Shown here in pieces: positions 1-64,000 of a stretch of 64,000 nt of DNA (position 1 is its first letter; each line of letters starts with the position of its first letter). The DNA lies in assembly GCA_021734835.1 (NCBI GenBank), contig JAIPIH010000003.1, forward strand, positions 62,001 to 126,000, in the 5' to 3' direction. The position numbers and the translations under genes are program-made. Source of the stretch: Candidatus Cloacimonadota bacterium. GTDB lineage: Bacteria; Cloacimonadota; Cloacimonadia; Cloacimonadales; TCS61. A model generated the notes under the pieces. That model worked only from the letters and a program-made list of their open reading frames with translations, had not been told where the DNA came from and did not search any database.

Positions 1-92
1 ACATGGAATTTTTTCGAAGCAAAAGCCAAACCCAATCCATAAACAAGTCCCAGACTACCCAATGTGATAATAGCATATAACAAAACCGACAT
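1..92 (-). CDS. rnfB: RnfB N-terminus, cut by the window edge
   Basis: Only the first 30 codons are visible, starting at the ATG whose complement is 90-92. They read as a hydrophobic helix beginning MSVLLYAIITLGSLG, the membrane anchor expected for RnfB, the iron-sulfur subunit that receives electrons from ferredoxin. A GGAGG ribosome site (97-101) overlaps the rnfA stop codon. Position after rnfC-D-G-E-A supports the call. The [4Fe-4S] motifs that would prove it lie outside the window. Confidence 0.8.
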   Translation of the reverse strand, partial: MSVLLYAIITLGSLGLVYGLGLAFASKKFH

Positions 93-100
93 TAATCCTC

Positions 101-688
101 CTAAAATTTAAGCCCTGAAAAACCTAGAAAAGCTAAGGCCATACTACCGGCAACTATCATAGCAATGGGCATCCCTCTCATGGATAGCGGAAGTCCTGCT
201 CGTTCAAGTCTTTCCCTTATTCCTGCCATCAGGATCAACACTAAAGTAAATCCTATCCCTGCAAATAATCCATTCAAGATTGCATAAATGAAACTGAATT
301 CAGATTGTATATTTAAAATAGCTACTCCAAGTACAGCACAATTTGTTGTGATCAACGGAAGAAAAACTCCTAAGGATTTATATAGAGCCGGAGCAGTTTT
401 TTGTATGACCATTTCAACCAATTGTACTAAGGAAGCAATAGTAAGGATAAAGGCGATAGTTTGAAGAAATTCAATATGCAAAGGTATCAAAAGATAAGTC
501 TGGATGAGCCAAGTAAAAGTAGACGCCATTGTCATAACGAAGATCACAGCCATTCCCATTCCTAAAGCAGAATCAAGTTTTTTGGATACACCTATGTAAG
601 GACATAATCCCAGGAATCTCATCAATACAAAATTCTGAACAAAGATAGCCATCACAGCCATGAACAGTATTTTTCCAATAAACTCCAT
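101..688 (-). CDS. rnfA: RnfA, Rnf complex membrane subunit
   Basis: This 195-residue protein has about six membrane helices and is homologous to RnfE and to NqrE/NqrD. RnfA and RnfE face each other in the membrane. Conserved cysteines, here in LGLCP near residue 29 and TTNCAVLG near residue 117, hold an intramembrane iron-sulfur centre in the family. The complex couples reduced ferredoxin:NAD+ electron transfer to export of Na+ or H+. The gene follows rnfE by 10 bases and precedes rnfB. Length and motifs are normal for the family. Confidence 0.93.
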
Positions 689-698
689 TTTCTCTCTC

Positions 699-1286
699 CT
701 ATCGTTTCTTATTTAAATTCATTAATCCCATTAGCAATCCCATTACAATAAAAGCACCAGGTGCTAATATTGCTACAAGCATTGGTTGGAAAGTTTCAGG
801 GAAAATTTGAAAACCGAGAAATTGGCCAGTACCTAAAATCTCTCTAATCCCGCCAATTATGATCAAGGCAAGTGTAAATCCAAGTCCCATTCCAAAACCG
901 TCTAATATTGACCTAAAAACATTATTCTTGCTGGCAAAAGCCTCCGCTCTTCCCAGAATGATGCAATTCACAACTATCAGCGGTATGAACAAGCCTAAAC
1001 TCTTATGGATTGCGGGGAGATAAGCATGCATCACCATATCTACAATCGTAACAAAAGAAGCAATAACAACAATAAATGCCGGAATTCGAATCTTTTCAGG
1101 AATAAAATTTTTGATCATTGAAATGATCGTATTAGAAAATACTAGAACAAATGTTGCTGCTAATCCCATTCCAATAGCATTTATCACAGAAGTTGTTACC
1201 GCTAGAGTAGGGCAGAGTCCTAATGCCATTACAAATACGGGATTTTCTTTTATAAAACCTTTAGTAAATTCTTTTATCACTGTCAT
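699..1286 (-). CDS. rnfE: RnfE, Rnf complex membrane subunit
   Basis: The 195-residue integral membrane protein carries the paired cysteine motifs ALGLCP near residue 24 and VVNCIILG near residue 108, which mirror those of RnfA. It is expected to share the intramembrane iron-sulfur site with RnfA. Its ATG overlaps the rnfG stop as TAATG, which implies translational coupling. The ion used (Na+ or H+) cannot be read from the sequence. Confidence 0.93.
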
Positions 1287-1831
1287 TATTTTACCGCCCC
1301 TTCTGCCTCTGTTTCGAGCTTAATTTTATGCAACGCTGTTTTTATCGAGTTGGTTATCGTTCTTGATGTTATTGTTGCTCCGGTTAGGCTGATAATTGTT
1401 CCACCGTCTTTATCAACGATCATATCGCTTCTCTGTTTTCCACTGAACTGCTTTTGAAAGTCGAGCTTTTCACAATTTGCTCCCAATCCCGGTGTTTCTG
1501 CCTGAGAAATGATCTTGATATTTTCAATGTCAAAGCCTGTATTGACACCGACCATTGTTTTTACTTCACTGCTATATCCAAAGAGAGAAGCGATAAAAGT
1601 ATAACCAATCACTTTCTCATCTTTATCATGTCCAATAAAATATGTTAGCTCTCCTGATACTTCTTTAAAAGTGACTGCCAAAGGCAAAACTTCTCTTCTG
1701 GCTTTTTCCTGTTCCATACGTTGATTTTCGTCAATTATTGGCTGAGTTTTCGTATTAATATAAGCTAAAATTCCACTAGCAACAGAAGTTATAATTAATA
1801 AAACAAATCCGAGTTTTAAATAATATTTCAT
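1286..1831 (-). CDS. rnfG: RnfG, covalent-FMN subunit of the Rnf complex
   Basis: The 181-residue protein has one N-terminal membrane helix (about 5-25) and an extracytoplasmic FMN-binding domain. The motif LTGATIT near residues 149-155 matches the S/T-G-A-T-x-T flavinylation site, so Thr155 probably carries FMN through a phosphoester bond. That modification needs an ApbE flavin transferase, which is not in this window. The start overlaps the rnfD stop as ATGA (1828-1831). RnfG passes electrons between RnfD and the rest of the complex. Confidence 0.92.
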   Translation of the reverse strand: MKYYLKLGFVLLIITSVASGILAYINTKTQPIIDENQRMEQEKARREVLPLAVTFKEVSGELTYFIGHDKDEKVIGYTFIASLFGYSSEVKTMVGVNTGFDIENIKIISQAETPGLGANCEKLDFQKQFSGKQRSDMIVDKDGGTIISLTGATITSRTITNSIKTALHKIKLETEAEGAVK

Positions 1832-2895
1832 TTCTTTTTCTCCCCGAAAGTTCTGGGAACAGTGAATTTATCAATAAGTGGAACTGAAATATTCATTAAC
1901 AGTATTGAATAGGATACTCCTTCCGGGTATCCTCCCACTAATCTGATTACAACTGTCAATATACCACAACCTAATCCGAAGATCAATCTGCCTTTTTTGG
2001 TCACAGGCGAAGTTACCATATCTGTTGCCATAAAGAAAGCTCCTAAAATTAACCCGCCGGATAGAATATGAAAAAATGGCAGCATGATCGAGGCAGAGAA
2101 AAGCCCGTTGATCCCACCAAATATGTAAGTTAGCACAAAAACTGTTCCGATATAGCTGACCGGGATTCTCCACTCTATAATGTGTTTCCAGGCAAGGAAA
2201 GCTGCTCCAATAAGTAAAGCTGCAGCTGAAATTTCACCGATACAACCGCCAATATTTCCCCAAAAAAGGTCCTGAAGAGTATTCATTCCGGTTAAATTAT
2301 CCATCACAGTATTTGCCATATTATTACTTATCATAGTAGTGTCACGAAGAGTTTTAACGACTCCTAAAGGAGTTGCTGAAGTGATTGCTTCAGGAATGTT
2401 TGATGGTAAATTTCTAAGTCCATTGATTGAACTTTGGAATAAATTACTCATTGGAACGGTAAATTTCCATCCAGCTGTGGTAAGCGTGGGCCATGATGCA
2501 ACAAGAAATGCTCTTCCCAAAAGAGCCGGATTGAAAATATTATAGCCTAATCCGCCAAATATCTGTTTTCCTATAGCTATGGCAAAAACGCTTCCGATCA
2601 CCGGTAACCACCAAGGGGAAGCAGAATTAAGATTAAAGGCGAGAAGAATACCTGTAACAACGGCACTTCCATCACTAATAGTAACAGGAACTTTTCTAAA
2701 TTTTTGAATCAATGCTTCTGTTAGAACTGCAGCAACTACAGCATAAAGGGTTAGTAAAAGAGTTTGAAATCCAAAAAAGTAAATACTTACTAAAAGCGCA
2801 GGAGTAAGCGCAATAACTACTTGCCACATGACAGAACTGACCGAGATGTCTTGTTTGACATGTGGTGCTGCGGAAACAGCATAAACATCGTTCAT
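1828..2895 (-). CDS. rnfD: RnfD, covalent-FMN membrane subunit
   Basis: This 355-residue protein has many membrane helices and belongs to the NqrB/RnfD family. The segment TSATPLG at residues 172-178 matches the flavinylation motif, which makes Thr175 the likely FMN site, although the usual Gly before Ala is replaced by Ser. It lies 65 bases after rnfC and overlaps rnfG by four bases. RnfD forms part of the ion-conducting membrane core. Confidence 0.92.
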   Translation of the reverse strand: MNDVYAVSAAPHVKQDISVSSVMWQVVIALTPALLVSIYFFGFQTLLLTLYAVVAAVLTEALIQKFRKVPVTISDGSAVVTGILLAFNLNSASPWWLPVIGSVFAIAIGKQIFGGLGYNIFNPALLGRAFLVASWPTLTTAGWKFTVPMSNLFQSSINGLRNLPSNIPEAITSATPLGVVKTLRDTTMISNNMANTVMDNLTGMNTLQDLFWGNIGGCIGEISAAALLIGAAFLAWKHIIEWRIPVSYIGTVFVLTYIFGGINGLFSASIMLPFFHILSGGLILGAFFMATDMVTSPVTKKGRLIFGLGCGILTVVIRLVGGYPEGVSYSILLMNISVPLIDKFTVPRTFGEKKK

Positions 2896-2960
2896 AAATC
2901 CTCCATCAATTTAGGATCAAAACTCTACAAAAAAATATTCTGACTTTTAACCCCAATAAT

Positions 2961-4277
2961 TTATTTATTTTTCTCGCTAACTTTTATTTTGCCAATATCG
3001 ATCCATTGGATTAACTTTATATGCGATGGACAGACGTAAGAACAGCTGCCGCATTTAATACAATCCATAACTCCAAATTTCTCAGCAGAATCCCAGTCAT
3101 CATTACGAACATGATGTGCTATGAGACTTGGTACAAGATTCATAGGACAAATATCAACGCAGCGGCCGCAGCGTAAGCAAACCGATTCAACTTCCTTATG
3201 TGCTTCCTTTTTATTAAATATGAGAAGTCCGGAACTCCCTTTTGTCATTGGGGTTTCAAGAGTAGGAATGGCAAATCCCATCATTGGCCCACCTGAGATA
3301 ACTTTTCCTATTTCTTCCGATGTTCCATCACAAAATTGTAAGAGATCAGAAAAGAGTGTGCCGATACGGGCTTTAATATTTTTTGGTTTTTTAACAATTT
3401 TCCCGGATACTGTTATAACTCGATCAACCAACGGTTTTGAATATCGTACTGCTTCAAATACAGCAACAGCAGTTCCAACATTCTGAACTACCACATTTAC
3501 ATCCATTGGAAGTCCACCTTTGTTTGGCACACTTCGCTTTGTAGCAGCATAGATAAGTTGTTTTTCAGCTCCTTGTGGATATTTAAGTTGCAGACCAATA
3601 ACTTTAATTTTTTTCTCTTTTTTCAGTAAAACTTTGAAATTCTTGATCACGTCCGGTTTATTGGCTTCTATTCCGATGATCCCATTAGCGGCATTCAATA
3701 TTTTCATAAGAATTTTGAGCCCTTTGATGATGTCGTCAGCTTTTTCTAACATTAGTCTGTAATCTGCAGTTAGATATGGTTCGCATTCTACACCATTTAG
3801 AATTACAGTATCAATTATCTTACCTTCCGGCGGTGATAATTTAACATGAGTCGGGAAACCTGCACCGCCCATACCGCAAATTCCGGCTGAGGAGATCCGA
3901 TCTTTAATCTCAGTTTCCGAAAGCTCCATATAGTTTTCATTATCAGAAAGTTCTATCCACTTATCCTCTCCATCATTTGTTATCTCTATACCCTGAACTA
4001 ATGCTCCGGTAGGATGTGGGAAGTTGTCTATTTTTGTTACTTTACCAGAAATCGAGGAGTGCATCGGAATGGAAACAAAGCCTCCGGCTGAAGCGATTTT
4101 TTGACCTGCCAATACCGCATCCCCAGTTTTAACGATCGGTTTGGCAGGGGCACCAATATGCTGCGAAAGAGGGATAACGATTTTATTAGGTAGAGGCATC
4201 TCTTCAATCTTTTTATCTTTGGAAAATACTTTAGAATCGTGAGGATGAATTCCACCAGGAAATGTTTTAAGTCCCAT
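2961..4277 (-). CDS. rnfC: RnfC, NADH-binding subunit of the Rnf complex
   Basis: The 438-residue protein opens with TFPGGIHPHDSK, typical of RnfC. It carries a glycine-rich nucleotide/FMN loop GMGGAGFPTHVKL (about residues 135-147), and near the C-terminus two [4Fe-4S] motifs, CLRCGRCVDICP and CIKCGSCSYVCP. It is the peripheral subunit where NAD+ is reduced. It is the first gene of the operon rnfCDGE-A-B. A TTGACT hexamer 50 bases upstream (4327-4332) is a candidate -35 element. Confidence 0.94.
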   Translation of the reverse strand: MGLKTFPGGIHPHDSKVFSKDKKIEEMPLPNKIVIPLSQHIGAPAKPIVKTGDAVLAGQKIASAGGFVSIPMHSSISGKVTKIDNFPHPTGALVQGIEITNDGEDKWIELSDNENYMELSETEIKDRISSAGICGMGGAGFPTHVKLSPPEGKIIDTVILNGVECEPYLTADYRLMLEKADDIIKGLKILMKILNAANGIIGIEANKPDVIKNFKVLLKKEKKIKVIGLQLKYPQGAEKQLIYAATKRSVPNKGGLPMDVNVVVQNVGTAVAVFEAVRYSKPLVDRVITVSGKIVKKPKNIKARIGTLFSDLLQFCDGTSEEIGKVISGGPMMGFAIPTLETPMTKGSSGLLIFNKKEAHKEVESVCLRCGRCVDICPMNLVPSLIAHHVRNDDWDSAEKFGVMDCIKCGSCSYVCPSHIKLIQWIDIGKIKVSEKNK

Positions 4278-4326
4278 ATTCTCTCCCTTTATTTTAAAAT
4301 ATTACCTATCAATATATTTTTTCATA

Positions 4327-4332
4327 AGTCAA
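4327..4332 (-). promoter_or_regulatory. candidate -35 hexamer of the rnf operon
   Basis: TTGACT on the minus strand lies 50 bases upstream of the rnfC start, at the spacing seen for TTGACA elements elsewhere in this window. No clear TATAAT follows at 16-18 bases. The remaining AT-rich sequence between 4278 and 4504 shows nothing else I can name. Confidence 0.4.
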
Positions 4333-4504
4333 ATTTTATATATTTCTATTAATAGCAAGAAATTTTTAACTTTAGAAATTGAAAATCATAAAACAGATTT
4401 TTTGATCGTGAACAGAATTAGTAAATTTTAAGCTTCCACGATAATGAAAGGTGTATAAAAAAAAAGTTTAATAACTTATATGAAAATAGATAGAACTAAT
4501 AGCA

Positions 4505-4547
4505 CAAAAAAACCTCCGGAAGAGCATAAGTAAATCTGCCGGAGGTT
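4505..4547 (-). terminator. intrinsic terminator of the parvulin gene
   Basis: A perfect nine-base stem, AACCTCCGG (4511-4519) with CCGGAGGTT (4539-4547), encloses a 19-base loop. On the minus strand it is followed directly by a run of seven or more T. It lies just after the stop of the parvulin gene and before the rnf promoter. Confidence 0.85.
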
Positions 4548-4563
4548 AATTTAATAATAGGAA

Positions 4564-5310
4564 TTATAACATTTTAATTGTGTATTTATCACGCATATCC
4601 GTAATTTTTTTTGTGTATTCTTCTCGCTGTTTAAGGGAGATGAGGTCTTTTGTCACAGTTTCTTTGACATCATCAAATTTTGCTTCTGCTGCTTTCTGCT
4701 TCTCATTTAATTTAATTATATGATAACCAAATTGGGTCTTTACAGGTTCAGATATTTCACCTTTTCCCATATTGAAGGCTACGGCTTCAAATTCAGGTAC
4801 CATTTGCCCTTTTGGGTATAATCCCAGATTTCCGCCTTTCTCTTTTGAAGGGCATTTAGAATGAGCTTTAGCTGCCTCTTCAAAAGTGAGTTCGCCCTCG
4901 GCGATCTTTTTTTGGATATCGAGGCATTCATCCTCAGTATCTACTAAGATGTGGCTTGTATCTGCTTTTTCGGGAGTTGAAAATTTTTTTAGATTCGATT
5001 TGAAGTGATCTTGGATATCTGATTGTTCAAACCTGATAGATTGCATCAGTTTATTTACATTCAATTGTGTCAGGATCATATCTTTCATCTTGGCTAATTC
5101 ATTTTTAAATTCATCAGATTTTTCAAGTTCATTTGTCTTTGCATCTGCAAGAAATAGTGATTGATTGATAAGTTCTTGTAAAATTTGTTTTTTACCTTCT
5201 TCACTCTGATACTGCATTGCCTGCTGAGGATCTAATCGTTTAATAAAATTTTCTACTTGGTCTTGAGTGATCTCTACTCCTTCTACTGTTGCTAATACTT
5301 TGTTTTCCAT
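4564..5310 (-). CDS. parvulin-type peptidyl-prolyl isomerase without signal peptide
   Basis: The 248-residue protein has an N-terminal helical SurA/PrsA-like chaperone segment (about 1-105) and one parvulin domain (about 115-205) with the typical SHILV and FGYHIIKL motifs. It catalyses prolyl cis-trans isomerisation and helps folding. The N-terminus MENKVLATVEGVEITQ has no signal sequence or lipobox, so the product appears cytoplasmic, unlike PrsA or SurA. It is a single-gene unit with its own hairpin terminator and a TTGACA hexamer 49 bases upstream. An export route not visible in the sequence cannot be excluded. Confidence 0.85.
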   Translation of the reverse strand: MENKVLATVEGVEITQDQVENFIKRLDPQQAMQYQSEEGKKQILQELINQSLFLADAKTNELEKSDEFKNELAKMKDMILTQLNVNKLMQSIRFEQSDIQDHFKSNLKKFSTPEKADTSHILVDTEDECLDIQKKIAEGELTFEEAAKAHSKCPSKEKGGNLGLYPKGQMVPEFEAVAFNMGKGEISEPVKTQFGYHIIKLNEKQKAAEAKFDDVKETVTKDLISLKQREEYTKKITDMRDKYTIKML

Positions 5311-5358
5311 GTAGTCTCCTTTTTTATTTTTGTGTCAAAAAAGGATCGATAGTTTATA

Positions 5359-5364
5359 TGTCAA
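5359..5364 (-). promoter_or_regulatory. candidate -35 hexamer of the parvulin gene
   Basis: TTGACA on the minus strand lies 49 bases before the start codon at 5310. A second TTGACA (5333-5338) sits too close to the start to be a -35. The sequence 17 bases downstream of the first is T-rich, not TATAAT. Confidence 0.4.
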
Positions 5365-5508
5365 ACGGTATCTTTATGAACAAAATCCCTTCAGTGATAT
5401 TTTATCATAGCTGTTTTAGTCATCTCATATCCTGATGATTTATGATTATAGTGGACAAAAAAAGCTGAGAAAAAGATTTTGCAATAAAATATTTGGATAG
5501 GGGAAACG

Positions 5509-6801
5509 ATGAAATTAGGCTACATCGAGAAGAAAACTTTCTGGCTTTTAATGCTGGCATCCTTCTTTAACGGTTTTGTGATCGGTACTTTTAATATTCA
5601 AGATGTCGTTGCCAAGAAAGCCTTATTAGCTTTAGACTGGCAAATCACGATTTTAGTAATGTTATGGCCGCTTTCAAATCTTTTTTCCATCTGGTGGGGG
5701 AAAGCACTAGAACATTCCAAAAGCATCTCAAGGTTTTTTGTTTTAACAGCATTTGTCGGCCGATTAGTTCTTATATTAATGTTATGGATTCACAGCTTTT
5801 ATCCTTTTTTGATCATTATGGTCTTTGTTTTTTCATTCAATTCACTTCTTAGTCCTGCCCAAAACTCAATCTTTCAATACAATATTTCTACCAAAAACAG
5901 AGGTAGTCTTTTTGGTTACACAGCGAGTCTGGTTACATTAATAGCAATTGTTTTCAGTTACTTTGCCGGGTACTTAATGGATATTAATGAAGAGTGGTTC
6001 CGCTATATTTTCTCAGTAGTTGGTATTATGGGCTGCTTAAGTGCCTTGCTGATGTCAATGATCAAAATTGAAAATAAAAAATATGATAAACGGAAAATTA
6101 TCATAAAACAATTTTTATTTTCACCAATTCTGCGAACAATTGATATTCTAAAAAAAAACAAAGATTATGCAATTTTCCAACGAAATTTCTTTATTTATGG
6201 AATTGGATTTATGATCATATTGCCGGCAATCCCCAAATTTTTGGTAGAAGTTTTGAGGATGGATTATTCTCAGACATTTATGGCTAAAGGTATAATTTCT
6301 CAAATCGGCATCTTACTTTTAGCTCCGTTAGCAGGTAAAATTCACGATAAAAAGAATCCTTCCTTTTTCACATTTATTGCTTTTTTCACCCTGGGTTTAT
6401 ATCCGCTAATTTTATTTGCGGCAAGTTATTTTGTAGAAGCCGATTTTGTTAATTACATCGTTTATTTCTCTTATCTTATTTTTGGGATTGGTATGTCTGC
6501 AATTATCATTTCCTGGAATATCAGCTCTATCTTCTTTGCCGGGAATGACGATGTGTCTATGTACCAGAGTGTTCATGTTACACTCACGGGTTTACGTGCT
6601 TTAATCGTACCCTTTTTAGGTTATTTAATACTAACCTACTTTGGGATCAGAGCAGTATTCATTATTTCATTCAGCATGTTTTGGCTAGCGTCTATTTTAA
6701 GTTACTTTAATTATTTGAGAATGTGTAAAATTGAATTTAAATATAAAAGACATTTTGACAATATTATTAGTTATTTTAGTAGACTCACCCCAAGAGGTTA
6801 A
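5509..6801 (+). CDS. MFS transporter of unknown substrate
   Basis: The 430-residue protein has about twelve hydrophobic segments in two halves split by a basic loop near residues 185-200 (KIENKKYDKRKIIIKQ), the major facilitator layout. Substrate motifs are not recognisable. A GGGGAAA ribosome site precedes the ATG. It ends 13 bases before the TTG start of the cell-wall amidase gene on the same strand, so the two may be cotranscribed. Confidence 0.75.
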   Translation: MKLGYIEKKTFWLLMLASFFNGFVIGTFNIQDVVAKKALLALDWQITILVMLWPLSNLFSIWWGKALEHSKSISRFFVLTAFVGRLVLILMLWIHSFYPFLIIMVFVFSFNSLLSPAQNSIFQYNISTKNRGSLFGYTASLVTLIAIVFSYFAGYLMDINEEWFRYIFSVVGIMGCLSALLMSMIKIENKKYDKRKIIIKQFLFSPILRTIDILKKNKDYAIFQRNFFIYGIGFMIILPAIPKFLVEVLRMDYSQTFMAKGIISQIGILLLAPLAGKIHDKKNPSFFTFIAFFTLGLYPLILFAASYFVEADFVNYIVYFSYLIFGIGMSAIIISWNISSIFFAGNDDVSMYQSVHVTLTGLRALIVPFLGYLILTYFGIRAVFIISFSMFWLASILSYFNYLRMCKIEFKYKRHFDNIISYFSRLTPRG

Positions 6802-6814
6802 TTTTGGAGGAAAG

Positions 6815-7924
6815 TTGAGAAATCTGTTTATTTGTATTTTCTTAGTAGTTTTTAGTAAGGTTTTTGCAGACATCACAGTAATTTATAACACATCACTTGC
6901 TCAAGAATCTATTCATACAATAAATTTTTTTGATACTGAATATTTTAATGCTTACGAACTAAATAAAGCGTTTAAGGCAAAAATCTCAAGCGATATCATG
7001 GATCAAAGGTTGAATATAAATATTTATGGTGAGCAGTTAATTTTTCTGCTGGATTCTTCTTATTTGCAGCATGGTTTAAAATATTATAACATGACCTATG
7101 ACCTCATCCAGCAAGAAGAAAAATATTTTCTGCCAGTTTCGTTTTTGCAAAGCATATTACCTATAATATTCCCAGATCAGGTTTCGTACGAAAATAATAA
7201 ACTTTTTGCTTCTGCTCCTATCGATAACTCTATCCGAAGAATTGTGCTTGATCCAGGGCACGGAGGGAAGGACCCTGGCGCTGTCGGATATTCCAAAAAG
7301 TATTTTGAGAAAGATATCACTTTAGAACTTGCCTTAAAATTAAAGAAAAAATTAGAACAAAAATTAGATGTACTTGTCCTGCTTTCCCGGGATAAAGACG
7401 AATTTGTCTCGCTTCAGCAGAGGACAAAGCTAGCCAATGAGAAAGCAGCAGATCTCTTTATCTCACTGCATTGCAATGCTCATCGTAATTCTCAGATCGA
7501 TGGGGTTGAAGTATATTATCTTTCTACAGCAAAAACTGATGAGGCTAGAGCAGTTGAAGCTATGGAAAATCAAGTTGTTTTCGAATATGAAGGCGGCGAA
7601 GAAGCAGTTAAAAAATATGACGATCTTGCTTTTATCTTAGCAGATATGGCACAAAGTGAACATTTGGAAGAGAGTTACAATTTAGGTGTAAATCTTCAGT
7701 CTTCTCTGATTACCGATACTGAAGCATATGATCGTGGTGTTAAGCAAGCGAATTTCTATGTCTTAAGAGGTGCTTTTATGCCTGCAGTGCTTATTGAATT
7801 CGGGTTTCTTTCTAACGAAGATGAAGAGAAAAAATTACTTAATAAAAATTATCAGAACAAACTTATTGATTCCGTGTTTAAAGGAATCCATGACTTCAAA
7901 ATGAAATATGATCAGATGCAATAG
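6815..7924 (+). CDS. secreted N-acetylmuramoyl-L-alanine amidase (Amidase_3)
   Basis: I place the start at the TTG of 6815, four bases after a GGAGG site. It gives a clean signal peptide, MRNLFICIFLVVFSKVFA, and a 369-residue protein. An earlier ATG at 6731 would overlap the transporter gene and bury the signal sequence. The N-terminal 140 residues look like an AMIN-type or copper-amine-oxidase-N-type cell-wall binding domain. The catalytic domain follows: zinc ligands His149 (DPGHGG), Glu165 (YFEKD) and His219 (SLHCNA), and catalytic Glu328 (LIEFGFLSN). It cleaves the amide between MurNAc and the stem peptide, as AmiA/B/C do during cell separation. Confidence 0.88.
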   Translation: MRNLFICIFLVVFSKVFADITVIYNTSLAQESIHTINFFDTEYFNAYELNKAFKAKISSDIMDQRLNINIYGEQLIFLLDSSYLQHGLKYYNMTYDLIQQEEKYFLPVSFLQSILPIIFPDQVSYENNKLFASAPIDNSIRRIVLDPGHGGKDPGAVGYSKKYFEKDITLELALKLKKKLEQKLDVLVLLSRDKDEFVSLQQRTKLANEKAADLFISLHCNAHRNSQIDGVEVYYLSTAKTDEARAVEAMENQVVFEYEGGEEAVKKYDDLAFILADMAQSEHLEESYNLGVNLQSSLITDTEAYDRGVKQANFYVLRGAFMPAVLIEFGFLSNEDEEKKLLNKNYQNKLIDSVFKGIHDFKMKYDQMQ

Positions 7925-7953
7925 TAGTAATCAGGAAAAATAAAATAAATATT

Positions 7954-7959
7954 TTGACA
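7954..7959 (+). promoter_or_regulatory. candidate -35 hexamer of rpsT
   Basis: TTGACA lies 59 bases before the rpsT start, preceded by AAATATTT. The sequence 17 bases further reads TTTCTG rather than TATAAT. The orphan TTGACA at 9538 also has TTTCTG at the same distance. Confidence 0.5.
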
Positions 7960-8012
7960 GAAAATACTGCTAACTTTTTCTGACTTCGAAAATTATAAAG
8001 GTGGAGGAATAA

Positions 8013-8288
8013 ATGCCAAATCATGTGTCTTGCGAAAAAAGACTGAGACAAGAGAAGAAACGTTCAGCACGTAATCATTATGTTAAAATGACGATCAATT
8101 CATTATCCAAAAAAATGAAAAGTGATCTTCCCATCGATGAGAAAGAAAAACTACTGCAAAAAGTGTATTCAAAATTAGATAAAGCTGCTAAGAATCATGT
8201 AATCCATAAAAGGACTGCTTCCAGAAGGAAAGCAAGAATTTCAGCTTATTTTAATCTTGAAAAAGCAAAACAAAAAGATATAAAATAA
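8013..8288 (+). CDS. rpsT: 30S ribosomal protein S20
   Basis: The 91-residue, lysine- and arginine-rich helical protein matches S20, with early CEKRLRQEKKRSARN and the late VIHKRTASRRKARIS segment. It binds 16S rRNA in the body of the small subunit. A GGTGGAGG ribosome site precedes the ATG, TTGACA lies upstream, and a hairpin terminator follows, so it is a one-gene unit. Confidence 0.95.
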   Translation: MPNHVSCEKRLRQEKKRSARNHYVKMTINSLSKKMKSDLPIDEKEKLLQKVYSKLDKAAKNHVIHKRTASRRKARISAYFNLEKAKQKDIK

Positions 8289-8307
8289 TTAGGTAATAGA
8301 TAAAACC

Positions 8308-8337
8308 AGCAGACATATTCGTGTCTGCTTTTTTTAT
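8308..8337 (+). terminator. intrinsic terminator of rpsT
   Basis: Stem AGCAGACA / TGTCTGCT (8308-8315 and 8322-8329) with a six-base loop is followed by a run of T. It separates rpsT from ftsY. Confidence 0.9.
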
Positions 8338-8366
8338 TATCCTGATGAATAAAACCGGAGTAATTA

Positions 8367-9395
8367 ATGGATTCTAATATCATTATCTATTCAGCAGTAG
8401 CGTTGTTCATTGTATTTGCAGTTATTAGTATTATATTAATAATCAGGAAGAAAAACAATAAAATCACAGTTAGTTCACAACCTGAAAGTTTGAAGTTGAA
8501 ACTTGCAAAAACAAAGAATGGTTTGTTGGGAAAGTTAGCAGAGCTTGTTAATTTGCGTGGTAAGGTCGATGCTGAACTGATAGATGATCTGGAAGAAATT
8601 CTGCTTCAGGCAGATGTAGGTGTGAAAGCAAGTTTTGACATCATTGAAAGCTTGAAAGAAGAGATCAGACTTAATAAGATAGCTTCAGCTGCTAATATTC
8701 AAGCTTATTTGGAAGAGATAATTCGCAAACTTCTCTTAAAAGATTATGCTGATGGAACTGATCATTTTAAAAACTTAGATTCTAGACCTTTTGTAGTTTT
8801 ATTTACTGGCGTGAATGGAGTTGGAAAAACTACAACTATCGCAAAATTAGCAAAGCGATTTACAAATGCTGGGAAAAGTGTATTAATGATAGCGGCAGAT
8901 ACCTTCCGTGCCGCAGCAATAGACCAGCTGGCTATCTGGGCAGATAGAACCGGAGCAGATATTATGAAACAGCAGGAAGGAAGTGATCCTTCATCTGTTG
9001 TGTATGATGGAATGATGAAAGCTGTTAATAAAAAATTTGATGTAGTACTCATCGATACAGCTGGCAGGCAACACACAAAAATAAATTTGATGAATGAGCT
9101 TTCAAAAATTAAAAGAACAATAAAAAAGATAGTTCCAGATGCACCTCATGAAACATTACTGGTCGTAGATGCAACTACTGGACAAAATGCCGTCACACAA
9201 GCTGAATTATTCAATAAAGCTACCGATCTTACAGGTTTAGTTTTAACCAAATTGGATGGAACGGCTAAAGGTGGGATCGTGATCGGTATCAAGCATCAGC
9301 TTGATATTCCTGTAAAACTTATCGGAGTAGGTGAGACTTACAACGACCTACGCAATTTTGATGTTAATGAATTTGTAGAAGCGATATTTGAATAA
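8367..9395 (+). CDS. ftsY: FtsY, signal recognition particle receptor
   Basis: The 342-residue SRP GTPase shows the N-domain helices (about 45-125), G1 GVNGVGKTTT (about 148-157), DTAGRQ (about 231) and TKLDGTAKGG (about 294-303). It docks SRP-ribosome complexes at the membrane for cotranslational insertion. Residues 4-26 form a hydrophobic helix, so this FtsY looks anchored by a transmembrane segment instead of the acidic A-domain of E. coli. That anchored form is known in other phyla. No clear terminator follows. Confidence 0.95.
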   Translation: MDSNIIIYSAVALFIVFAVISIILIIRKKNNKITVSSQPESLKLKLAKTKNGLLGKLAELVNLRGKVDAELIDDLEEILLQADVGVKASFDIIESLKEEIRLNKIASAANIQAYLEEIIRKLLLKDYADGTDHFKNLDSRPFVVLFTGVNGVGKTTTIAKLAKRFTNAGKSVLMIAADTFRAAAIDQLAIWADRTGADIMKQQEGSDPSSVVYDGMMKAVNKKFDVVLIDTAGRQHTKINLMNELSKIKRTIKKIVPDAPHETLLVVDATTGQNAVTQAELFNKATDLTGLVLTKLDGTAKGGIVIGIKHQLDIPVKLIGVGETYNDLRNFDVNEFVEAIFE

Positions 9396-9898
9396 ATAAA
9401 CAGCGTCATCCTGACGAATCTTACACATTACTCCCTAAAAGAAAGATAATAAAACTTTTTAAGTAGCGATTTTTCATTGTGACGAAAATCATTACACATA
9501 AATTAGTTAGAGCAATAGAATAACAAAAACAAAATATTTGACAAGCATTTCATTTTATTTTTTCTGGAATTGTACTTAACAAGGATAAATGAACTTAAAT
9601 ATATATCTAAATGGGATTTAACATAAAAAAAAGAAGAGAGTGTTTCGATATCGTATGGGTCACTCCAATGCTACAAAATCTCCACAGCACTCTTCCCGAT
9701 GACATTAATAATAAGCATCAAATGGATGTCAAAATATTATTGAACTCTCTTCCTTCAATTTGTTATTGTAGACGGTGTGATATGCTCTTTATTATCTGTA
9801 AGAATAAGTTTGTGTAAAAAATCTCTTCTAAAATTATCAACAATTTCCCAAGAAATGAATGAATTGAGAATTAAATTTTTCTTATCATGGAGGAAATT
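9396..9898 (+). other. 503-base AT-rich stretch without a supported gene
   Basis: The stretch contains a small dyad CGTCA-TCC-TGACG (9404-9416) just after ftsY and an orphan TTGACA (9538-9543) with TTTCTG 17 bases on. It also holds an open frame (9611-9814) with no ribosome site or recognisable protein. Part of it could be a leader for the gene at 9899 or an RNA. I see no known RNA motif. Confidence 0.5.
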
Positions 9899-10624
9899 AT
9901 GATAAAGACTTTAAAAGCAAATTACATATTTCTTGATTACATTAAGAGATACATGCCATGGCATGTATTTATTGGAGCACCTAAATTTCCAGAATACCTT
10001 TTATATAATCCTGATACAAATTATGGGAATTCTAAGCAAATTGAGTTAATATATAATTCAAAAGGTAAAATATACAAATTTAAGGGCGAAAATGAATCTG
10101 GAGTAGATATATCGGTAGAATTTTCTTATAATGAGATAACAAAAATTGGTAAGGTTGAAATAAATAAAGATTCTATATCTGAACTAACTATTACAGAATG
10201 GCTTGATAATGATGAAGTAAACATTGAAATTAAATATGAAGCAGATAATGATTTAAATTGTAATGCAAGATGTAAGTTGGATTCAGGTAATAATTATAAC
10301 ATAGAAATTGATATTAATGGTAAGACATTAACAGGGGATTACATTGCAGGTTCAGATGTAATTCCTCAGATTGCTTATGATCTTGTAGATGAATTGACAT
10401 TAATAAAATCAAATGGTAAGATTGCTGCACTAAATGATGAACATATGACAACAGCAATGGCTGTTGAATTATGGAAAAATGCTGCATTTATTGGTGAGAT
10501 CGACAATGGTCTATCTATAGCAAATACAATCGTATGTGCAATTATTGATATACTTGCAGGTGGGAATATAATGTTATCATTAGCTTTGGAAATTCTATGT
10601 ATGTTAATAATTCATACAATTTGA
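9899..10624 (+). CDS. unknown protein with hydrophobic C-terminus
   Basis: I do not recognise this protein. The start at 9899 has a GGAGG site five bases upstream, whereas the ATG at 9887 lies within that site, so the product is 241 residues. The first 185 residues are polar, rich in Asn, Asp, Lys and beta-strand-like alternation (for example VNIEIKYEAD, YNIEIDINGK). The last 35 are strongly hydrophobic with a glycine break (AIIDILAGGNIMLSLAL), enough for one or two membrane passes. The base composition is more AT-rich than neighbouring housekeeping genes. It is followed 27 bases later by a zinc-ribbon membrane gene. Confidence 0.6.
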   Translation: MIKTLKANYIFLDYIKRYMPWHVFIGAPKFPEYLLYNPDTNYGNSKQIELIYNSKGKIYKFKGENESGVDISVEFSYNEITKIGKVEINKDSISELTITEWLDNDEVNIEIKYEADNDLNCNARCKLDSGNNYNIEIDINGKTLTGDYIAGSDVIPQIAYDLVDELTLIKSNGKIAALNDEHMTTAMAVELWKNAAFIGEIDNGLSIANTIVCAIIDILAGGNIMLSLALEILCMLIIHTI

Positions 10625-10651
10625 TATCAGCAAAAAACAAGGAGGTTCAAA

Positions 10652-10948
10652 TTGATTTTTAAGCATGCACGATGTCCTGTATGTAAGCTGAAAGTTTCAT
10701 TTTTATGGAATTATTTCAGTATTATTCAAACACCTTATACATGCCCTAATTGTAAAACTAGATTTAAATGGCACTCAATCTCAAGAGTTTATGTTGGAAT
10801 TGCTGTTGTAATTATGTTTTCTATATATCACATATTAGATGCTTATACTGAATTTCCATTTTATATGTCACTTATCATTGGATTTATCCCGGCTCAATTG
10901 ATTTTTATGCTTTTTCCCAAAAAGGTGAAGATCATCTGTAAAGAGTAA
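10652..10948 (+). CDS. small zinc-ribbon membrane protein
   Basis: This 98-residue protein starts at a TTG with a strong AGGAGG site seven bases upstream. An N-terminal zinc ribbon uses CPVC (residues 8-11) and CPNC (about 30-33), followed by two hydrophobic helices (about 48-65 and 70-90) and a basic tail. Proteins of this build are common as uncharacterised membrane proteins. I cannot assign a role. It probably forms a two-gene unit with the preceding orphan. Confidence 0.65.
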   Translation: MIFKHARCPVCKLKVSFLWNYFSIIQTPYTCPNCKTRFKWHSISRVYVGIAVVIMFSIYHILDAYTEFPFYMSLIIGFIPAQLIFMLFPKKVKIICKE

Positions 10949-11005
10949 AAAGAAAAAAAAGGAATGAAAATTATTTAATTCAAAATATTTTTTTTCTTAT
11001 TGAGA

Positions 11006-11848
11006 TTACAAAGCTAGACTATACAAAAGTTTAATCTCATCAGCCCAGATCTCAGAATTAGGTGTTTCTAAAATTAGGGGAATACCATCAAACCTGTCAT
11101 CATTCATAATAAATTTGAAAGCATCTAGTCCAATAAATCCTTCTCCTAAGCTGTCGTGTCTATCAACTCTGGTTGCCAGCTCTTTTTTGCTGTCATTTAT
11201 ATGCATTCCTTTTAAGTATTGGAAACCAACCAGTTTCTCGAATTGTTGAAAAGTATTTAGAAATGTTTCTTCTGTTCTAATATCATAACCGGATGTGTAC
11301 GCATGACAAGTATCGATACAGACACCGATCCTAGATTTATCTTTTACATTTCCAATTATCTTGGCTAAATGTTCGAATTTGTAACCTACATTGTTTCCCT
11401 GACCGGCTGTGTTCTCAATAACTGCTGTTGCAAATTCAGTTTGTGAAAGTGCCCAATTGATAGAATCTGCTATAGTTTCCAGACATTCATCTTCTGAGTT
11501 CTGCCCCAAGTGTGATCCGGGATGGAAATTCAGATATTTTAGCCCTAACTGCTCACATCGTTGTAATTCATCCAGAAATGCTTTTTTAGATTTCAGTAAC
11601 TTTTCAGCATCCGGGTTGCCGAGATTTATAAGATAACTATCATGAGGTAAGATATGATCTGGAGAGTAGCCACCAGTTTCACAATTATCTTTGAATTTGC
11701 TTATGTTATCTTCTGTTAATGGTTTAGAAAACCATTGTCTTTGATTCTTTGTAAACAGAGCAAATGCGGTTGCTCCGATTTCTTTAGCATTCAGTGGTGC
11801 ATTTTCAACACCTCCGGAGGTACTTACATGAGCTCCAATGTATTTCAT
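11006..11848 (-). CDS. nfo: endonuclease IV (AP endonuclease)
   Basis: The 280-residue TIM-barrel enzyme matches the AP endonuclease 2 family: [15 protein letters not shown] at the N-terminus, [38 protein letters not shown] and [16 protein letters not shown]. These hold the tri-zinc ligands. It cuts DNA 5' to abasic sites in base excision repair. Its start overlaps the stop of the upstream TrpF-like gene by one base, so the two are probably cotranscribed. Confidence 0.95.
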
Positions 11849-12516
11849 TAAACAACTCCTTTCATATTGCTAAATAACTTTTCTAATTTCTGTATATCAA
11901 GCTTGCCATCAGTTCTTACGCCACTGCAAAGGTCAATTCCAAAAGGATGAACAAGCTCAATAGCTTCAGAAATATTATCTGGATTTATTCCGCCAGCCAG
12001 GAATATCGGAATATCTAATGATTCTCTTATTTTATTACTTATCTCCCAATTATGAGTTCTGCCGGTCCCTCCTAATTCTTTTATCATTTTAGATTGATCA
12101 CCTGAATCCAATAAAATAGCATCTACATCGTTTTGTATTCTCAGGGCTTTTTTAAGGCTCTCCGTATCAATTACGTGTATAACCTGAACAATTGAAATTC
12201 CTGGAAGTGCTTGTTTAAGTTCACGATGCGTTCCGGAAACAAGATCGTCACAGATCTGGATGGTATTCGATCTACAAAAATTGTGTTGCATGATTATGCT
12301 TTCCACATCTTGTTTGGAAGTTAATAGAAAGCTGGCAATTGGCGGTGGGATCATTTCAGCAATCTCTCGGATCTTTTCATTCGATATGACACCTGGTCCG
12401 CTGGGCATTTCCGAAACGAGACCCAAAGCTGAAGCACCCATTGTTATTGCTGCTTCTGCTTCCTGAATACTGCTAATACAGCAAATTTTGATTCTTGGTC
12501 TAATTGTTTTCTTCAT
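11848..12516 (-). CDS. TrpF-like phosphoribosylanthranilate isomerase homologue
   Basis: The 222-residue TIM-barrel protein aligns with TrpF. Cys12 (KICC) sits at the general-base position, Asp137 (LLDSGD) at the general-acid position, and [20 protein letters not shown] and the phosphate-binding segment [13 protein letters not shown] follow. TrpF converts phosphoribosylanthranilate to CdRP in tryptophan synthesis. Two features are unusual: the Gly after the catalytic Cys is a second Cys, and the gene stands with nfo, away from any trp gene. It may belong to a solo TrpF-like subfamily with a different substrate. Confidence 0.7.
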
Positions 12517-12561
12517 CCTTACTCCTGTTTATCTAAGAAATCTTTATCTTGAGAGTATTAC

Positions 12562-12567
12562 TGTCAA
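12562..12567 (-). promoter_or_regulatory. candidate -35 hexamer of the trpF-like/nfo unit
   Basis: TTGACA on the minus strand, preceded by AAATATTT as at rpsT, lies 46 bases before the start codon at 12516. No TATAAT is seen at 17 bases. Confidence 0.45.
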
Positions 12568-12657
12568 AATATTTTTTCCAATGCGATGAATATCCAAAAA
12601 AACACTTTACAAAGCAAGGACTATAACCCATGTTGTGCAAGGTAAAAGGAGAACATT

Positions 12658-13038
12658 ATGAATAATAAACTCAAACAAGCAGCCAAGCAAGCAGCTCAAA
12701 AAGCGTATGTACCCTATTCCGGATATAAATTAGGAGCAGCTGTATTAACCAAATCGGATAAAATTTACACAGGTTGCAATATTGAAAATTCTTCCTATGG
12801 CTTGACGAATTGCGCAGAGAGAACAGCGATTTTTAAAGCTGTTTCAGAAGGTGAAACGGAATTTGTAGAAATGGTTATTTATTCAGATACAAAAAATCTT
12901 TTTTATCCATGCGGAGCCTGTCGTCAAGTAATCTCAGAATTTTCTTCAGATATGAAGATAAGCATAATATCAGAAAAAGATGAGTTGGAATCAGATATTA
13001 ATGAATTATTACCTCACAGCTTTAATTTAAACAAATAA
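12658..13038 (+). CDS. cdd: cytidine deaminase
   Basis: The 126-residue homotetrameric-type enzyme has the zinc site Cys52 with catalytic Glu54 (NCAERTA) and Cys85/Cys88 (PCGACRQ). The substrate segment GCNIENSSYGLT precedes it. It deaminates cytidine and deoxycytidine to uridine forms in pyrimidine salvage. A strong AAAGGAGAA ribosome site precedes the ATG, and a hairpin shared with the converging ppiD gene follows. Confidence 0.95.
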   Translation: MNNKLKQAAKQAAQKAYVPYSGYKLGAAVLTKSDKIYTGCNIENSSYGLTNCAERTAIFKAVSEGETEFVEMVIYSDTKNLFYPCGACRQVISEFSSDMKISIISEKDELESDINELLPHSFNLNK

Positions 13039-13070
13039 AAAAAGCGGATAAAAAAATCCGCTTTTTTTAT
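13036..13070 (+). terminator. bidirectional terminator between cdd and ppiD
   Basis: The symmetric sequence pairs AAAGCGGA (13041-13048) with TCCGCTTT (13057-13064). A-runs precede it and T-runs follow it, so it can terminate transcription from both converging genes. Confidence 0.9.
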
Positions 13071-13085
13071 TTGTGGTCTTACAAG

Positions 13086-14861
13086 TTAATTGTAGAAATC
13101 CTTTCGATTATCAATTATCACCGCATCTTCCTTCAATTTGATAAACCAATCATTTAAATGATCTTCTTCAGCTTTGGACTGAGCTTCTGCCATAAGTTTG
13201 TCTTTGTTCTTCTCAAACTTTTCCATATTTGGTTTAGTTCTGGATTTTACTAAGGTAATATATGCTCCTCTATCCCCTCTGATCAATTCAGTATATTCTC
13301 CGGAATTTTTTGCTAAAATTGCATCATTCAGAACTTGATCTCTTCCAATACCTTTGATTGTATTATTAACTTTTAGGTTCAAAGCTTCAACTATATCGAT
13401 ATTTTCTTTCTTTGCCATAGACATATAATTAGATTGATCATATTTTTGATAGAATTCGAGAGCTTGTAAATATGCTAATTCGGCTTTCTTTTTAGTTTTA
13501 GCTTTATTCTCCACTGATTTTAACACATCTTTAAGTTTCTGATAATGTTCACCTACTTTAAATGAGACTTCCGCTAAAATATAACTGCCGTCATCTTTCA
13601 AAATTGGAGGATTGATCTTTCCAATCTTACTATTAAAAGCGAATTTGATCAACTCATCATTTCTGCCAATACCACTGATATAATTAGAAGATTGATAGAA
13701 TTCTTTTGTCTCTTGTAGTTCATAATTTAGCTCTTCAGTCGCTTGATCTAAACCTTTTTTAAGTGCTAATTCATTTAAGTCGTTAGCAATAATTTCCAAA
13801 TTATCTTTTGTTGCAGCAGAAGCAGATTCCTGGAATAATATGTGTCGTGCTTGAATCTCTTCTTGACCTTCGTTTTTTCTGCGGTCAGTTAATTGGATAA
13901 TATGCCAGCCAAATCTAGTTTGCACAGGTTTGCTGATCTCTCCTTTTTTCAAACTAAAAGCAGCGTTCTCAAAATCAGGAACCATTCTTCCTCTTCCAAA
14001 AAAACCAAGATCTCCGCCTTGAGGAGCAGATGGTCCATCAGAATATTCTTTAGCGAGTTCAGCAAAATCTTCACCGCTTATTGCTAAGTTGTAAACTGAA
14101 TCAACTTTTGCTTTCACGATTTTTTTATCAGCTTCACTCGGTTCAAGCGGTATTATCACATATTTAAGTTTTCTAGCCGGGTCCTTTTTATATTCTTCTT
14201 TATTTTCCTCATAGTAACTCTGAATCTCTTCTTCCGAAATTTTAATATCTGTGATCTTATTGGGATTAAAGAAAATAATATCAGCATCAGCTAGATCATT
14301 ATCTTCAATATATTGCTCTTCAACCTTATCCAACGTTACCGTAACCTCCGATTTCACATTATCATAGAGTTTTTGATATGGTAAAGAACCTCTGATCCTG
14401 CCTTCCAGCCAGCTGGCAAAGTCAGGATTTTCCATAAGTGTTGTTTCGTATATGGAATAATCAAATTTTCCTTCTGTTTGAAATTGAGGAATTGTGGTAA
14501 TATCTTCATCAGGATTCTTTAATTTTTCAATAATATCATCATCTGTTACTTTAATTCGACGTTTTTTAATTTCTTTATCAAAAAGAATTTGCTGTATAAG
14601 CTGATCCCAGGTTTGGTCATTTAGTTGTTTAGCAATTTGCTCATCAATTTCCTTATCGGGATTTTGTTGGGCATAACCTGCATAAGCATTCTGTAAATAC
14701 TCACTAAATTTATTCGGGTATATTTTTTTACCGGCGATACTACCAACGAAAGGTTTTTTAATAAAGATGCTACTTACTCCGCCAATAGCCATCGAAAGTA
14801 TAAATACTGCAGCTATTATTATGACAATCCAAGATGAGTGCTTTCTAAGTCCTTCTAACAT
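13086..14861 (-). CDS. ppiD: PpiD/SurA-like membrane-anchored periplasmic foldase
   Basis: I start at the ATG of 14861, eight bases after a GGAGG site; the upstream TTG at 14876 would place that site inside the gene. The 591-residue product begins [22 protein letters not shown], the one-helix anchor typical of PpiD. A SurA_N-like domain (about 35-190) follows. A clear parvulin domain (about 225-335) contains [15 protein letters not shown] and FGWHIIQL, and a second, degenerate parvulin-like region starts at ARHILF. It assists folding of proteins leaving the Sec translocon. It is a single-gene unit. Confidence 0.88.
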
Positions 14862-15043
14862 TATTATTTCCTCCAAATATTTTTCATCTGATTATTAACT
14901 GTGCAATAACTTAAATCATTGATATTTATTCAAGTTTTTTTTTGTAAAATATTAATTTACTAAAATAAAAAAGTTGTTTGAGATTATATTTACAGCTAAA
15001 ATTAATTGAATTTTATAAAATACTAATTTGAGTACATTTAGAC

Positions 15044-15049
15044 TTGACA
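15044..15049 (+). promoter_or_regulatory. candidate -35 hexamer of rpsU-yqeY
   Basis: TTGACA lies 62 bases before the TTG start of rpsU. Its position inside a longer upstream open frame argues that the true rpsU start is the downstream TTG. Confidence 0.45.
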
Positions 15050-15105
15050 GGATAAGTGATGTTTTGAATTTTGAACTTTACTTAATAAAAGAGGGGGTGA
15101 TTTCT

Positions 15106-15309
15106 TTGCCGAAAGTAATTGCTAAAAGTGGTGAGTCTTTTCAAGTACTGCTCAGAAGATTTAAAAAGTCTTGCGAGAGAGCCGGACTTTTATCTGACGT
15201 TAAGAAAAATAAGTACTATGAAAAGCCGAGTGTAATTCGTAAAAAAGAGAAAAATGATCAAGTTAGAAAAGCTATGAAGCGTTTAAGAAAACAAAAGCGT
15301 TTTTCTTAG
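15106..15309 (+). CDS. rpsU: 30S ribosomal protein S21
   Basis: The start is a TTG at 15106 after a GAGGGGGTGA ribosome site, giving the expected N-terminus M-PKVIAKSGESF and 67 residues. A longer frame upstream adds residues foreign to S21 and crosses the promoter. The conserved body has LRRFKKSCERAG and YYEKPS, followed by a basic tail. S21 sits at the anti-Shine-Dalgarno helix of 16S rRNA. yqeY follows eight bases later, a common pairing. Confidence 0.93.
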   Translation: MPKVIAKSGESFQVLLRRFKKSCERAGLLSDVKKNKYYEKPSVIRKKEKNDQVRKAMKRLRKQKRFS

Positions 15310-15316
15310 AGGTAGT

Positions 15317-15757
15317 ATGCTCGTACAAATTAATCAAGATCTAAAAAAAGCTATGCAGGAGAAGGATAAAGATACTTTAAAAGTCCTTCGTGCCTTGAAA
15401 TCTGCAGTTCAATATGAAAAGCTTGATAAAAAGAGAGAACTCTCTGAAGATGAATTGATCTCTGTTTTGAAAGGACAGGTTAAACAGCGGGAACAGGCAT
15501 CGGAACTCTATCTGCAGGGTAATAGACCGGAACTCTCGGAGATTGAATTACAAGAGATTAAAATTATCAAAAGATATTTACCAGAAGAATTACCTGAAGC
15601 TGTATTAGAAAAAGAAGTCAAGAAAGCTATTGCTTTTCTGAAAGCTGAATCGATGAGCGAGATGGGCTCAGTAATGAAATATCTCAAAGAAAAACTGGGC
15701 AATAACGTCGATGGGAAAACATTAAGCTCTTTAGTAAGAAAGGAATTGCAAAACTGA
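15317..15757 (+). CDS. yqeY: YqeY/GatB-tail domain protein
   Basis: The 146-residue, mainly helical protein matches the YqeY family throughout. Its N-terminal domain includes KAMQEKDKDTLKVLRALKSA and QREQASE. The C-terminal domain resembles the tRNA-contacting tail of GatB (PEELPEAVLEKEV, MGSVMKYLKEKLG, DGKTLSSLVRKEL). The cellular role is not settled in the family; a link to tRNA or aminoacyl-tRNA handling is inferred from the GatB similarity. A hairpin terminator follows. Confidence 0.88.
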   Translation: MLVQINQDLKKAMQEKDKDTLKVLRALKSAVQYEKLDKKRELSEDELISVLKGQVKQREQASELYLQGNRPELSEIELQEIKIIKRYLPEELPEAVLEKEVKKAIAFLKAESMSEMGSVMKYLKEKLGNNVDGKTLSSLVRKELQN

Positions 15758-15788
15758 TTTGTATCAAATAAAGTTCATAATAATATGT

Positions 15789-15812
15789 GGGGAGATTTAT
15801 CTCCCCTTTTTT
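15789..15812 (+). terminator. intrinsic terminator of rpsU-yqeY
   Basis: Stem GGGGAGA / TCTCCCC (15789-15795 and 15800-15806) with a four-base loop is followed by TTTTTT. Confidence 0.92.
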
Positions 15813-15847
15813 ATCTGAAAATTGAATAAATTAATAAAGGAGGGGAT

Positions 15848-16405
15848 ATGAATGTATTAGATATAATTCTCGCAGTAGTTCTAATTGTACTCTTATTTAA
15901 CGGATTAAGAAAAGGATTCGTTAATAGTATTGTAAGTTTATTAAGCTTAGTTGTAATTATTTTAATTATTGCTAAACTGGGACATGTTGTTAAGAATGAA
16001 TTGATCTTCAGATTAGAGTGTAGTGATCTTGTGGCAGCTATTCTTTCTTATATATTAATTTCAATTGTGATCTATCTCATTGCAAGAATTACCGTTAAGG
16101 TTCTTCAAATGATTTTGGAACTTCTGCATTTGAAATGGCTTGATAGATTATTGGGAGCGGTGTTTGGAGTTTTTAATGGAGTACTTGTAATTGCAATAAT
16201 GATCTTACTATTGAATCTGCTTCCCTACGAAAAACAGATCACAGAATTTACTTCATCATCTGTAATTGCTTCTAACATCAGAAGTGCTACAGATATAATT
16301 GAAGCTAAATATCCTGAGTTAAAGAAAAGAGCAAAAACTATAGGTGAGGAAATTCATAAAAAAACAGAAGGACTTGATCAAAAGATCAGGGAGAAAATGA
16401 AATAA
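15848..16405 (+). CDS. cvpA: CvpA-family membrane protein
   Basis: The 185-residue protein has four hydrophobic helices within residues 4-125, the pattern DIILAVVLIVLLFNGLRKGF at the start and LLGAVFGVFNGVLV later. The tail is charged and helical. This matches CvpA, a family named for colicin V production and linked to envelope integrity. Its ribosome site AAAGGAGGGG is strong. mutS2 follows at once, an arrangement seen in many genomes. Confidence 0.85.
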   Translation: MNVLDIILAVVLIVLLFNGLRKGFVNSIVSLLSLVVIILIIAKLGHVVKNELIFRLECSDLVAAILSYILISIVIYLIARITVKVLQMILELLHLKWLDRLLGAVFGVFNGVLVIAIMILLLNLLPYEKQITEFTSSSVIASNIRSATDIIEAKYPELKKRAKTIGEEIHKKTEGLDQKIREKMK

Positions 16406-16408
16406 TTG

Positions 16409-18754
16409 ATGAATTCACTTACACAACTTGAATACAACAAAGTTAAAGATATTTTAGCTTTGGAATGTCATTCTTCCTTAGGCAAGAGAAGAGCTTTATC
16501 TCTTGAACCAAAACAGGATGTTGCTGAAATTGAATATGATCAGAATTTGATTTTAGAACTGCAACTACTTCTGAAAAAGGGTATTTCTTATAATTTTGAA
16601 AATATTTCAGAGCTAGAAGAGCTGATCAAAACAAATAAGCATCAAACTTTCAATTTTGAAGAATTTCAAAAAATATATTATAATGTATCAATCGCGAATC
16701 TGATTAAAAATGACTCTAAAGAACAGAAGGATCTTAGAGAATACTTCCGATTTGTTAACAAGATTTTCTTGCTTGCTGAAATTGAATCTAGATTTCAACA
16801 GATCTTCGAGAGCGACGGAGAGATTAAAGACAGTGCCTCATCCAAACTTACATCGATCAGAAAGAAAAAAAAACAAGTAAGGAAAAATCTTACCAACAAA
16901 CTATCAAAAAAGGTGGAAACTCTTTCGGCTAATAATTTCCTGTATGACAATATTATCACTCAGCGTGACGGACGCTATGTGATTCCAATTAAAGAAGCTT
17001 CAGCCACTTTTGTTTCTGGAATTGTGCACGGTCGTTCAGCAAGTAAAGCCTCAATTTTTATGGAACCCGAAGAGATAGTTGGGCTGAACAATGATCTTGA
17101 GTTAGTTAACAGCGAAGAAAAGCAGGAAATCTTCCGAATCTTCAAAGAATTTACTCAATTGATCACTTCCCACAAAAATGAACTTATAAGCGTTACAAAA
17201 TATTTACAGGAATTAGATTATTTTTTTGCTGCAGCTCGTTTTGCAATAAGATTGAAGGCTGAAAAACCGATCCTTACTGATAAACAACAAATTAAATTAA
17301 GCAATGCCAGACATCCGCTTTTGATCATCGCATTGAACAAAATTGATGATGTTATCCCGTTTGACATGGAGCTTGGTTATGATTATAATCTCTTACTAAT
17401 CTCCGGTCCCAATACCGGAGGGAAAACTGTCACGCTGAAGACTGTAGGTTTACTGACTTTGATGGCAAGATCAGGTTTACCGATCCCTGCTGATCAAAAC
17501 TCTGTTATCGGTTCATTCGATTCTGTTTTTGCGGATATTGGCGATAGTCAATCTTTGGAAAATGCTCTCAGTACTTTTTCTTCTCATATAAAAAATATTC
17601 GTGAGATGACAGACAATGTAGATTCTAAAAATCTCGTTCTGATTGATGAGATAGGAGCTGCTACAGATCCTGAACAAGGTTCTGCCTTAGCGCAGGCGAT
17701 TTTAGAATACCTGGCAGAAGCCAATGTAGTGGGCGTTATAAGTACACATTATACTTCCCTGAAAGTGTTCGCAGAAAAGCATGATAAATGTATCAATGCT
17801 GCTATGCAGTTTGATCCGGATAAACATATTCCTACCTATCAATTTAAACTGGGTCTACCAGGCAATAGCTTTGCCATCGAAGTTGCCTTAAAGCTTGGTT
17901 TACAAAAAGAACTTATTGAGCGAGCAAAAAAATTAACCGGTAAGCAAAATATCGAACTTACAGACTTAATTAAGAAGATGTCTGAGGAAAAAAAATCTCT
18001 TTCCAGACAACTCTATGAATTTGAGCTCAAAACTGCTCTGCTAAATAAAAAAATCTCTGAATATCACGATAAAATAGAAATGATGGAGAAAGAAAAAAAG
18101 GATGTTAAAAAAAAATCCATTCGAGATGCACGTGATTTTCTAACTTCCATGCAGAAAGAAATTAATAACGAGATAAATGATATTAAAAAAAGCAATAAGG
18201 AGGAAAGGAAGAAAAAATTAGAGGTTTCCTTTGATAAAGTAACAAAGCTGAATCACAAATTTAGCACAATAGAGGATGGGTTACTGCAAAATACACATAA
18301 ATTGATCAAACAAGCTAAAGTCGGAATGACAGTTTGGTTGAAAGATATGGAAATGATAGGTGAAATTACTGAAATATCAGGGAAAAAAGCGAAAGTTGAT
18401 CTTGATGGTATAGTTTTAACTACTTCAATTTCCAAACTTTATCAGGTTAATGAATCAAAGCTGAAAAAATCAGATTTGAAAAAGAAGATCACACTGCCAA
18501 AAGGTGATGCAAAGTTAGAATTGAATATCCTGGGTCACAGTTTCGAAGAAGCGCTGCCGAAAATAGAAACTTTTATTGACAATGCTATCGTGAGCGGACT
18601 TCCTATGATTCGAATTGTACACGGTAAAGGAACAGGAGCTTTAAGAGCAAAAGTAAGAAATCATCTTCATTCAAATAAACTTATAGAAGAGTTTTTCTCA
18701 CCTTCTCCTGAAGCCGGTGGAAGTGGCGTGACAGTAGTGAAAATAAAGGAATAG
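16409..18754 (+). CDS. mutS2: MutS2 ATPase with C-terminal Smr domain
   Basis: The ATG at 16409 follows the cvpA stop by three bases. The 781-residue protein lacks the MutS mismatch-recognition domain. It has core and clamp helices, Walker A SGPNTGGKTVTLK (about 333-345), Walker B LVLIDEIGAATDPE (about 410), a long coiled region (about 510-620), a KOW-like segment and an Smr domain (about 703-781) with HGKGTGALR. MutS2 acts on recombination intermediates and, in some species, on collided ribosomes. The Smr LDLR motif, tied to nuclease activity in the family, reads LNIL here, so cleavage activity may be altered or lost. Confidence 0.93.
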   Translation: MNSLTQLEYNKVKDILALECHSSLGKRRALSLEPKQDVAEIEYDQNLILELQLLLKKGISYNFENISELEELIKTNKHQTFNFEEFQKIYYNVSIANLIKNDSKEQKDLREYFRFVNKIFLLAEIESRFQQIFESDGEIKDSASSKLTSIRKKKKQVRKNLTNKLSKKVETLSANNFLYDNIITQRDGRYVIPIKEASATFVSGIVHGRSASKASIFMEPEEIVGLNNDLELVNSEEKQEIFRIFKEFTQLITSHKNELISVTKYLQELDYFFAAARFAIRLKAEKPILTDKQQIKLSNARHPLLIIALNKIDDVIPFDMELGYDYNLLLISGPNTGGKTVTLKTVGLLTLMARSGLPIPADQNSVIGSFDSVFADIGDSQSLENALSTFSSHIKNIREMTDNVDSKNLVLIDEIGAATDPEQGSALAQAILEYLAEANVVGVISTHYTSLKVFAEKHDKCINAAMQFDPDKHIPTYQFKLGLPGNSFAIEVALKLGLQKELIERAKKLTGKQNIELTDLIKKMSEEKKSLSRQLYEFELKTALLNKKISEYHDKIEMMEKEKKDVKKKSIRDARDFLTSMQKEINNEINDIKKSNKEERKKKLEVSFDKVTKLNHKFSTIEDGLLQNTHKLIKQAKVGMTVWLKDMEMIGEITEISGKKAKVDLDGIVLTTSISKLYQVNESKLKKSDLKKKITLPKGDAKLELNILGHSFEEALPKIETFIDNAIVSGLPMIRIVHGKGTGALRAKVRNHLHSNKLIEEFFSPSPEAGGSGVTVVKIKE

Positions 18755-18763
18755 AGTAATTGA

Positions 18764-20473
18764 ATGGAACAACATCTAATTGATGAAATTATTGAGAAGA
18801 ACGATATCGTAGATGTTATTAATTCATACATTCCTCTCAAAAAAACCGGTAGTAATTTCAAAACCAGGTGTCCTTTTCATGATGAGAAAACAGCATCCTT
18901 TATTGTCAGTCCCAAAAAGCAGATCTATAAATGTTTTGGCTGCGGTAAAGGTGGAAATGTAATTACCTTTGTTCAAGAGTATGAAAAAATATCATTTCCT
19001 GAAGCCTTACAGAAACTTGCTGAACGTGCCGGAATTGCCATTAAACAATTAATGCGGGGGAAAGCAAAGAATTCTAAACGGGATTTGATCTATAAGATCT
19101 ATGAGATCGCAACAGGATATTATCACACGAATTTAGTAGAACATAGCCCAACAGCATTGGAATATCTTGCTGAAAGAAATATCAACGATGAAACCTTAAA
19201 GAAATTCAAATTAGGTTTTGCTTTAAATTCTTTTGGTGGGTTACGTAATCATCTGCAGCGTAATAATATAAATGAAAAAATACTTTCCAGCACCGGTTTA
19301 TTCACATCCAACAATAATGATCTTTTTCGCGAAAGGATCTTGTTTCCAATCCATTCATCATCTGGAAGAGTGGTTGCATTTGGTGGAAGAAAACTTTATG
19401 AGGAACAAACTGGCGGTAAATATGTAAATTCTCCAACGACAGATATTTATACAAAAGGTAATGAGCTTTACGGACTTTTCGAAACAAAATATTCTATTTC
19501 TAAAAAGGATATTGCTCTTATTTGTGAAGGTTATACAGATTTCCTCAGACTTTTCGAAAATGGATTTACCAATAGTGTTGCTTCATTGGGAACTTCATTA
19601 ACTGCTGCTCAGATAAGTATATTAAGTAGATTCACGGAAAATCTGTATATGCTTTATGATGGGGATATTTCCGGGAGAAAAGCAGCTGTGCGGGCAGCTG
19701 GTAAAATCCTCAGTAATGGTCATAACGCAAAAATAATTGCCTTACCAGGAGAAGATGATCCGGATAGTTATCTGAAAAAAAATTCCGCTGATGATCTACA
19801 AAAATTGATCGATGAAGCAAAGCCTTTAGCACAATTTTTGTACGAAGATAATGTAATTGGAATTGATAAAAAGGGGAAATTAGCTGTCTTGTTTGATATC
19901 TTGAACGAAATTGAAGATGAAGTTGCCAAAGAACTTTTAATACAGGACATTTCAGATGCTTTTGATTTGTCTGAGCATGCAGTTAAATCCAGAATTAGAG
20001 AAAAAAGACCTGTTAGAAATGATACTTCCCAGGATATCAAAACCGAATCTAATGAACAATATACCGAAGAAAGAGATGTAATTGCTATGATTCTGAATAA
20101 TAAATCATTTTACAAAAAAGTTGCGCAAGAGATAGATTCGAGTTACTTTTTAACTGAAAAGAATAGAAAAATCTATCAGGTATTAGCGGAGAACATAGAA
20201 AAAATGAGTAATTTATCTGCCTTGTTAAGTAAAGTAGATGATGAAGATTTAAGAAATACACTCAGTGAAATTTCTATGATGGAAGTGCAGAAACACACTA
20301 TTGATGAGGCTCTGCAAGCTCTAAAGACGCGTAAATATCATGCTGAGCTTAAAATGATCAACGAAAAAATCCTAAAAGATCCAACTAATATTGAATTGTT
20401 CACTAAAAAAGCTGAATTGAAGAAAAAAATATTAAAAATAAATAATAAAGTTGTTAGAAAAACTTTGTACTAA
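18764..20473 (+). CDS. dnaG: DNA primase
   Basis: The 569-residue primase has the CHC2 zinc finger Cys36-His39-Cys57-Cys60 (CPFHDEKTASF, CFGCGKGG). The catalytic core follows, with the Toprim segment ALICEGYTDFLRL and YDGDISGRKA (about 245-310). The C-terminal region (about 430-569) should bind the DnaB helicase. It lays RNA primers for replication. It lies between mutS2 and rpoD on one strand, so a dnaG-rpoD transcription unit is likely. The start has only a weak ribosome site, and coupling to mutS2 is plausible. Confidence 0.96.
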   Translation: MEQHLIDEIIEKNDIVDVINSYIPLKKTGSNFKTRCPFHDEKTASFIVSPKKQIYKCFGCGKGGNVITFVQEYEKISFPEALQKLAERAGIAIKQLMRGKAKNSKRDLIYKIYEIATGYYHTNLVEHSPTALEYLAERNINDETLKKFKLGFALNSFGGLRNHLQRNNINEKILSSTGLFTSNNNDLFRERILFPIHSSSGRVVAFGGRKLYEEQTGGKYVNSPTTDIYTKGNELYGLFETKYSISKKDIALICEGYTDFLRLFENGFTNSVASLGTSLTAAQISILSRFTENLYMLYDGDISGRKAAVRAAGKILSNGHNAKIIALPGEDDPDSYLKKNSADDLQKLIDEAKPLAQFLYEDNVIGIDKKGKLAVLFDILNEIEDEVAKELLIQDISDAFDLSEHAVKSRIREKRPVRNDTSQDIKTESNEQYTEERDVIAMILNNKSFYKKVAQEIDSSYFLTEKNRKIYQVLAENIEKMSNLSALLSKVDDEDLRNTLSEISMMEVQKHTIDEALQALKTRKYHAELKMINEKILKDPTNIELFTKKAELKKKILKINNKVVRKTLY

Positions 20474-20482
20474 GGAGTTTAA

Positions 20483-22225
20483 ATGCTTAGTTATAATGAG
20501 TGTATTAAAAAACTAATACAGACTGGTAGAAAAAATAATAATTTGCTGACTTTCAAACAGATCAATCTTGTATTACCTAATAACCCGATCTTTCTGGATA
20601 AGATCGAACAAATTATTACAGACTTAGTGGAAGAAGGTATCGAACTGATCGATGAGACTCAGAAGCGCGTTACCAAGAAAAAAATATCATTAAAAAAGAC
20701 TCGGGCAACAAAGAAGTTTCGAAACCGTAAATATTACGATGATCCTGTTAGGATGTACTTAGGTGAGATGGGACGTGTTCCTTTACTTGATAGAGAAGGG
20801 GAAGTAAGAATAGCCAAAAAAATTGAAAGCGGGCAGCTCCATATTAATAAAAATATTTTTAAAAGCGGTAGTACCTTGCGGGAAATGGAAAATTTCTTAC
20901 ATCGTTACAGGGAAAAAAGAGTTAAAATAGACCAGATATTCAAAATTGAATACGGCACCTGGATGGATAAGTCTCAGGAAGCAAATCTTGTGAATGAATT
21001 CGAGCAGGTTATTGCAGAATCAAAAGCTATTTTTGAAAAAATCGGGGAAATGATCGACAGCAGTGATATAGATGAAGACAACAATTTACTTGATCAGGAA
21101 CAAATTGATAAACAAAGATTACAACTGATTGAAATCTTTGGGAATTTGAAATATAATGAAAAGCTTCTCAAGAGAATGGTTTATAGGATACGAAGTCTGG
21201 TTGATAGAATTAAAGGCAGTCAAAAAAGTATTACTCATTTATCTAAAATCAGAAAGTATTCTTTAGATGAGATTTGTACTTATGGCCGAAAGGCAAATAA
21301 ATCTGAAGAGGATTATAAATTAGTTTTTGAAGAGACAAATATAGAGCCGGATGTATTTGTTGAAACACTACGCAAGATCAAGAATGCCAGAAGAAAGATC
21401 CGGCGTGTTGAACTTGAAACACGTATGACAGCTGATGAAATGGTTAATCTTCTTGAAGAGATCGAACGTGGTGAAAAAATGAAAGAAAGATCAAAGAATG
21501 ATATGATCGAAGCAAATGTGCGGTTGGTGGTTAGCATTGCCAAAAGATATAATAATCGTGGTCTGGATTTCTTAGATCTTATTCAGGAAGGAAACACCGG
21601 CCTTATGCGGGCAGTGGAAAAATATGATTACCGCAAAGGATTTAAATTTAGTACTTATGCAACTTGGTGGATCAGACAGGCAATTACACGGGCTATAGCT
21701 GATCAAGCCAGAACAATTCGAATTCCTGTTCATATGATCGAATCTATCAATAAAGTAAAAAGAGCCAGCAGAAAATTATTACAAAAATTCGGTCGGGAAC
21801 CTTACCCGGAAGAAATTGCAACTGAATTGGATTTACCGGTTGAAAAAATTAAAAGTATTCTGGCTATAACTAAGGAACCGGTCTCTCTTGATAATCCAAT
21901 CGGACACGAAGATGAAGACAGTTTACTTGGTGACTTCATTGAAGATAAGTCGACAATTTCACCTGAAAGAATGGCTGAAAGAACGCTACTAAAAAAACAA
22001 GTTGATGATGTCTTGCAAACACTTACCTCGCGTGAAGAAAGAGTTATCAGACTTAGATTTGGCATTGATGATGGATATCACCGAACTCTGGAAGAAGTTG
22101 GGAATATTTTTAGTGTAACACGTGAAAGAATTCGACAAATTGAAGATAAAGCTCTTCGTAAGCTGCGTCATCCGACTCGGAGCCACATATTAGAAAAATT
22201 TATCGAGAATTTTAATGTAAAATGA
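20483..22225 (+). CDS. rpoD: primary sigma factor RpoD
   Basis: The 580-residue group 1 sigma70 shows region 1.2 ([20 protein letters not shown]), an inserted non-conserved region (about 115-300), and regions 2.1-2.4 ([25 protein letters not shown]). It also has region 3 ([10 protein letters not shown]) and region 4.2 ([18 protein letters not shown]). It directs RNA polymerase to housekeeping promoters. AAGGAG precedes the ATG, nine bases after dnaG. Region 4 looks canonical, in agreement with the many TTGACA hexamers in this window. Confidence 0.96.
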
Positions 22226-22243
22226 TTTGAATATAGGAAATTC

Positions 22244-22249
22244 TTGACA
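22244..22249 (+). promoter_or_regulatory. candidate -35 hexamer of the CAU tRNA
   Basis: TTGACA starts 51 bases before the mature tRNA 5' end. The tRNA-Asn gene has the same hexamer 49 bases before its own 5' end. No TATAAT is found between; the sequence at 17 bases is GTTTTT, and TAAATTTG occurs nearer the tRNA. Confidence 0.5.
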
Positions 22250-22294
22250 TAAAATTGCCTGAATTTGTTTTTACAGTCTTAAATTTGATCACTA

Positions 22295-22371
22295 GGGCCT
22301 ATAGCTCAGCTTGGTAGAGCTTCCGGCTCATAACCGGACGGTCAGAGGTTCGACTCCTCTTGGGCCCACCA
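22295..22371 (+). tRNA. tRNA with CAU anticodon (Met or Ile2)
   Basis: The 77-base gene folds as a full cloverleaf. The acceptor is GGGCCTA / TGGGCCC, with D-stem GCTC/GAGC. The anticodon stem TCCGG/CCGGA carries the loop CTCATAA, and the T-arm is AGAGG-TTCGACT-CCTCT. CCA is encoded (22369-22371). The CAU anticodon is shared by elongator Met and by lysidine-modified Ile2; the first base pair is G-C, which excludes a typical initiator. The Ile-like GGGCC acceptor makes tRNA-Ile2 a serious possibility. Confidence 0.93.
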
Positions 22372-22373
22372 AT

Positions 22374-22407
22374 AAAAAAAGCCATTCAATTGAATGGCTT
22401 TTTTTTA
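22374..22407 (+). terminator. bidirectional terminator between tRNA and uracil permease
   Basis: The palindrome GCCATTCAATTGAATGGC (22381-22398) is bordered by A-runs on the left and T-runs on the right. It can stop transcription from both the tRNA and the converging permease gene. Confidence 0.9.
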
Positions 22408-22423
22408 ATATACTGACTTTCAG

Positions 22424-23680
22424 TTAGTCCTTTAACTTTGAAATTATATGTTTGAAATTTAGTATAAGATTCAAGATCACACCTACTATTGCAGCAAGAC
22501 CCAGACCTTCTAACTGGAAGTTTCCAAAGGCGAATTTAGCTCCACCCAACCCTAAAACAAGCATAGCTGCACTTATCATGAGGATTTTAGCATCTGAGAA
22601 ATCCACTTGATGATCGACCATATTTTTAATACCAATTGATGAGATCATACCAAAAAGAAGTACAGAAATACCACCGATAACCGGACTTGGAATAGTTCCG
22701 ATAACAGCAGTAAATTTAGGAACAAATGATAAAATGATAGCGAAAAGAGCAGCAATTCTCATGATAACCGGATTGAAATTACCTGTAAGTGCAACAGCAC
22801 CTGTATTTTCACTATAAGTTGTATTTGCCGGTCCACCAATCAATGCTGAGATAGATGTAGCAATACCATCACCCATCAAAGTTCTGTGGATTCCAGGTTT
22901 TTTAATAAAATCTTTACCTACAACATTTCCAATTGCTAAGATATCACCAAAGTGCTCAACAATTGTTACTATAGCAATAGGTACAATTATTGACATTGAG
23001 CGGGCAGAAAAAACAGGTAAAGAGAAGTTTGGTATTCCGAACCAAGCTGCAGCGTATACGCTTGAGAAATCAACGATGCCGATAATAACTGCTAAAATAT
23101 ATCCAGAGATCAGTGCTATAAGAACGGGAAGCATTGATAAAAGTTTTCGTCTTCTTTTTTCAAAGAAAACTTTTACAAAAATTGCTACTGCAAATGTAAA
23201 TAGTGCAACACCCCAACAACCATTTACACCGATTTTTTCTACAATGCCTGCTGCATATGTCCCATTGGCATTACTAATTGCAACTGGAGCTAAGATCAAA
23301 CCGATAAGAATGATAATAGGTCCGGTAACGAAAGGTGGTAATATCTTATGTAAAATTCTAGCATCTATAAACCTAAAAATGATTGCAACAACTACATACA
23401 ATAAACCAGCGATAACGATTCCACCTAATGCTTCCGGTAATGAGCCGCCTTTAGCTGTGGCAACTGCGATAATACCAGGGATAAAAGCAAAAGATGAACC
23501 CAAAAATACGGGTACTTGAAATTTTGTCAGGACATGAAATATTAAAGTACCAATACCAGCTGCGAAAAGTGTAACTCCCACATCCAGCCCTGTGATCAAA
23601 GGAACAAGAACAGTAGCACCGAACATAACGAACATGTGCTGAAAACCAAGAACTAAATTGTTACCATTGAGATCTTTCAT
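22424..23680 (-). CDS. uraA: UraA-like NCS2 nucleobase permease
   Basis: I start at 23680, where AGGAGA precedes the ATG. The 418-residue protein has about fourteen membrane helices and NCS2 motifs. The VEHFGD and NTTYSENTG segments correspond to the two substrate glutamates of E. coli UraA (EHVGH, NTTYGENIG). PSPVIGGISVLLFGMI is also typical. This resembles uracil permeases more than XanQ-type xanthine carriers, by my reading. It lies 166 bases downstream of the catabolic operon on the same strand, with two dyads in the gap, so it may be coregulated. Uracil is the most likely substrate, not proven. Confidence 0.85.
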   Translation of the reverse strand: MKDLNGNNLVLGFQHMFVMFGATVLVPLITGLDVGVTLFAAGIGTLIFHVLTKFQVPVFLGSSFAFIPGIIAVATAKGGSLPEALGGIVIAGLLYVVVAIIFRFIDARILHKILPPFVTGPIIILIGLILAPVAISNANGTYAAGIVEKIGVNGCWGVALFTFAVAIFVKVFFEKRRRKLLSMLPVLIALISGYILAVIIGIVDFSSVYAAAWFGIPNFSLPVFSARSMSIIVPIAIVTIVEHFGDILAIGNVVGKDFIKKPGIHRTLMGDGIATSISALIGGPANTTYSENTGAVALTGNFNPVIMRIAALFAIILSFVPKFTAVIGTIPSPVIGGISVLLFGMISSIGIKNMVDHQVDFSDAKILMISAAMLVLGLGGAKFAFGNFQLEGLGLAAIVGVILNLILNFKHIISKLKD

Positions 23681-23711
23681 AAATTCTCCTTTCATTTTTT
23701 TTAACACTCAA

Positions 23712-23729
23712 CTAATGAACTTTCATTAG
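23712..23729 (-). promoter_or_regulatory. dyad upstream of the permease, candidate operator
   Basis: The perfect inverted repeat CTAATGAA-CT-TTCATTAG lies 32-49 bases before the uraA start. A two-base centre is too short for a good RNA hairpin, which points to a protein-binding dyad. Confidence 0.4.
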
Positions 23730-23770
23730 ACCCTAATTAATAAATTAATATATTAATTCTGCAAAAAGAA

Positions 23771-23787
23771 AATGAATATCATTCATT
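23771..23787 (-). promoter_or_regulatory. second dyad upstream of the permease, candidate operator
   Basis: The perfect inverted repeat AATGAAT-ATC-ATTCATT shares the AATGAA/TTCATT half-site with the dyad at 23712. On the minus strand it directly follows TTGCCA (23787-23792), a possible -35, so it would occupy the promoter spacer. It could instead be a weak terminator of the upstream operon. Confidence 0.35.
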
Positions 23788-23846
23788 GGCAAGAGAAAAT
23801 TTCTTCAGCTAATAAATTATTTCTTTCTTTTGCAATTTACTTCACT

Positions 23847-25151
23847 CTAAAATCTATTTTTTGTACATACTAATTTCTTATCCAAATTAAAAAGAGATTC
23901 ATCCTGATAATATCTTCCAATAAATTGGAGGCCGAAAGGCAGGTCATCGATAAATCCAAAAGGAATTGATAAAGTGGGAAGACCAAGATATGTCCAGGGA
24001 AGATTCATAGCGGGATCACCTGTGTTGTGCAGGCCAAGCGGCGCGGTAGATAATGTAGAAGGTGTGATCAGAATATCTATTTCATTTTCCGCCAAAAGGT
24101 TCTCCATTTTACTTCGTTCAATAGTTCTGCCTTGAATTGCCTGTTGTATTTGCAGTTCAGAGATCTTGAGTCCTTTATCATACAACTCAGATGAGGCAGG
24201 ATGATACAAATTTTTATATTTACCATACAAGTTTTGATGTGATTTAGCAAATTCAGCGGCTATCATTATGTTATGCTGCGCTGTAATTTCATCAATATTT
24301 TCTAAAGCCGGTATATACTTTATTCGCAGACCGGCATTTTTCAAATTATTAATTACTTTATTAAAAGCATTTAGCATTTCGAGTGAAGTTTGTTTTAAAT
24401 ACTTTCCTTCGGGAACTCCAAAAACTTGTTTTGAGGTAATTTCCTTAATTTGTCCATACCACTCATTACAAAGTATGGAAGCAACAACTTCAGCACCTTG
24501 TAAATCCTGAGAAAAAAAACCTATATGATCTGCTGAGGGAGAAAAGGGAATTACGCCTTTGGTTGAAATTCTGCCGAAACTTGGTTTGAACCCAAATGTA
24601 CCACAAAAAGAAGCAGGTCTTGTAATTGAGCCAACAGTTTGGGTTCCTAATGCGAGCGGGCAAAATCCTGCTGCAACTGCTGCTGCAGAACCACTACTGG
24701 ACCCACCGGGTGTGCGGTCAAAGTTATTTGGATTGCAGGTAGCGCTAGGATGAAAATATGCAAATTCTGTCGTTACCGTTTTGCCCAAGATAAGTGCACC
24801 GGATTTTTTTAGTTCGGTAACAACCTCTGCCTCTTCTCCGGAAAATTCCTTTGACGGTAATTCTGATCCGGCTTTTGTTTCAAAGCCGTTAATATTGAAA
24901 ATATCTTTTACACCAATAGGAACTCCAAATAACACCGGTCTTTTCTCAGTATCGGGAAATCTATTATAAAGTTGTCCAAGATCTTTATGTAATCGCCAGC
25001 GCCTATTTTTCTCTGGTAAAAATGACTTGATCTTAGTATCCCAAGTTTCTAATTTTTCACATAGATCTTCAATTAAATTTTCTGGTGTGATCGTTTTATT
25101 TTTTAAACGATTGATTGTATCTGATAGAGAACAATCAGAAACGAACTTCAT
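23847..25151 (-). CDS. amidase-signature hydrolase, malonamidase-like
   Basis: The 434-residue enzyme has the amidase-signature triad Lys82 (GVKD), cis-Ser151 (GGSSSGS) and nucleophile Ser175 (QTVGSITRPA). The Lys-Ser-Ser spacings of 69 and 24 equal those I recall for malonamidase E2 (Lys62, Ser131, Ser155). An Arg three residues after the nucleophile (GSxxR) also matches that enzyme, where it contacts the substrate carboxylate; GatA has Arg at +2. It hydrolyses an amide to acid and ammonia. As last gene of the catabolic operon it starts directly at the CoA-transferase stop (TAAATG). Malonamate or oxamate are candidate substrates; GatA function is unlikely. Confidence 0.8.
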   Translation of the reverse strand: MKFVSDCSLSDTINRLKNKTITPENLIEDLCEKLETWDTKIKSFLPEKNRRWRLHKDLGQLYNRFPDTEKRPVLFGVPIGVKDIFNINGFETKAGSELPSKEFSGEEAEVVTELKKSGALILGKTVTTEFAYFHPSATCNPNNFDRTPGGSSSGSAAAVAAGFCPLALGTQTVGSITRPASFCGTFGFKPSFGRISTKGVIPFSPSADHIGFFSQDLQGAEVVASILCNEWYGQIKEITSKQVFGVPEGKYLKQTSLEMLNAFNKVINNLKNAGLRIKYIPALENIDEITAQHNIMIAAEFAKSHQNLYGKYKNLYHPASSELYDKGLKISELQIQQAIQGRTIERSKMENLLAENEIDILITPSTLSTAPLGLHNTGDPAMNLPWTYLGLPTLSIPFGFIDDLPFGLQFIGRYYQDESLFNLDKKLVCTKNRF

Positions 25152-26342
25152 TTAAATCACACCTTCTTTTTTCAATTGTTTAATTTTTTTTTCATCGAAT
25201 CCCAGATACTTGGAGAGAACTTCTGATGTATGCTCACTTAGCTTTGGAACCGCACCACGCGTTGTTTCATCAGGGATAGAAGACATTTTGATCGGATTAC
25301 CGGCTATTTTAATTTTACCGGCCTTGTCATCATTCACCTCCACGATCATATTTCTGGCATGAATCTGTTTATCGTTCATTACTTTTTCAATATCATTTAT
25401 TGGTCCGCATGGAACACCGTAATTTTCTATCTGTTTAATCCATTCTGCAGCATTCTTGGTAATAAACAATTCTTCCAGTAAGGGTATCAGTATCTCAAGA
25501 TTTTCATTTCTCTCGGCATTGGTAGCAAATTTTGTATCATTTATCCAGTCGTCTTTTCCAACTGCTTTACAAAATTTCTGCCAGAGACTGTCATTCCCAA
25601 TTGGAAGTACAAAATAATCATCTTTTGCCATAAATGCTTGGAATGGACTTACAGTTGGGTGTCTGTTACCCAGCGGTTCAGGAGATTTACCTTCAACTTG
25701 ATAGCGGGTTAAGGCATTTTCTAATATCGCAACTTGACTATCCAGCATAGCAACATCAATTTTTTGGCCTTCACCGGTATTTTTCAGATGATATAGAGCA
25801 GCACTTATTCCGATAGCAGTGAACATACCAGCAGTAATATCACCTGTTGACATTCCAACCCGAGTGGGAGGAGTATCCGGCCAACCGGTGATGCTCATAA
25901 TCCCGCCTCTGGCTTGTGCGAGTAGGTCATAAGCTGGTTTCTTGGAATCCGGTCCAGTATGTCCAAATCCTGAAGCAGCAGCATAAATGAGTTGAGGTTT
26001 GATTTTTTTCAAAACATCGTAACCTAAACCTAACTTTTCCATTGTTCCCGGTCGATAATTCTCTATCAGAACATCAAAATCCTTGAGCAGATCTTTCATT
26101 ATTGTTTTACCTTCTTCTGATTTCAAATTGAGGGTGATACTTTTTTTTGCTCGATTCAAACTTAGAAAATAAAGCCCCTGTTTATTAACAAAAGGACCAT
26201 ATTGTCTTGCATCATCGCCAAAACCTGGTATTTCTAATTTGACTACTTCTGCTCCCAGATCACTCAAAATGAGTGTACAAAATGGACCGGCAAGCGCTCT
26301 TGTAAGATCGAGAATTTTGATCCCTTCAAAAGGTTTTGGCAT
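25152..26342 (-). CDS. family III CoA-transferase (CaiB/BaiF)
   Basis: The 396-residue protein shows LDLTRALAGPFCTLILSDLGAEV at the N-terminus and STGDITAG with Asp168, the residue that forms the acyl anhydride in formyl-CoA:oxalate CoA-transferase. The family moves CoA between carboxylic acids. Its start overlaps the molybdenum-subunit gene by 17 bases and its stop abuts the amidase start. In context it probably activates the acid released by the amidase, such as malonate or oxalate. The CoA donor is not evident. Confidence 0.85.
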   Translation of the reverse strand: MPKPFEGIKILDLTRALAGPFCTLILSDLGAEVVKLEIPGFGDDARQYGPFVNKQGLYFLSLNRAKKSITLNLKSEEGKTIMKDLLKDFDVLIENYRPGTMEKLGLGYDVLKKIKPQLIYAAASGFGHTGPDSKKPAYDLLAQARGGIMSITGWPDTPPTRVGMSTGDITAGMFTAIGISAALYHLKNTGEGQKIDVAMLDSQVAILENALTRYQVEGKSPEPLGNRHPTVSPFQAFMAKDDYFVLPIGNDSLWQKFCKAVGKDDWINDTKFATNAERNENLEILIPLLEELFITKNAAEWIKQIENYGVPCGPINDIEKVMNDKQIHARNMIVEVNDDKAGKIKIAGNPIKMSSIPDETTRGAVPKLSEHTSEVLSKYLGFDEKKIKQLKKEGVI

Positions 26343-28686
26343 TTAATTCTCCTTTTTTTAAATTTGCTAAAGCAACTTTTTCTTTGGTTATCGGCATAGA
26401 TTTGATTCTTACGCCAAGTGCATCCTTTACAGCATTAGCTATCATTGGAGCAGCCGGGATCATTGTGTGTTCTCCAACACCCCTAGCTCCGAATGGACCA
26501 TCAGGTTGCGGAACTTCAACAATTATTGGAACTATTTCATCCGGCACATCTTTGGAAGTTGGGATCTTGTAATCTGTAAAGTTCGGATTCAGCATTTTAC
26601 CTTTATCATTAAAGCGCATATCTTCGTAAAGCACGGTTGCCAGCCCTTGGAGTAAGCCGCCAGTGATCTGTCCTTTTACTAATGACGGATTAATAGCTTT
26701 TCCGACATCGATCGCTTCAACTGCTTTTAGTACATGCATTTCACCGCTTTCTTTATCGATCGACATTGTAATAGCTGCTGCTCCGACAGTGTAATGAACA
26801 TTAGGATGACCACCCTGGCTAGTTTCAGGATCACTATTAGCTGATGCAAATTCCGGCATGAAAATACCGTGACCCATGATCGGACCGCCCTTAAATGAAA
26901 AATCTTCTGCCTGAATTCCGTTGATGACAAAATCTTTTAAAGGTAATTTAAAATCAGGTTTAGTTCTACATTTAACACTTTCATCTTCTAGAAAGAGCAT
27001 GTCTTTAGGCAAATACAAAGTTCTGGCAACAACATCAAATATCTGTTCCCTGGCATCGATAGCTGCTTTTCTAACAGCATTTCCGCATGACCATGTTACA
27101 TGCGAAGCAACGGTTTGCCATTCATACGGATTTCTGTCTGTGTCGGGTGTTTCTGTACGGATCTTTGTGATAGGTACAGCTAATATCTCGGCAGCTATTT
27201 GAGCCATTACAGTTAGATATCCTTGTCCCATATCCATACCGGAGACAAGAATGTTAACACTTCCGTCTTCACTAAATTTCAAAAATGCAGCAGAAGAAGC
27301 ATTAGGCGGCATTGCGGGAGCTTTCCAAATTAGCGAAAAGCCCTTGCCAACTTCTTTATTAGGATCATTAGAAGTTACTTTTTTATTCCATTCAATTTCT
27401 TTAGCAACTTCATCGATGCACTTAATTAAGCCATTGGGATTCATTTTCACGCCATAAGCTAAAATATCATTTTCTTTAATTGCATTTTTCTTTCTAATCT
27501 CAACCGGATCGATCTTTAAATGATCTGCAATTCTTGTAATATGCGATTCCAGACCAAACATAAACTCAGAATATCCAAATCCACGGTAAGCACCGCAAGG
27601 TGGCAAGTTGGTATAAAGACAAACTGAATCAATTGAAATATTTTGAAAACGATATGGACCGATAGCAGACAATCCAACCGCGTTAACTACATTTGCTCCA
27701 TATTCAGCTGATGCTCCTGTATCCCAATATAATTTATGATCTATTGCTGTGAAAGTGCCATCATTTTTTACACCAATCTTAATTTTTGCTTTAACTCCAA
27801 GACGTTGAGAGGTGTTATAAAATTCCTGTTCTCGCGACCAAATGATCTTTACCGGGTTACCCTTTACTTTAGTGGCAATAGCAGCAGCCAGAATTTCCAT
27901 TGATACTCCGGCCTTTCCGCCAAATCCACCACCAATTGGTGGAGCAATTACCCTGATATCTTTATGAGAAAACCCGAGAGGAGCAAGTGATTCAGCAAAT
28001 AGATTTCTCTGCGTATGCGGTGACTGGGAAGAAGCCCAAATGGTCAACCTGTCTGAAAGGTCGCAAAGTCCAACTGCAGCATGAGTTTCTAAAGGACAAT
28101 GTGCATAGCGAGGAACTGTATAAGTATCTTCCAGCACAAAATCAGCTTCATCAAAGCCTTTAACAACATCTCCACGACGGGTTTTTCGCCAATGTGCAAT
28201 GTTAGTGTTAGCTTGGGGGAAAAACCAGGGAACATGTTCATATTCACCCAGCTTTGGATGAATTCGCGGTACAGTTTCTTTTATTGATTCCATTTGATCA
28301 AAAATAGCTGTAAGCGGTTCATATTCCACCTTGATAAGCTTTGCTGCTCTTTTTGCTGTCTTTACATCTCTTGCAACAACAGCCGCAATCTGCTGACCTA
28401 CATATTTTACTGTATCCATGGCAAAAATAAATCTGTCTTTCATATAAAGACCAAATTTATAAGGAAAATCTTGAGCTGTGAATACCCCAACAACACCCGG
28501 ATATTTCTTAGCTTCAGAAACATCTAACTTGAGAATTTTGGCATGAGCTTCACTACTTTCCACGATTGCAACATAATGCAGATTCGGACCAAATTCAATA
28601 TCTTCAGTGTATCTAGTTGCTCCTGATATCTTTTCTTTGCCATCAATTCTGACATAAGGTTTTCCAACATGTCTCAACTTATTCAT
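26326..28686 (-). CDS. molybdenum hydroxylase large subunit
   Basis: I start at 28686, with GGAGG six bases upstream; the product is 786 residues. It belongs to the xanthine dehydrogenase/aldehyde oxidase family. It has the small a/b hammerhead domain (about 15-125), PIGGGFGGKAG, AYRGFGYSEF, GMDMGQG, and GARGVGEH with catalytic Glu739. It hydroxylates a C-H bond next to nitrogen or an aldehyde, using water. The CO dehydrogenase loop AYRCSFR is absent. The Glu that follows GGGFGGK in purine-oxidising enzymes is Ala here, which argues against classic xanthine oxidation. It overlaps the iron-sulfur subunit gene by eight bases. Confidence 0.9.
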   Translation of the reverse strand: MNKLRHVGKPYVRIDGKEKISGATRYTEDIEFGPNLHYVAIVESSEAHAKILKLDVSEAKKYPGVVGVFTAQDFPYKFGLYMKDRFIFAMDTVKYVGQQIAAVVARDVKTAKRAAKLIKVEYEPLTAIFDQMESIKETVPRIHPKLGEYEHVPWFFPQANTNIAHWRKTRRGDVVKGFDEADFVLEDTYTVPRYAHCPLETHAAVGLCDLSDRLTIWASSQSPHTQRNLFAESLAPLGFSHKDIRVIAPPIGGGFGGKAGVSMEILAAAIATKVKGNPVKIIWSREQEFYNTSQRLGVKAKIKIGVKNDGTFTAIDHKLYWDTGASAEYGANVVNAVGLSAIGPYRFQNISIDSVCLYTNLPPCGAYRGFGYSEFMFGLESHITRIADHLKIDPVEIRKKNAIKENDILAYGVKMNPNGLIKCIDEVAKEIEWNKKVTSNDPNKEVGKGFSLIWKAPAMPPNASSAAFLKFSEDGSVNILVSGMDMGQGYLTVMAQIAAEILAVPITKIRTETPDTDRNPYEWQTVASHVTWSCGNAVRKAAIDAREQIFDVVARTLYLPKDMLFLEDESVKCRTKPDFKLPLKDFVINGIQAEDFSFKGGPIMGHGIFMPEFASANSDPETSQGGHPNVHYTVGAAAITMSIDKESGEMHVLKAVEAIDVGKAINPSLVKGQITGGLLQGLATVLYEDMRFNDKGKMLNPNFTDYKIPTSKDVPDEIVPIIVEVPQPDGPFGARGVGEHTMIPAAPMIANAVKDALGVRIKSMPITKEKVALANLKKGELNAKTF

Positions 28687-29146
28687 TGTCAGCCTCCTCA
28701 ACTACATGCTGTACCGATTCTAAGATAGGTAAATACCCTGAACAGCGGCAAAGGTTTCCGGAAAGTGCTTCTTTGATCTCTTCCATAGTAGGTCGCGGAT
28801 TATGTTCCAATAACTCTGTGGTAGTTACGACAATTCCCGGTGCACAAAATCCACATTGAAAGGCATTATTATCCAGCATTGATTGCTGTACTTTAGTGAG
28901 TCCGGCTTGGGAGATCCCTTCAACCGTAACAATCTCGTGTCCGTCAACTTCGATTGCTAAAACCAGGCAACTACGCACACTTCTGCCATCAAGAAGAACA
29001 GCACAAGCACCACAATCACCTCTATCACAACCGCATTTCGGACTTTTTACACCCAATTTTTCTCGTAAAACATCAAGTAATATCTCTTCTGGCTCTACAT
29101 AGATTGACCGTATTTCGTTATTTAGTTTAAAAGTTATCTGTTTCAT
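28679..29146 (-). CDS. molybdenum hydroxylase [2Fe-2S] subunit
   Basis: The 155-residue protein has the plant-type cluster ligands Cys40, Cys45, Cys48 and Cys60 (GCDRGDCGAC, SC). The molybdopterin-proximal cluster ligands are Cys98, Cys101, Cys133 and Cys135 (QCGFC, LCRC). It passes electrons from molybdenum to FAD. The gene overlaps its neighbours on both sides (four bases with the FAD subunit, eight with the large subunit), so the three subunits are translated together. Confidence 0.93.
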   Translation of the reverse strand: MKQITFKLNNEIRSIYVEPEEILLDVLREKLGVKSPKCGCDRGDCGACAVLLDGRSVRSCLVLAIEVDGHEIVTVEGISQAGLTKVQQSMLDNNAFQCGFCAPGIVVTTTELLEHNPRPTMEEIKEALSGNLCRCSGYLPILESVQHVVEEADNE

Positions 29147-30006
29147 AATCTACCACCTTTCATTGATGTCAGAGCTTTTTTAAATCCTCTATTGAACATA
29201 ACCTTCATCATATGAGTCCTATATTCAGCTGAAGAGCGGATATCTGAGATTGGGGAAATCTCATCTGATATAATATCACCGGCTTTAGCTAAGATCTCTT
29301 CATTGATCTCTTTACCCTGAAGGTATTCTTCCAATTTATACAGTCTTTTTGGAACTGGACCTACTGCGCAGGAGGCAAAACGATAATTTTTTACACTATC
29401 CACCAAAATACCGATCCCAGCTTGAGCCAGATCTTCTCCTTGATACCGACCTAATTTTTCATAACCACCGGTATGCTTGGAAAGAGGGATATTGATACTG
29501 ATGACAATTTCATCGGAAGCTAAAATTGTTTTCTTTGGACCTGTAAACCAGTTGTGAATAGACACATTTTTTTTCTCTGTGGCATTTTGAACTACTATCT
29601 CTGCATCATAAACAAGCAAAGCTGGAGCAGAGTCAATACTGGGTACAGCAGAACATATGTTCCCGGCGAGAGTTGCTCGATTTCTAATACCGACTGAAGC
29701 CACTTTTTTACAAGCTTCCCACAAGATAGGCAACTTCTTTTGAATTTCCTGAGATTCAATTAACTCAGTAAATGTAACGCCTGCTCCTATAATTACTTTA
29801 TCCTTCTCTACCTTGATATTGTTCAGCTCTTCAATTCCTTTCAAATCAATCACCAACTCGGTTTTTAGCAATTCTTCCTTCAGATAAACAATCAAGTCGG
29901 TACCGCCAGCTAATATTTTTGATTTTCCTCTTTTCTCAGCCAGCAGCTGAAGAGCTTCTTTAATATTTTTCGGTTTTTTATATTCAAAGTCATTTATTAT
30001 ACCCAT
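29143..30006 (-). CDS. molybdenum hydroxylase FAD subunit
   Basis: The 287-residue protein has the FAD loops ILAGGTDLIV (about 36-45) and GIRNRATLAGNICSAVP, and the C-terminal domain of the family. It completes a three-subunit dehydrogenase with the next two genes. Electrons probably pass to NAD+ or another carrier. It follows the cyclase gene after a 50-base gap, the largest gap in this operon. Confidence 0.92.
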   Translation of the reverse strand: MGIINDFEYKKPKNIKEALQLLAEKRGKSKILAGGTDLIVYLKEELLKTELVIDLKGIEELNNIKVEKDKVIIGAGVTFTELIESQEIQKKLPILWEACKKVASVGIRNRATLAGNICSAVPSIDSAPALLVYDAEIVVQNATEKKNVSIHNWFTGPKKTILASDEIVISINIPLSKHTGGYEKLGRYQGEDLAQAGIGILVDSVKNYRFASCAVGPVPKRLYKLEEYLQGKEINEEILAKAGDIISDEISPISDIRSSAEYRTHMMKVMFNRGFKKALTSMKGGRL

Positions 30007-30056
30007 AATATCTCCTCAATTATTAACTCGCATCCTAACAGAAACATAAAGTCTAA

Positions 30057-30869
30057 TTATACTTCCATGGCTATGACACGACACATAGATGATTCCAATT
30101 CAATTCCGCGTAGAGGGAATAATCCAATCCAAATACGTTTGTTATTCACTTTGTTTATCTCTCCACCCAGGTTTTCAGCATGCACTAAGCCTTTTGGGAA
30201 TAAGTTCAAATGCATTACCTGATAATATTCTTCCAATGGGAACATCTCGTCCCATTTTTTTCCATAATCTTTTAGTAATTTCTCTTCTGCCGCTTTAAAG
30301 GGTTTCGGATGCCAATCGCGAATAATTGTATTCATTGGATGGTCAGCACTTCCACAGTCAACTCCGATCCATTTGATCTCCATTTTCAAAGCCCATTTAT
30401 GAAAATCAGGACTTGGTCCGGGATGTTTTACAAAATAGCGAACTTCATCTGATTCTGGTTGATCCCAGCTGTATCTATGATATCCGGTATTGATAATAAG
30501 GATATCACCCTTTTTGATCTCAACTTTTTTCATGAGCATTTCCGGTGTGTAAAGTGAATAATCGGATACTTCATCAGAAATGTCCACAACAACACCTTGT
30601 CCAATCCAGTCATGTATCGGCACTTCACCGATCGTTTTCCCACTGCCAAAAAAATGAATTTGTCCATCTATATGTGTGCCGACATGATTACTGGTTTTAA
30701 TTATCTGGCCATTAGCTCCCTGTCCCATATGAGCACCGGCAAGTCGTTTGAAATATTGGATTTGCATGGGCATATAGCTCGGCCATGGTGGTGTGTGTAT
30801 ACTTAATCTCTGTGTAAGATCATAAACTTTTACTTTGTCCATAAAATTCAAAAATTCTTCTTGTTTCAT
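30057..30869 (-). CDS. cyclase-family metal-dependent hydrolase
   Basis: The 270-residue protein carries the cyclase signature HVGTHIDGQIH: His62, His66 and Asp68 are likely metal ligands and His72 the catalytic base. The family includes kynurenine formamidase and isatin hydrolase, which open amide bonds, the latter in a ring. A role opening the ring made by the molybdenum hydroxylase is a natural inference. It overlaps the next upstream gene, allG, by four bases. Substrate unknown. Confidence 0.82.
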   Translation of the reverse strand: MKQEEFLNFMDKVKVYDLTQRLSIHTPPWPSYMPMQIQYFKRLAGAHMGQGANGQIIKTSNHVGTHIDGQIHFFGSGKTIGEVPIHDWIGQGVVVDISDEVSDYSLYTPEMLMKKVEIKKGDILIINTGYHRYSWDQPESDEVRYFVKHPGPSPDFHKWALKMEIKWIGVDCGSADHPMNTIIRDWHPKPFKAAEEKLLKDYGKKWDEMFPLEEYYQVMHLNLFPKGLVHAENLGGEINKVNNKRIWIGLFPLRGIELESSMCRVIAMEV

Positions 30870-32293
30870 AATAAACTCCTTTCTTTATTTTTTAAAAAAA
30901 TTTTTGCTAAACCTTCTGCCGCTTTTATAAATGGTTCCATAGGTGCACTTAATACTCCGGCTCCAACTTGTCCTATTCCCGGATCTTTGTGAGCAACTCC
31001 AGTATCGATAAATGGCAGTATTCCTTTTTCAACAACTTTGGTAACATCTATTCCTGTTGGGGTACCGCGGAAATTCAGATATGGAATTTGATAAACGTTA
31101 TTTTCTCCAAAAGTGATCTCATACATGGTCAGTGTGTAGTTGACAGCGTCATTAGCAGTACCACCAACAAATTGAACGATCGCGGGAGAAGCGGCTATGG
31201 CAAAACCTCCTAATCCGACAGTTTCAGTGATTGAGCTATCTCCGATATCAGGGTTGGCATCTTCTTTGCTGAATCCGGGAAAATAGAGTGCGTCCGGAAC
31301 AAGGGCTTTCCCCACGAACCATGAGTCACTAGTTCCGGCAAGCTGCAGACCAAAATCAGTTCCATTCCTGGTCATAGCAATTACAATACTGCTCCCGGCA
31401 ATATTGCGGGCAGCATCCAAAGTTACTTTTGCTGCCGGCATGGAAAGATTTAAAAAGAAATGATCATTGCCATTGATAAAATCCAGGACTTTGGCTGTTA
31501 TCTCTGGATCTTTGCAAGTTTTCACAATTGCAGGTGCAATTGTCCTATAAAATAGGGACGTGCCGGCTCGATTTCTATTATGTACTTCATCTCCCATGTG
31601 AAGAGCTTGAGCAATCATATTTTTCAGATCAATTTTACCAAGAAGTTGAACTGCATTCTTTAAAGCAGGATACAAAATTTCTTCCATCCACTTAAGTTTT
31701 GTTATCGTTTCAGGATCATAAGCTCCATAACGTAAAACTTTTCCTAAGCCTTCATTTAGTGTGCAATAAGCAAAGTTGCCATATTCTTGGTTTTTTAGTA
31801 CGAATACAGGCATAGAGGCTGAAACAACACCAGCCATTGGACCAACAGTGTTATGTTCATGACAGGGAGAAAACTTAATTTTACCCGATTCACCTAATTT
31901 TTCCGCATCCTTGAAATCTTTTGCCATTCCTTCGTAGATCATAGCACCTATCATTGCTCCTTTCATTGGACCACTCATCCTGTTCCATGTCAAGGGCGGA
32001 CCGGAATGAAGCAGCAGATCATCCTTCATACCCGGAATTACATTTCGAGCAATATCAAGTCCGACTAAAAATGGTTTACCATTTAAAATTATTTCTAAAG
32101 CTTTTTTATTAGCAGTCTCAATAACTTCTTTGTTTTTCTGCAATGTGTTCAGAGTCGGTTCGGAAAGGTTGGCGGGAGGAGTCCATTCTATATTAGTAAC
32201 TTTTTGACCTTGTTTTTCCAGATCATCTTTAAAAGTTTCCAGACCAATGTTGACGACTTCTACTTTTTTCCCAAACAATTTTTTAAACTTCAT
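30866..32293 (-). CDS. allG: AllG (YlbE, DUF1116), carbamoyltransferase subunit
   Basis: The 475-residue protein matches the DUF1116 family. In E. coli, YlbE (AllG) acts with FdrA (AllF) and YlbF (AllH) as oxamate transcarbamylase. That enzyme makes carbamoyl phosphate and oxamate from oxalurate in anaerobic allantoin breakdown. All three partners occur here in a row. GGAGG precedes the ATG, and the stop overlaps the cyclase start. Carbamate kinase, the usual next enzyme, is not in this window. Confidence 0.88.
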   Translation of the reverse strand: MKFKKLFGKKVEVVNIGLETFKDDLEKQGQKVTNIEWTPPANLSEPTLNTLQKNKEVIETANKKALEIILNGKPFLVGLDIARNVIPGMKDDLLLHSGPPLTWNRMSGPMKGAMIGAMIYEGMAKDFKDAEKLGESGKIKFSPCHEHNTVGPMAGVVSASMPVFVLKNQEYGNFAYCTLNEGLGKVLRYGAYDPETITKLKWMEEILYPALKNAVQLLGKIDLKNMIAQALHMGDEVHNRNRAGTSLFYRTIAPAIVKTCKDPEITAKVLDFINGNDHFFLNLSMPAAKVTLDAARNIAGSSIVIAMTRNGTDFGLQLAGTSDSWFVGKALVPDALYFPGFSKEDANPDIGDSSITETVGLGGFAIAASPAIVQFVGGTANDAVNYTLTMYEITFGENNVYQIPYLNFRGTPTGIDVTKVVEKGILPFIDTGVAHKDPGIGQVGAGVLSAPMEPFIKAAEGLAKIFLKNKERSLL

Positions 32294-32303
32294 AGCTCCT
32301 CCA

Positions 32304-33857
32304 CTATATATTAATATTCTGAATGATCAATTTTGTAATGTCAGCAGCAGCTGCATTAGAAGGCATTACAATCACATTATTATTTTCTAATTCAGTAATG
32401 ATACCCTCTCTGTTTTGCGGGTCATTTTTTGTTCCGGTAACAGAACAAATAAGTATTATTCCTGATTTTTCCCGATTTATTTTTTTTAATATCGGTAGAA
32501 TTTCATTTAAGGGTTCAGAATTTGCGCCATATCCCAGAACAAGATCAAAAAGAATGATTGCTGTTTCCTTGTCATCAGCTTCTTGCAATAGTCTTTTGTT
32601 TCTCAGATCAAAATCCATCATTGGATGTAAACGGCCAACTGTAAATTCATCTTCACCCAGATCAACTAAAGTGTGCTCTTTACTATTCCAGGAATCTTTT
32701 AAAGAATAAGTTTTATCGGAAGCCCGGTTGCTGTAAATATTCTTGATGCTTTGTTTTAAGATCATTTGCGCTTCATCACACAGTGTACCACCACTAAATA
32801 AACCGCGAATATATTTCCTGCCGGGAGTAATTTTATTTAAGTGGTTGTTAACGATTTCAATATAGTCCTTTTTTCTCTCAGAAAGGAATTTTTCTATCTG
32901 AGCCGTATCAAATCCGCCTGCAACAGCACACGCAAGCAAGGCAGCTTCTTCCAAAGTTTGAGCAGCAATAGCACCGTTTTCTTTCATAATACTTTTATCA
33001 GCTCCTAAAAATATACTGATGACCGGTTTTGATATACCTTTTAGTTTTGAATTGATCTTTTTAAGAACTGAAAGATGAGGTGGTTTTGAAACCAGAACTA
33101 TAACCTCTGTTTGATCATCGTTCTCCAATGCATCCAAAGCTGCGAGGAACATCATACCTCCAACTTCGGCTTTGATGTCGCGTCCTCCAGTACCGATAGC
33201 CTGTGAAATACCGAAACCTTCTTCTGAAATGATTGAGCTGATTTCCTGTAATCCTGTTCCTGAGGCCGCAACAATTCCTATATTTCCTTGATTTACAGCA
33301 TTTGAAAATGCTAAAGGGACATGATTGATAATTGCTGTTCCACAATCCGGTCCCATCATAAGCAGATCATGATCAAGAGCGTATGTTTTTAGTTCAATTT
33401 CTGTAGAGAGTGAAACATTATCAGAAAAAAGCATGACGTTCAATCCTAGTTGTAAAGCCTTCATCGCTTCATGGCCCGCATATCTGCCTGCCAGTGATAT
33501 CAGAGCTAAATTAGATTCAGGATTAATTTTGACTGCACTTTCCAGACTTTTAGGTGAGAAAGAACCTGACTCGTCTTTTTTATTTCTTATCTCGATCAGC
33601 ATTTCATTAACACGTTCAAATATCTCTTTAAATTTTTTCTCATGGTCAGATTCAATAACTATCAGAAGATCTGTATCATCATATTGAGCAAATTTCGGTA
33701 GATATAGTCCGGCGGTTTTCAAGATTGATTTATTTTCCTGAGTTGCCATGACAACTGTTGCATCCTTCACATACTCCATTTTGGCAATATCTTTACCGAC
33801 TATCATTAAACTAACCGAATCGAAATATTCACCTTTTCTAACCAAACTTTTTTTCAT
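32304..33857 (-). CDS. fdrA: FdrA/AllF, carbamoyltransferase subunit
   Basis: The 517-residue protein has the succinyl-CoA-synthetase-alpha-like fold of FdrA. It shows a repeated Rossmann segment (LALISLAGRYAGHEAMKAL), MMGPDCGTAI near residue 170, IGIVAASGTGLQE, and a C-terminal ligase-like domain. It is the partner of AllG and AllH in oxamate transcarbamylase. Its start overlaps the end of allH by 20 bases. Old annotations as an acyl-CoA synthetase or FtsH suppressor reflect fold or phenotype, not the reaction. Confidence 0.88.
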   Translation of the reverse strand: MKKSLVRKGEYFDSVSLMIVGKDIAKMEYVKDATVVMATQENKSILKTAGLYLPKFAQYDDTDLLIVIESDHEKKFKEIFERVNEMLIEIRNKKDESGSFSPKSLESAVKINPESNLALISLAGRYAGHEAMKALQLGLNVMLFSDNVSLSTEIELKTYALDHDLLMMGPDCGTAIINHVPLAFSNAVNQGNIGIVAASGTGLQEISSIISEEGFGISQAIGTGGRDIKAEVGGMMFLAALDALENDDQTEVIVLVSKPPHLSVLKKINSKLKGISKPVISIFLGADKSIMKENGAIAAQTLEEAALLACAVAGGFDTAQIEKFLSERKKDYIEIVNNHLNKITPGRKYIRGLFSGGTLCDEAQMILKQSIKNIYSNRASDKTYSLKDSWNSKEHTLVDLGEDEFTVGRLHPMMDFDLRNKRLLQEADDKETAIILFDLVLGYGANSEPLNEILPILKKINREKSGIILICSVTGTKNDPQNREGIITELENNNVIVMPSNAAAADITKLIIQNINI

Positions 33858-34668
33858 TTAAAACTCCTTTTAAAGTAAAAATAAATCCTGTTAACATATC
33901 AGAGCCTGATGTATGGCCTGAATTAGTCACCTGTTTTGTATAAGATGAGATTGAAGTAATATTGTTTTCCTTCATTGCCTTTAATAAATTAAAGAAGTTT
34001 TCGTAAAATCTATTTGAGTGAGCATATTTTAAGAAATTATTTGAGATCAGATTATTACCTAAAGAATTCTGATAGCACTTATCTATCAAATCAGTAATTT
34101 TAAAATATTTTCCTTTATTTATGTAATTGAGAGCGTAGAGAATTCCACAATTAAAATCATCACCACTGGGAGTAAGCCCAAAACCTAATCCCTTCATCTT
34201 GTGACCGATGGCGGGTAAATTATCTATATTAAACTTACTGGTAACCAACTTAACTTGCTGCACAAATTGTATTTCAAATGCAGATCTAAAATTATTTTCA
34301 TGCTCAGGAAATAATAAAAAACTAAGATCAATCCCAGGCGGATGTTTTGAAAATTCATTTAACAAAATTTCTATTTGTTTTACTAGCAGCTTAGGATCAT
34401 AAATAAAAATATCTTCGATTTCTGTTTTAATCGGCTGAATGGCAAAGATAAGTCCTCCAAGATAAAGATGGCAATCACTTACCGATAGAGAATCATTCTC
34501 AGTTTCAGGTATTTTATCTAAAACAATATTATTGGGACCTCTGCCTACTTTTTCAGTTACCAGAGATATTAACTCATTATCACGGGCAAAATTTTGGACA
34601 TTAGTAAATTTGGAGTGTAATTTATACGTACCCTGATTAATACAAGCTCCAAAATTTATTATCTCCAT
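33838..34668 (-). CDS. allH: AllH (YlbF, DUF2877), carbamoyltransferase subunit
   Basis: The 276-residue protein carries the DUF2877 signature GLGFGLTPSGDDFNCG (about 157-172). It is the third subunit of the AllFGH transcarbamylase and the first gene of the nine-gene operon. Its promoter region holds a TTGACA (34738-34743) overlapping one arm of a ten-base dyad. The ATG lacks a strong ribosome site (CGGGGTTTT precedes it). Confidence 0.85.
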   Translation of the reverse strand: MEIINFGACINQGTYKLHSKFTNVQNFARDNELISLVTEKVGRGPNNIVLDKIPETENDSLSVSDCHLYLGGLIFAIQPIKTEIEDIFIYDPKLLVKQIEILLNEFSKHPPGIDLSFLLFPEHENNFRSAFEIQFVQQVKLVTSKFNIDNLPAIGHKMKGLGFGLTPSGDDFNCGILYALNYINKGKYFKITDLIDKCYQNSLGNNLISNNFLKYAHSNRFYENFFNLLKAMKENNITSISSYTKQVTNSGHTSGSDMLTGFIFTLKGVLNEKKFG

Positions 34669-34737
34669 AAAACCCCGATTTCAATATTTCTAAATATTTT
34701 TTTTAGAAAATTCAAGTTTCTTTATTTTATTTGATAA

Positions 34738-34743
34738 TGTCAA
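34738..34743 (-). promoter_or_regulatory. candidate -35 hexamer of the catabolic operon
   Basis: TTGACA on the minus strand lies 70 bases before the allH start and shares four bases with the proximal arm of the dyad at 34740-34770. No TATAAT is seen at 17 bases. Confidence 0.45.
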
Positions 34744-34770
34744 ATAGTTTAAAGAACATCAACTATTTGA
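34740..34770 (-). promoter_or_regulatory. ten-base dyad at the catabolic operon promoter
   Basis: TCAAATAGTT (34740-34749) and AACTATTTGA (34761-34770) form a perfect inverted repeat with an 11-base centre. It overlaps the -35 hexamer and extends upstream, a layout typical of an operator. A third copy of AACTATTTGA occurs at 34880-34889, at the end of the DUF4340 gene. Confidence 0.5.
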
Positions 34771-34822
34771 ATTTGCTTTTCAGGGTAGGTAATTAGTTAA
34801 TTATTGGTGGAATGCGATTAAC

Positions 34823-34856
34823 AAAAAGGCTTGTATCTCTGGAGTACAAGCCTTTT
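34823..34856 (-). terminator. intrinsic terminator of the ABC/GldG unit
   Basis: Stem AAAGGCTTGTA / TACAAGCCTTT with a nine-base loop is followed on the minus strand by a short T-run. It closes the unit ending at 34883. Confidence 0.88.
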
Positions 34857-34882
34857 ATCTCAACAAGACGAGTAAGTTTCAA

Positions 34883-35800
34883 CTATTTGAAATCCATTGC
34901 TTCCTTGGTAAATTTATCAATCCAATTTTTATATATTGAATATAAATATTTTGTATTTCCATTCAGTTGAAGGACATATTTCGAGTTTTTATCGAGGGCA
35001 ATTCTCATATGTGAACTTGACCCATTATATAATTCAATACCAATTTCCAAATCAGGTGATAATAATTTCTGCTCGTATTCCAAATAGTTATCATTAATGA
35101 AGTTTGATACGGTTATTTTAGACAAAGCTGACAGCATTGAACTCAGAACCTCATTATATTGATCGACATTCAAGCTGCTTTTGGAATCTGTGTAAAGCCA
35201 TACTGAATCTGTGGAAGTTAATTCATAAGCGTTATTAGTGTAAATCACTGAAATTTTTTTTATATTGTTTTCCTCGATCTGCAAAATTGTTTTCTCTCGC
35301 CAGAGCTCTTCTTTAGGAGTAATCAGATAACTAAGGTTTTCCTCCAACTGGTAAACTTTGTTCTCATTGGGTCTTCGAACCGGAGTTGTATTAGGAAATG
35401 AACTTTTCCCTAAAATCACCACATCAAGTATTTGATCGTCTTTATCGTAGAGCTTTAACCAGCTACCTAAACTATTTGAAACATGATATGTATCAAAAGA
35501 CTCTTCGCTTTCCGAGATCGGTAAGAGGGATGCTTTTGCAGGTAATGCTTTTTCGAAAAAAGATTTTATCTGCCGCTCACTAACAGGAAATTCCTTTGGT
35601 GCTGCAAATCTCCAAGCATTAAGTGTTTTTGTTATTCTAATCGTATCTTTTATATTAGATATCTCTATAGCAGCTACATCTGTCGAATCAGCTTTAAAGA
35701 AAATAACTCGCTTTTCTACATTATTTCTCATCTTTGTAACCAGGAATAAAACGATCAGAATAAATAAAATTCCCAGCGATATTTTCTGTCTTTTATTCAT
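34883..35800 (-). CDS. DUF4340 protein of a GldG-type ABC set
   Basis: The 305-residue protein has one N-terminal helix (about 8-22) and an extracytoplasmic domain resembling DUF4340, which usually follows GldG-like proteins. Segments such as DTIRITKTLNAWRFAAPKEFPVS and a repeat near NNAYELTSTDSVWLYTDSK show the two-copy nature of the domain. It overlaps the GldG-like gene by eight bases. Function unknown; it probably assembles with the ABC transporter. Confidence 0.78.
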   Translation of the reverse strand: MNKRQKISLGILFILIVLFLVTKMRNNVEKRVIFFKADSTDVAAIEISNIKDTIRITKTLNAWRFAAPKEFPVSERQIKSFFEKALPAKASLLPISESEESFDTYHVSNSLGSWLKLYDKDDQILDVVILGKSSFPNTTPVRRPNENKVYQLEENLSYLITPKEELWREKTILQIEENNIKKISVIYTNNAYELTSTDSVWLYTDSKSSLNVDQYNEVLSSMLSALSKITVSNFINDNYLEYEQKLLSPDLEIGIELYNGSSSHMRIALDKNSKYVLQLNGNTKYLYSIYKNWIDKFTKEAMDFK

Positions 35801-37361
35801 AAAGCTCTCCTAAATGTTTTCTCCTTTTTAACTCCTTTCTATAATGAAGAATTCCTACTAAAATTAACAAGATAGAAGGAAATAGAATGTTAAACCATCT
35901 GACAAATTTTTTGGATTCAGGTTTGATCTCTTTTAGTGGCTTAAATTGTGTTTCACGTGATCTTATATTGATCAAAGTTTCTTCAGATGCCATGTAATCC
36001 ACCGCATTCAGTACAAAATCTCGGTTCCCCTGTACGCTCGCACCTGTTCCTTCCATAATAAAATCAGAATCAGCAACTAGCAGGATCTTTCCTGAGGAGG
36101 TTGACCCAACAGCGTTTTCATTTTTTTTATGATCAATAAAATTGCTGATGAAAGTGCCTTTATAAATTCCGGCAACAATCTTTGGATCGTCTATTAACAA
36201 TTTTCTTAAGTCAGTGTTCATGAAGGGAAGATAAGAAATATCCAATTGCGGCATTGAGGATTCACCGCTGGCTTGCGAAGTATAGAGCAAAGGTTCAAAT
36301 TTGATCTCATTACTCAGGTTTCCCAAATCGATCTCCGAAGCATAGACTAACTGAATATTATCCAGATTTTTAACTATGATATTATCTTTGTTAACATTAT
36401 TAATGATTGGGAAGAACGGATATTTTACAGGAGTTTGTACTCTGAACATTCCACGCTGCTGCTGAACATTAACCTGACCACATTGAACATCCAGTACTAA
36501 GTTAGTTTTCAAAGTTATTCCGTAGGTTGCGAGCAGGCGGAATATGTTGGAATTTATAGGTGTTGCTGTCATTTGTTGAATGTTTGTTTTGATCCTATCC
36601 TGAAAGAAAAGGATATTACCGCCCTGCATTAAATACTGATCAAGATTAACAAGCTGTGACATTTCCAGTGAATCTTCAATACCGGCTACAATCAAAACAT
36701 CTATGTTATCTTCAACAGGCTTTTTTAGATCTAATGAAGATACTTCATAACTTTCAGAAAGAAATTGTCGGATAGTTGCTAACTTATCTTGAGGAGTTGA
36801 GACGTTGGTTTGTTGATTTTTATTCGGATCAAATATAGCCAGTTTTTTTAGACCTGTAGAAGTGATTTTTTTCACTTTCCCTGTGATATCATATTCCAAA
36901 CCTTGTGTATTCTTGATCATTGGAATAGATTCGATTTTATCCTGATAATAGAATACTAAGCCCATATATACTTCTCTGATCTCCAGCTTGTCGTTCTCGA
37001 TAACACGCATAGATACTGGCATTATCCCATTTTTCTGTGCTTCTTCCTTTAACTTTTGTTCATCCGCAGGATCATGAAATTCAAACTTTAAATTTCCATG
37101 AGAATAAGCTTGATATTCCGATAAAATATCCTGAACAAAGCGACGGGAATCAGCATATTCACCCGGAAGGTTTTTAGAAAAATAGGCTTTGATTACAAGT
37201 CTTTTATCTAACAGTTTCACTGCGTTTTTACTGGCTTTGGAAAGGGAATATATGTGTCCTCGGGAAAGATCAAATCTTTTGAAGATGTTAATGGAAACAA
37301 GATTAACAAAAACAAGTATTGTGATCAGAATTAATAAGTCGATGGTAGTTCTTTTTTTCAT
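35793..37361 (-). CDS. GldG-like extracytoplasmic protein of ABC transporter
   Basis: The 522-residue protein has an N-terminal helix (about 8-26), a large periplasmic region with the GldG/IFT52-like fold (KRLVIKAYFSKNLPGEYAD, IDVLIVAGIEDSLEMSQL, NILFFQDR) and a C-terminal helix (about 493-510) with a basic tail. In Flavobacterium, GldG works with GldA and GldF and is needed for gliding. Relatives occur widely in non-gliders, so motility is not implied. Confidence 0.82.
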   Translation of the reverse strand: MKKRTTIDLLILITILVFVNLVSINIFKRFDLSRGHIYSLSKASKNAVKLLDKRLVIKAYFSKNLPGEYADSRRFVQDILSEYQAYSHGNLKFEFHDPADEQKLKEEAQKNGIMPVSMRVIENDKLEIREVYMGLVFYYQDKIESIPMIKNTQGLEYDITGKVKKITSTGLKKLAIFDPNKNQQTNVSTPQDKLATIRQFLSESYEVSSLDLKKPVEDNIDVLIVAGIEDSLEMSQLVNLDQYLMQGGNILFFQDRIKTNIQQMTATPINSNIFRLLATYGITLKTNLVLDVQCGQVNVQQQRGMFRVQTPVKYPFFPIINNVNKDNIIVKNLDNIQLVYASEIDLGNLSNEIKFEPLLYTSQASGESSMPQLDISYLPFMNTDLRKLLIDDPKIVAGIYKGTFISNFIDHKKNENAVGSTSSGKILLVADSDFIMEGTGASVQGNRDFVLNAVDYMASEETLINIRSRETQFKPLKEIKPESKKFVRWFNILFPSILLILVGILHYRKELKRRKHLGELYE

Positions 37362-37370
37362 TGTATCCTC

Positions 37371-38084
37371 CTATTTCCAGTTTCGATTTTCTAAAGCTGT
37401 TTGAGCTAATTTTAGAAACAATAATGTCAAACTGATAAAATATATTATGTTCCGCGTATCAATAACTCCTCGAGTGATGTTAGAAAGGTGATAATCGATA
37501 CTTATATACTGGAATAATCCAACCAGAAAATCCGGAACGAAGATAAGGAAGTACTTTATAACAAAGAAAAATAATATTATAAAGAAGCTTATGATAAGCG
37601 AGACAATTTGATTACTGCTGATACTGGAAGCAAAAATTCCAATTGAACTGTAAACGGCTCCTAACAATAAAAGTCCGAGATATCCACAAAATAAAGATCC
37701 ATAATCTACGTTAGTACCTAATATTACTATTGTAATGAGATGGATCAATGTAAATAAAAGTCCGATGCCGATTAAGAGGAGCGAAGCCCAGAATTTTCCC
37801 ATTATTATCTGCTCGTCTTTTATTGGTAAAGTTGCCAAAAGTTCAATGGTTCCGGAATTCTTTTCCCGCGAGATAAGTCCCATCGTTATGGCAGGAATAA
37901 AAAATAAATATAAGAGTGGTATAATGCCGAACAAAGAACGTAAATTGGCCTGATTATTTATGAATAAAGGGCTAGCAAAAAACCAGCCGCTGAGTAAAAG
38001 GAAAATAACCAGAACTATGTATGCAGCAGGTGCATTAAAGTAGCTTCTGATTTCTTTTTTTGTTAAAGTTAGTGTTAAATTCAT
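37371..38084 (-). CDS. ABC-2 type permease (GldF-like)
   Basis: The 237-residue protein has six hydrophobic helices and the ABC-2 layout. After the first helix come FIPAITMGLISREKNSGTIELLATLPI and KDEQIIMGKFWASLL, typical of GldF/NosY-type permeases. It overlaps the ATPase gene by four bases. With the ATPase it forms the membrane transporter; the substrate is unknown. Confidence 0.88.
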   Translation of the reverse strand: MNLTLTLTKKEIRSYFNAPAAYIVLVIFLLLSGWFFASPLFINNQANLRSLFGIIPLLYLFFIPAITMGLISREKNSGTIELLATLPIKDEQIIMGKFWASLLLIGIGLLFTLIHLITIVILGTNVDYGSLFCGYLGLLLLGAVYSSIGIFASSISSNQIVSLIISFFIILFFFVIKYFLIFVPDFLVGLFQYISIDYHLSNITRGVIDTRNIIYFISLTLLFLKLAQTALENRNWK

Positions 38085-39016
38085 TTTTCTCCTCCTTCGA
38101 TAGTAAGATTTCGGAAAACAGCCTCAAGGCTGATATTTTCCCGATACATTTCAAGCAAAGTCCAGTTTTGAGATTTTACAAAATTAAATATTTCGGCTCT
38201 TTTGTCAGTTGCAGATTCAAATTCTAATTCTACTATAAAACTATTTTCATCCTGCTTTGAAATCGACAAAATATTAATTTCATCAATTGTCTTGGGTATT
38301 TCTTGTATCTCAGCTTCAGGAGCCATTAGTCCCAGTATAAGCTTAGTTTTATTCTGAAAATTTGATTGCAGTTCTTCGGTTGAGCCATCTGCTACAATTT
38401 TGCCTTTATTAATAATGACAATACGGTTACATACAGCTTGAACTTCCTGTAAAATGTGACTGGAAATTAAAAGAGTTTTTTCTTTTCCTAATTCTTTGAT
38501 CAACTCACGGATTTCAACAATTTGATTTGGATCTAATCCGCTTGTGGGCTCATCTAAAATTAATATTTTAGGATTATGCAGAATTGCCTGGGCAATTCCA
38601 ACCCTTTGTTTGTATCCCTTGGATAGCGTGTTGATCGGTTTATGTACAACTCCATTTAATCCACATCGCTCCACTACTTCTTTTATGCGGGATTTGAAAT
38701 TTGGTATAATCCTGATATCTGCAATGAACTTTAAATAGTCGTAAACAGTCATATCAACATAGAGTGGATTATTTTCAGGTAAGTAACCAATAAGTTTTTT
38801 TATTTCAAGCTGGTTATTCTTAATGTTCATATTTTCAACTTCTATCTCACCGGATGTTATTGGTAAAAAACAAGTTATCATCTTTAATGTTGTTGTCTTC
38901 CCAGCTCCGTTCGGTCCAAGAAATCCGAGAATTTCGCCATCGTTGATCTCAAAGTTAATGTGGTCAACTGCTCTGAGAGAACCATAATCTTTGGTTAGAT
39001 TTTTTAAACTAATCAT
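38081..39016 (-). CDS. ABC transporter ATPase (GldA-like)
   Basis: The 311-residue protein has Walker A GPNGAGKTTT (about 34-43), signature LSKGYKQRVGIAQA, Walker B ILILDEPTSGLDP, and the long C-terminal region seen in GldA and similar exporters. It powers the GldF-like permease. It is the first gene of a four-gene unit, with TTGACA 62 bases upstream. Confidence 0.93.
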   Translation of the reverse strand: MISLKNLTKDYGSLRAVDHINFEINDGEILGFLGPNGAGKTTTLKMITCFLPITSGEIEVENMNIKNNQLEIKKLIGYLPENNPLYVDMTVYDYLKFIADIRIIPNFKSRIKEVVERCGLNGVVHKPINTLSKGYKQRVGIAQAILHNPKILILDEPTSGLDPNQIVEIRELIKELGKEKTLLISSHILQEVQAVCNRIVIINKGKIVADGSTEELQSNFQNKTKLILGLMAPEAEIQEIPKTIDEINILSISKQDENSFIVELEFESATDKRAEIFNFVKSQNWTLLEMYRENISLEAVFRNLTIEGGEK

Positions 39017-39077
39017 TCCTAAAACTCCTCCATTAATAATGATCTTGAAGGAGCAAAAGATTAATAAATGATGATTT

Positions 39078-39083
39078 TGTCAA
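39078..39083 (-). promoter_or_regulatory. candidate -35 hexamer of the ABC/GldG unit
   Basis: TTGACA on the minus strand lies 62 bases before the ATPase start. TCTTTT occurs 17 bases downstream in place of TATAAT. Confidence 0.45.
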
Positions 39084-39132
39084 GTGGGTTTTGGAATGAA
39101 TTATTTTTAAATAGTTAATATTTTAATAAATT

Positions 39133-40908
39133 TCATAACTTAAATTCAATTCGATAACTTGTACCTTTATTACGGCTAAACTCCATGGTGCCGTGAAGCT
39201 GTGATACCAAAGCTTGGATCAGATTAAGTCCCAGAGAACTACTGTCTTTGATATCAATTTCTTCTGGCATCGAAATTCCATTATCGGTAATGTTGAGAAC
39301 ACAACAATCATCCTGACAATTTAATAAAATTTTGATCTCACCACAGGTTTTATCCTCAAAGGCAAATTTGTAGGCATTTGTGACTATCTCGTTTATCAAT
39401 AGACCCAGGGGAATAGTTTTGTTTATGTTCCAATGAATATTAGCAATCTTAGTTGTGATCTTAATATCCTTTTTCTTACTCCCAAACGAGATTTGTAATT
39501 GCCTTATTAATTTGCTAATGTATTCATCAAGATTAACATGGGTAAGATCTTCTGATTGATACAAGCTTTCGTGGATGAGTGACATCGTTTTCACCCGGCT
39601 CTGACTGTCTTTAAAATAATGAAGAGAATCTTTGTCTTTGATATAGGCAGATTGCATTTTCAACATACTTGATATGATCTGTAAATTATTTTTTACACGA
39701 TGATGGATCTCCATTAGCATGATTTCTTTTTCTTTGAGGTTTTGCTGAATTTTGATTTCAGCTTTTCTTCTTTTAGTTACATCACGCAAGTTAACTAAGA
39801 GAGCTTTCTTTTCTCCCCAAGGTATTTTTGTAGTTGAAATATCCATAGGGCAGAGGGATCCATCTTTACGCTTTATATCATGTAGTTCAATTACATCATT
39901 TTTTGTTGTTAACTTTTTTAATGTTAGGTTTTTTTCTTCGTTACTATCATTTGGAAAAAGCAAAATTAGATTTTGTCCTAGTATTGAAGCCTTTTTGTAA
40001 GCAAGGACATTAAAAAGGGCTTTATTGGCATCAAGTATTTCACCGCTTTTTTCATCAACAACTAATATAACATCTAGTGCATTACGAAAAATTACATTTA
40101 ATCTCTTTTCAGAACGGATCAGATCGGTTCTGGCTTTAAGCCGGTTTGTAATATCTTCAGTTATACCAATTTCAAATAATGGTTTTCCATCCTCATCAAC
40201 TACCAGTTGTGAACGTAATGATACATATATCACTTCACCATTTTTTTTTATAAAACGTTTCAACATATCAAAAGAAGGGATCTTTTGGCTTATTAAGTCT
40301 TTATTATAATTTATATTTTTATCAATATCATCGGGATGTGTAATATCATGGAACTTCTTCTGTGTTATTTCTTTCTCAGAATAGCCCAACATTTTACAAA
40401 ATGCTTTGTTTGCAGAAAGAAATTTGCCCTCCATATTGGTTGTAGATACTCCGATTGGGGACTGATCAATGATCAAATTTAGTTTCTGAGCATTTTCTTT
40501 GAGAGCTTTTTCAGCTTTTACTATAAGTAATTTCTCTTTTTGTAATCTCAAAGAATGATTAATTGCACTCCCCAAGCGGACTAATCTATCTTTAACAACG
40601 TAATCCCATACTCCTTTTATGATGGAATCTGCTGCTGTCTCTTCTGATAAAGCTCCCGTAACAATAATAAATGGAGTTAAAGGTATTGTTTCTTTAGCTA
40701 TTTCTAAAGCTTCAAAGCCGGTAAATTGCGGCAAATTATAATCAGACAGAATTAGATCGGGCTTGAATTCAGTTATCGATTTAATAAAATCCCTTTTTGA
40801 GGCTACTACCTTGCAAACACAATCAAATTTCTGGTCTTTCAATTCTGCTTTTATCATCTCAGCATCAAGTTGGTTATCCTCAAGCATTAAAATCTTCAAT
40901 TTAAGCAT
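39133..40908 (-). CDS. REC-PAS-PAS histidine kinase of the HisKA_2 type
   Basis: The 591-residue protein starts with a receiver domain (about 4-120; phospho-acceptor Asp56 in LSDYNLP). Two PAS domains follow (about 145-255 and 270-385). A HisKA_2 dimerisation domain has the phospho-histidine in MEIHHRVKNNLQ (His402 or His403), and the HATPase domain runs from about 490 to 591. It has no membrane segment, so it senses inside the cell. The order suggests a hybrid relay in which the receiver controls or feeds the kinase. No cognate regulator is adjacent. TTGACA lies 97 bases upstream. Confidence 0.9.
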   Translation of the reverse strand: MLKLKILMLEDNQLDAEMIKAELKDQKFDCVCKVVASKRDFIKSITEFKPDLILSDYNLPQFTGFEALEIAKETIPLTPFIIVTGALSEETAADSIIKGVWDYVVKDRLVRLGSAINHSLRLQKEKLLIVKAEKALKENAQKLNLIIDQSPIGVSTTNMEGKFLSANKAFCKMLGYSEKEITQKKFHDITHPDDIDKNINYNKDLISQKIPSFDMLKRFIKKNGEVIYVSLRSQLVVDEDGKPLFEIGITEDITNRLKARTDLIRSEKRLNVIFRNALDVILVVDEKSGEILDANKALFNVLAYKKASILGQNLILLFPNDSNEEKNLTLKKLTTKNDVIELHDIKRKDGSLCPMDISTTKIPWGEKKALLVNLRDVTKRRKAEIKIQQNLKEKEIMLMEIHHRVKNNLQIISSMLKMQSAYIKDKDSLHYFKDSQSRVKTMSLIHESLYQSEDLTHVNLDEYISKLIRQLQISFGSKKKDIKITTKIANIHWNINKTIPLGLLINEIVTNAYKFAFEDKTCGEIKILLNCQDDCCVLNITDNGISMPEEIDIKDSSSLGLNLIQALVSQLHGTMEFSRNKGTSYRIEFKL

Positions 40909-41004
40909 GTTTCATCCTTTTAGATCTCAATTAAGATATGTTTATTAATAATATAATTATTAGAAAAATAAAACTAATACCAACTACATCTCAGTAATTA
41001 AAAA

Positions 41005-41010
41005 TGTCAA
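41005..41010 (-). promoter_or_regulatory. candidate -35 hexamer of the histidine kinase gene
   Basis: TTGACA on the minus strand lies 97 bases before the start codon, farther than at other genes here. The region between is AT-rich with no clear -10. Confidence 0.3.
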
Positions 41011-41088
41011 TATTAAATTGACTTATCATTTTGGTTGTTTTCAGTAAAAAAATGTATTAGTTTTCGATTAATTTCGATGAAAATAATG

Positions 41089-41094
41089 TTGACA
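41089..41094 (+). promoter_or_regulatory. candidate -35 hexamer of tRNA-Asn
   Basis: TTGACA starts 49 bases before the tRNA 5' end. TAAAAA occurs 16 bases downstream as a partial -10 match. Confidence 0.5.
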
Positions 41095-41137
41095 CAAAAA
41101 AGGGTGGATTTAAAAAGTCATTCGTAATTGAAGTTGA

Positions 41138-41212
41138 TCCTGAATAGCTCAGCGGTAGAGCGGGTGGCTGTTAACCACTAGGTCGGGGGTTCAAATCCCT
41201 CTTCAGGAGCCA
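41138..41212 (+). tRNA. tRNA-Asn (GTT)
   Basis: The 75-base cloverleaf has acceptor TCCTGAA / TTCAGGA with G discriminator and encoded CCA (41210-41212). The anticodon loop is CTGTTAA, with GTT as anticodon, and the T-arm GGGGG-TTCAAAT-CCCTC is slightly irregular. The CCA end is the first part of a 23-base direct repeat that recurs 401 bases downstream. Confidence 0.95.
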
Positions 41213-41232
41213 TAATAAAAAGGTTTCCAGTT
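41210..41232 (+). repeat. direct repeat, copy 1, at the tRNA-Asn 3' end
   Basis: The exact 23-base repeat begins with the tRNA CCA and runs into the left arm of the terminator hairpin (CCATAATAAA...TTCCAGTT). The second copy is at 41611-41633. The two bracket the GIY-YIG gene, like the target-site duplication or attachment sites of an integrated cassette. Confidence 0.85.
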
Positions 41233-41246
41233 TGGAAGCCTTTTTA
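41217..41246 (+). terminator. hairpin terminator after tRNA-Asn
   Basis: AAAAAGGTTTCCA pairs with TGGAAGCCTTTTT with one G-T mismatch and a short loop. T-rich sequence follows. The left arm belongs to the 23-base direct repeat. Confidence 0.8.
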
Positions 41247-41364
41247 TGTTTTCCTTTAGATTATGGAGAAGCCATGTTCACAGTTTATGCGATTTATTCA
41301 GCCAAGTTTGATAAATTATACATTGGATATACATCAAATCTAAAGCAGAGATTGTTATCACATA

Positions 41365-41396
41365 ATGAATTAGCAAAAAAATGAATTAGCAAAAAA
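41365..41396 (+). repeat. 16-base tandem duplication causing the frameshift
   Basis: Two exact copies of ATGAATTAGCAAAAAA lie head to tail. The extra 16 bases shift the GIY-YIG frame by one and create an in-frame TGA. Confidence 0.95.
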
Positions 41397-41532
41397 AGGA
41401 TATACTGTAAATTTCAGACCTTGGAAATTGATATATTCTGAAGATTTTGAAAATAAAACAAAAGCAATGAGACAAGAAAAAGAGCTGAAGTCTCATCAAG
41501 GTAGAGAATTTATGAGAACCTTTCTTCAACTT

Positions 41533-41570
41533 GTGGCTGTTATCCGGCGGCTGCCGGACGGGGGTTCAAA
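41533..41570 (+). repeat. tRNA-Asn-like remnant inside the GIY-YIG tail
   Basis: GTGGCTGTTA (41533-41542) and CGGGGGTTCAAA (41559-41570) match the anticodon-arm and T-arm of the upstream tRNA-Asn (41164-41173 and 41184-41195). Their spacing is six bases longer than in the tRNA. This looks like a decayed copy of the tRNA 3' half carried by the cassette. Confidence 0.7.
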
Positions 41571-41610
41571 CGTGTCAGACTTTAGACTGATCTCCGTCAA
41601 TTGCCGGAAA

Positions 41611-41633
41611 CCATAATAAAAAGGTTTCCAGTT
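41611..41633 (+). repeat. direct repeat, copy 2
   Basis: This is the exact second copy of the 23-base repeat at 41210-41232. It contains the pseudogene stop codon and ends within the stop codon of the converging htrA gene (41632-41634). Unlike copy 1 it is not followed by the right arm of the terminator hairpin. Confidence 0.85.
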
Positions 41634-43077
41634 AACCGGCCATTTTCACTGGTATATACAGATAGCCCCCAGAACGTTTTTTAACATATAAAAGCAATGT
41701 TTCATTGTTGTTGTTATCCATGTATTTCTTATAATCTTTCACAGATTTTATTACTTTACGATCAATTTCCAGGATTATGTCTCCCGGTTGTATACCTGTA
41801 TCTGAGGCTGGAGAATTCGGATAAACTCTTGTAATGATCACACCAGATTTCTCATTAATATTATATCTTTGGGAAAACTCACCATCTATATCTTCAACCT
41901 CAAGGCCTATATTTTCCCTCTTATTTTCTGTTTCTGCATTTTTTAATTCAGTAGAATTCTCAGGCTTTTCAATCAGCTTCATGATAAGATATTGCTTTTT
42001 CTTGTCACGAACAATAGCAAGCGGGATATTTTTTTCTATCTCACTATTTGCAACTATCAAACGGAATTTTGCCATATTGGGGATTTCTTTACCATCAAAT
42101 TGTATAATTACATCACCTCTTTTCAGACCTGCTTTTTCGGCCGGAGTGTTCTCTTCTACTTTGGCAACCAAAACACCTTTGACCTCATCGAGATCGAAAC
42201 TCTTCTGGATTTCAGCTGTAATATCCTGAGGCAATATACCCATATACGCTCTTCGGACTTTTCCATAATTAATCAAGTCATTCGAAACTTTTTTGGCAAT
42301 ATTAGCAGGAATAGCAAAACCAATACCAACATTACCTCCGCTGGTACTGGTGATGGCTGCATTAACACCAATAACTTTTCCACCGAGATTTACCAGTGGT
42401 CCACCGCTATTGCCTGGATTAATAGCAGCATCTGTTTGAATATAATCCTGATAAATGGGCGATTCCTTACCAAATCTTAAATTTGCTCTACCTGTTGCGG
42501 ATATAACCCCAACTGTAACCGTCCTTTCTAATCCTAATTGTCCAAAAGGATTCCCGATCGCTATTACCCAATCTGCAATTTCAATTTCATCGGAATTTCC
42601 TAATTGGCCGATCACTACTCCCATATCCTTATCCAATACGATCTTGATAACAGCCAGATCCGTTTCAGAATCAAGACCTACCACATCTGCAGTATATTTC
42701 GCCTTATCAGCCAGCGTAACTGTGATCTCACCTTCTTTACTATGTTCTACTACATGATTATTTGTTAAAATGTAAACATCTTTGTTATCTTTTCTGAAGA
42801 TGAATCCGCTTCCCATGGAAACTGATTTTCTGGTTTGGGGTTCGCGATTTCTGTAAGGGTCGGGAAAAAAGAATTTAAAAAATTCATCATTAAAAGGAAG
42901 TTGTGAACTCAAACCTCCGTATTGTACATCATATTCTACCGTTACATTTACAACAGATTCTCGTATGTTCTTCACAACTTGTACAAATGGACTTTTACCA
43001 TTCTGTTCTAATGGTCTATTAGCAAATACATTCAATGTGAGCAATGTGATCATCAAGATGAAAATTATCTTCTTCAT
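41632..43077 (-). CDS. HtrA/DegP-type periplasmic serine protease
   Basis: The 481-residue protein has a signal peptide (MKKIIFILMITLLTLNVFA). Its trypsin-like domain carries the triad His108 (LTNNHVVEH), Asp140 (SETDLAVIK) and Ser224 (NPGNSGGPL), and two PDZ domains follow (about 280-370 and 390-475). It degrades or refolds damaged envelope proteins. Whether it is DegP- or DegQ-like cannot be told. It lies downstream of hsp20 on the same strand, but a terminator separates them. Its stop codon overlaps the edge of the GIY-YIG cassette repeat. Confidence 0.93.
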   Translation of the reverse strand: MKKIIFILMITLLTLNVFANRPLEQNGKSPFVQVVKNIRESVVNVTVEYDVQYGGLSSQLPFNDEFFKFFFPDPYRNREPQTRKSVSMGSGFIFRKDNKDVYILTNNHVVEHSKEGEITVTLADKAKYTADVVGLDSETDLAVIKIVLDKDMGVVIGQLGNSDEIEIADWVIAIGNPFGQLGLERTVTVGVISATGRANLRFGKESPIYQDYIQTDAAINPGNSGGPLVNLGGKVIGVNAAITSTSGGNVGIGFAIPANIAKKVSNDLINYGKVRRAYMGILPQDITAEIQKSFDLDEVKGVLVAKVEENTPAEKAGLKRGDVIIQFDGKEIPNMAKFRLIVANSEIEKNIPLAIVRDKKKQYLIMKLIEKPENSTELKNAETENKRENIGLEVEDIDGEFSQRYNINEKSGVIITRVYPNSPASDTGIQPGDIILEIDRKVIKSVKDYKKYMDNNNNETLLLYVKKRSGGYLYIPVKMAG

Positions 43078-43123
43078 TTTGAACTCCTTTTTATATATTA
43101 ACAGATTAAAATGATTTCGTTAC

Positions 43124-43163
43124 AAAAAAACTGAAAAAGCTGCGGAATTCCACAGCTTTTCAG
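43124..43163 (-). terminator. intrinsic terminator of hsp20
   Basis: CTGAAAAAGCTG and CAGCTTTTCAG form a long stem around GGAATTCC. On the minus strand TTTTTTT follows at once. Confidence 0.85.
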
Positions 43164-43174
43164 TAATATGACTT

Positions 43175-43603
43175 TTATCCAATGTGAACTTCTTTGGAGG
43201 GAAGAGGATCTTTCTTTGGAATATCCAGAATTAAAACGCCATCTTCAAATTTTGCCGAAATTTTGTCCCTATCCACCTGATCGGATAAGCTGAGAACTCT
43301 GCGATAACTCCCTTGATAACGTTCACAGCGGCAATAAGAACCTTTTTTTTCTTCCTTTTTCTCTTCCTTTTGGGCTTCAATGAGAAGTTCATTGTTATTC
43401 ACAGAAATCTTCACATCTTTTTTCTTGAATCCAGGAAGATTGGCTTCAATTTGGTATTTGTTGTCTTCTTCCAGAATATCTATAGCCATCGTGCGTTGAT
43501 TATTCTGAGTTTCATCACCCTTGAAGAAATCATCCACAAATTTGTCAAAAAGCGACATCATAGGATAAAAGTTTCTCTTAGTGTTATAAGGTAATACTTT
43601 CAT
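43175..43603 (-). CDS. Hsp20-family small heat shock protein
   Basis: The 142-residue protein has an alpha-crystallin domain (about 40-130) with YQIEANLPGFKKKDVKISV and the AKFEDGVLILDIPKK ending. It holds unfolded proteins in a soluble state. A GGAGGTAG ribosome site precedes the ATG. The upstream region contains a CIRCE-like inverted repeat, so HrcA repression is likely. Confidence 0.93.
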   Translation of the reverse strand: MKVLPYNTKRNFYPMMSLFDKFVDDFFKGDETQNNQRTMAIDILEEDNKYQIEANLPGFKKKDVKISVNNNELLIEAQKEEKKEEKKGSYCRCERYQGSYRRVLSLSDQVDRDKISAKFEDGVLILDIPKKDPLPSKEVHIG

Positions 43604-43670
43604 TTTTCTACCTCCTCTTTTCGAATTTCAGTTATAAAGTAAGCAAAAAATCAAATCGTGCAAGAAAAAA

Positions 43671-43697
43671 ATAGCAGACAAACCAGGGGAGTGCTAA
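43671..43697 (-). promoter_or_regulatory. CIRCE-like HrcA operator
   Basis: ATAGCAGAC-N9-GAGTGCTAA matches the CIRCE consensus TTAGCACTC-N9-GAGTGCTAA. The right arm is perfect and the left arm agrees at six of nine positions. It lies between hsp20 (minus) and the nitroreductase gene (plus), 68 bases before the hsp20 start, so it may control hsp20, the nitroreductase, or both. Confidence 0.75.
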
Positions 43698-43705
43698 TTT
43701 TCTTA

Positions 43706-43711
43706 TTGACA
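43706..43711 (+). promoter_or_regulatory. candidate promoter of the nitroreductase gene
   Basis: TTGACA followed after 16 bases by TAGATT is the best sigma70-like pair in the window. It starts nine bases after the CIRCE-like element. The start codon is 112 bases further. Confidence 0.5.
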
Positions 43712-43822
43712 TTGGTACAGATCTGATTAGATTTTGTTTTGTGAATTGGGAAAAGTGAAATATTAGTAAGTATTTAGATAGATTGTTAAGTGTTGATAAT
43801 ATGATAATTAAGCGGAGGACTA

Positions 43823-44329
43823 ATGCTGTTAAATGCTATTAAGAATCGTTATAGTGTAAGGAAATTCCAACATAAACCGGTGGAATTAGAAAAATTGAAC
43901 GAGATACTGGATGCTGCTCGGTTAGCGCCATCTGCGCGGAATGTACAGCCTTGTAAATTCGTTGTGATCAGTGATCCGCAAAAAAGGGAACAACTCACTA
44001 ATATCTGTAAAGGTCAAAAGTTTGTCTCAGATGCACCAGTTACAATTGCAATTTGTGCTGATAATACTGATTACACAATGACATGTGGTCAGAAAGCTTA
44101 TACAATTGATGCTGCTATTGCTGGTGAACACATTGTTTTGCAGGCTGTAGAACTGGGTTTGGGTTCCTGTTGGATAGGTGCTTTTTATCATGATAAATTA
44201 GCTGATTTGATAGCTCTACCGGAAGGTTACAAAATCGTTAGTTTGCTGCCAATTGGCTATCCTAATATCGGAAAACAAAAGCGCACCCTTAAACCTATAA
44301 ATGAGGTAGTAGTGCGGGATAGTTTTTAG
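43823..44329 (+). CDS. nitroreductase-family FMN oxidoreductase
   Basis: The 168-residue protein has the FMN phosphate motif RYSVRKF (about 9-15), PSARNVQP (about 37-44) and GLGSCWIGAF (about 113-122). This is the short nitroreductase form common in anaerobes. It reduces nitro compounds, quinones or flavins with NAD(P)H; the physiological substrate is unknown. GGAGG precedes the ATG. The CIRCE-like element just upstream hints at stress control. Confidence 0.88.
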   Translation: MLLNAIKNRYSVRKFQHKPVELEKLNEILDAARLAPSARNVQPCKFVVISDPQKREQLTNICKGQKFVSDAPVTIAICADNTDYTMTCGQKAYTIDAAIAGEHIVLQAVELGLGSCWIGAFYHDKLADLIALPEGYKIVSLLPIGYPNIGKQKRTLKPINEVVVRDSF

Positions 44330-44463
44330 AGAAAGAATAAGTTAATCCTGAGGAAACCGGCTTTTAGGCTATCTAATTTTTGGGTCTCAAATTTAGGTAA
44401 AAGATTTGTAACAATGTGAACGTAACAAAATTTACAAAAGATTATTGCTGGAGGTAGTAAATA

Positions 44464-47034
44464 ATGAATATTAATAGATTAACTTTAAAATCGCAGGAAG
44501 CGCTGGAAAAAGCACGTCTGGCAGCAGAAGAATTAGGTCATCAGGATATCAGCCCTTCCCACTTTCTTCTGGCTTTGATTAAGCAGGAAGAAGGTTTCAC
44601 CCGATCACTCTTAAAAAAGTTGGATATTGAAATTTCAGCGATAGAAAATGATCTTACGGCTTACCTGCAAAATCAATCTAAAATTGATAGTGTATATCAA
44701 ACCACACTGTCAAAAGAATTGAACGATGTCTTCAACCAGGCTGAAAAAGAAGCTGGTAACTTGCAGGATGAGTATGTGAGTGTGGAACATCTGCTGCTGG
44801 CTTTATTGGAAAAAGGCAAACTGCCCGTTTCATTAAATAAATATGATATTACAAAGGACAAGATCCTGAAAGTTCTAAAAGAGATCCGAGGAAATCAGAA
44901 AGTAAGTGATCAAAATCCGGAGGCTAAATATCAGGCTTTAGAAAAATATGCCCGTAATCTGACAAAATTAGCCCGTTTAGGAAAACTTGATCCTGTGATA
45001 GGACGGGATGATGAGATCAGAAGAACTATTCAAACATTATCAAGAAGACGCAAGAATAATCCCGTTCTTATTGGTGAACCGGGAGTGGGAAAGACCGCTA
45101 TTGCTGAAGGACTTGCACGTCGAGTTGTAGATCTGGACGTACCGGAAAATCTAAAACACAAGGATATCGTAGAATTGGACATGGGCTCACTTTTGGCAGG
45201 AGCAAAATTTAGAGGAGAATTTGAGGAGCGTTTGAAAGCAGTTTTGAAAGAAGTGGAAAAGGCCGAAGGTAAAATCATCCTCTTCATTGATGAGATCCAC
45301 ACAGTTGTAGGAGCAGGAGCAGCAGAAGGAGCAGTTGATGCTTCCAATATGCTTAAACCGGCTCTGGCGCGAGGGACACTGCACTGTATCGGTGCAACTA
45401 CTCTGGATGAATATCGTAAGTATATCGAGAAAGATGCGGCTTTAGAAAGACGTTTCCAGCCTGTCCTCATCGATGAGCCAAGTGTGGATGATACAATCTC
45501 TATTTTGCGGGGAATTAAAGAAAAATACGAAGTTCATCACGGAGTGCAGATCACCGATATCGCTCTAGTGTCAGCTGCTGTCCTCTCACATCGTTACATT
45601 TCGGATCGGTTCCTGCCGGATAAAGCAATCGATCTGATGGATGAAGCCTGTTCAAGCTTAAGGATGGAAATCGATTCTATGCCACAGGATCTGGAAATAG
45701 TTGAGCGAAAATTACGTCAGCTGGAAATCGAAAAACTTTCCCTGAACCGTGAAAAGGATAAAGCATCCAAAGAAAGAAAGGATCTGATTTCGGAAGAGAT
45801 GGCAAATTTGAAAGAGCAGCAATCCAGCTTGAGAGTGCGTTGGGAATTTGAAAAAGATCTCCTTAAACAGATCAGTGAACAATCCGAAAAGATAGATCAG
45901 ATAAAGGCAGAAGCTGAAATTGCCGAACGAGAAGGCGAGCTGGATAAAGTTTCCCGACTTAAATACGGCGATCTTGTAGAAAAACAAAAACAATTTGATG
46001 AATTGAAAGCAAAAGTGCAATCAATTCCTAAAGATGAACAATTGCTCAAAGAAGTTGTAGATGAAGAAATGATCGCAGAAGTAGTGGCAAAATGGACCGG
46101 AATTCCGGTGGCTAAACTAATGCAGAGCGAACTGGCAAAATTGGTGAAAATGGAAGATGTACTTTCCAACCGTGTTGTAGGCCAGATGGAAGGAATTGTT
46201 GCACTTTCCAATGCAATTCGCCGCTCCCGCAGCGGACTTTCCGATGCTGATAAGCCTATCGGTTCTTTTCTGTTCATGGGTCCGACCGGTGTGGGTAAAA
46301 CAGAACTGGCAAAAACTCTGGCAGAATTTATGTTTGATTCTGATAAGGCGATCATCCGCATTGATATGAGTGAATTTATGGAAAAACATTCCGTTGCCAG
46401 ATTGATCGGAGCTCCTCCCGGCTATGTTGGCTATGAAGAAGGTGGTTACCTAACGGAAGCTGTTCGTCGTAAACCGTATTCCATCATTCTTTTGGATGAG
46501 ATAGAAAAAGCTCATCATGATGTCTTCAACATCCTGCTGCAGATTTTGGATGACGGACGTTTGACCGATGGGAAAGGACGTACTGTCGATTTTAAAAATA
46601 CCGTTATCATTATGACTTCTAACGTCGCTTCTCAGTTCATTTATGAAATGGGTGATAAATCTGAAGAGGAGATTAAAGTTAGTTTGAAGGAAGCTCTGCA
46701 GCAGTATTTCCGCCCGGAATTTCTCAACCGTCTGGACGATATTATCGTCTTTCATAGGTTGGATAAAGAGCAGATCCGCCGTATTGTTGAATTACAGTTG
46801 AACATTCTGAATAAACGATTGAAAGATAAATACATTGAATTAGAATTTACCGAAGCAGCTCTGGATAAACTCACCGAACTCGGTTTCGATCCGCAGTTTG
46901 GCGCACGACCGCTGAAACGCGTAATTCAAAAAGAAATTGAAAACCGATTGGCTATCGAACTGCTGGAAGGCAACATATTACCAAATAAGAAGATCAAGTT
47001 CGATGTGGAAAGGGATGGATTTAAGTTTAGGTAA
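44464..47034 (+). CDS. clpB: ClpB disaggregase
   Basis: The 856-residue AAA+ protein has an N-domain of two Clp repeats (about 1-145). AAA1 carries Walker [10 protein letters not shown] (about 204) and [18 protein letters not shown], followed by the coiled M-domain (about 400-530). AAA2 has GPTGVGKTE (about 606) and ends with a conserved C-terminal domain. It works with DnaK to dissolve aggregates. The codons look richer in G+C than those of neighbours, perhaps from high expression. No clear CIRCE element was seen upstream; GGAGG precedes the ATG. Confidence 0.96.
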
Positions 47035-47191
47035 AAATCCATCTAAAATATTCCTACTAACAGGGTGGAAAGTAGAGAAGAAAGAAGATAAGTTTTAAAG
47101 AGACACAGAAAATGGCGTTTCTATAAATTTTTAATAACAACCTTTACGTATCCAACTCTTAGATAAAAAAATCACATAATTATAAAACATT

Positions 47192-47211
47192 TGATACCAC
47201 AAACGGTATCA
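47192..47211 (-). repeat. inverted repeat after clpB and the GNAT gene
   Basis: TGATACC-ACAAAC-GGTATCA forms a seven-base stem four bases beyond the GNAT stop codon. A loose T-rich stretch follows on the minus strand. It may be a weak terminator. Confidence 0.5.
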
Positions 47212-47214
47212 TAG

Positions 47215-48024
47215 TCATTGTTTTTTTATTTTTTTATGTTTCAACCTTTCCACCCTCTCCCGTATCATCTTCACCGTAACTTCATAACTCGGTGGTGGTC
47301 CCAAATTTATTTCTTCATCATCTATGTAAATAGCGTCGGTAATTCCCCATTCTTTGATGATTTCCGGTTTCAAAGTTTTGATTATTATGAATTCTACTTC
47401 GTCACCAAATTCGGCAGCAGCTTTCCGGAAATTATTGAATCCAACCAGATAAGCTGTGCACCAGCCATTCAAAAAAGCTGTAATAGTTACTTTACCAGGA
47501 ACTTTTTTCGGTTTCTTCTTCGCATGACGCCATTTTGGCGGTTTTACATCATCTGTAAGAGGTTTCCAGATCAGTTCCTGAATTGCAATTTTATCAACTG
47601 TTTTGTAGCCATATTTTTTGTAAAATGCAGACGGCATCCAGAACGGTTCGGAAAGTCCCCAGGCAGCAATTCCTTTTGCACCTAGTTTTTTCATATCATC
47701 TTCAGCAGCATTTAAAAGTGCTTTTCCAAAACTCTTCTGTTGCCGGAAACCGATACCTTTATCTTTATATCCAAAAACCCAGATGCATGCGATAATATAA
47801 ATTCCTTCACCTTCAATAAAGGAATATTCAGCTGGTAGATACTGGATCAAACCGCTCACCGCTCCGTCATCATCTATAGCTAGCTTGGCATGCATTCCAC
47901 GCAATTTCATGAAATCATACCACTCACGTTTATAAATTGCAGCCGTTGTCATTTCTTCCGACCATTCTTCAAAGCAGCAAGCGAAAGTAGGGTAATATTT
48001 TTCATTCAAATCTACAATTTTCAT
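47215..48024 (-). CDS. GNAT acetyltransferase with a thioredoxin-like C-terminal domain
   Basis: The 269-residue protein has an N-terminal GNAT domain (about 1-155). Acetyl-CoA binding is suggested by the RQQKSFGKALLNAAEDDMKK loop and WMPSAFYKKYGYKTV. A linker (about 160-175, rich in Lys and Pro) joins a C-terminal domain (about 176-265) like the YoaP tail. There VTITAFLNGWC has a single Cys at the thioredoxin-fold active-site position, and GPPPSYE follows. Substrate unknown. Confidence 0.72.
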   Translation of the reverse strand: MKIVDLNEKYYPTFACCFEEWSEEMTTAAIYKREWYDFMKLRGMHAKLAIDDDGAVSGLIQYLPAEYSFIEGEGIYIIACIWVFGYKDKGIGFRQQKSFGKALLNAAEDDMKKLGAKGIAAWGLSEPFWMPSAFYKKYGYKTVDKIAIQELIWKPLTDDVKPPKWRHAKKKPKKVPGKVTITAFLNGWCTAYLVGFNNFRKAAAEFGDEVEFIIIKTLKPEIIKEWGITDAIYIDDEEINLGPPPSYEVTVKMIRERVERLKHKKIKKQ

Positions 48025-48037
48025 TATCTACTCCAAT

Positions 48038-48063
48038 AAAAAACTCCCAGAATCCGGGAGTTA
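48038..48063 (-). terminator. intrinsic terminator of the unknown gene at 48098
   Basis: Stem AACTCCC / GGGAGTT with a seven-base loop is followed on the minus strand by TTTTTT. Confidence 0.88.
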
Positions 48064-48097
48064 TTATAATTTAAATATTTACAGATGATACTGTAAA

Positions 48098-49156
48098 TCA
48101 AAAGTCTTTTAGTTTCATCATCCAGAAAGTAGATTCAAGGGCGAGTCCGTCTTTGGTTCTCCTGTTTTCTCCCAGTCCCATATGTGATCCATTAATGAAA
48201 TAAGAATTATTTTGTTCTTTTAAATATTCTTTTGGAAAAAGATAAGTACCATCTTTGCGTTTAAATTGTTCTAAATGGGAAAGACAATTTTTGTACCAAT
48301 TACTCTGCCGTGCAACTTTAAAAGGACTCATCAGGATCATTCTTGTGATCAAATTCTGTTTTTCAAAATCGCTCATTTCGAAGCTTTTATATCCAGGAAG
48401 CCAAACGTTCCAACCTAATACAGTATAACGTTTTACGCCTGCCATAACAATTCCGTAGCCTTCGGGAAAATCCTGATATTTTTTATTTAAGATATAAGAG
48501 ATGATATGATCGATCTCTTTGGGGAATTCCTCGTAGAATGCTGAGAAAGCGAAGAGATCATGAATCCATGGTAAGGAAAATTTCCCATCGAGATATAGTT
48601 CCGGATCGATGAATGGATGTTTTTTAAAAGCAGATGAGATTCCTTTATAGTTTGCTTTATCCGCAAAAATGGAAAAATTATTGTCCTTTGTAAAATCGTA
48701 GATCCTTTGGATACGTTCGCGCATAAAGCTGGCAACCGGTTCCACATCTTTAAAACCTGAAGCAGAAAGAAAAGATGCGATTAAATTTTCGTAAAAATAA
48801 TCGATCGGATTAGCGATAGGTTCATCTGAAATACTTTCCAAACTTTCTTTCAGCCATTTTACGTATGATTTTGAGGAATCCTCTAATTTATTGAATCCTG
48901 CCTTGATCCCCATAAAAATTAACTTGCCCATAGCATTTTCAAAGCAGTAGTCATAACTTCCATGTATATAATTCAGTCTGCGTTTATCTTTCAGACACTT
49001 CATCCAGTAATGAGCTTTTGAGGTTTTCATTAACTGCGTTCTGAGAGAAGATATATTGTAATCAGTTTTATCATCGACCATTTCTGTGGCTGTGCGGTAG
49101 CGAATGACTGCATCACCATTTTCAAATAACCAGTCTACCATATCATTACGGTTCAT
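48098..49156 (-). CDS. unknown helical protein, possibly an alpha/alpha toroid
   Basis: The 352-residue protein begins DWLFENGDAVIRYRTATEMV and is rich in aromatic and charged helices, without signal or membrane segments. Repeated helical pairs and short motifs such as YGIVMAGVKRYTVLGWNVWLPG and the end KDGLALESTFWMMKL suggest a prenyltransferase or terpenoid-cyclase-like toroid fold. That is a weak structural guess. It is a single-gene unit with TTGACA upstream and a hairpin terminator. Confidence 0.6.
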   Translation of the reverse strand: MNRNDMVDWLFENGDAVIRYRTATEMVDDKTDYNISSLRTQLMKTSKAHYWMKCLKDKRRLNYIHGSYDYCFENAMGKLIFMGIKAGFNKLEDSSKSYVKWLKESLESISDEPIANPIDYFYENLIASFLSASGFKDVEPVASFMRERIQRIYDFTKDNNFSIFADKANYKGISSAFKKHPFIDPELYLDGKFSLPWIHDLFAFSAFYEEFPKEIDHIISYILNKKYQDFPEGYGIVMAGVKRYTVLGWNVWLPGYKSFEMSDFEKQNLITRMILMSPFKVARQSNWYKNCLSHLEQFKRKDGTYLFPKEYLKEQNNSYFINGSHMGLGENRRTKDGLALESTFWMMKLKDF

Positions 49157-49217
49157 TTGAACTTCCTTAATACTCTTATTTTATAGCTATATTGTATTCA
49201 AAAAAATATAGTGATAA

Positions 49218-49223
49218 TGTCAA
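49218..49223 (-). promoter_or_regulatory. candidate -35 hexamer of the unknown gene at 48098
   Basis: TTGACA on the minus strand lies 62 bases before the start at 49156. It abuts the terminator of the next gene upstream. Confidence 0.4.
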
Positions 49224-49224
49224 T

Positions 49225-49250
49225 AAAAAAAGAGGTGGAAGGTTCCACCC
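49225..49250 (-). terminator. intrinsic terminator of the large secreted protein gene
   Basis: GGTGGAA-GG-TTCCACC (49234-49249) is followed on the minus strand by TCTTTTTTT. Confidence 0.88.
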
Positions 49251-49281
49251 CTGTACTTTCTGACTGTCTAACTGCTAGTCT

Positions 49282-52170
49282 TTACTTTAACAAAATGCTC
49301 TTTTTAGATGATATATAATTATCTGCTTTTAAATTATAAAAGTAAATTCCAGAAGAGACAGTTTTATTGTTATCATTCTTACCATCCCATATAACGTTGT
49401 AATTTGATGGTGATAAGTTTTGATCAATCAGTGTTTTTATCAACTGCCCCTTGATGTTATAAATTTTCAAAGTAACCCTGCTTTCTTTTTTGACAATGAA
49501 ATTAATTGAAGTTTCAGGATTAAAAGGATTGGGAAAATTACCAAGTAATTCTGCTGTAAGCTCTGGAACATCTATAGTGTTGTTGGGCGAAGAAGAAGCT
49601 ACTTCACCACCGGAAATACATTTTACAGTCCCGTCTCTGGCTCCCAATACCATTTCCCAAGAACCGTCGTTAGCAATATCTGGGATTCCGGAAATTGCGT
49701 CAACTGCTGAGGGAGCTGGTGTTTGAGAAAGGATTTCACCGCTAGAGCCGTCTAGGAAATAACCAAAATTACTGCCAAACAATGTCCCCCAAACTACGTC
49801 ATTGATACCGTCACCTGTAATATCACCTATTTTATCAACAACCCAGGGTTGATCTGCAACAGGTTGAAGCCAAATATTGTTTCCGTTATAGCCATCTATG
49901 ACAATTGCATTGTCCTGGGAACTTCTGGCGATCGCTATGTCAGGATGATCATCTCCGTTAACATCACTCAATTTTTCAAATCTGATAATTAATCCAAGTC
50001 CGATCGCTCCATTCCATTCAACGACGCCGTTATAGGAATCAATACCATAATAATTGCCGCCAAAATCTCCGGCAACAACATCGTTTATAGCATTTCCCGA
50101 AAAATCATCAACTTCTGCTAATGCCCAAACAGAACTGCCTCCGGTTGTAAATTCCCACAATTGAGAACCATCAGAACCATCAATGCCCCAAACCTTTCCT
50201 TCTGTTTCACCTGAGTTAGAACCGCCTCCGATTGCATCAGGAATGCCGTCATTAGTAATATCAGAAATTCCGATACAGCTGAATTTTGGTCCGGATACAT
50301 AGAAATCCCAGATAACAGCTCCCGATATTCCATCTAAACAGAATACCCTTTGAGGACCGGTTCCTGTACCATCGTTTCCAGTAGCTGCCAGTACATCTAG
50401 AATTTCATCACTATTAAAATCATAAGAAGAATCAACTTGATAAACCCAACCTCCACTGCCGTAAACAGAAGTATTATAAGTCCATATTATCTCGCCGGAT
50501 CTACCGGAAATTGTATAGATAGATCGATCTCCGCCAGTAGTACCGACAACAATATCTTTGTATTCATCTTCATCCATATCATCAGTTATTGTTAAACCGT
50601 TTTGTGAATATATATTGCCTGAAGTGATTTCAAATTCCCAAATTATATCCGCAATACCGGAAGAATTTCCATTGAAGCATCTAACATAGTTGTCTTCTGA
50701 ACAAATGATGATATCATCTATCCCATCACCATTAATATCCGATATAGGCGCCATTGCTTTGGGTGAATTATCGTATCCTGTATCGATCTGAAATTGCCAA
50801 AGTTCCTGGCCGATAGGATATGCTGATCCGTCTCCGGTACCGGTTAAGTCAAGAGTTACCATTGGTGTTATTGCATCGTTACTATGGATAATGGAAGTGG
50901 AATTATAAATAATTGCTTCTTCTGGCTGGAACCAGATCCGCAGATCATAATTTTCTGCAGGATCAATAAACAGAGGCAATTCTATATTATCGCTAATAAA
51001 AAACTGTGCTTCTTCAAATTCAATTTCACTGATTTCCAAAACCTCGTCACCTTGATTAGTTACCTGAATGTAGTTACCTGTAACTGCATTAACTCTAACT
51101 AATCCATAATTAATAGAAGTTTGAGAAAGTACAATGTGCGGACCATCATTTAAACCATAACCACTTAAAGTTATCTCTTCACTAGGATGAACCGGATCAT
51201 TGGATATGATCTCTAACATGCTTTCATAAGCTCCCCAGGATGATGGTTCGAAGAAAATTGTCAGGTTTTCTGTTTCACCGGGCAGAACAGTAAATGGTAA
51301 TGTTTCATCTGAGTAAAAATCAGTTATTGAGAAGTTGAGTTCACTTATGCTTAGATCCGCTATACCTGTATTTGAAACTGGAAGTTCTACAGAGGTCGGT
51401 GATCCAATTGTTGTATTTCCAAAATCATAATCTTCCCATCCTAATTGAATGACTGGTGCTCCTGTCCCGCCAAGATCAACTTTATAAAGATAATCAAAGC
51501 CGCCGGCACCGTTATCGCAGTACCAGAGATATTGACCATCATAAACAATGCCGGCAGGGTCAACACCTTCAGATGCATAAGAATCAATTAACGTCCCAGT
51601 TACCGGATCGAGGCAATAAAGTGTATCACCCCAATAATCAGCCATCCATAAATTATCATTTTCTAGACACAGATCCCATGGTTGCTGATCAGGAGCAGTA
51701 AATTGCTGTAGAATATTTCCGGTATTATCTACTTTATAGATTTCACCATCAGGATCGTAATAGGCAGCAACCCAAAAATCTCCATTATCATGGGCAATAC
51801 CAGACATGTAATGAGCAGGAAGATCAAACTCAGATAAAATTGCTCCTGAATTAATATCTAGTTCAATAGCGCTAGCTGGTACAGATGGGCTGGTTACATG
51901 ATCAGTTATCCATAAGTTAGATCCGTCCCAGGTCATACCGAAGCTGTCTCCGATTGCAGCATTGGAAAATTGCAGTAGATACGAGCCGTCTTCCGGATCT
52001 ATTCGATAAACCTCATCCCCGTTTGCACCATAGATCCCGCAATATAGATAAGTACCATCAAAAGCTAGACCGGATGCACCTTCCGGTATGGAAAAGGTTT
52101 GTACAACAGTCCATTCTGCATTTAAGAGAACTGCACAAAATATAATTGATAAAAGTAAAATTTTTTTCAT
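49282..52170 (-). CDS. large secreted FG-GAP/PQQ-repeat protein with sorting tail
   Basis: The 962-residue protein has a signal peptide (MKKILLLSIIFCAVLLNA) and an N-terminal beta-propeller-like region (about 20-230; repeated DGxYLW motifs). Two Hydin/choice-of-anchor-D Ig domains follow (about 235-450). A propeller (about 455-870) has about eight Ca2+-loop repeats (DINGDGIDDI, DINGD-like DVNGDDHPDI, DITGDGINDV). The end, NFPNPFNPETSINF followed by IYNIKGQLIKTL and SGIYFYNLKA, is the FlgD-like/type IX-type sorting domain. It is probably exported to the cell surface. Role unknown; adhesion or polymer binding is possible. Confidence 0.85.
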   Translation of the reverse strand: MKKILLLSIIFCAVLLNAEWTVVQTFSIPEGASGLAFDGTYLYCGIYGANGDEVYRIDPEDGSYLLQFSNAAIGDSFGMTWDGSNLWITDHVTSPSVPASAIELDINSGAILSEFDLPAHYMSGIAHDNGDFWVAAYYDPDGEIYKVDNTGNILQQFTAPDQQPWDLCLENDNLWMADYWGDTLYCLDPVTGTLIDSYASEGVDPAGIVYDGQYLWYCDNGAGGFDYLYKVDLGGTGAPVIQLGWEDYDFGNTTIGSPTSVELPVSNTGIADLSISELNFSITDFYSDETLPFTVLPGETENLTIFFEPSSWGAYESMLEIISNDPVHPSEEITLSGYGLNDGPHIVLSQTSINYGLVRVNAVTGNYIQVTNQGDEVLEISEIEFEEAQFFISDNIELPLFIDPAENYDLRIWFQPEEAIIYNSTSIIHSNDAITPMVTLDLTGTGDGSAYPIGQELWQFQIDTGYDNSPKAMAPISDINGDGIDDIIICSEDNYVRCFNGNSSGIADIIWEFEITSGNIYSQNGLTITDDMDEDEYKDIVVGTTGGDRSIYTISGRSGEIIWTYNTSVYGSGGWVYQVDSSYDFNSDEILDVLAATGNDGTGTGPQRVFCLDGISGAVIWDFYVSGPKFSCIGISDITNDGIPDAIGGGSNSGETEGKVWGIDGSDGSQLWEFTTGGSSVWALAEVDDFSGNAINDVVAGDFGGNYYGIDSYNGVVEWNGAIGLGLIIRFEKLSDVNGDDHPDIAIARSSQDNAIVIDGYNGNNIWLQPVADQPWVVDKIGDITGDGINDVVWGTLFGSNFGYFLDGSSGEILSQTPAPSAVDAISGIPDIANDGSWEMVLGARDGTVKCISGGEVASSSPNNTIDVPELTAELLGNFPNPFNPETSINFIVKKESRVTLKIYNIKGQLIKTLIDQNLSPSNYNVIWDGKNDNNKTVSSGIYFYNLKADNYISSKKSILLK

Positions 52171-52229
52171 AGCTTCCTCCTTTTATTGCCATTTAGTAAC
52201 TAAATATACGAAAGATTAACTACATTTGA

Positions 52230-52235
52230 TGTCAA
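52230..52235 (-). promoter_or_regulatory. candidate -35 hexamer of the large secreted protein gene
   Basis: TTGACA on the minus strand lies 60 bases before the start codon at 52170. No TATAAT is seen at 17 bases. Confidence 0.4.
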
Positions 52236-52355
52236 GCAGATATTAAAAGATAAAATAAAATATTTTTTTCTGGACGTAAAGTAGTTATATTAATAATTAT
52301 ATTAGTAATGTAAAAAAAATTGTTCTGCCATGATTCGTAAAATTTTGGAGGAAAT

Positions 52356-53978
52356 ATGAAAAAAATAATAATGCTGATCATGATCATATTGATATTGCTG
52401 ATAACCGGCTGTTCTATGCCAAATGATTTTGGTTTACCAATCTGGACGGTTCCTGTAAGTTTGGTTATTTTAAACGATACATTTGATGCCGAAGTAATTG
52501 CCCAGGAAGTTGGATCATTTCAAGCTAATGGCGATACTTTGCAATTTTTCGAGGAAGTTTCCGAAACACGATATCTGGGAAATCTTGATATCGAGGATAC
52601 AAGTATTTATAGCAAAACATATTCACTTGGAGAATTTGCTCCGCCTGAAGTTACCCAATTTGAGGGGCAGCCTGTTAACGTATTACCAGGTTATCCCAAT
52701 TTAACAATACCCTTTGAGATTACAAAAGATTTTGATCCATTTACCGAGTTTGAGCAAATCAAATTTGCCAGTGGAAATCTCAATATAACAATTACGAATA
52801 ATACTGTTTTTTGGTTAGGGAATGCACCGGAAGGCTTACCTTTAACGGTTCAGGTACTTAATTCTGCTGGTGAACTGTTATTAGAGGAAGAGATATTTGA
52901 AAATATAGCTCCCGAGGGCGGTTCTGCAACTGGTGTCATCAGTCTGGCGGACAGTATAATCAGTAATGATATTACGATCAAGTTGTTAGGTGAAGGTGAT
53001 ATAACAGATAACGAATCTGCTATAATCGACACGACTGCGAGCGGGCAGCTGGACGTACAAATTACCGAGATTCAAGCCGAATATGTTATCAATGCACAAA
53101 TCCCATCACAATCTCTGGATACGATCGCAGGCTACAAGGACATCGATCTATTACACCCGGAAATTGTAGAAGAGGATAGTTTTATGTTCACAGGTAACAG
53201 TTCAATAATTTTTACAATTGAATCACTTATACCTGTATTAACATCTTTTGAACTAGTTGCTAAACGCGGCTCAAATGAAGTTCTTTTAGAACACAATGAT
53301 GGTGATCCCATATTTTTAGAGGTTGAAGAAGGTATAAGTGAAATTGTATTTTCTTCGGATGAGTACAATATCAACAGTATGATGCGAATTTTACCGGATG
53401 GATTTGATTATTCTTTAGAGCCATTTATCGGTAATGGAACAGTGATACCGTATCTCTCTTTTGAAGATTCACTTACCATAGATTTTAAGATAGTGGCAGA
53501 CCTTCAGATAGAAACTTTTGAAGAGGATGGTATTTGGATAATTCCGCTTGAGAATGGTGATGTCAAAGTAGAAACTCAAAATACTCAAGATTTTAGTGAG
53601 AATCTTTATAATGCCTTCGATTCCGGGAAAATAGTCTTCAAATATTGGAATAGAACTGGTATGGAAATAGGTTTAGATCTTCTGGTTTCAGATGATAGCA
53701 CTAATGTCTATGACCAAATATTTAATTTTGAAAATCCTGATACCACTATGGTTGAAATGTTCAGAGTACCACTTTTAGAGGAAACAGGGGGAGATTATTT
53801 TAACTCGTTTGAACTAAATGTAAGTCAATCAGATCTGAATTATTTCCTTAGTGACTCCGTATTTATTATACCAAGGATTCATATTTACAGCAATGGAGAA
53901 AATCCTTGGAATGCCGGTCTGAAAGTGCAAGCTGAAGTTGTTATTGATATAAAGGTCAGTGATGATCTATTTAATTAA
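52356..53978 (+). CDS. lipoprotein of unknown function
   Basis: The 540-residue protein has a signal sequence ending in the lipobox LITGC (Cys19), so it is a lipoprotein. The rest is acidic, rich in Asp, Glu, Ile and Phe, and looks like repeated beta-strands (for example GNLNITITNNTVFWLG, VKVETQNTQDF). I recognise no named family. GGAGGAAAT precedes the ATG. It is followed 25 bases later by an outer-membrane barrel gene, so the two may act together at the outer membrane. Confidence 0.75.
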   Translation: MKKIIMLIMIILILLITGCSMPNDFGLPIWTVPVSLVILNDTFDAEVIAQEVGSFQANGDTLQFFEEVSETRYLGNLDIEDTSIYSKTYSLGEFAPPEVTQFEGQPVNVLPGYPNLTIPFEITKDFDPFTEFEQIKFASGNLNITITNNTVFWLGNAPEGLPLTVQVLNSAGELLLEEEIFENIAPEGGSATGVISLADSIISNDITIKLLGEGDITDNESAIIDTTASGQLDVQITEIQAEYVINAQIPSQSLDTIAGYKDIDLLHPEIVEEDSFMFTGNSSIIFTIESLIPVLTSFELVAKRGSNEVLLEHNDGDPIFLEVEEGISEIVFSSDEYNINSMMRILPDGFDYSLEPFIGNGTVIPYLSFEDSLTIDFKIVADLQIETFEEDGIWIIPLENGDVKVETQNTQDFSENLYNAFDSGKIVFKYWNRTGMEIGLDLLVSDDSTNVYDQIFNFENPDTTMVEMFRVPLLEETGGDYFNSFELNVSQSDLNYFLSDSVFIIPRIHIYSNGENPWNAGLKVQAEVVIDIKVSDDLFN

Positions 53979-54003
53979 AAATTAAAAAGATAGGAAGATT
54001 TTT

Positions 54004-55230
54004 ATGAAGAAATTATTCACATTAATGGTACTTTTGACAATTAGTATCACATTATTTGGAAACTTTGATTTTTTTCCGGGAAATCCAGCTAACAATGCAA
54101 ATAGAAATTATTCTAAGATCTACATTCCTTTTTCTGCTTATAATATCAATATTAACAACTCAATACTAAGATTAGAAGACCTGATGATGTTCGAAAAAGG
54201 GCATGAATTAACAGATAATGAAAAAGAGATTTTAACATCAAATGATTTAATTTTAGACTTTAATACCAATCTGTATATCTTAAATTTTGGTCATCAAAAT
54301 TGGAATTTTGAATTTAGTGTAAAAACTTATGGGGATGTTGAAATTCTAGATCAAATGTATTCTAATCTTGTTATTTATGGAAACGATACTGATAGACCTT
54401 ACATAAGTCATACAGGAATTAGAAGTAAAGTATTCTCGTTCTGGAGAGGAACCTTAAATTATGCTTATCCGAAGGGAGTTTATTTAGGTATGATACCTGG
54501 TTTATTTCCAGAAGAGAAGGCCAGTTCATTTGTAGAATATTTACGTGATATGACACTTTTTATAGGGGTAAACATCAATCTTGATTATTCCATGAATTAT
54601 GCCGTTATTGATGAAAGTTTACAAGAGTTCGGATCTATGGTGGACAGTTTGCATTATTATTATAAAGCACAATTTAAATATACTGATGAACATTCCGTCG
54701 GGAGATTGTCACCTTCGTTCGGATTAGGCTTAAAGGCCAAGATATTTAATGGGAACTTTCACGCTCAGATCGATGATGTGTTTATGCAACTTAATTACAG
54801 GAACTTAGCCGGTGGGTGGCATGAGAGATATTATAGAAACGATCTGTTATTTTTTGATGAAGATTATGAAGCGATCGATGAGACATTTGCTGAAGATGAC
54901 AGTACGCGTGTCCAATCCCGTTCTGTTAAATTTAATCCTTCTTTAAGTTTAGGCTTTGACTATGCGATCACTAATGACTTTGAAGTTATGGCTAAATACA
55001 TTAATAACAATCATTCTCATAAAAATGGTCCTTCTATTGGAGCAGGATATCAGTGGAGATGGTTGCCAATACAGGCTGTAATTGGATATGATAAAAATGT
55101 TTTCTATGATTTCAGAACCGGATTGATCTTTAATAATTTTGAATTGCAGACAGGAATTACTTTCTATCATGGATTTTTCCGATATGGAAAAGGTTTCGGA
55201 CTTAATTCAGCCATGAGCATCAAATTCTAG
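54004..55230 (+). CDS. outer-membrane beta-barrel protein, DUF5723-like
   Basis: The 408-residue protein has a signal peptide (MKKLFTLMVLLTISITLFG) and many alternating strands (NWNFEFSVKTYGDVEI, FKYTDEHSVGRLSPSFGLGLKAKIF, FEVMAKYINN). It ends in Phe (SAMSIKF), the signal for BAM-mediated insertion. The layout resembles FCB-group barrel proteins of the DUF5723 type, a tentative match. It probably forms a unit with the preceding lipoprotein. Confidence 0.75.
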   Translation: MKKLFTLMVLLTISITLFGNFDFFPGNPANNANRNYSKIYIPFSAYNININNSILRLEDLMMFEKGHELTDNEKEILTSNDLILDFNTNLYILNFGHQNWNFEFSVKTYGDVEILDQMYSNLVIYGNDTDRPYISHTGIRSKVFSFWRGTLNYAYPKGVYLGMIPGLFPEEKASSFVEYLRDMTLFIGVNINLDYSMNYAVIDESLQEFGSMVDSLHYYYKAQFKYTDEHSVGRLSPSFGLGLKAKIFNGNFHAQIDDVFMQLNYRNLAGGWHERYYRNDLLFFDEDYEAIDETFAEDDSTRVQSRSVKFNPSLSLGFDYAITNDFEVMAKYINNNHSHKNGPSIGAGYQWRWLPIQAVIGYDKNVFYDFRTGLIFNNFELQTGITFYHGFFRYGKGFGLNSAMSIKF

Positions 55231-55248
55231 ATAGGCAGGATTGTCTTC

Positions 55249-57237
55249 TTATAATAGTCCCCATCTTTTTCTTAGGAAAAGTTCTAAGCAAAAGGTGATC
55301 AGGAAAATTGTAATGATATACCATTTCAAATAAATAGGAAATTCAAAAGTTTGTTTGACGGCATTATGTTTTGCCTGTGGTAGATTGAGTTCAGAGAAAT
55401 CTTTTAATAACTTACCATTTGTTACATTTGATATATAAGACAGTAATGCCACATTTATCCCATAATCTCTTGCTTCAGGAGAATTTTCCATGATGATGAA
55501 TTCACCCTCTGATTGAGACCCTGAAAGATTATCAGTAATTACGTATTTGAATTGACCCGGGATTAACTCAGATATCTCTGCTACAAATTTATTATCTTTA
55601 AACAACATGAAACTATCAAACACTAATTTGCCTTGATCGTCAGTAACTGAAACTTTTGCATTTAAATTTGTTACTGGTGTTAGTTTTTCGTCAAAGGCAT
55701 AGAGATCAATCTCAACATTTTCATTGAGAAAAAGTGAATTTTTGTTCAGAGTAGAGTAAAAACGTTTGGTTTCGGGTTGTCCTAACCAAGATAAAATATT
55801 GAGTAAAAACTCGTTGTAAACATTACTTTTTTCCCATAATTTCCATTTCCATAGATCATGGAAAACGAAGTTAATAACCTTTCCTCTAGCAACATTATGG
55901 AAAACAATCGCCGGGGTTCTTTCCTTGTTAAAAATTGATAATATCTCCGAATCAATTTTAGATCTTACAAAATAGCCAGTAACTGGAGGTATATTATTCA
56001 TAACCGGATCACCAAAAGCTGGGAATGTGTTATATTTTTTACTTTCTTCAGTAAATGAAATTGTTGATCGAAAACCAAACTCTATCCCAAGATCAATTAT
56101 TGCAGAAACATCTGCTAGTTGGGCGAGAGGTTTACCTATCATCAGCATACCACCCCCGTTTTCCACAAATTTATTGATCAAATTTATCTCTATGCTAGAA
56201 AATGATAAATTATCATTATTGATCAAGACAAGGGTGTTAACATCATTTATCTCTGCTTCCAAAGATACTTCAGATATTCCATCCATTAATTCATCTTTTT
56301 TCAATAAAAATTTACTTTGCCAGTGCTGATCCTCGAAGATAGCATCACTGATGAATTTTATATCCCAATCAAGGATGTCTGAGATCATCAAACATTTTGA
56401 ACGATCATTTTTTACATTGATGGCACCAGTAATTTGATTATTATCCATATTGATTTCTATAGAATCTGATATCACTTTAATTTCGAACTGTTTAAAACCT
56501 ACCTCAGCAAACGAGATATTAAAATCTAAATTAAAGAAGTTAATCCGGGAAAAATCAACAGTTTTTGCCTCTACAATTATATCATTTGCTATAAATTTCA
56601 CAATTGCTTTACCCGCATAATTATGAGATAAAACGTCGACTTTAACAGGAGTTGATTCATTTTTGTAAGCTGTGTTGTTATGCCTGATGTTAGAAATGCT
56701 TAAGTCACTTTTGTTGATCGGGAATAGCGGGGTAAAAGTATAAACCGGAATATTAGAATTTTCGATTACATCCAGATTTTTATCATTAAACCAGCCGTCA
56801 GAAAATAACAAAATCCCTTTTACATAGGTGGGTTCCACTCTTTCAAAAACTTGTTTAAATGTAGCATTTAATAGTGTTTTATTACGTTTGCCATCAATGC
56901 CGTCCGCAAATTGAAATTTGCTGAACTGATAGCCGTTTGAAGCTAATGTTTTTTCTGCTGTATTGATCAATTTAGCAAAAATTTCTGATTTTGTATTATG
57001 AAGTCCCTTTTGCTCCATACTTTCGGAATTATCTGAGAGAATAATGAATGTAGGTTTTTTTATTTTACTTTTAACAAAATATACAATTGGATTCAAAAGT
57101 AATATTAATAAAATAATTATCGAGATTGATCGCAAAATTATCAAAAGCAATTTCTTACGTTTGTCGATAACCGGAACTGTATTTTTATAGAATAAAATAA
57201 TCAAAAGAATAAAAACTATTGATAATAAAAATATCAT
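55249..57237 (-). CDS. membrane protein with von Willebrand A-like domain
   Basis: The 662-residue protein has two N-terminal helices (about 2-18 and 28-50). A vWA-like domain (about 68-185) has a MIDAS-like FIILSDNSESM (D-x-S-x-S is present as DNSES) and VKGILLFSDGWFND. A long periplasmic part with Ig-like and glutamine-amidotransferase-like folds follows, then a C-terminal helix (about 637-655). This is the BatA-like, exported-regulator type seen in FCB bacteria. It ends the fatty-acid/rnc gene string, two bases after the radical SAM stop. Function unknown. Confidence 0.72.
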   Translation of the reverse strand: MIFLLSIVFILLIILFYKNTVPVIDKRKKLLLIILRSISIIILLILLLNPIVYFVKSKIKKPTFIILSDNSESMEQKGLHNTKSEIFAKLINTAEKTLASNGYQFSKFQFADGIDGKRNKTLLNATFKQVFERVEPTYVKGILLFSDGWFNDKNLDVIENSNIPVYTFTPLFPINKSDLSISNIRHNNTAYKNESTPVKVDVLSHNYAGKAIVKFIANDIIVEAKTVDFSRINFFNLDFNISFAEVGFKQFEIKVISDSIEINMDNNQITGAINVKNDRSKCLMISDILDWDIKFISDAIFEDQHWQSKFLLKKDELMDGISEVSLEAEINDVNTLVLINNDNLSFSSIEINLINKFVENGGGMLMIGKPLAQLADVSAIIDLGIEFGFRSTISFTEESKKYNTFPAFGDPVMNNIPPVTGYFVRSKIDSEILSIFNKERTPAIVFHNVARGKVINFVFHDLWKWKLWEKSNVYNEFLLNILSWLGQPETKRFYSTLNKNSLFLNENVEIDLYAFDEKLTPVTNLNAKVSVTDDQGKLVFDSFMLFKDNKFVAEISELIPGQFKYVITDNLSGSQSEGEFIIMENSPEARDYGINVALLSYISNVTNGKLLKDFSELNLPQAKHNAVKQTFEFPIYLKWYIITIFLITFCLELFLRKRWGLL

Positions 57238-57239
57238 AC

Positions 57240-58223
57240 TTACCAGATATACTCGGGCTTTTTGTTTGTGAAATAATAGTTTCCTTTCTCAATTGCCTTG
57301 TTAACTCTAATGCCTAATTGAGCTGTATCAGTTTTAGTTTTAATTTCCTTCATCATTTTTGAATCAAATCCTTTAAATAATGAAATATCTAAAGGAGAAA
57401 TTTCTAATGTTTTTTTTTCAAAATTCTTTAGTATTTCATTTTTCAAGATCTCTGCCCTAACTAACTCCCCAAAAGATTGATGATAAGGTCCAGCAATTAC
57501 AGAAGATCTATTAATGTCAGAATGTAATCCTACTTTTATGATCTTTAGCCTTTCCTTTTCAAAAGCGCCTATCATTTTAGTAACTATTGCTATTGATTCA
57601 GCTAAGGATGATGGTCGATATTTACCGGATCTATACCATTTTTCTAAGATCGTATTTTTCAAAACGATCGTTGGATAAATTCTGATAAAATCAGGATTAA
57701 GTTTTATTGTTTCCTGAATAGATCTTTCCAAGGATTTACCATTGAAACCTGGTAGCCCCGGCATCAATTGAATTCCCAGGAGGAAACCATATTTTTTGAT
57801 CAGAAGGCAGGAATCAATAGCTTGTTGTGAAGTGTATCCTCTCTTGGTAGCTTTCAATACGTCATCATCAAAACTCTGTATCCCCAGCTCTATTGTTCGG
57901 ATATTGTTAGTTCTGCAATTATCTAAGATCTCTTGATCAATTGAATCAGGTCTGGTGGATATTCTTATACCATTGAATTTTCCTCGATATATATTTACGG
58001 TATTGAGATATTTTTGTTGCAATTCATCTTTGACATTAGTGAATGTACCGCCAAAAAAGGCAATTTCTTTTTCATCTGAAATATTATAATCACAAAATTT
58101 TTTTACATCTTTTAACACAAGATCAACGGGTGGATTTTCGACATTTGTAATTGCTTTTTGATCACAATAAACGCAATTATAATTACAGCCAAGATGAGGT
58201 AAAAAAAGTGGAAAGATCTTCAT
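57240..58223 (-). CDS. radical SAM protein, Elp3/HemN-like
   Basis: The 327-residue enzyme carries the [4Fe-4S] motif CNYNCVYC (Cys13, Cys17, Cys20), GGTFTN, and the radical SAM segments RISTRPDSI, ELGIQSFDDDVLK and LMPGLPG. This is the Elp3-type radical SAM domain without the acetyltransferase part. The family often sits next to rnc, as here (15 bases downstream). The substrate is unknown; tRNA modification is a guess from the Elp3 link. Confidence 0.85.
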   Translation of the reverse strand: MKIFPLFLPHLGCNYNCVYCDQKAITNVENPPVDLVLKDVKKFCDYNISDEKEIAFFGGTFTNVKDELQQKYLNTVNIYRGKFNGIRISTRPDSIDQEILDNCRTNNIRTIELGIQSFDDDVLKATKRGYTSQQAIDSCLLIKKYGFLLGIQLMPGLPGFNGKSLERSIQETIKLNPDFIRIYPTIVLKNTILEKWYRSGKYRPSSLAESIAIVTKMIGAFEKERLKIIKVGLHSDINRSSVIAGPYHQSFGELVRAEILKNEILKNFEKKTLEISPLDISLFKGFDSKMMKEIKTKTDTAQLGIRVNKAIEKGNYYFTNKKPEYIW

Positions 58224-58238
58224 CCTGATCCTGTCTTA

Positions 58239-58970
58239 TTACAGTCCCAGCTTATTACATGCTTTTTTTGCTGCATCTTGTTGAGCTGCTTTCTTATTCG
58301 GACCTTTACCTAAGCCATAGATTTGATCATCAATCTTTACTTGTATTGTAAATACTTTTTCATGTGCAGGACCTTCAGATTTCAGTATATAATAATCAGG
58401 AGTAGAATGAAAATCAACTTGAGTAAATTCCTGTAATTTACTCTTATAATCGACAAGATGACCCTTTTCTAAATAATTAGTAGCTTCTTTCATAATGAAT
58501 TCTATTATAAAAATTCTAACATTTGTGATATTGCCGTCAAGGTAAATTGCACAGATCAACGATTCCATGGTATTTGAAAGGATAGAATTCATACCACCTT
58601 TCCCAATTGATTCAATATTGAAAATGATATATTCTTTAAGCTGTATTTTTGCTGCACAAAGTGCTAGCATTTTCCTGGATACAATTTTTGATTTTAGTTT
58701 GGATAGCTTTCCTTCAGTAAAATCAGGATAATCTTGAAATAATTCTTCTGCAACTACTAAACCTAAGATTGAATCTCCTAAGAATTCCATGCGCTCAAAT
58801 GCTGAGCTTAATTCCTTGGCTTGTTCCCGGGATGTATGAGTTAAAGCGGCTAATAATAAGTTGACATTTTTAAAATGATATCCGATAATATTTTGGAATT
58901 CGCCGATTTCTGAATGCTCAGTACCTGAATGTGTGATTTGTGAGATTAGTGATTTTATTAAATTTTTCAA
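58239..58970 (-). CDS. rnc: ribonuclease III
   Basis: The 243-residue enzyme has the signature ERMEFLGDSILGLV (about 60-73), the downstream acidic metal ligand region SNTMESLICAIYLD, and a C-terminal double-stranded-RNA-binding domain (about 168-240; GLGKGPNKKAAQQDAAKKA). It processes rRNA precursors and structured mRNAs. It follows fabF, the common fab-acpP-fabF-rnc order. Confidence 0.95.
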   Translation of the reverse strand: MKNLIKSLISQITHSGTEHSEIGEFQNIIGYHFKNVNLLLAALTHTSREQAKELSSAFERMEFLGDSILGLVVAEELFQDYPDFTEGKLSKLKSKIVSRKMLALCAAKIQLKEYIIFNIESIGKGGMNSILSNTMESLICAIYLDGNITNVRIFIIEFIMKEATNYLEKGHLVDYKSKLQEFTQVDFHSTPDYYILKSEGPAHEKVFTIQVKIDDQIYGLGKGPNKKAAQQDAAKKACNKLGL

Positions 58971-59004
58971 ATTTAAATATTATCGCTTGAAATAGCGATT
59001 AGAG

Positions 59005-60249
59005 TTAGTTAAATTTTTTAAAAATTACAACTCCGTTATGACCACCGAAACCAAGTGAATTACTCAAAGCATAATTGACATTTTTTTTAATTGCAGTATT
59101 AGGAATATAATCAAGATCACATTCAGGATCAGGATTTTCATAGTTGACAGTGGGATGTAGGCGGCTAGTTTGAATAGATTTACAACAAACAATTGCTTCA
59201 ATACCTGCTGCTGCTCCTAATGTATGTCCCATCATAGATTTTGTGGAGTTGATCTTAACCTTATAAGCGTAATCACCAAAAACAGATTTGATTGCTTTAG
59301 TTTCAGTAGGATCATTTAATGGGGTGGAAGTACCATGAGCATTTATATAATCAATATCCTCCGGTTTTATTGCAGCATCTTGAATAGCAGTATGTAAAGC
59401 AAGTGCGCCACCTTCTCCGTCCTCTGAAGGGGCAGTGATATGATAAGCATCACAGGATGCACCATAACCTACCAGCTCCGCATAGATCTTTGCACCACGT
59501 TTAATTGCGTGTTCCAATTCTTCTAAAACTATAATTCCGGCACCTTCAGCCATAATGAAGCCATCTCGATCTCTCTCAAAAGGCCGGCAGGCTTTTTGTG
59601 GTTCATCGTTGCGGGTAGACAGAGCTTTCATTGAACAAAAACCAGCTACTGCTAAAGGTGTAACAGAACCTTCAGCACCACCAGCGATCATGATGTCTGC
59701 ATCACCATATTGAATAGATCTGAATGCCGTTCCAATAGCATGATTAGCGGAAGCACAGGCCGAAGAAATATTAAAATTAAGAGACTTTAGTTGAAACTCT
59801 ATTGCAATCTCAGCAGAAGCGATATTTGAAATCATCTTAGGAATAAAGAACGGACTGATCCTTTTTGGTCCTTTAGTTGCCATTTTATAAGCCTCAGTTT
59901 CAAATGTGAGCATTCCACCAATACCGGAAGATACAATTACTCCGGCTCTATTATGATCAAAATTATTTTCCTCTAGAGCTGCATCTTTAATTGCCTCTCT
60001 TGTAGCAATAAGCGCATATTGAGTATAATGATCTATCTTTTTAAGTCTCTTTCTGTCAAAATGATCGTGTGGATTATAATTCTTAATTTCACCTGCAATT
60101 TGGCTCGTATATTCATCAGTTATTTCAAAATTTGTAATGCGATCAATACCAGATTTACCGGCAAGTAAATTATCCCATGTTTCATCCACATTGTGACCTA
60201 CAGCATTGATCATCCCCATTCCAGTAATTACGATTCTTCTTTTTTTCAT
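59005..60249 (-). CDS. fabF: 3-oxoacyl-ACP synthase II
   Basis: I start at 60249 (MKKRRIVITGMG), with GAGG upstream; the longer frame to 60300 adds an unrelated N-terminus. The 414-residue protein has the catalytic triad Cys165 (SSACAS), His305 (NAHGTSTP) and His342 (MMGHTLGAAAG). It elongates acyl-ACP with malonyl-ACP. It lies 63 bases after acpP. Confidence 0.95.
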   Translation of the reverse strand: MKKRRIVITGMGMINAVGHNVDETWDNLLAGKSGIDRITNFEITDEYTSQIAGEIKNYNPHDHFDRKRLKKIDHYTQYALIATREAIKDAALEENNFDHNRAGVIVSSGIGGMLTFETEAYKMATKGPKRISPFFIPKMISNIASAEIAIEFQLKSLNFNISSACASANHAIGTAFRSIQYGDADIMIAGGAEGSVTPLAVAGFCSMKALSTRNDEPQKACRPFERDRDGFIMAEGAGIIVLEELEHAIKRGAKIYAELVGYGASCDAYHITAPSEDGEGGALALHTAIQDAAIKPEDIDYINAHGTSTPLNDPTETKAIKSVFGDYAYKVKINSTKSMMGHTLGAAAGIEAIVCCKSIQTSRLHPTVNYENPDPECDLDYIPNTAIKKNVNYALSNSLGFGGHNGVVIFKKFN

Positions 60250-60312
60250 ATTAACCTCAAAGCAGATATTAAGATGGTGGGGTTGTAAAAAGAACCCCAC
60301 CGTATTGAAAGC

Positions 60313-60546
60313 TTATTTTAATTTTTTCTCAAGATATTCTATTGCTTTACCAACAGTAGTGAGTTTCTCAGCTTCTTCATCATTAATATCAATGTCAAAT
60401 TCTTCTTCAAACTTCATGATCAACTCAACAGTATCTAGAGAATCAGCTCCTAGATCTTCAATGAAACTGGCGTCAAGAATTACTTCACTTTCTTCAACTC
60501 CAAGTTCCTCAACAATGATTTCAGTTACTTTTGACTTAATGTCCAT
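60313..60546 (-). CDS. acpP: acyl carrier protein
   Basis: The 77-residue acidic helical protein has the phosphopantetheine site Ser36 in [12 protein letters not shown]. It carries growing acyl chains. GGAGG precedes the ATG. It lies between fabG and fabF as usual. Confidence 0.97.
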
Positions 60547-60564
60547 TATTTCCTCCTTATATTA

Positions 60565-61308
60565 CTACATTATCAAGCCACCATCCACTTGGATGGTCTG
60601 GCCAGTTATATAACTAGCATCATCAGACACTAGAAATAAACAAAGATTTGCAACATCGTCAGCTGACCCCATTCGTGATAGTGGAATTGCAGCTGTATAA
60701 TTGTCAACTACTTCTTGAGATAAATTTTCAGTCATTTCAGTTTGAATAAAACCTGGCGCGATAGCATTTACCCGGATGTTTCTGGAGGCGAATTCTTTGG
60801 CAGATGATTTTGTAAAAGCTATTATTCCACCCTTTGAAGCAGCATAATTAGCCTGTCCTGCATTTCCCATTAATCCTATTACTGATGCTATGTTCAAAAT
60901 TACTCCTGATCTTTTTTTCATCATAAATCTGCAGATTTTTTGAGTACATATAAAAGTGCCTTTCAGGTTAACATTGATAACTGAATCCCAATCATCTTCC
61001 TTCATTTTCATGATCAGTCCATCCTTGGTTATTCCAGCATTATTAATGAGGATATCGACTGCATCAAATTCTTCATAAATTTCTTTGAAAATAGATGTGA
61101 TCTGTTCCTGATCAGTAACATTAGCAGCGAATCCAATTGCTCTAAATCCTTGATCATCAATTTTTTGAACAGCTAAATCTACCGCCTGCTGATCAAGATC
61201 TATTATAACCGAAGTCGCACCGTTTGTTGCTAACTTCTCCGCAATACTGAATCCAATACCTCTGGCAGAACCAGTTATTATGGCTACCTTATCATTTAAT
61301 TTATTCAT
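60565..61308 (-). CDS. fabG: 3-oxoacyl-ACP reductase
   Basis: The 247-residue short-chain dehydrogenase has the NADP loop TGSARGIG (about 12-19), NNAG (about 89), catalytic Ser, and YAASK (about 155-159), with the C-terminal GQTIQVDGG. It reduces beta-ketoacyl-ACP. Its start overlaps fabD by four bases. Confidence 0.95.
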   Translation of the reverse strand: MNKLNDKVAIITGSARGIGFSIAEKLATNGATSVIIDLDQQAVDLAVQKIDDQGFRAIGFAANVTDQEQITSIFKEIYEEFDAVDILINNAGITKDGLIMKMKEDDWDSVINVNLKGTFICTQKICRFMMKKRSGVILNIASVIGLMGNAGQANYAASKGGIIAFTKSSAKEFASRNIRVNAIAPGFIQTEMTENLSQEVVDNYTAAIPLSRMGSADDVANLCLFLVSDDASYITGQTIQVDGGLIM

Positions 61309-62246
61309 ATATTCTCCAACTCATTTTTTACCGCATCAAAATCTTCAACCGTATCAATGCTTATCACTTTAACATTTCTGTCAATTTTCTTCATCATACC
61401 TGCGAGTACTTTCTTGGGACCAAACTCAATAAAGTTAGTAACGTTATTTTTTATTAGATAATTCATTGAATTTACCCAGAGCACTGAGGAAGTAACCTGT
61501 CTGGCCAGATTATGTTTTATTATTTCAGGATCAGTAACAGGTATGGCATCTACATTAGAGATAACAGGAATGGCAGGTCGGTTAAAGTTAATTTGATCCA
61601 TCTCTTTTTTTAACCATAAAGCAGCTTTTTTAATTAATGGTGAGTGAAAAGGTCCACCTACAACAAGTGGGACTATTCTCTTAGCCCCTTCTTCTTTGGC
61701 TATTTCACAAGCTTTATCAACACCGATTTTAGATCCTGAGATAACTGTTTGTACAGGAGTATTATAATTAGCTGCAATCACAATATCTGTTTTTGAAGCT
61801 ATTTTGCAAATATCTTTGACCCTATCGGGAGTTAAGCCGATAATAGCAGCCATACCAAAAGGTTTTCCCTGATTGGCCTTTATCATGTATTCACCGCGTT
61901 TATGTACTAAATACAATGCATCTCTCAGGGTGAGAGTTCCGTTAGCAACTAAAGCGGAAAATTCACCTAAAGAATGTCCTGCTACAAAATCCGGTTTTAG
62001 ATCAATCCTTTCCAAAGTATATTTCATTGCGATTATGCTATGGAATAAAATTGCCGGTTGAGTGAATTTTGTTTCTTGAAGTATTTCCTCTGGTCCAGTT
62101 GACATTATTTTGAGAAGTTCTGTATCATTCTCTTGATCAAAGTTTATTAGTGTTTCTTTGAATTCGGAATTGGTTTGTATAAGATCCATCGCCATCCCAA
62201 GGTATTGTGCACCCTGTCCGGGGAAAATGAATGCGGTTTTACTCAT
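61305..62246 (-). CDS. fabD: malonyl-CoA:ACP transacylase
   Basis: The 313-residue enzyme has FPGQGAQ at the N-terminus, the nucleophile in GHSLGEFSAL (about Ser93), and GGPFHSPL with the catalytic His (about 202). It loads malonate on ACP. It overlaps fabG by four bases and lies seven bases after fabH. Confidence 0.95.
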   Translation of the reverse strand: MSKTAFIFPGQGAQYLGMAMDLIQTNSEFKETLINFDQENDTELLKIMSTGPEEILQETKFTQPAILFHSIIAMKYTLERIDLKPDFVAGHSLGEFSALVANGTLTLRDALYLVHKRGEYMIKANQGKPFGMAAIIGLTPDRVKDICKIASKTDIVIAANYNTPVQTVISGSKIGVDKACEIAKEEGAKRIVPLVVGGPFHSPLIKKAALWLKKEMDQINFNRPAIPVISNVDAIPVTDPEIIKHNLARQVTSSVLWVNSMNYLIKNNVTNFIEFGPKKVLAGMMKKIDRNVKVISIDTVEDFDAVKNELENI

Positions 62247-62253
62247 ATTATCT

Positions 62254-63252
62254 TTACATCCTTAATAATAAACTTCCTGAAGTTAAACCTGCTCCAAATG
62301 AAGCCATTAGAACTAAATCACCGTGACGTATTTTTTTACTTCGTACAGCTTCATCTAAAGCGATTGGAATGGTGGCGGCAGATGTATTGGCATATTTCTC
62401 AATATTTACAATTACTTTTTTTTCATCGATATTCAATTTTTTGCCTAATGCGTTGATTATACGCATGTTCGCTTGATGGGTTATTAACCAATCTATTGAA
62501 TGAACATCCAAATGATTTCTCTTTAGAACTACTTCGCAGGCTTGGTACATTGATTTCACTGCGTGTTTAAATATTTTATTGCCTTCCATATAGATCGTGT
62601 GAAGATTGCCTTCTACGGATTCTTTGGAAGCAGGTATACGAGAACCGCCCGCATTCTGGATCAATAGATCGTAATGTGTTCCGTCTGCTGAGATTTCAGA
62701 ATCGATAAATCTGGAAATATCTTTCTCATCAGCTCGGGATATTATAGTGGCTCCGGCTCCGTCCCCGAATAATACGCAGGTCGATCTGTCAGACCAATTA
62801 ACTAATTTTGTCAGGATTTCAACACCAATCACTAAAACATTGGAAACTATACCATTCTCGATATATTGTTTAGCAATATTAGCCGCGTAAATCCAACCAG
62901 TGCAACCGGCAGCAATATCAAAAGCTGGGAATCCTTTTAGTCCAAGTTTCTTTTGTAATATGCAAGCAGTGGATGGAAATGGATGGTCGGGAGATATCGT
63001 TGCAACAATTATCATATCGATCTCCTTAGTTTTGATCCTTGCCGCTTCAATTGCTTTTACTGCAGCCTCATAGGAAAGATCCGATGCTGCTTGTTCTTTT
63101 GAAGCAATTCTTCGTTCAGACATACCAGTACGGCTTTTTATCCACTCATCAGAAGTATCGACCATTTTTTCCAGATCATAATTTGTAAGGATTTTATCTG
63201 GAACATACATACCTGTTCCGGAAATCTTAGCATGATATTCTTTAGTCAACAT
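62254..63252 (-). CDS. fabH: 3-oxoacyl-ACP synthase III
   Basis: I start at 63252 (MLTKEYHAKISGTG), seven bases after GGAG; the frame open to 63306 adds residues foreign to FabH. The 332-residue enzyme has Cys117 (AAGCTGW), His in LITHQANMRI, and Asn in YANTSAATIP. It starts fatty-acid synthesis by condensing acetyl-CoA (or branched acyl-CoA) with malonyl-ACP. It overlaps plsX by 11 bases. Confidence 0.95.
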   Translation of the reverse strand: MLTKEYHAKISGTGMYVPDKILTNYDLEKMVDTSDEWIKSRTGMSERRIASKEQAASDLSYEAAVKAIEAARIKTKEIDMIIVATISPDHPFPSTACILQKKLGLKGFPAFDIAAGCTGWIYAANIAKQYIENGIVSNVLVIGVEILTKLVNWSDRSTCVLFGDGAGATIISRADEKDISRFIDSEISADGTHYDLLIQNAGGSRIPASKESVEGNLHTIYMEGNKIFKHAVKSMYQACEVVLKRNHLDVHSIDWLITHQANMRIINALGKKLNIDEKKVIVNIEKYANTSAATIPIALDEAVRSKKIRHGDLVLMASFGAGLTSGSLLLRM

Positions 63253-64000
63253 GAATCTGCTCCTCAAAATATTTCTGTGTATGTTGGATAAAACCAGATT
63301 TTGCAAGATGAGCTGCTAGTCCAACAGCATTCTTTATACCTTTTGCATTTGATCGTCCGTGTGAAACAACTGAAATACCATTCAGACCAACAAGTAGGGC
63401 ACCGCCATATTCCGAGTGATCGAGTTTTTTCTTGAGATATGTATAAGCAGGAAATGATAAAAGTGCACCTAATTTAGCTATCCAATCTTTCTTAATTTGG
63501 CTTTTTAAAATAGACATGATTGAATATGCAGCTCCTTCAACAGTTTTTAACATAACATTTCCTACAAAACCATCACACACCACAACGTCAACAATTCCTT
63601 TTAAAAGATCCTTTCCTTCAATATTACCAACAAAATTTAAATCTTTTTTTTCTTTTAAGATAGCATATGTTTTTTTAACAAGATCATTTCCTTTTGATTC
63701 TTCTTCTCCAATATTCAGTAAAGCAACTCTTGGATTTTCAGTATTAAAGAAAAATTTAAAATACAAACTTCCTAAGTAGGCATATTGGACTAGATTTTTC
63801 GGTTCACATTCAATATTTGCTCCTACATCCAGTAGAATCTCAGGATGTGATTGTGTAGGGAATGTTGTAGCAATGGCCGGGCGTAAAATATTTTTCATAC
63901 GGCCAAACCCAAAGAGAGAAGCAGCCATCACAGCTCCTGTATTTCCAGCGCTGACAACGGCACTTACCTTATTATCTTTGTGTAATTGGATGGCTTTTAC
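63242..64000 (-). CDS. plsX: PlsX phosphate acyltransferase, 5' end outside the window
   Basis: The 252 visible residues begin within the conserved SAVVSAGNTGAVMAAS motif and include PEILLDVGANIECEP, NIGEEESKGNDLVKKTY and VDVVVCDGFVGNVMLK. PlsX makes acyl phosphate from acyl-ACP for phospholipid synthesis. The upstream part (about 80-90 residues by family length) lies beyond position 64000. An apparent GTG start at 63931 is internal. Confidence 0.95.
   Translation of the reverse strand, partial: VKAIQLHKDNKVSAVVSAGNTGAVMAASLFGFGRMKNILRPAIATTFPTQSHPEILLDVGANIECEPKNLVQYAYLGSLYFKFFFNTENPRVALLNIGEEESKGNDLVKKTYAILKEKKDLNFVGNIEGKDLLKGIVDVVVCDGFVGNVMLKTVEGAAYSIMSILKSQIKKDWIAKLGALLSFPAYTYLKKKLDHSEYGGALLVGLNGISVVSHGRSNAKGIKNAVGLAAHLAKSGFIQHTQKYFEEQIHVD

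Follow-up and report, generated by a model that had tools for sequence, protein, structure and literature searches.

The window analysed here is a stretch of 64,000 nucleotides from a Candidatus Cloacimonadota MAG, and between positions 22424 and 34668 it carries ten genes on the minus strand that are packed as one operon:

33838..34668, minus strand: AllH homologue (DUF2877), small subunit of a putative N-acylurea carbamoyltransferase (Pfam AllH, 81 bits)
32304..33857, minus strand: FdrA/AllF homologue, succinyl-CoA ligase-like subunit (NCBIfam NF004760 FdrA, 481 bits; cut-off 433)
30866..32293, minus strand: AllG homologue (DUF1116; Pfam AllG, 324 bits)
30057..30869, minus strand: cyclase-family metal-dependent hydrolase, proposed ring-opening barbiturate amidohydrolase (Pfam Cyclase, 119 bits)
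29143..30006, minus strand: Mo hydroxylase FAD subunit (Pfam FAD_binding_5, 171 bits; CO_deh_flav_C, 68 bits)
28679..29146, minus strand: Mo hydroxylase [2Fe-2S] subunit (Pfam Fer2_2, 97.5 bits; Fer2, 26 bits)
26326..28701, minus strand: Mo-cofactor subunit of the Mo hydroxylase, proposed uracil 6-hydroxylase (Pfam MoCoBD_1/2, 254/225 bits)
25152..26342, minus strand: family III CoA-transferase, proposed to activate malonate (Pfam CoA_transf_3, 426 bits)
23847..25151, minus strand: amidase-signature hydrolase, proposed malonamate amidohydrolase (Pfam Amidase, 236 bits)
22424..23707, minus strand: NCS2 nucleobase permease, uracil type (Pfam Xan_ur_permease, 303 bits)

The Pfam scores of the operon proteins are all well above the cut-offs. 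From allH to the amidase gene, the intergenic gaps measure -20, 10, -4, 50, -4, -23, -17 and 0 bases, and 139 bases separate the amidase from the permease gene. The profile matches and these distances confirm the tightly overlapping operon described in the initial annotation, with the order allH-fdrA-allG-cyclase-Mo hydroxylase-CoA-transferase-amidase and a permease downstream.

A search for the same operon in other genomes, as had been suggested at the outset, revealed an almost unchanged cluster that is common to uncultured anaerobes in well over a dozen phyla. The core that recurs across many phyla comprises allHFG, the cyclase and the Mo hydroxylase, and the cyclases of the 80 loci retrieved share 73-92% identity. 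Of 78 cyclase loci from genomes of a named collection, 55 have AllG and a subunit of the Mo hydroxylase encoded on the cyclase strand no more than 6.5 kb away, although many of the loci are cut by contig ends. AllG is present in 33 of the 36 cyclase loci with at least 6.5 kb of sequence on either side. The linkage between AllG, the Mo hydroxylase and the cyclase is not a product of chance.

All three AllFGH subunit families occur together in the operon (Pfam AllG and AllH; NCBIfam FdrA above its cut-off). In E. coli, AllFGH acts with AllK as oxamic transcarbamylase, and its activity on oxalurate is proven (PMC11326118). The window set shares the three-subunit AllF/AllG/AllH composition, which would give carbamoyl phosphate from an N-acylurea, and carbamate kinase is also encoded in the host genome. 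Different from the E. coli system, the operon contains no allantoin genes, has other partner genes and includes an FdrA homologue that is closer to E. coli YahF (45%) than to E. coli FdrA (36%); its gene order H-F-G matches that of E. coli yahEFG. The C-terminal part of the AllH homologue is 30% identical to E. coli YlbF/AllH and 29% to YahE, while the AllG homologue, with the solved relative 3clq (E 8.6e-126), groups separately from both E. coli AllG and YahG. Because the FdrA homologue is closer to the uncharacterised YahF than to the proven FdrA, we infer the substrate of the window complex by analogy. Linked genes of the allantoin pathway had been named as evidence that would speak against a pyrimidine pathway. 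Homologues of AllA, AllC, AllD, AllE, Gcl, Oxc, HyuA, RutA and RutB are linked to the cluster in none of 119 loci, and for AllB there is a single weak amidohydrolase cross-match, in L065.

The permease and the Mo hydroxylase both bear on the nature of the substrate. The best solved match of the permease is UraA (E 5e-72), and it carries Glu at UraA positions 241 and 290, the latter being Gln in XanQ and UacT. Both residues, among them the uracil-type Glu at position 290, recur in every operon-linked permease, including those of Cloacimonadota, Chlorobiota and Caldisericota. Uracil-type NCS2 permeases often transport thymine as well. In an alignment of the Mo subunit to bovine xanthine oxidase, the equivalents of the catalytic residues Gln767 and Glu1261 are kept, while Ala, Ser and Pro stand in place of the purine-binding residues Glu802, Arg880 and Phe1009. 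The pocket tells what the enzyme is not rather than what it is.

The cyclase retains an intact HxGTHxDGxxH motif, and its predicted model is closest to isatin hydrolase, a hydrolase that opens a lactam ring. It shares fold and motif with isatin hydrolase and kynurenine formamidase (cyclase family, PF04199), but it is only about 15-20% identical to them in structural alignments and, by analogy, would act on barbiturate. The host has no match to the barbiturase family (PF09663; AtzD/TrzD/Bar), and the cyclase-family enzyme occupies its place; among 387 genomes searched, a PF09663 enzyme was found in just three, all of them distant.

Haloarchaeal relatives of the cyclase (42-46%) are accompanied by a Mo hydroxylase and by NCS2 permeases; in Halostagnicola the neighbours include a cytosine deaminase and a cytosine permease. 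The haloarchaeal loci also encode a dihydropyrimidinase-like enzyme and xanthine-type permeases, and because of these permeases we do not claim them as pure pyrimidine loci. In another bacterial class, enzymes of the AtzD/barbiturase family are encoded in the arrangements fdrA-allG-Mo hydroxylase-AtzD/barbiturase family (L231, L229), allG-Mo hydroxylase-AtzD family (L177) and allG-cytosine deaminase-AtzD family-NCS2-AllH, the last of these following the tail of a Mo hydroxylase (L220). Enzymes with a barbiturase signature (N195, H321, K325, V345; 63-64% to Bar) adjoin a Mo hydroxylase and a cytosine deaminase in L223, L224 and L228, and this arrangement beside bona fide barbiturases suggests that the Mo hydroxylases act at the step from uracil to barbiturate. 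The Toblerone enzymes linked to AllFG, in turn, have a mixed signature, cyanurate-like R195/T321/R325 with A345, and were rejected as proven barbiturases; because these three residues are cyanurate-like, the parallels beside AllFG may concern another ring.

For the last enzymes of the operon, the amidase has malonamidase E2 (1ock, E 2e-49) as its best solved match by sequence. Arg158 of malonamidase was dropped as a mark of specificity because this region is believed to be common to the whole amidase-signature family. Nitrilase-superfamily enzymes are non-homologous stand-ins for the amide-hydrolysis step in L033, L131, L134 and L136. The CoA-transferase is closest to YfdE (4hl6) among solved structures and reaches 381 bits against the NCBIfam equivalog for CoA:oxalate CoA-transferase, below the cut-off of 522. 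In many lineages, amidase and CoA-transferase are swapped for a GNAT-thiolase-DUF35 set, and thiolase and CoA-transferase occur together in none of 78 loci. This tail is without obvious malonate chemistry. Malonyl-CoA decarboxylase was considered for its GNAT protein and rejected, since the predicted model has a GNAT fold and none of the best 50 solved matches is a malonyl-CoA decarboxylase. The scheme of one gene per step in the initial annotation thus fits the window but leaves the tail of the other lineages unexplained.

The use of carbamate kinase had likewise been anticipated. The gene is present in the host genome, but it lies inside a reductive uric acid cluster of the ygeW-ygfK-ssnA type, which it serves, and it adjoins the operon neither in the host nor in close relatives. 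Carbamate kinase is found in 7 of 7 distant cluster-bearing genomes versus 17 of 64. It is common in Cloacimonadota whether the operon is present or absent, and was rejected as a specific operon marker within this phylum, since it separates only among distant genomes. Like the route proposed for the window operon, the reductive uric acid pathway (PMC12507026) degrades a nucleobase anaerobically and uses a carbamoyltransferase together with carbamate kinase, but it acts on urate, and the window operon has other genes and an unrelated carbamoyltransferase family. For an allantoinase-like protein of the host (329 bits, below the cut-off, on a different contig), a role as hydantoinase in the urate pathway is likelier than one as allantoinase.

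The locus is an operon with wide conservation, free of linkage to purine or allantoin genes and in repeated co-occurrence with pyrimidine genes. From gene content and the comparison of loci, we are moderately confident that it serves to degrade pyrimidines oxidatively under anaerobic conditions and to conserve energy by phosphorolysis. Uracil, possibly also thymine, would enter through the NCS2 permease, and the three-subunit Mo hydroxylase would hydroxylate uracil at C6 to barbiturate. Family chemistry and the analogous operons with barbiturase-family enzymes suggest that the cyclase-family hydrolase opens barbiturate to ureidomalonate. Since oxalurate is the one-carbon-shorter homologue of this N-acylurea, the AllFGH-type complex may use phosphate to split ureidomalonate into malonamate and carbamoyl phosphate. 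Malonamate would then be hydrolysed by the amidase to malonate and ammonia, the CoA-transferase would convert malonate to malonyl-CoA, and carbamate kinase, whose gene lies elsewhere in the genome, could gain one ATP from carbamoyl phosphate. The route logic of the initial annotation and its direction towards pyrimidines are supported by the UraA-type permeases, by the cytosine deaminase and permease next to a cyclase relative, and by the barbiturase-family enzymes next to AllFG and Mo hydroxylase.

The same chemistry could act on a different ring, either thymine, via 5-methylbarbiturate to methylmalonyl-CoA, or another cyclic N-acylurea, in which case AllFGH would cleave a homologue of ureidomalonate. 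The thymine transport common among such permeases, the mixed signature of the AllFG-linked Toblerone enzymes and the thiolase-GNAT-DUF35 tail, which suggests that lineages handle the carbon product differently, are in line with this possibility. We consider it unlikely, as the amidase is closest to malonamidase and the cytosine deaminases of the parallel loci give uracil, not thymine. Quite improbable is an oxalurate branch of purine degradation, in which the cyclase would open a hydantoin-type ring (e.g., parabanate) to oxalurate, AllFGH would form oxamate and carbamoyl phosphate, and amidase and CoA-transferase would yield oxalate and oxalyl-CoA. It would agree with the proven activity of E. 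coli AllFGH (PMC11326118) and with YfdE, an acetyl-CoA:oxalate CoA-transferase, as closest relative of the CoA-transferase. However, oxalyl-CoA decarboxylase scores above the cut-off in 0 of 22 cluster genomes and is never operon-linked, and the host already has its reductive-urate cluster with its own carbamoyltransferases (PMC12507026). The unlinked allantoin genes, the uracil-type permeases, the Mo subunit lacking purine-binding residues and the YahF-like FdrA homologue also argue against it. Although the Aminobacter SR38 plasmid carries fdrA-allG-cyanuric acid hydrolase-carbamate kinase, and a biuret hydrolase-like gene adjoins AllFGH in Peptoclostridium, as does a biuret hydrolase allFGHK in nitrifiers (PMC12625717), a cyanurate- or biuret-type metabolism, with phosphorolysis of biuret or carboxybiuret and a Mo enzyme feeding in another azine, is very improbable given the host's lack of a PF09663 enzyme, the uracil-type permease, and an amidase and CoA-transferase that imply an organic acid rather than urea as product.

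The pyrimidine pathway favoured here follows the oxidative pathway of Rhodococcus (uracil dehydrogenase, barbiturase, ureidomalonase) in the proposed sequence from uracil via barbiturate and ureidomalonate to malonate. It differs by a cyclase-family enzyme instead of the Toblerone-fold barbiturase, by a proposed phosphorolytic step that gives carbamoyl phosphate and malonamate where the Rhodococcus route hydrolyses to urea, by the added activation to malonyl-CoA and by its anaerobic hosts. For pyrimidine breakdown, four routes are listed, i.e., oxidative, reductive, Rut and URC (PMC12507026). Literature searches on ureidomalonate, barbiturase and AllFGH turned up no description of the proposed pathway, in agreement with the novelty claimed for it initially, nor did the literature searched hold a gene assignment for uracil dehydrogenase. 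We know of none among the four listed routes that yields carbamoyl phosphate.

We see about even chances for the broader view that an as yet undescribed pathway of anaerobic pyrimidine degradation is widespread, with a cyclase-family enzyme opening barbiturate, phosphorolysis of ureidomalonate and a saving of one ATP per ring, and that AllFGH/YahEFG are general N-acylurea phosphorylases for oxalurate, ureidomalonate and perhaps biuret. If true, this would be a fifth, energy-conserving route of pyrimidine breakdown among anaerobes from sediments and digesters that span many phyla, and the operon would offer gene candidates for uracil dehydrogenase. It would also provide a function for hundreds of 'cyclase family' and DUF1116/DUF2877 genes, and a testable one for the E. 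coli yahEFG-type paralogues.

All ten genes that the initial annotation had assigned to the operon at 22424-34668 were found in their claimed positions on the minus strand. From allH to the amidase gene, adjacent genes overlap or are nearly contiguous with a single 50-base gap, and the permease gene lies 139 bases past the amidase gene. Gene content and linkage of the operon are direct observations, whereas each reaction is inferred; the best supported reading is a route in which uracil would be taken up, hydroxylated to barbiturate and opened hydrolytically to ureidomalonate, which would be phosphorolysed to malonamate and carbamoyl phosphate. Malonamate would then be hydrolysed to malonate and malonate activated to malonyl-CoA. 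No description of this route was found in the body of literature searched.

The host MAG has a size of 2.67 Mb, and its nearest relatives in the cyclase scan are Candidatus Cloacimonadota; one locus, from a genome of the host's genus, shares an identical AllG with Ca. Tenebribacter davisii. A cyclase profile search of named genomes yielded at least 559 relatives, of which the best 80 were retrieved with surrounding DNA. These 80 share 73-92% identity with the window's cyclase and derive from Cloacimonadota, Bacteroidota, Chlorobiota, Ignavibacteriota, Elusimicrobiota, Bdellovibrionota, Kiritimatiellota, Caldisericota, Myxococcota, Zixibacteria, Eisenbacteria, Riflebacteria and others. They have allH-fdrA-allG-cyclase-FAD-FeS-Mo as common core, and AllG lies at most 6.5 kb from the cyclase in 33 of the 36 loci with enough flanking sequence on both sides. 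That the linkage is kept over such a range of lineages points to a single function. Some Cloacimonadota operons also contain a small protein of about 145 amino acids, HIT-like by eye, close to the genes for the Mo subunit and the CoA-transferase (L042, L053, L056, L058, L069, L108, L115, L117, L128), or a 327-amino-acid gene, methyltransferase-like by eye, between cyclase and FAD subunit (L035, L045, L060, L063, L074, L076, L077).

In E. coli, AllFGH converts oxalurate to oxamate and carbamoyl phosphate during allantoin breakdown (PMC11326118). The operon does not look like part of that pathway. Homologues of AllA, AllC, AllD, AllE, Gcl or Oxc are linked in none of the 119 loci that belong to the window's cluster, and the sole AllB hit, in L065, is a weak cross-match; linked allantoin genes had been named beforehand as counting against the pyrimidine proposal. 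Oxalyl-CoA decarboxylase exceeded the cut-off in 0 of 22 genomes tested. The window FdrA is closer to the uncharacterised E. coli YahF (45% identity) than to the proven FdrA (36%). AllG is about equally similar (~45%) to YahG (468 residues) and the proven subunit (410 residues). Aligned with bovine xanthine oxidase, the Mo subunit retains the catalytic Gln and Glu, and has Ala, Ser and Pro at the columns of Glu802, Arg880 and Phe1009.

Three lines of evidence point to a pyrimidine. The closest solved structure to the window permease is UraA. At the UraA 290 position, occupied by Gln in xanthine and urate carriers, every operon-linked permease has Glu, a divergent one from Caldisericota included. 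In another bacterial class, enzymes of the AtzD/TrzD/barbiturase family occupy the position of the cyclase:

L229 and L231: fdrA, allG, Mo hydroxylase, AtzD-family enzyme
L177: allG, Mo hydroxylase, AtzD-family enzyme
L220: end of a Mo hydroxylase, then allG, cytosine deaminase, AtzD-family enzyme, NCS2 carrier, AllH

In these AllFG-linked enzymes the signature is mixed: three positions are cyanurate-like and position 345 is Ala, so they may act on another ring. In L223, L224 and L228 of the same class, a barbiturase-like enzyme (63-64% identity to Rhodococcus barbiturase, published signature residues kept) lies together with cytosine deaminase and a Mo hydroxylase. This Mo hydroxylase is CoxL-like, and in the classical oxidative pyrimidine pathway its gene is a candidate for uracil dehydrogenase. 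Haloarchaeal plasmids encode cyclases with 42-46% identity alongside Mo hydroxylases and NCS2 carriers. In the locus of Halostagnicola larsenii, the cyclase is flanked by cytosine deaminase and cytosine permease. Because xanthine-type carriers are present as well, the haloarchaeal loci are suggestive of pyrimidines only.

For the later steps, malonamidase E2 is the closest solved structure to the window amidase. Its position is filled by nitrilase-superfamily enzymes in L033, L131, L134 and L136, a finding in favour of an amide-hydrolysis step. YfdE is the nearest match for the CoA-transferase, which nevertheless scores below the oxalate equivalog cut-off. In Ignavibacteria, Eisenbacteria and Lentisphaerae, as well as some Cloacimonadota, the operon has a GNAT, thiolase and DUF35-like set in place of CoA-transferase and amidase:

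L039, L045, L076, L078, L097, L101, L103, L114, L132 and others: GNAT-thiolase-DUF35 tail

Structure prediction bears out the GNAT fold, the DUF35-like protein was named by eye, and thiolase and CoA-transferase are mutually exclusive (together in 0 of 78 loci).

ATP formation through carbamate kinase had also been proposed. The host does encode the gene, but it sits outside the window in a reductive-urate-type cluster, L158 (G000:C14:13500-33400). By gene names assigned by eye from translations, the kinase is accompanied in L158 by ssnA-, ygfK-, ygeY- and ygeX-like genes and three YgeW-like carbamoyltransferases, and several subunits of Mo hydroxylases are encoded there too. The ssnA/ygfK/ygeY/ygeX and carbamoyltransferase set belongs to the reductive uric acid pathway (PMC12507026), and L158 is a complete-looking cluster of this type. 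In distant genomes, carbamate kinase accompanies AllG in 7 of 7 cases and occurs in 17 of 64 genomes that lack AllG (p = 0.0003, uncorrected for relatedness); within Cloacimonadota it is of little informative value, because it is nearly universal there.

In Aminobacter, AllFGH relatives also lie next to cyanuric acid hydrolase; their neighbour in Peptoclostridium is a biuret hydrolase-like gene. On plasmid pSR8 of Aminobacter sp. SR38 (L170), fdrA, DUF1116, cyanuric acid hydrolase and carbamate kinase form an operon that comes with a BMP-type ABC transporter, an arrangement suggestive of phosphorolysis of a cyanurate breakdown product; Klebsiella plasmid NZ_CP084773 gave a match with the same score. 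Oxalurate and ureidomalonate are N-acylureas, as is biuret. On that account the AllFGH relatives would form a single class of N-acylurea phosphorylases, with which the Aminobacter and Peptoclostridium neighbours are consistent.
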